Below are positions 1-6,945 of a stretch of 6,945 nucleotides of DNA, piece by piece (position 1 is the first letter of the stretch; every line of letters begins with the position of its first letter). The stretch comes from Magnetococcales bacterium. GTDB lineage: Bacteria; Pseudomonadota; Magnetococcia; Magnetococcales; JADFWU01. Position numbers and translations under genes: made by a program. Below the pieces are notes generated by a model. It worked only from the letters and a program-made list of their open reading frames with translations. It did no database searches and was not told where the DNA came from. The stretch is from positions 1 through 6,945 of the forward strand of contig JADFWU010000090.1 in assembly GCA_015234045.1 (NCBI GenBank). Reading direction: 5' to 3'.

Positions 1-34
1 CAGCACGTTTTCTCAAATCAATATCATAGCTCAT
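1..34 (-). CDS. IS630-family transposase, 5' end only (runs off the window)
   Basis: Read on the minus strand from the ATG at 34-32, the first 11 codons give MSYDIDLRKRA, which then leaves the window. This is the typical opening of IS630-family transposases (the helix-turn-helix half, OrfA where the gene is split); many begin MSYSxDLRKR. The protein would bind the element ends and cut and paste the element at TA dinucleotides. Only the start is visible, so it cannot be said whether the gene is intact. There is no clear Shine-Dalgarno site, but a perfect TATAAT lies 6 bases upstream. The element sits inside an IS66-type tnpA. Confidence 0.72.
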   Translation of the reverse strand, partial: MSYDIDLRKRA

Positions 35-40
35 GAGCAC

Positions 41-46
41 ATTATA
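41..46 (-). promoter_or_regulatory. Possible -10 box (TATAAT) of the IS630-type transposase
   Basis: The minus strand reads TATAAT at 46-41, a perfect sigma-70 -10 hexamer. The ATG of the IS630 transposase follows after only 6 bases, so transcription would begin at or next to the start codon, giving a nearly leaderless mRNA. The hexamer 17 bases upstream (TTCCAA, 69-64) is a poor -35 match, so this is only a suggestion. Confidence 0.3.
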
Positions 47-73
47 CACTGTTAGATTTTAGATTGGAATGAC

Positions 74-197
74 TATATAATTCCTGGACAGTCAGGCCAT
101 GATCATCAGCATATGCCTTCATTGTTCCACCAGATTTTTCACTGGCACGAATGTGCTTAAGCCAATACCGCTGACGCTCCGTCAACTTTATCGCCAT
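74..197 (-). pseudogene. tnpA: IS66-family accessory protein TnpA, cut by an IS630 insertion
   Basis: From the ATG at 197-195 the minus strand encodes MAIKLTERQRYWLKHIRA and then a stretch containing MKAYADDHGLTVQELYS. This matches the small IS66-family TnpA (OrfA) protein, whose next residues are normally a Trp-Lys-rich tail. Here the reading changes after the Ser near position 72 into IS630 sequence and stops at 42. The start at 197 is preferred over the in-frame ATG at 233: GGAGG lies 5 bases upstream (207-203) and the family consensus begins at MAIKL. TnpA has a helix-turn-helix-like fold and is needed with TnpB and TnpC for IS66 transposition. Truncated at about 41 codons, it is very unlikely to work. 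tnpB and tnpC, if present, lie outside the window. Confidence 0.85.
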
Positions 198-251
198 GAT
201 TTCCTCCGATGTGTGTTGTGGAGTCCATAGCATGACAGTTTCTCAAGGTAA

Positions 252-281
252 ACGGAGCCCTGCGGTTCATTGGGCGCTTAC
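252..281 (-). repeat. IS66-type left terminal inverted repeat
   Basis: The minus strand from 281 reads GTAAGCGCCCAATGAACCGC and continues with a G/C-rich stretch to about 252. The GTAAGCG opening is diagnostic of IS66-family ends. The partner repeat is outside the window, so the inner limit is approximate. Confidence 0.82.
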
Positions 282-377
282 TGTTTGCGCAATTGGATGA
301 TCAGACTCCAAAGCCAATTTGACAGCGGATGTTCTGAACTCTGGCGTATAGGTGGTTGTCTTTCTATGGCTTTCCAT
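282..377 (-). pseudogene. IS3-family OrfA (HTH_Tnp_1), first 32 codons, cut by IS66
   Basis: From the ATG at 377-375 the minus strand encodes MESHRKTTTYTPEF, followed by a stretch containing AVKLALESDHPIAQT. The TPEFR..AVKLALESD..IAQT pattern is typical of the N-terminal helix-turn-helix of IS3-family OrfA, which normally continues into a leucine zipper and then, by -1 frameshifting, the OrfB integrase domain. The reading is broken after codon 32, exactly at the IS66 terminal repeat. AAGGAG (393-388) lies 10 bases upstream and supports this start. This fragment is too short to give a predicted open reading frame of useful size but is clear by motif. The rest of the element would lie beyond the IS66 insertion, outside the window. 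Confidence 0.8.
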
Positions 378-449
378 GGATAACACACTCCTTCTTATAT
401 CCACTCATGATATTCGAATTTGTGTGTCCGGAAAAGTATAGTCACTTCA
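282..449 (-). mobile_element. IS3-type element, left end, next to the operon's last gene
   Basis: An IS3-family orfA start is at 377. Upstream of it on the minus strand is a stretch that could be the left terminal repeat, beginning TGAAGTGACTATAC at 449 and ending near TTTTCCGGACACAC. IS3-family ends typically start with TGA, and many carry a GGACAC motif. A second TGA at 464-462 is the stop codon of the neighbouring acyltransferase gene, so the outer boundary could lie between 449 and 464. I prefer 449. No three- or four-base target duplication can be tested because the other end is missing. Confidence 0.55.
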
Positions 450-461
450 CCTGGTTAAGGG

Positions 462-2417
462 TCATAATATCCGCCATAAGGGGCCAAAGCTGATATTTTC
501 CGGTGGCCCGCATAACTGTTGGGCAAAATCCTTCAATACAACTGAAAACCAACGGTCAATGAAATCGTCTTCAGACTCCCCACGGTCAGGAGTTGGCAGT
601 GTAAACAGCTGGATAGCGATTTTTTGATCTTGCCAAACCGCTTTGCAAGAGAGGGATGGGATTGACATTCTGTAAGCCAGACGGGGAATCAATGGCGAGA
701 CCTTGATACGCCCGTTTAAAAAGGGGCGTTCAAGAGCAAATGAAGGGGCATGGTCATAAACAAGGGCACATATGGCCCCAGATTTGAGTTGCTTCATCAA
801 CTTTCTATACGCTTGCTTCCTGTTTTGATCGTGGATGAAAATGGCACTGGAATCCTTCTGCTTAATCTGTTTCTGTCCCGTGGCACCCACTGTGTGAAAT
901 GGGTGGTCATACTGATGAAAATAGTATGGTGGAATATTGTTGGGCCCATGATGCGTTCCGGCTAAAAGGCAGCCTTTTCCTTGGGAGAGTGCTTGGTTCA
1001 GCGTCTCCTGACAGGGTGGAATGATCATCTCATCCAACTTGGGCAGAAGATCGGGACGCCCCTCCACACACATTCTGAGGATCCAGTTGGCATAAACACC
1101 CCAGATGGCGGCACGTCGCCAGGCGGACCACGACCATTTGGCATGATCGGCATAGCGCCAGGCAACCCACAGATTGCGGGTCAGCGTGTCGTTGATGGGA
1201 AATTCATCAGATCGATTGAAAAGGGCATCGTAGAGTGAGTCAGAACCGATCAGGTCCATATTCTCATGACCATGAGAGATCAAGGTGTGATTCACCCTTT
1301 CATCCATCTCAAAAATTTTCAAAATATTGGTATAACGGGATAAAATATCGGGATGAGAGGGCGTCTCTTGAAACCATTTTTCCATGATCTGCAAAGCTTG
1401 TTCATTTCTTCCCGTGCTGAGCAGTAGATCAAAATAGGTTGTTCGGGCCTTAATATGTGTTGGTTGCTGTTGCAGAACCTTCTCGGCGAGCGTGAAAGCG
1501 TGATCATAGTGACCATGCTGCCGTAAAAAGATGGCCATCTCCAAAGCGGGGCGTGGTGCCTCAGGAAATTTGGCAACCACCTTCTGCCACATCTGCAATG
1601 CCTTCTGCGGGTCAAAGCGCTTTTGGCCGATCCGGGCCTTTCCACACCAGGCGCGGAGATCATCAGGCCAGGATGCGATAATCTGATCATAAAGCGCGTC
1701 AGCCTGATCAAAAAGTCGAACCGACTCCAAACACCCCGCTAATCCTAACAGAGCAGAGATCTCTTGTGGAAAGCGTGTGGCAAAGGTTTTCCAATGATTG
1801 AGTGCGGTTTGAGGATCATCATGCAGCATGCTGACCCGTGCCCGCCCCCACCAACCACGCGAATCTTCCGGCCACTGTTTGACCGCCTGATCAAACCACT
1901 GCCCCGCTTCCTCCAATTGCCCCTGACGCTCCAGGAACAGAGCATAAGCGATGGTCACCTGAAGCGTGTCGGGAAAATCATTGATGATCTCTTGCCACTG
2001 CTGGTGTGCACCAACTTTATCTCCCTGTTTTTTTTGAATGCGGGCCAGATAAATACGTGACTTTGGGTCGTCCGGCCAGGAAGCGGCGATCTGCTGAAAG
2101 AGTTCTTTCGCTTCATCAAGGCGATTCAACTGTTCAAGGGTCGTGGCCATACCACGCAGGGCCTGTGGATGGCTTGGTTCAATTGTCAGGGCATGCTGCC
2201 ACTGGACCAAAGCGGAGTCATAGGCTTTGCGCTTCTGGAGTAACTGGGCCAAACGACAAGTCGCTTGAATCTCCTCTGGCCATTGCCGGACAATCCGAGA
2301 GAGTTCAGCTTCCGCTTTTTCCACCTCTCCTGAACGTTCGAGAAACAGCGCTACAGCGAGCATGCTGTTCGGATTATTGGCATCCGCTTCGCTATCTGGT
2401 GATTTTTCTTGTCCCAT
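462..2417 (-). CDS. TPR-repeat protein with C-terminal LpxL/HtrB-like acyltransferase domain
   Basis: The product is 651 residues from the ATG at 2417. A GTG nine bases upstream (2426) is possible, but GGAAG (2430-2426) is spaced 8 bases from the ATG and too close to the GTG. Residues about 15-360 form roughly ten TPR-like helical repeats, many with WP(E/D)D turns. Residues about 475-640 resemble lysophospholipid acyltransferases of the LpxL/HtrB group: LLAGTHHGPNN sits where LpxL has HFGNWE, and there is a conserved D (about 555) followed by PFLNG and PRLAYR. The catalytic-type His is present, but the acid of HX4D/E appears to be Asn, so activity is uncertain. No signal peptide or N-terminal membrane anchor is seen, unlike LpxL, so it is probably cytoplasmic. 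It is the last gene of the set and may acylate the pathway product or bind an acyl-carrier or partner through its TPRs (inference). Confidence 0.85.
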   Translation of the reverse strand: MGQEKSPDSEADANNPNSMLAVALFLERSGEVEKAEAELSRIVRQWPEEIQATCRLAQLLQKRKAYDSALVQWQHALTIEPSHPQALRGMATTLEQLNRLDEAKELFQQIAASWPDDPKSRIYLARIQKKQGDKVGAHQQWQEIINDFPDTLQVTIAYALFLERQGQLEEAGQWFDQAVKQWPEDSRGWWGRARVSMLHDDPQTALNHWKTFATRFPQEISALLGLAGCLESVRLFDQADALYDQIIASWPDDLRAWCGKARIGQKRFDPQKALQMWQKVVAKFPEAPRPALEMAIFLRQHGHYDHAFTLAEKVLQQQPTHIKARTTYFDLLLSTGRNEQALQIMEKWFQETPSHPDILSRYTNILKIFEMDERVNHTLISHGHENMDLIGSDSLYDALFNRSDEFPINDTLTRNLWVAWRYADHAKWSWSAWRRAAIWGVYANWILRMCVEGRPDLLPKLDEMIIPPCQETLNQALSQGKGCLLAGTHHGPNNIPPYYFHQYDHPFHTVGATGQKQIKQKDSSAIFIHDQNRKQAYRKLMKQLKSGAICALVYDHAPSFALERPFLNGRIKVSPLIPRLAYRMSIPSLSCKAVWQDQKIAIQLFTLPTPDRGESEDDFIDRWFSVVLKDFAQQLCGPPENISFGPLWRIL

Positions 2418-2430
2418 GAATTTCACTTCC
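2418..2430 (-). promoter_or_regulatory. Ribosome binding site choosing ATG 2417
   Basis: GGAAG at 2430-2426, then 8 bases, then the ATG at 2417. This spacing favours the ATG over the overlapping GTG at 2426. Confidence 0.55.
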
Positions 2431-2478
2431 GAGCTGGTGTGTTGAAGCGACTCATATATCCGGTTCCAGTCGCCGAAA

Positions 2479-3606
2479 TCATGTCAATTTAACAGGAAGG
2501 TTCTTAATCGAATGCGTGATATCGGTTGAATACCAGTGTACAGGAACGCTGTTACGAATCGTCATATTTGGAAAACGCTCAAAGAGCGCCTGAACAATGC
2601 TTTTAATCAGGAAATAAGAGATTAAACCACCAGGGCATCGATGATTACCCAAACCAAATGACAAATGAAACGGAAGGTCGGAAATGTTTTTCTTACCCGC
2701 CTTAATAGAGGCTAGAAAATCACGGTTAACTTTGGGTAGATCAATCTCTACCTGATCGCCTGCTTGAAAAACATGGCCATTAACTGTCTTATTTTTCTTG
2801 GCAATACGAAGCATATTTCGTATCGATACATTTTTAATGATAAGTTCATGAATCAAATCAGATCGTTTATTGGGCTCTGTATTTTGCAAAAGCCTCTCTT
2901 TTTCTGAAGGATTGATGAGCAAATAATGCAAAATATTGGACAGTGTTGAAACCAGCGGCCTTATCGCCTGGCAAACTGCGATGGTAAGCCAGATCACATC
3001 GTGACGAGACCACTGCTGTTCTTTTGAAATAGAGACAAACTCATGCATCATGGGGATGGGCTTTTCATCCTCCGAAGCCGTCATAAATGAATCAAGGTAC
3101 CTATGAAAATCATGAAGGTCCTGATCAAGAAGGAGAAGTTTTTTCGGCGGAAGCGTCATGTACTCGCCCACCCAATTGATGTTTTCCGTCCATTGGTTGA
3201 GCCGTTTCCAATCAATCTCATGAGATGTGAAGAGCATGCGTCCCATGATTTTATTGATCAGTGGACTGACAAAGTCATGAACCAAATCAACATGCCGTAA
3301 TGATGATAACGGTTTCAGATGATTTTGGAGATTATCAAGCGACGGTTGATGCCATACCATCATCTTTTTTTTCGAGAAAAATGGTGAAATAGCACTGCGT
3401 GTTTGGCGATGTTCTGCACCATTGAGCAAAAAAGGTGTTCGTTTGATTATGGTCTTGAGATTGGTTAAAGGATGGCCTGTTTTCTTACTTAATGATACCG
3501 CATAACTGTATAAGCTATAGGAAGAAAAATCATTATCACGCAAGATTTGACAGGCCGTCTCATAATCATGAATGGAATGCGTGTTTTTTCTCTCGTTAAT
3601 GCTCAT
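2479..3606 (-). CDS. Divergent cytochrome P450 (P450 B) with Arg-Pro I-helix
   Basis: The product is 375 residues, slightly short for a bacterial P450. The ATG at 3606 overlaps the stop of P450 A by 4 bases (ATGA), and a TAA three codons upstream closes the frame, so no longer N-terminus is possible. Visible elements are a C-helix motif with His66 and Arg70 (haem propionate contacts), NRD at 294-296, and the haem loop FGLGNHRCPGG with Cys324 as ligand. The C-terminus ends NLPVKLT as in soluble class I P450s. Three conserved features are altered. The I-helix reads QAIRPLV (214-220), with Arg216-Pro217 in place of the acid-Thr pair. The K-helix reads HELIIK, with Ile257 where ExxR has Arg. No PERF-like motif precedes the haem loop. 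Arg-Pro is known from CYP152 fatty-acid peroxygenases, but overall this protein looks class I-like. It could be an active peroxygenase-type enzyme or a helper of P450 A. It appears richer in A+T than its neighbours. Confidence 0.9.
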   Translation of the reverse strand: MSINERKNTHSIHDYETACQILRDNDFSSYSLYSYAVSLSKKTGHPLTNLKTIIKRTPFLLNGAEHRQTRSAISPFFSKKKMMVWHQPSLDNLQNHLKPLSSLRHVDLVHDFVSPLINKIMGRMLFTSHEIDWKRLNQWTENINWVGEYMTLPPKKLLLLDQDLHDFHRYLDSFMTASEDEKPIPMMHEFVSISKEQQWSRHDVIWLTIAVCQAIRPLVSTLSNILHYLLINPSEKERLLQNTEPNKRSDLIHELIIKNVSIRNMLRIAKKNKTVNGHVFQAGDQVEIDLPKVNRDFLASIKAGKKNISDLPFHLSFGLGNHRCPGGLISYFLIKSIVQALFERFPNMTIRNSVPVHWYSTDITHSIKNLPVKLT

Positions 3607-4892
3607 CGTGGTTTAACCTGAACATGCAACGACCGGTCTGGATAGATACATGTCCCCAGACAAAGACCAACCTTTTCGGCATCCTCGGGATCCACATCAA
3701 TTCGGGTCCGATGGAATAGCGTGCTGAGCACCGCCAACATCTCAGCCCAGGCCAGAGCAATACCCAAACACCCACCAGGCCCACCGCTAAAAGGTAGAAA
3801 AGCCGATGACATCACCGGCTCGGATGATTCCGGGCTAAATCGCTCAGGCCGAAATTCATCGGGCTGCTGCCACAGGCGTCGATGACGATGGAGCGCATAG
3901 AACGAAACGATGACCATGTCACCCGGTTCAATCATCTGATCACCCACCTGCAATCGACCTTTCGCATCACGCATGGTCTCCGCGCCCGGTGGAAACAGTC
4001 TCAAAGCCTCATTGACCACTTGACGCAGGAACGAGCGTGGCTCTTCAGAGCTTCCGTTTGACGCTTCCTGATAGACCTTAGCCTGATGTTCAGGAAACAG
4101 ACCAAGCAGCCAGGCGGACCAAGCCAGGGTCAGTCCGGTTGTCACATGACCAGAGGCGGCCATAACCACTGCATTGGCCCGCACCTCTTCCTGACTCATC
4201 GGATGCGCCCCTGTCCATCCTTCAGGATTGGTAATCGCCTTGAGAGGATTATCATCGGTTAACTTTTTCCACCGCCCGGTCTCTTCAAAATGGTGGGCCA
4301 GTTTGCGGACGATGTCGGCAGCGGTAACAAAGTCCTCTTTTGGATGCGCATAGAGCGCGGTCACGGTCTCGGTAACGACTGGATCACGCCCTTCCCATTG
4401 TCCCGCGCCAAGCAGCGATGACCAGATAATTTGCATGGCCAGCTCAGCCATTTCATAACCAAGATCAATACGCCCCGCTTCCAGGTAGCGTGGCACTTCC
4501 GCCTCTGCGGCCTGTTTGGCGACCGCCCGCATTGTGCGCACATGGCTCCCAGACATCAGCGGCTTGAACGCATTCCGTTGACGCTGATTCTGTTTACCAG
4601 CGGTACCACTCATGCCCGGACCAAAAGCGGCATGGCCCAGTTTTTTCTGTACAGCTGCTTTGGGAAATTGATCGGCATGACTATAGAGCACCTTTTCCGC
4701 GGCTTCCGGCTCAGCAATCAAGACAAGTTTTCGATGCCCCACTCTCCGGGCGATGACCTGTTCTTCAAGAAGCTGTTTGGGTCGGGTGTTTTCTCGGAAT
4801 CGAATCATCTCCGCCATACTGTTCCAATTCAGATTTTCCATGTCTGGCAGAGAGAGCGCGGGAGGTTGAATCGATTTTTTTGTACTGGCCAC
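3603..4892 (-). CDS. Cytochrome P450 (P450 A)
   Basis: The product is 429 residues from a GTG start, supported by AAGGAG (4906-4901) eight bases upstream. Motifs in order: C-helix Q-R-Q-R-N near 103-107; I-helix ASGHVTTG (246-253); K-helix ExxR as E295-R298 (NEALRLFPPG); PERF at 349-352; and haem loop FSGGPGGCLG (368-377) with Cys375 as thiolate ligand. This arrangement fits E-class P450s that hydroxylate fatty acids, terpenoids or similar lipophilic substrates. Two departures from consensus are visible: Val250 stands where the I-helix acid is usual, although Thr251 and Thr252 remain, and Gly373 replaces the His/Arg two residues before the Cys. No N-terminal membrane anchor is seen. It should need a ferredoxin/reductase or similar partner, and none is encoded here. 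The gene is translationally coupled to P450 B, so the two probably work together. Confidence 0.93.
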   Translation of the reverse strand: MASTKKSIQPPALSLPDMENLNWNSMAEMIRFRENTRPKQLLEEQVIARRVGHRKLVLIAEPEAAEKVLYSHADQFPKAAVQKKLGHAAFGPGMSGTAGKQNQRQRNAFKPLMSGSHVRTMRAVAKQAAEAEVPRYLEAGRIDLGYEMAELAMQIIWSSLLGAGQWEGRDPVVTETVTALYAHPKEDFVTAADIVRKLAHHFEETGRWKKLTDDNPLKAITNPEGWTGAHPMSQEEVRANAVVMAASGHVTTGLTLAWSAWLLGLFPEHQAKVYQEASNGSSEEPRSFLRQVVNEALRLFPPGAETMRDAKGRLQVGDQMIEPGDMVIVSFYALHRHRRLWQQPDEFRPERFSPESSEPVMSSAFLPFSGGPGGCLGIALAWAEMLAVLSTLFHRTRIDVDPEDAEKVGLCLGTCIYPDRSLHVQVKPR

Positions 4893-4906
4893 GGTATTCG
4901 CTCCTT
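4893..4906 (-). promoter_or_regulatory. Ribosome binding site for the GTG start of P450 A
   Basis: AAGGAG at 4906-4901 followed by an 8-base spacer to GTG at 4892-4890. It lies in the 26-base gap after the radical SAM gene's stop and decides the non-ATG start. Confidence 0.75.
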
Positions 4907-4918
4907 GATTGTGTCTGC

Positions 4919-6034
4919 CTATTGCTCTTTTTCATGAATGTGACGGATTTTATGGATCTCTCTGGGATAGAGGAAAATTCGTCCAAGCGTTTCGATCATA
5001 TCGAGCCAGCGTTCAAAGGAGACTAGATCTTTGACATCGGTTGCACGCGGCACAAACTTTGAGGACCATCCGCCAGAATACAGACGACACTGGTCACAAC
5101 CCACCTCGGCTGTACAGCATTTTACCGATTGTGAAACCAGATCTGTGGTGAAATATCGCATGGGAGACAGAATGCGCGAACCACAGTCCAATGCGACACC
5201 CGTATCAGGGTCTAGCTCATAGAGCGGTGTTGGCCCACAAATAAAATCATTAAAGGGATGTGAATAGACAACCGTGTCAGGATAACGGTCCAACGCTGAT
5301 CCCATGGCGCGATGCGCTTTAATGAGCGCCTCATCATCCAGTGTTGGCGTATGACGACCACTGCTGACACGAAAGTAGCTGGAATCATTTTCCGCGCCCT
5401 GGGTCAGTTTATCCAAAAAGGTGTGGGTGGGTGAATAGAGATTGAAAGTGAGCTGAACACCATGATCCTGACACATTTTCGCCACGGTTTCGATTTGATC
5501 GATAGTCCACCGTGTCACGGTAAACAGCATGATGGCACGGGGATCGCCACGATAATTTTTCAAAGCCCGACGAAATACAGTGGCACCTCTGAGTTCTTTA
5601 TCTGAAGCGTTATCACCGGCCCAGATTGACACCCCGATGCGATAAGGAACGGCAGGATCTATGGCCACGGTTCCGTTGGTGCCAATATTCCCGAAGGGAA
5701 AATGGGGTGCAGCGGCCAAAAGGCGCTCTTGCTCCAAAGCTGGTTCAGCACCGACGAAGTAGGCCATGGTGACTCCGCGTGCCGCCTCATGGGCAAAAAA
5801 TTTATACCACTCCTCTATGGAACAGGGATTGTTGGTGGTAACGTCTGGATTATTATCAAAATAGTAACACCCTTCACAGCTCAGATTACAGCGCGTTGCC
5901 ATCTCGTAAAAGGCGGGTTGACGGAAAGACCTGACGACTGTTTTAGCCTGTTTGTATCGCGTGGCCAATTCGGGGTGTTGCTTAATAAAAGCACGTATTG
6001 CGGAAGCAATCTGCCTGCCGTAGTACCCTTTCAT
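4919..6034 (-). CDS. Radical SAM enzyme with cysteine-rich C-terminus
   Basis: The product is 371 residues. The radical SAM cluster motif is RCNLSCEGCYY with Cys49, Cys53 and Cys56 (CxxxCxxC), which binds a [4Fe-4S] cluster and cleaves SAM to a 5'-deoxyadenosyl radical. GAEP (95-98) takes the place of GGEP in SAM binding, and GTNGT follows at 118-122. The partial TIM barrel runs to about residue 220. After it, cysteines at 266, 284, 306, 307, 313 and 316 (the last two as CDQC) could hold an auxiliary Fe-S cluster, as in SPASM/twitch proteins, though the spacing is not clearly canonical. The ATG at 6034 has AAGG 6 bases upstream, and an in-frame TGA just before it rules out a longer form. The substrate is unknown. 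The neighbouring P450s, methyltransferase and acyltransferase suggest tailoring of a small molecule or lipid rather than tRNA or cofactor work (inference). Confidence 0.9.
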   Translation of the reverse strand: MKGYYGRQIASAIRAFIKQHPELATRYKQAKTVVRSFRQPAFYEMATRCNLSCEGCYYFDNNPDVTTNNPCSIEEWYKFFAHEAARGVTMAYFVGAEPALEQERLLAAAPHFPFGNIGTNGTVAIDPAVPYRIGVSIWAGDNASDKELRGATVFRRALKNYRGDPRAIMLFTVTRWTIDQIETVAKMCQDHGVQLTFNLYSPTHTFLDKLTQGAENDSSYFRVSSGRHTPTLDDEALIKAHRAMGSALDRYPDTVVYSHPFNDFICGPTPLYELDPDTGVALDCGSRILSPMRYFTTDLVSQSVKCCTAEVGCDQCRLYSGGWSSKFVPRATDVKDLVSFERWLDMIETLGRIFLYPREIHKIRHIHEKEQ

Positions 6035-6091
6035 AGCTCACCTTGCCCTTTGCCATAGACCTGATTGCTCTTCCTCCATCTAGACATATCT

Positions 6092-6745
6092 CTAAGACGG
6101 TCGACGAGAGTGAACATAGTAAAATCGGCGATCACCAGGACATGGCAGACGCCCTTCATAGGTCAGGCCAGCCTCACGGATCATCCCAATGAAATCATTT
6201 TCATCACTGCCAAGGCGAGCTTCCATAATGACAATCTGGCCGCCTTCAACCAGATGCTTTTCGGCATTGGTGTACAGGTCACGATGAATATGCCAATCAT
6301 CATCCAGCCAGATACGTTCGTGCAGATCAAATTTAATGGCCCTGCCGATTCTCTCTTCACGGGGGCTGGCTTGGGCATATTGAGGCGGATTACCTACAAT
6401 AATATCCCACTGCTCATGTTTAGGAATATCAGCCAGACCGTCGGAAAGATAGACATTCACACGATCACTCAAACCATTCTCGGCAATTGTCCTCTTACAG
6501 GCCTCAACAGCGACCGGATTAATATCCGCGAGACAGAGGCTGTTACACAGATTGTTGGCCAGCAGGGCAAACCCGATGTATCCCGGACCACTACACATTT
6601 CGAACACACGATCCGCTTTCCATCCTTTTTGAGCAAACAGGTCAAGGAAATCCAGACCAAAATCCAAACCACCAGTGCCGAGTTCATCAGCGTAGTGGAT
6701 TTTTAGTCCATTAACGATCGCAACCTTGTTCGTACTGTTTTTCAT
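6092..6745 (-). CDS. Class I SAM-dependent methyltransferase, NPPQ motif (PrmC/MTS-like)
   Basis: The product is 217 residues from the ATG at 6745, with AGAGG about 8 bases upstream. The Rossmann-fold SAM site is plain: motif I FEMCSGPGYIG (48-58), the acidic residue Asp74 in LADIN for ribose binding, and motif IV VGNPPQ (118-122). The (N/D)PP(Y/F) type of motif IV is known in enzymes that methylate planar nitrogens, such as PrmC/HemK on glutamine and several N-methyltransferases of nucleobases. Here the last position is Gln rather than Tyr. The PrmC N-terminal helical domain is absent, so this is probably not the release-factor enzyme. It is the first gene of the visible operon, 57 bases before the radical SAM gene. 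The likely role is N- or O-methylation of the pathway product (inference). Confidence 0.85.
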   Translation of the reverse strand: MKNSTNKVAIVNGLKIHYADELGTGGLDFGLDFLDLFAQKGWKADRVFEMCSGPGYIGFALLANNLCNSLCLADINPVAVEACKRTIAENGLSDRVNVYLSDGLADIPKHEQWDIIVGNPPQYAQASPREERIGRAIKFDLHERIWLDDDWHIHRDLYTNAEKHLVEGGQIVIMEARLGSDENDFIGMIREAGLTYEGRLPCPGDRRFYYVHSRRPS

Positions 6746-6796
6746 CTAGATGCCTCTTCTGCCTTTCCTTTCAGGGGATCAATCCGTCCACTTGAA

Positions 6797-6825
6797 CAGA
6801 GCGCTGAGTTCGGACTCAGGCTCTG
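6797..6825. repeat. Inverted repeat: 12-bp stem with one bulge
   Basis: CAGAGC (6797-6802), a bulged G, and CTGAGT (6804-6809) pair with ACTCAG (6814-6819) and GCTCTG (6820-6825) around a TCGG loop. No run of T follows on either strand, so it is not a typical intrinsic terminator. It shares bases with a second hairpin at 6817-6833, so the two cannot form together. Confidence 0.6.
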
Positions 6826-6833
6826 AGAGCCTG
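6817..6833. repeat. Perfect inverted repeat CAGGCTCT-G-AGAGCCTG
   Basis: Two perfect 8-base arms flank a single central base at 6825. As DNA it could be a dimeric regulator site. As RNA the central loop is too tight, so the inner pairs would open. It overlaps the larger hairpin at 6797-6825 and also the start (gagcctgtttaag) of what may be a mobile-element end. Confidence 0.5.
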
Positions 6834-6853
6834 TTTAAGAACCCGCTTTTCTT

Positions 6854-6938
6854 GCAAAATTGACGCTAAATTCGTGCTCGAATCCTCATTTACTCCAGTA
6901 AACTGCGGTTCTCCGCGCGAATTTATCGCCAATTTTGC
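6854..6938. repeat. Long imperfect inverted repeat, MITE- or IS-end-like
   Basis: The left arm from 6854 (GCAAAATTGACGCTAAATTC) matches the reverse complement of the right arm ending at 6938 (GCAAAATTGGCGATAAATTC) with two differences. The arms continue with weaker pairing towards a central TTTACT-CC-AGTAAA palindrome (about 6889-6902). The whole could fold into a hairpin of about 85 bases. Such long palindromes occur in MITEs, REP-like repeats and inside some IS ends. The flanking gagcctgtttaagaac at 6826-6841 could be a terminal repeat, but the far side is outside the window. Confidence 0.6.
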
Positions 6939-6945
6939 TGCGCCT

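Follow-up and report, generated by a model that had tools for sequence, protein, structure and literature searches.

The window analysed here, a stretch of 6,945 nucleotides that makes up a whole contig (C107) of a Magnetococcales bacterium, carries an operon-like run of genes on the minus strand: a methyltransferase, a radical SAM protein, two cytochromes P450 (P450 A and P450 B) and a TPR protein with a VexE-like acyltransferase region (Table 1). The stop codon of P450 A and the start codon of P450 B overlap in an ATGA, and the acyltransferase gene lies directly downstream of P450 B. The repeat at the left end, where the assembly breaks, has further copies in this genome: contigs C22, C32 and C106 end in it, and C13, C70 and C77 carry it either internally or at an end. 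Neither an acyl carrier protein (ACP) nor an acyl ligase is encoded within the 6.9-kb window. The first-pass annotation had also drawn support for a peroxygenase from the lack of redox partners; as the window is a complete contig with a repeat at its left end, this absence is uninformative and lends that reading little weight.

Table 1. Features of the window and positions of the related fused P450 genes. Positions refer to the window, except in the last row, where they refer to the named loci.
Feature	Position	Strand	Remarks
Repeat	1..81		Recurs at other contig ends in this genome; marks an assembly break
TPR + VexE-like (LPLAT) acyltransferase (P0004)	462..2426	-	His492, Asp558
P450 B	2479..3606	-	375-aa putative haem-thiolate P450 of an ExxR-less subfamily; intact frame
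Haem loop of P450 B	2629..2658	-	FGLGNHRCPG; Phe317 and ligand Cys324
K-helix of P450 B	2836..2847	-	ExxR degenerated to E254-x-x-I257, by alignment
Helix I stretch of P450 B	2947-2964	-	Translates to IRPLVS
Arg216-Pro217, helix I of P450 B	2956..2961	-	R216, 2959-2961; P217, 2956-2958
C-helix of P450 B	3397..3411	-	H66-x-x-x-R70, haem-contact residues, invariant across subfamily
P450 A	3603..4892	-	429-aa P450 with ExxR
Helix I motif of P450 A	4131-4154	-	SGHVTT
Radical SAM protein	4919..6034	-	First-Cys cluster CNLSCEGC, extra C-terminal Cys
HemK/PrmC-like small methyltransferase	6092..6745	-	
Fused double P450s	L005 4882-7059; L006 6819-9005; L057 7887-10076; L058 8944-11133		

The VexE model NF011721 matches the C-terminal part of the TPR protein at 65 bits (the cut-off, set for full-length proteins, is 1200), and the 66 residues that separate its His492 from Asp558 equal the spacing between H466 and D532 of VexE. 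Judged by its sequence, the protein has the TPR and LPLAT parts and the putative catalytic His and Asp that characterize VexE-like acyltransferases. VexE itself uses hydroxyacyl-ACP donors (PMC9597891).

Helix I of P450 A has Val in place of the usual acid, as does that of a paralog on contig C83, so that both P450s of the operon are without the acid of the acid-alcohol pair. P450 A and this paralog are the only proteins of the genome that match the Pfam p450 model; P450 B scores 20.4 bits, below the cut-off of 22.8. The best NCBIfam match of P450 A is ApyO, well below its cut-off, and a search upstream for a small peptide-precursor gene, which would suit a peptide-modifying P450 A, yielded nothing convincing. 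Relatives of the radical SAM protein are encoded on plasmids of Alteromonas, Burkholderia and probably Tistrella, beside genes for Paa-type diiron proteins with MaoC or PaaI thioesterase genes; another, from Methylomagnum (34% identity), adjoins an ACP, a TauD dioxygenase and an NRPS.

Contig C83 carries a second methyltransferase-radical SAM-P450 A cluster (L041, 6788-12672) that has no P450 B. It is colinear with positions 3603-6745 of the window at 72% DNA identity, and the similarity ends exactly at the start of P450 B; on C83 the P450 A paralog is followed by a carbamoyltransferase and then by a broken TPR acyltransferase. The GC content of P450 B is 40%, compared with 48-55% for its neighbours. 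Given this GC content and the point at which the similarity stops, P450 B has either been inserted into the window cluster or lost from that of C83, and its evolution is separate from that of P450 A. Immediately upstream, the C83 cluster is flanked by a gene for a very long, repetitive cadherin/autotransporter-like protein (L041, 3-6236, minus strand).

Fold and relatives of P450 B

P450 B is a single-domain protein whose AlphaFold2 (AF2) model has the P450 fold, at a moderate mean pLDDT of 74.5. Its haem loop and C-terminal LPV end are class I-like, as the first reading of the sequence had described. Profile scores are highest for the halves of tandem P450s (178 bits), followed by class I P450s (106), rhizobial P450s (60) and CYP152 (7.7). 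With the model as query, the 12 best Foldseek chains are all P450BioI with acyl-ACP, and the top VIA-align match is again BioI (Z 33.6, 3.1 Å over 345 residues), by a small lead, as many other P450s lie within about 1-3 Z. The 50 structural matches listed include no CYP152, an absence that carries no weight. Assignment to the P450-derived glycosyltransferase activators of TIGR04515 was rejected at 22.4 bits against a cut-off of 343.

The nearest kin of P450 B are fused double P450s encoded on Rhodobacteraceae plasmids and 18-25% identical to it, such as QIE42980.1 (L005, strain SC52) and UWS81963.1 (L006, Phaeobacter sp. G2). A search of 394 Rhodobacteraceae genomes added two complete tandem P450s and one broken fragment (L059), from three genomes. 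All four tandem loci encode an AMP ligase (fatty acyl-AMP) and a carbamoyltransferase, two of the four a B12 radical SAM protein; L005 and L006 also have an annotated ACP, and in L057 and L058 none was identified. The 6.9-kb contig of P450 B differs in having neither an AMP ligase nor a carbamoyltransferase. Direct orthology of the C83 carbamoyltransferase to those of the tandem loci is unsupported (31-36% identity over about 270 residues). In L058 a TPR/VexE-like protein adjoins the AMP ligase, tandem P450 and carbamoyltransferase, so that this type of neighbour is common to P450 B and one tandem locus; it is 20% identical to the acyltransferase of the window, with an E-value of 7e-6 in a single comparison.

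Searches for a close ortholog of P450 B found none: identity reached at most 27% over the main aligned stretch in genome contigs, short fragments aside, and 26% on plasmids. Viral contigs yielded no relatives, genomes of the same order just an ordinary P450, and a further 397 genomes sampled from the phylum no match at E <= 1e-45. The rhizobial and pTi-plasmid P450s that were the first matches (L007-L034) have GGGINEPRD in helix I instead of AGxET, with NE at the position of the Arg-Pro pair; by their place in the tree they are not close kin of P450 B. In an IQ-TREE phylogeny of 36 P450s, a branch supported at 100/99 separates P450 B and the eight tandem halves from the remaining sequences, CYP152 among them. 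The branch of P450 B is long (1.39) and its amino-acid make-up unusual, and its exact place within the clade is uncertain.

The ExxR motif of the K-helix is nearly universal among P450s. P450 B has lost its Arg, which had been overlooked in the first-pass annotation, and the same residue is missing from all nine members of the subfamily (P450 B and the eight tandem halves) and present in all 27 other aligned P450s. At the same time H66, R70, R267, H322 and C324 are invariant in 9/9 members, and P450 B also keeps F317 of the haem loop; we infer that P450 B binds haem. This rare ExxR-less subfamily seems undescribed in the literature searched, which gave neither a name nor a described function for the tandem P450s and contained no direct precedent for a comparable locus or for ExxR loss accompanied by inactivity.

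The Arg-Pro pair of helix I

The first-pass annotation had singled out an Arg-Pro pair in P450 B, placed it at the acid-alcohol position of helix I by counting back from the Pro at the helix end, and likened it to the pair of CYP152 peroxygenases. The pair is real. It is the sole Arg-Pro in the protein, and amino-acid composition predicts it at about 0.26% for a given site, so that pure accident is unlikely, though the pair was picked out post hoc. Aligned with class I P450s that have AGHETT helices, P450 B shows no gap between R216 and the helix-end Pro; R216 falls opposite the acid and P217 opposite the Thr. In the AF2 model helix I spans residues 201-231, with both residues mid-helix. The count from the helix end holds for class I P450s and fails for CYP152, where the pair lies 20 residues before the Pro rather than 17; in both MAFFT and profile alignments the two pairs occupy separate columns, three residues apart. 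That the CYP152 pair corresponds to the acid-alcohol pair comes from crystal-structure papers and not from sequence (PMC5818669; PMC5377825).

Membership of P450 B in CYP152 is ruled out by profile (7.7 bits), tree and haem-loop tests, and a clade of P450 B with CYP152 is rejected by the AU test (p = 0.003). The phylogeny including CYP152 that had been proposed as a check thus places P450 B among the tandem P450s and bears out the earlier suggestion that its Arg-Pro arose separately. Within the nine-member subfamily the pair is confined to P450 B: the C-terminal halves of the tandem P450s read GASFN, with Phe-Asn at the site, and the N-terminal halves vary. Because the clade lies away from CYP152 and P450 B alone has the pair, its Arg-Pro is a lone convergent change, a single case on present data. 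The literature search found no direct precedent for such convergence.

Possible function and comparison with known P450s

The best explanation as a whole, in which we place middling confidence, is that P450 B is a class I-derived, ExxR-less haem-thiolate P450 that oxidises an acyl chain as part of an operon for lipid or acyl tailoring. In this scheme P450 B, which has lost both the acid-alcohol proton relay and the ExxR Arg, would most likely oxidise the acyl chain alongside P450 A and the radical SAM enzyme; the TPR/VexE-like acyltransferase would use the product or pass it on. Arg216-Pro217 would probably reshape the distal pocket for an acidic or thioester head group, a pocket role for Arg216 that we infer. 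With the normal proton relay missing, a substrate-assisted or shunt reaction would be likelier than ordinary monooxygenation with O2 and ferredoxin. An acyl substrate, as previously proposed, is plausible on indirect grounds, namely the VexE-like neighbour, the AMP ligase and ACP genes at the loci of relatives and the BioI-like fold; it is suggested mainly by the recurring company of acyltransferase, AMP ligase and ACP, and the ExxR-less subfamily as a whole is probably tied to acyl-chain tailoring. Several points tell against this explanation: the identity to the relatives is 18-25%, P450 B is unfused, its GC content is 40%, the mean pLDDT is 74.5, the preference for BioI is small, the window encodes no ACP or acyl ligase and the ortholog searches came up empty. 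An acyl-ACP substrate is moreover at odds with a CYP152-like role of R216, since a thioester has no free carboxylate; R216 would then have another part.

The rival readings overlap in part with the one preferred here. P450 B might instead oxidise nothing and, with or without bound haem, act as a partner that docks with P450 A or an acyl-ACP or supports it structurally. P450 relatives of the EryCII/DesVIII type activate glycosyltransferases, and a role of this sort would accord with the missing ExxR Arg and proton relay, with coupled translation as suggested by the overlapping stop and start codons of the two P450 genes, with the paired fusion of the relatives, in which the N-terminal halves lack a conserved motif in helix I, and with a weak similarity to TIGR04515. 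The TIGR04515 scores, 22 and 45 bits, are nevertheless far below the cut-off of 343, and invariance of Cys324, H66, R70, R267 and H322 would be unexpected had haem been lost; we regard this reading as a serious minority possibility. An ordinary ferredoxin-dependent class I monooxygenase, in which water or substrate would provide the proton relay and Arg-Pro would be neutral or tune substrate fit, appears unlikely. It would suit the class I fold and haem loop, the rhizobial P450s likewise have no normal pair (NE at the site), and CYP157 shows that P450s exist without the ExxR Arg (PMC3599690), but the joint loss of the ExxR Arg, the acid and the Thr is unusual; a redox partner was also not seen, on a contig too short to say.

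It is distinctly unlikely that P450 B is a convergent peroxygenase in which R216 would hold a free fatty-acid carboxylate over the haem while the substrate acid helped to split H2O2; hydroxylation or decarboxylation would then proceed, with the same low probability, independently of a redox partner, as in CYP152, for which the mechanism is established. The Arg-Pro at the acid-alcohol position, its CYP152-like I/L-R-P-x-V surroundings and the acyl-related neighbours point this way. Weighing against it are Phe59 at the CYP152 Gln/His85 site, the retained haem-loop Phe, an offset of three residues from CYP152 in the helix-end count and the absence of Arg-Pro from every relative of P450 B. Framed as a second, independent origin of the Arg-Pro carboxylate anchor outside CYP152, in which an ExxR-less class I scaffold would have given rise to a peroxygenase or to a substrate-assisted P450, the proposal is quite improbable. 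A decaying gene without function, its Arg-Pro and ExxI the products of drift, is very improbable: the low GC relative to the neighbours and the absence of P450 B from the otherwise colinear C83 cluster would fit, but the frame of 375 codons, the overlapping start and the haem residues are intact, and relatives in another class share the loss of the ExxR Arg, which is therefore not recent decay.

As a natural P450 that acquired Arg-Pro on a background unrelated to CYP152, once the ExxR Arg and the acid-alcohol relay had gone, P450 B makes it possible to ask directly if Arg-Pro by itself suffices for binding a carboxylate and using peroxide. The wider subfamily of P450s without the ExxR Arg, often fused and encoded next to acyl-ligase and carbamoyltransferase genes, also hints at a pathway of acyl tailoring that is as yet uncharacterised.

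CYP152 is the classic case of a P450 turned peroxygenase, with Arg-Pro as its hallmark. Members such as P450 BSbeta, SPalpha and OleT resemble P450 B in having Arg-Pro within helix I, three residues off by the helix-end count, in the I/L-R-P-x-V pattern around it and in the HRCPG around the Cys. They differ in keeping ExxR, in an extended haem loop (GGGxxxxxHRCxG) with a four-residue insert that P450 B does not have, and, by sequence alignment only, in Gln/His85 at the position of Phe59. Seven residues before the Cys the CYP152 rows have Gln where P450 B has F317, and absence of this conserved Phe is a criterion for CYP152, whose Arg holds the substrate carboxylate, which serves as the acid in peroxide use (PMC5818669). 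The family CYP157 likewise has no ExxR Arg (PMC3599690); unlike P450 B, it is actinobacterial, conservon-linked and without Arg-Pro. P450BioI (CYP107H1) with acyl-ACP is the best structural match of the predicted model, at 18-19% identity; unlike P450 B, this class I P450 has the usual motifs. The tandem P450s share with P450 B a short N-terminus, the lost ExxR Arg, the C-helix HxxxR, DL(V/I)xDF and a CPG or CxG haem loop; unlike P450 B they consist of two fused halves, have Phe-Asn (C-terminal half) or varied residues (N-terminal half) in place of Arg-Pro, and are encoded beside AMP ligase and carbamoyltransferase genes, in two cases with an annotated ACP.
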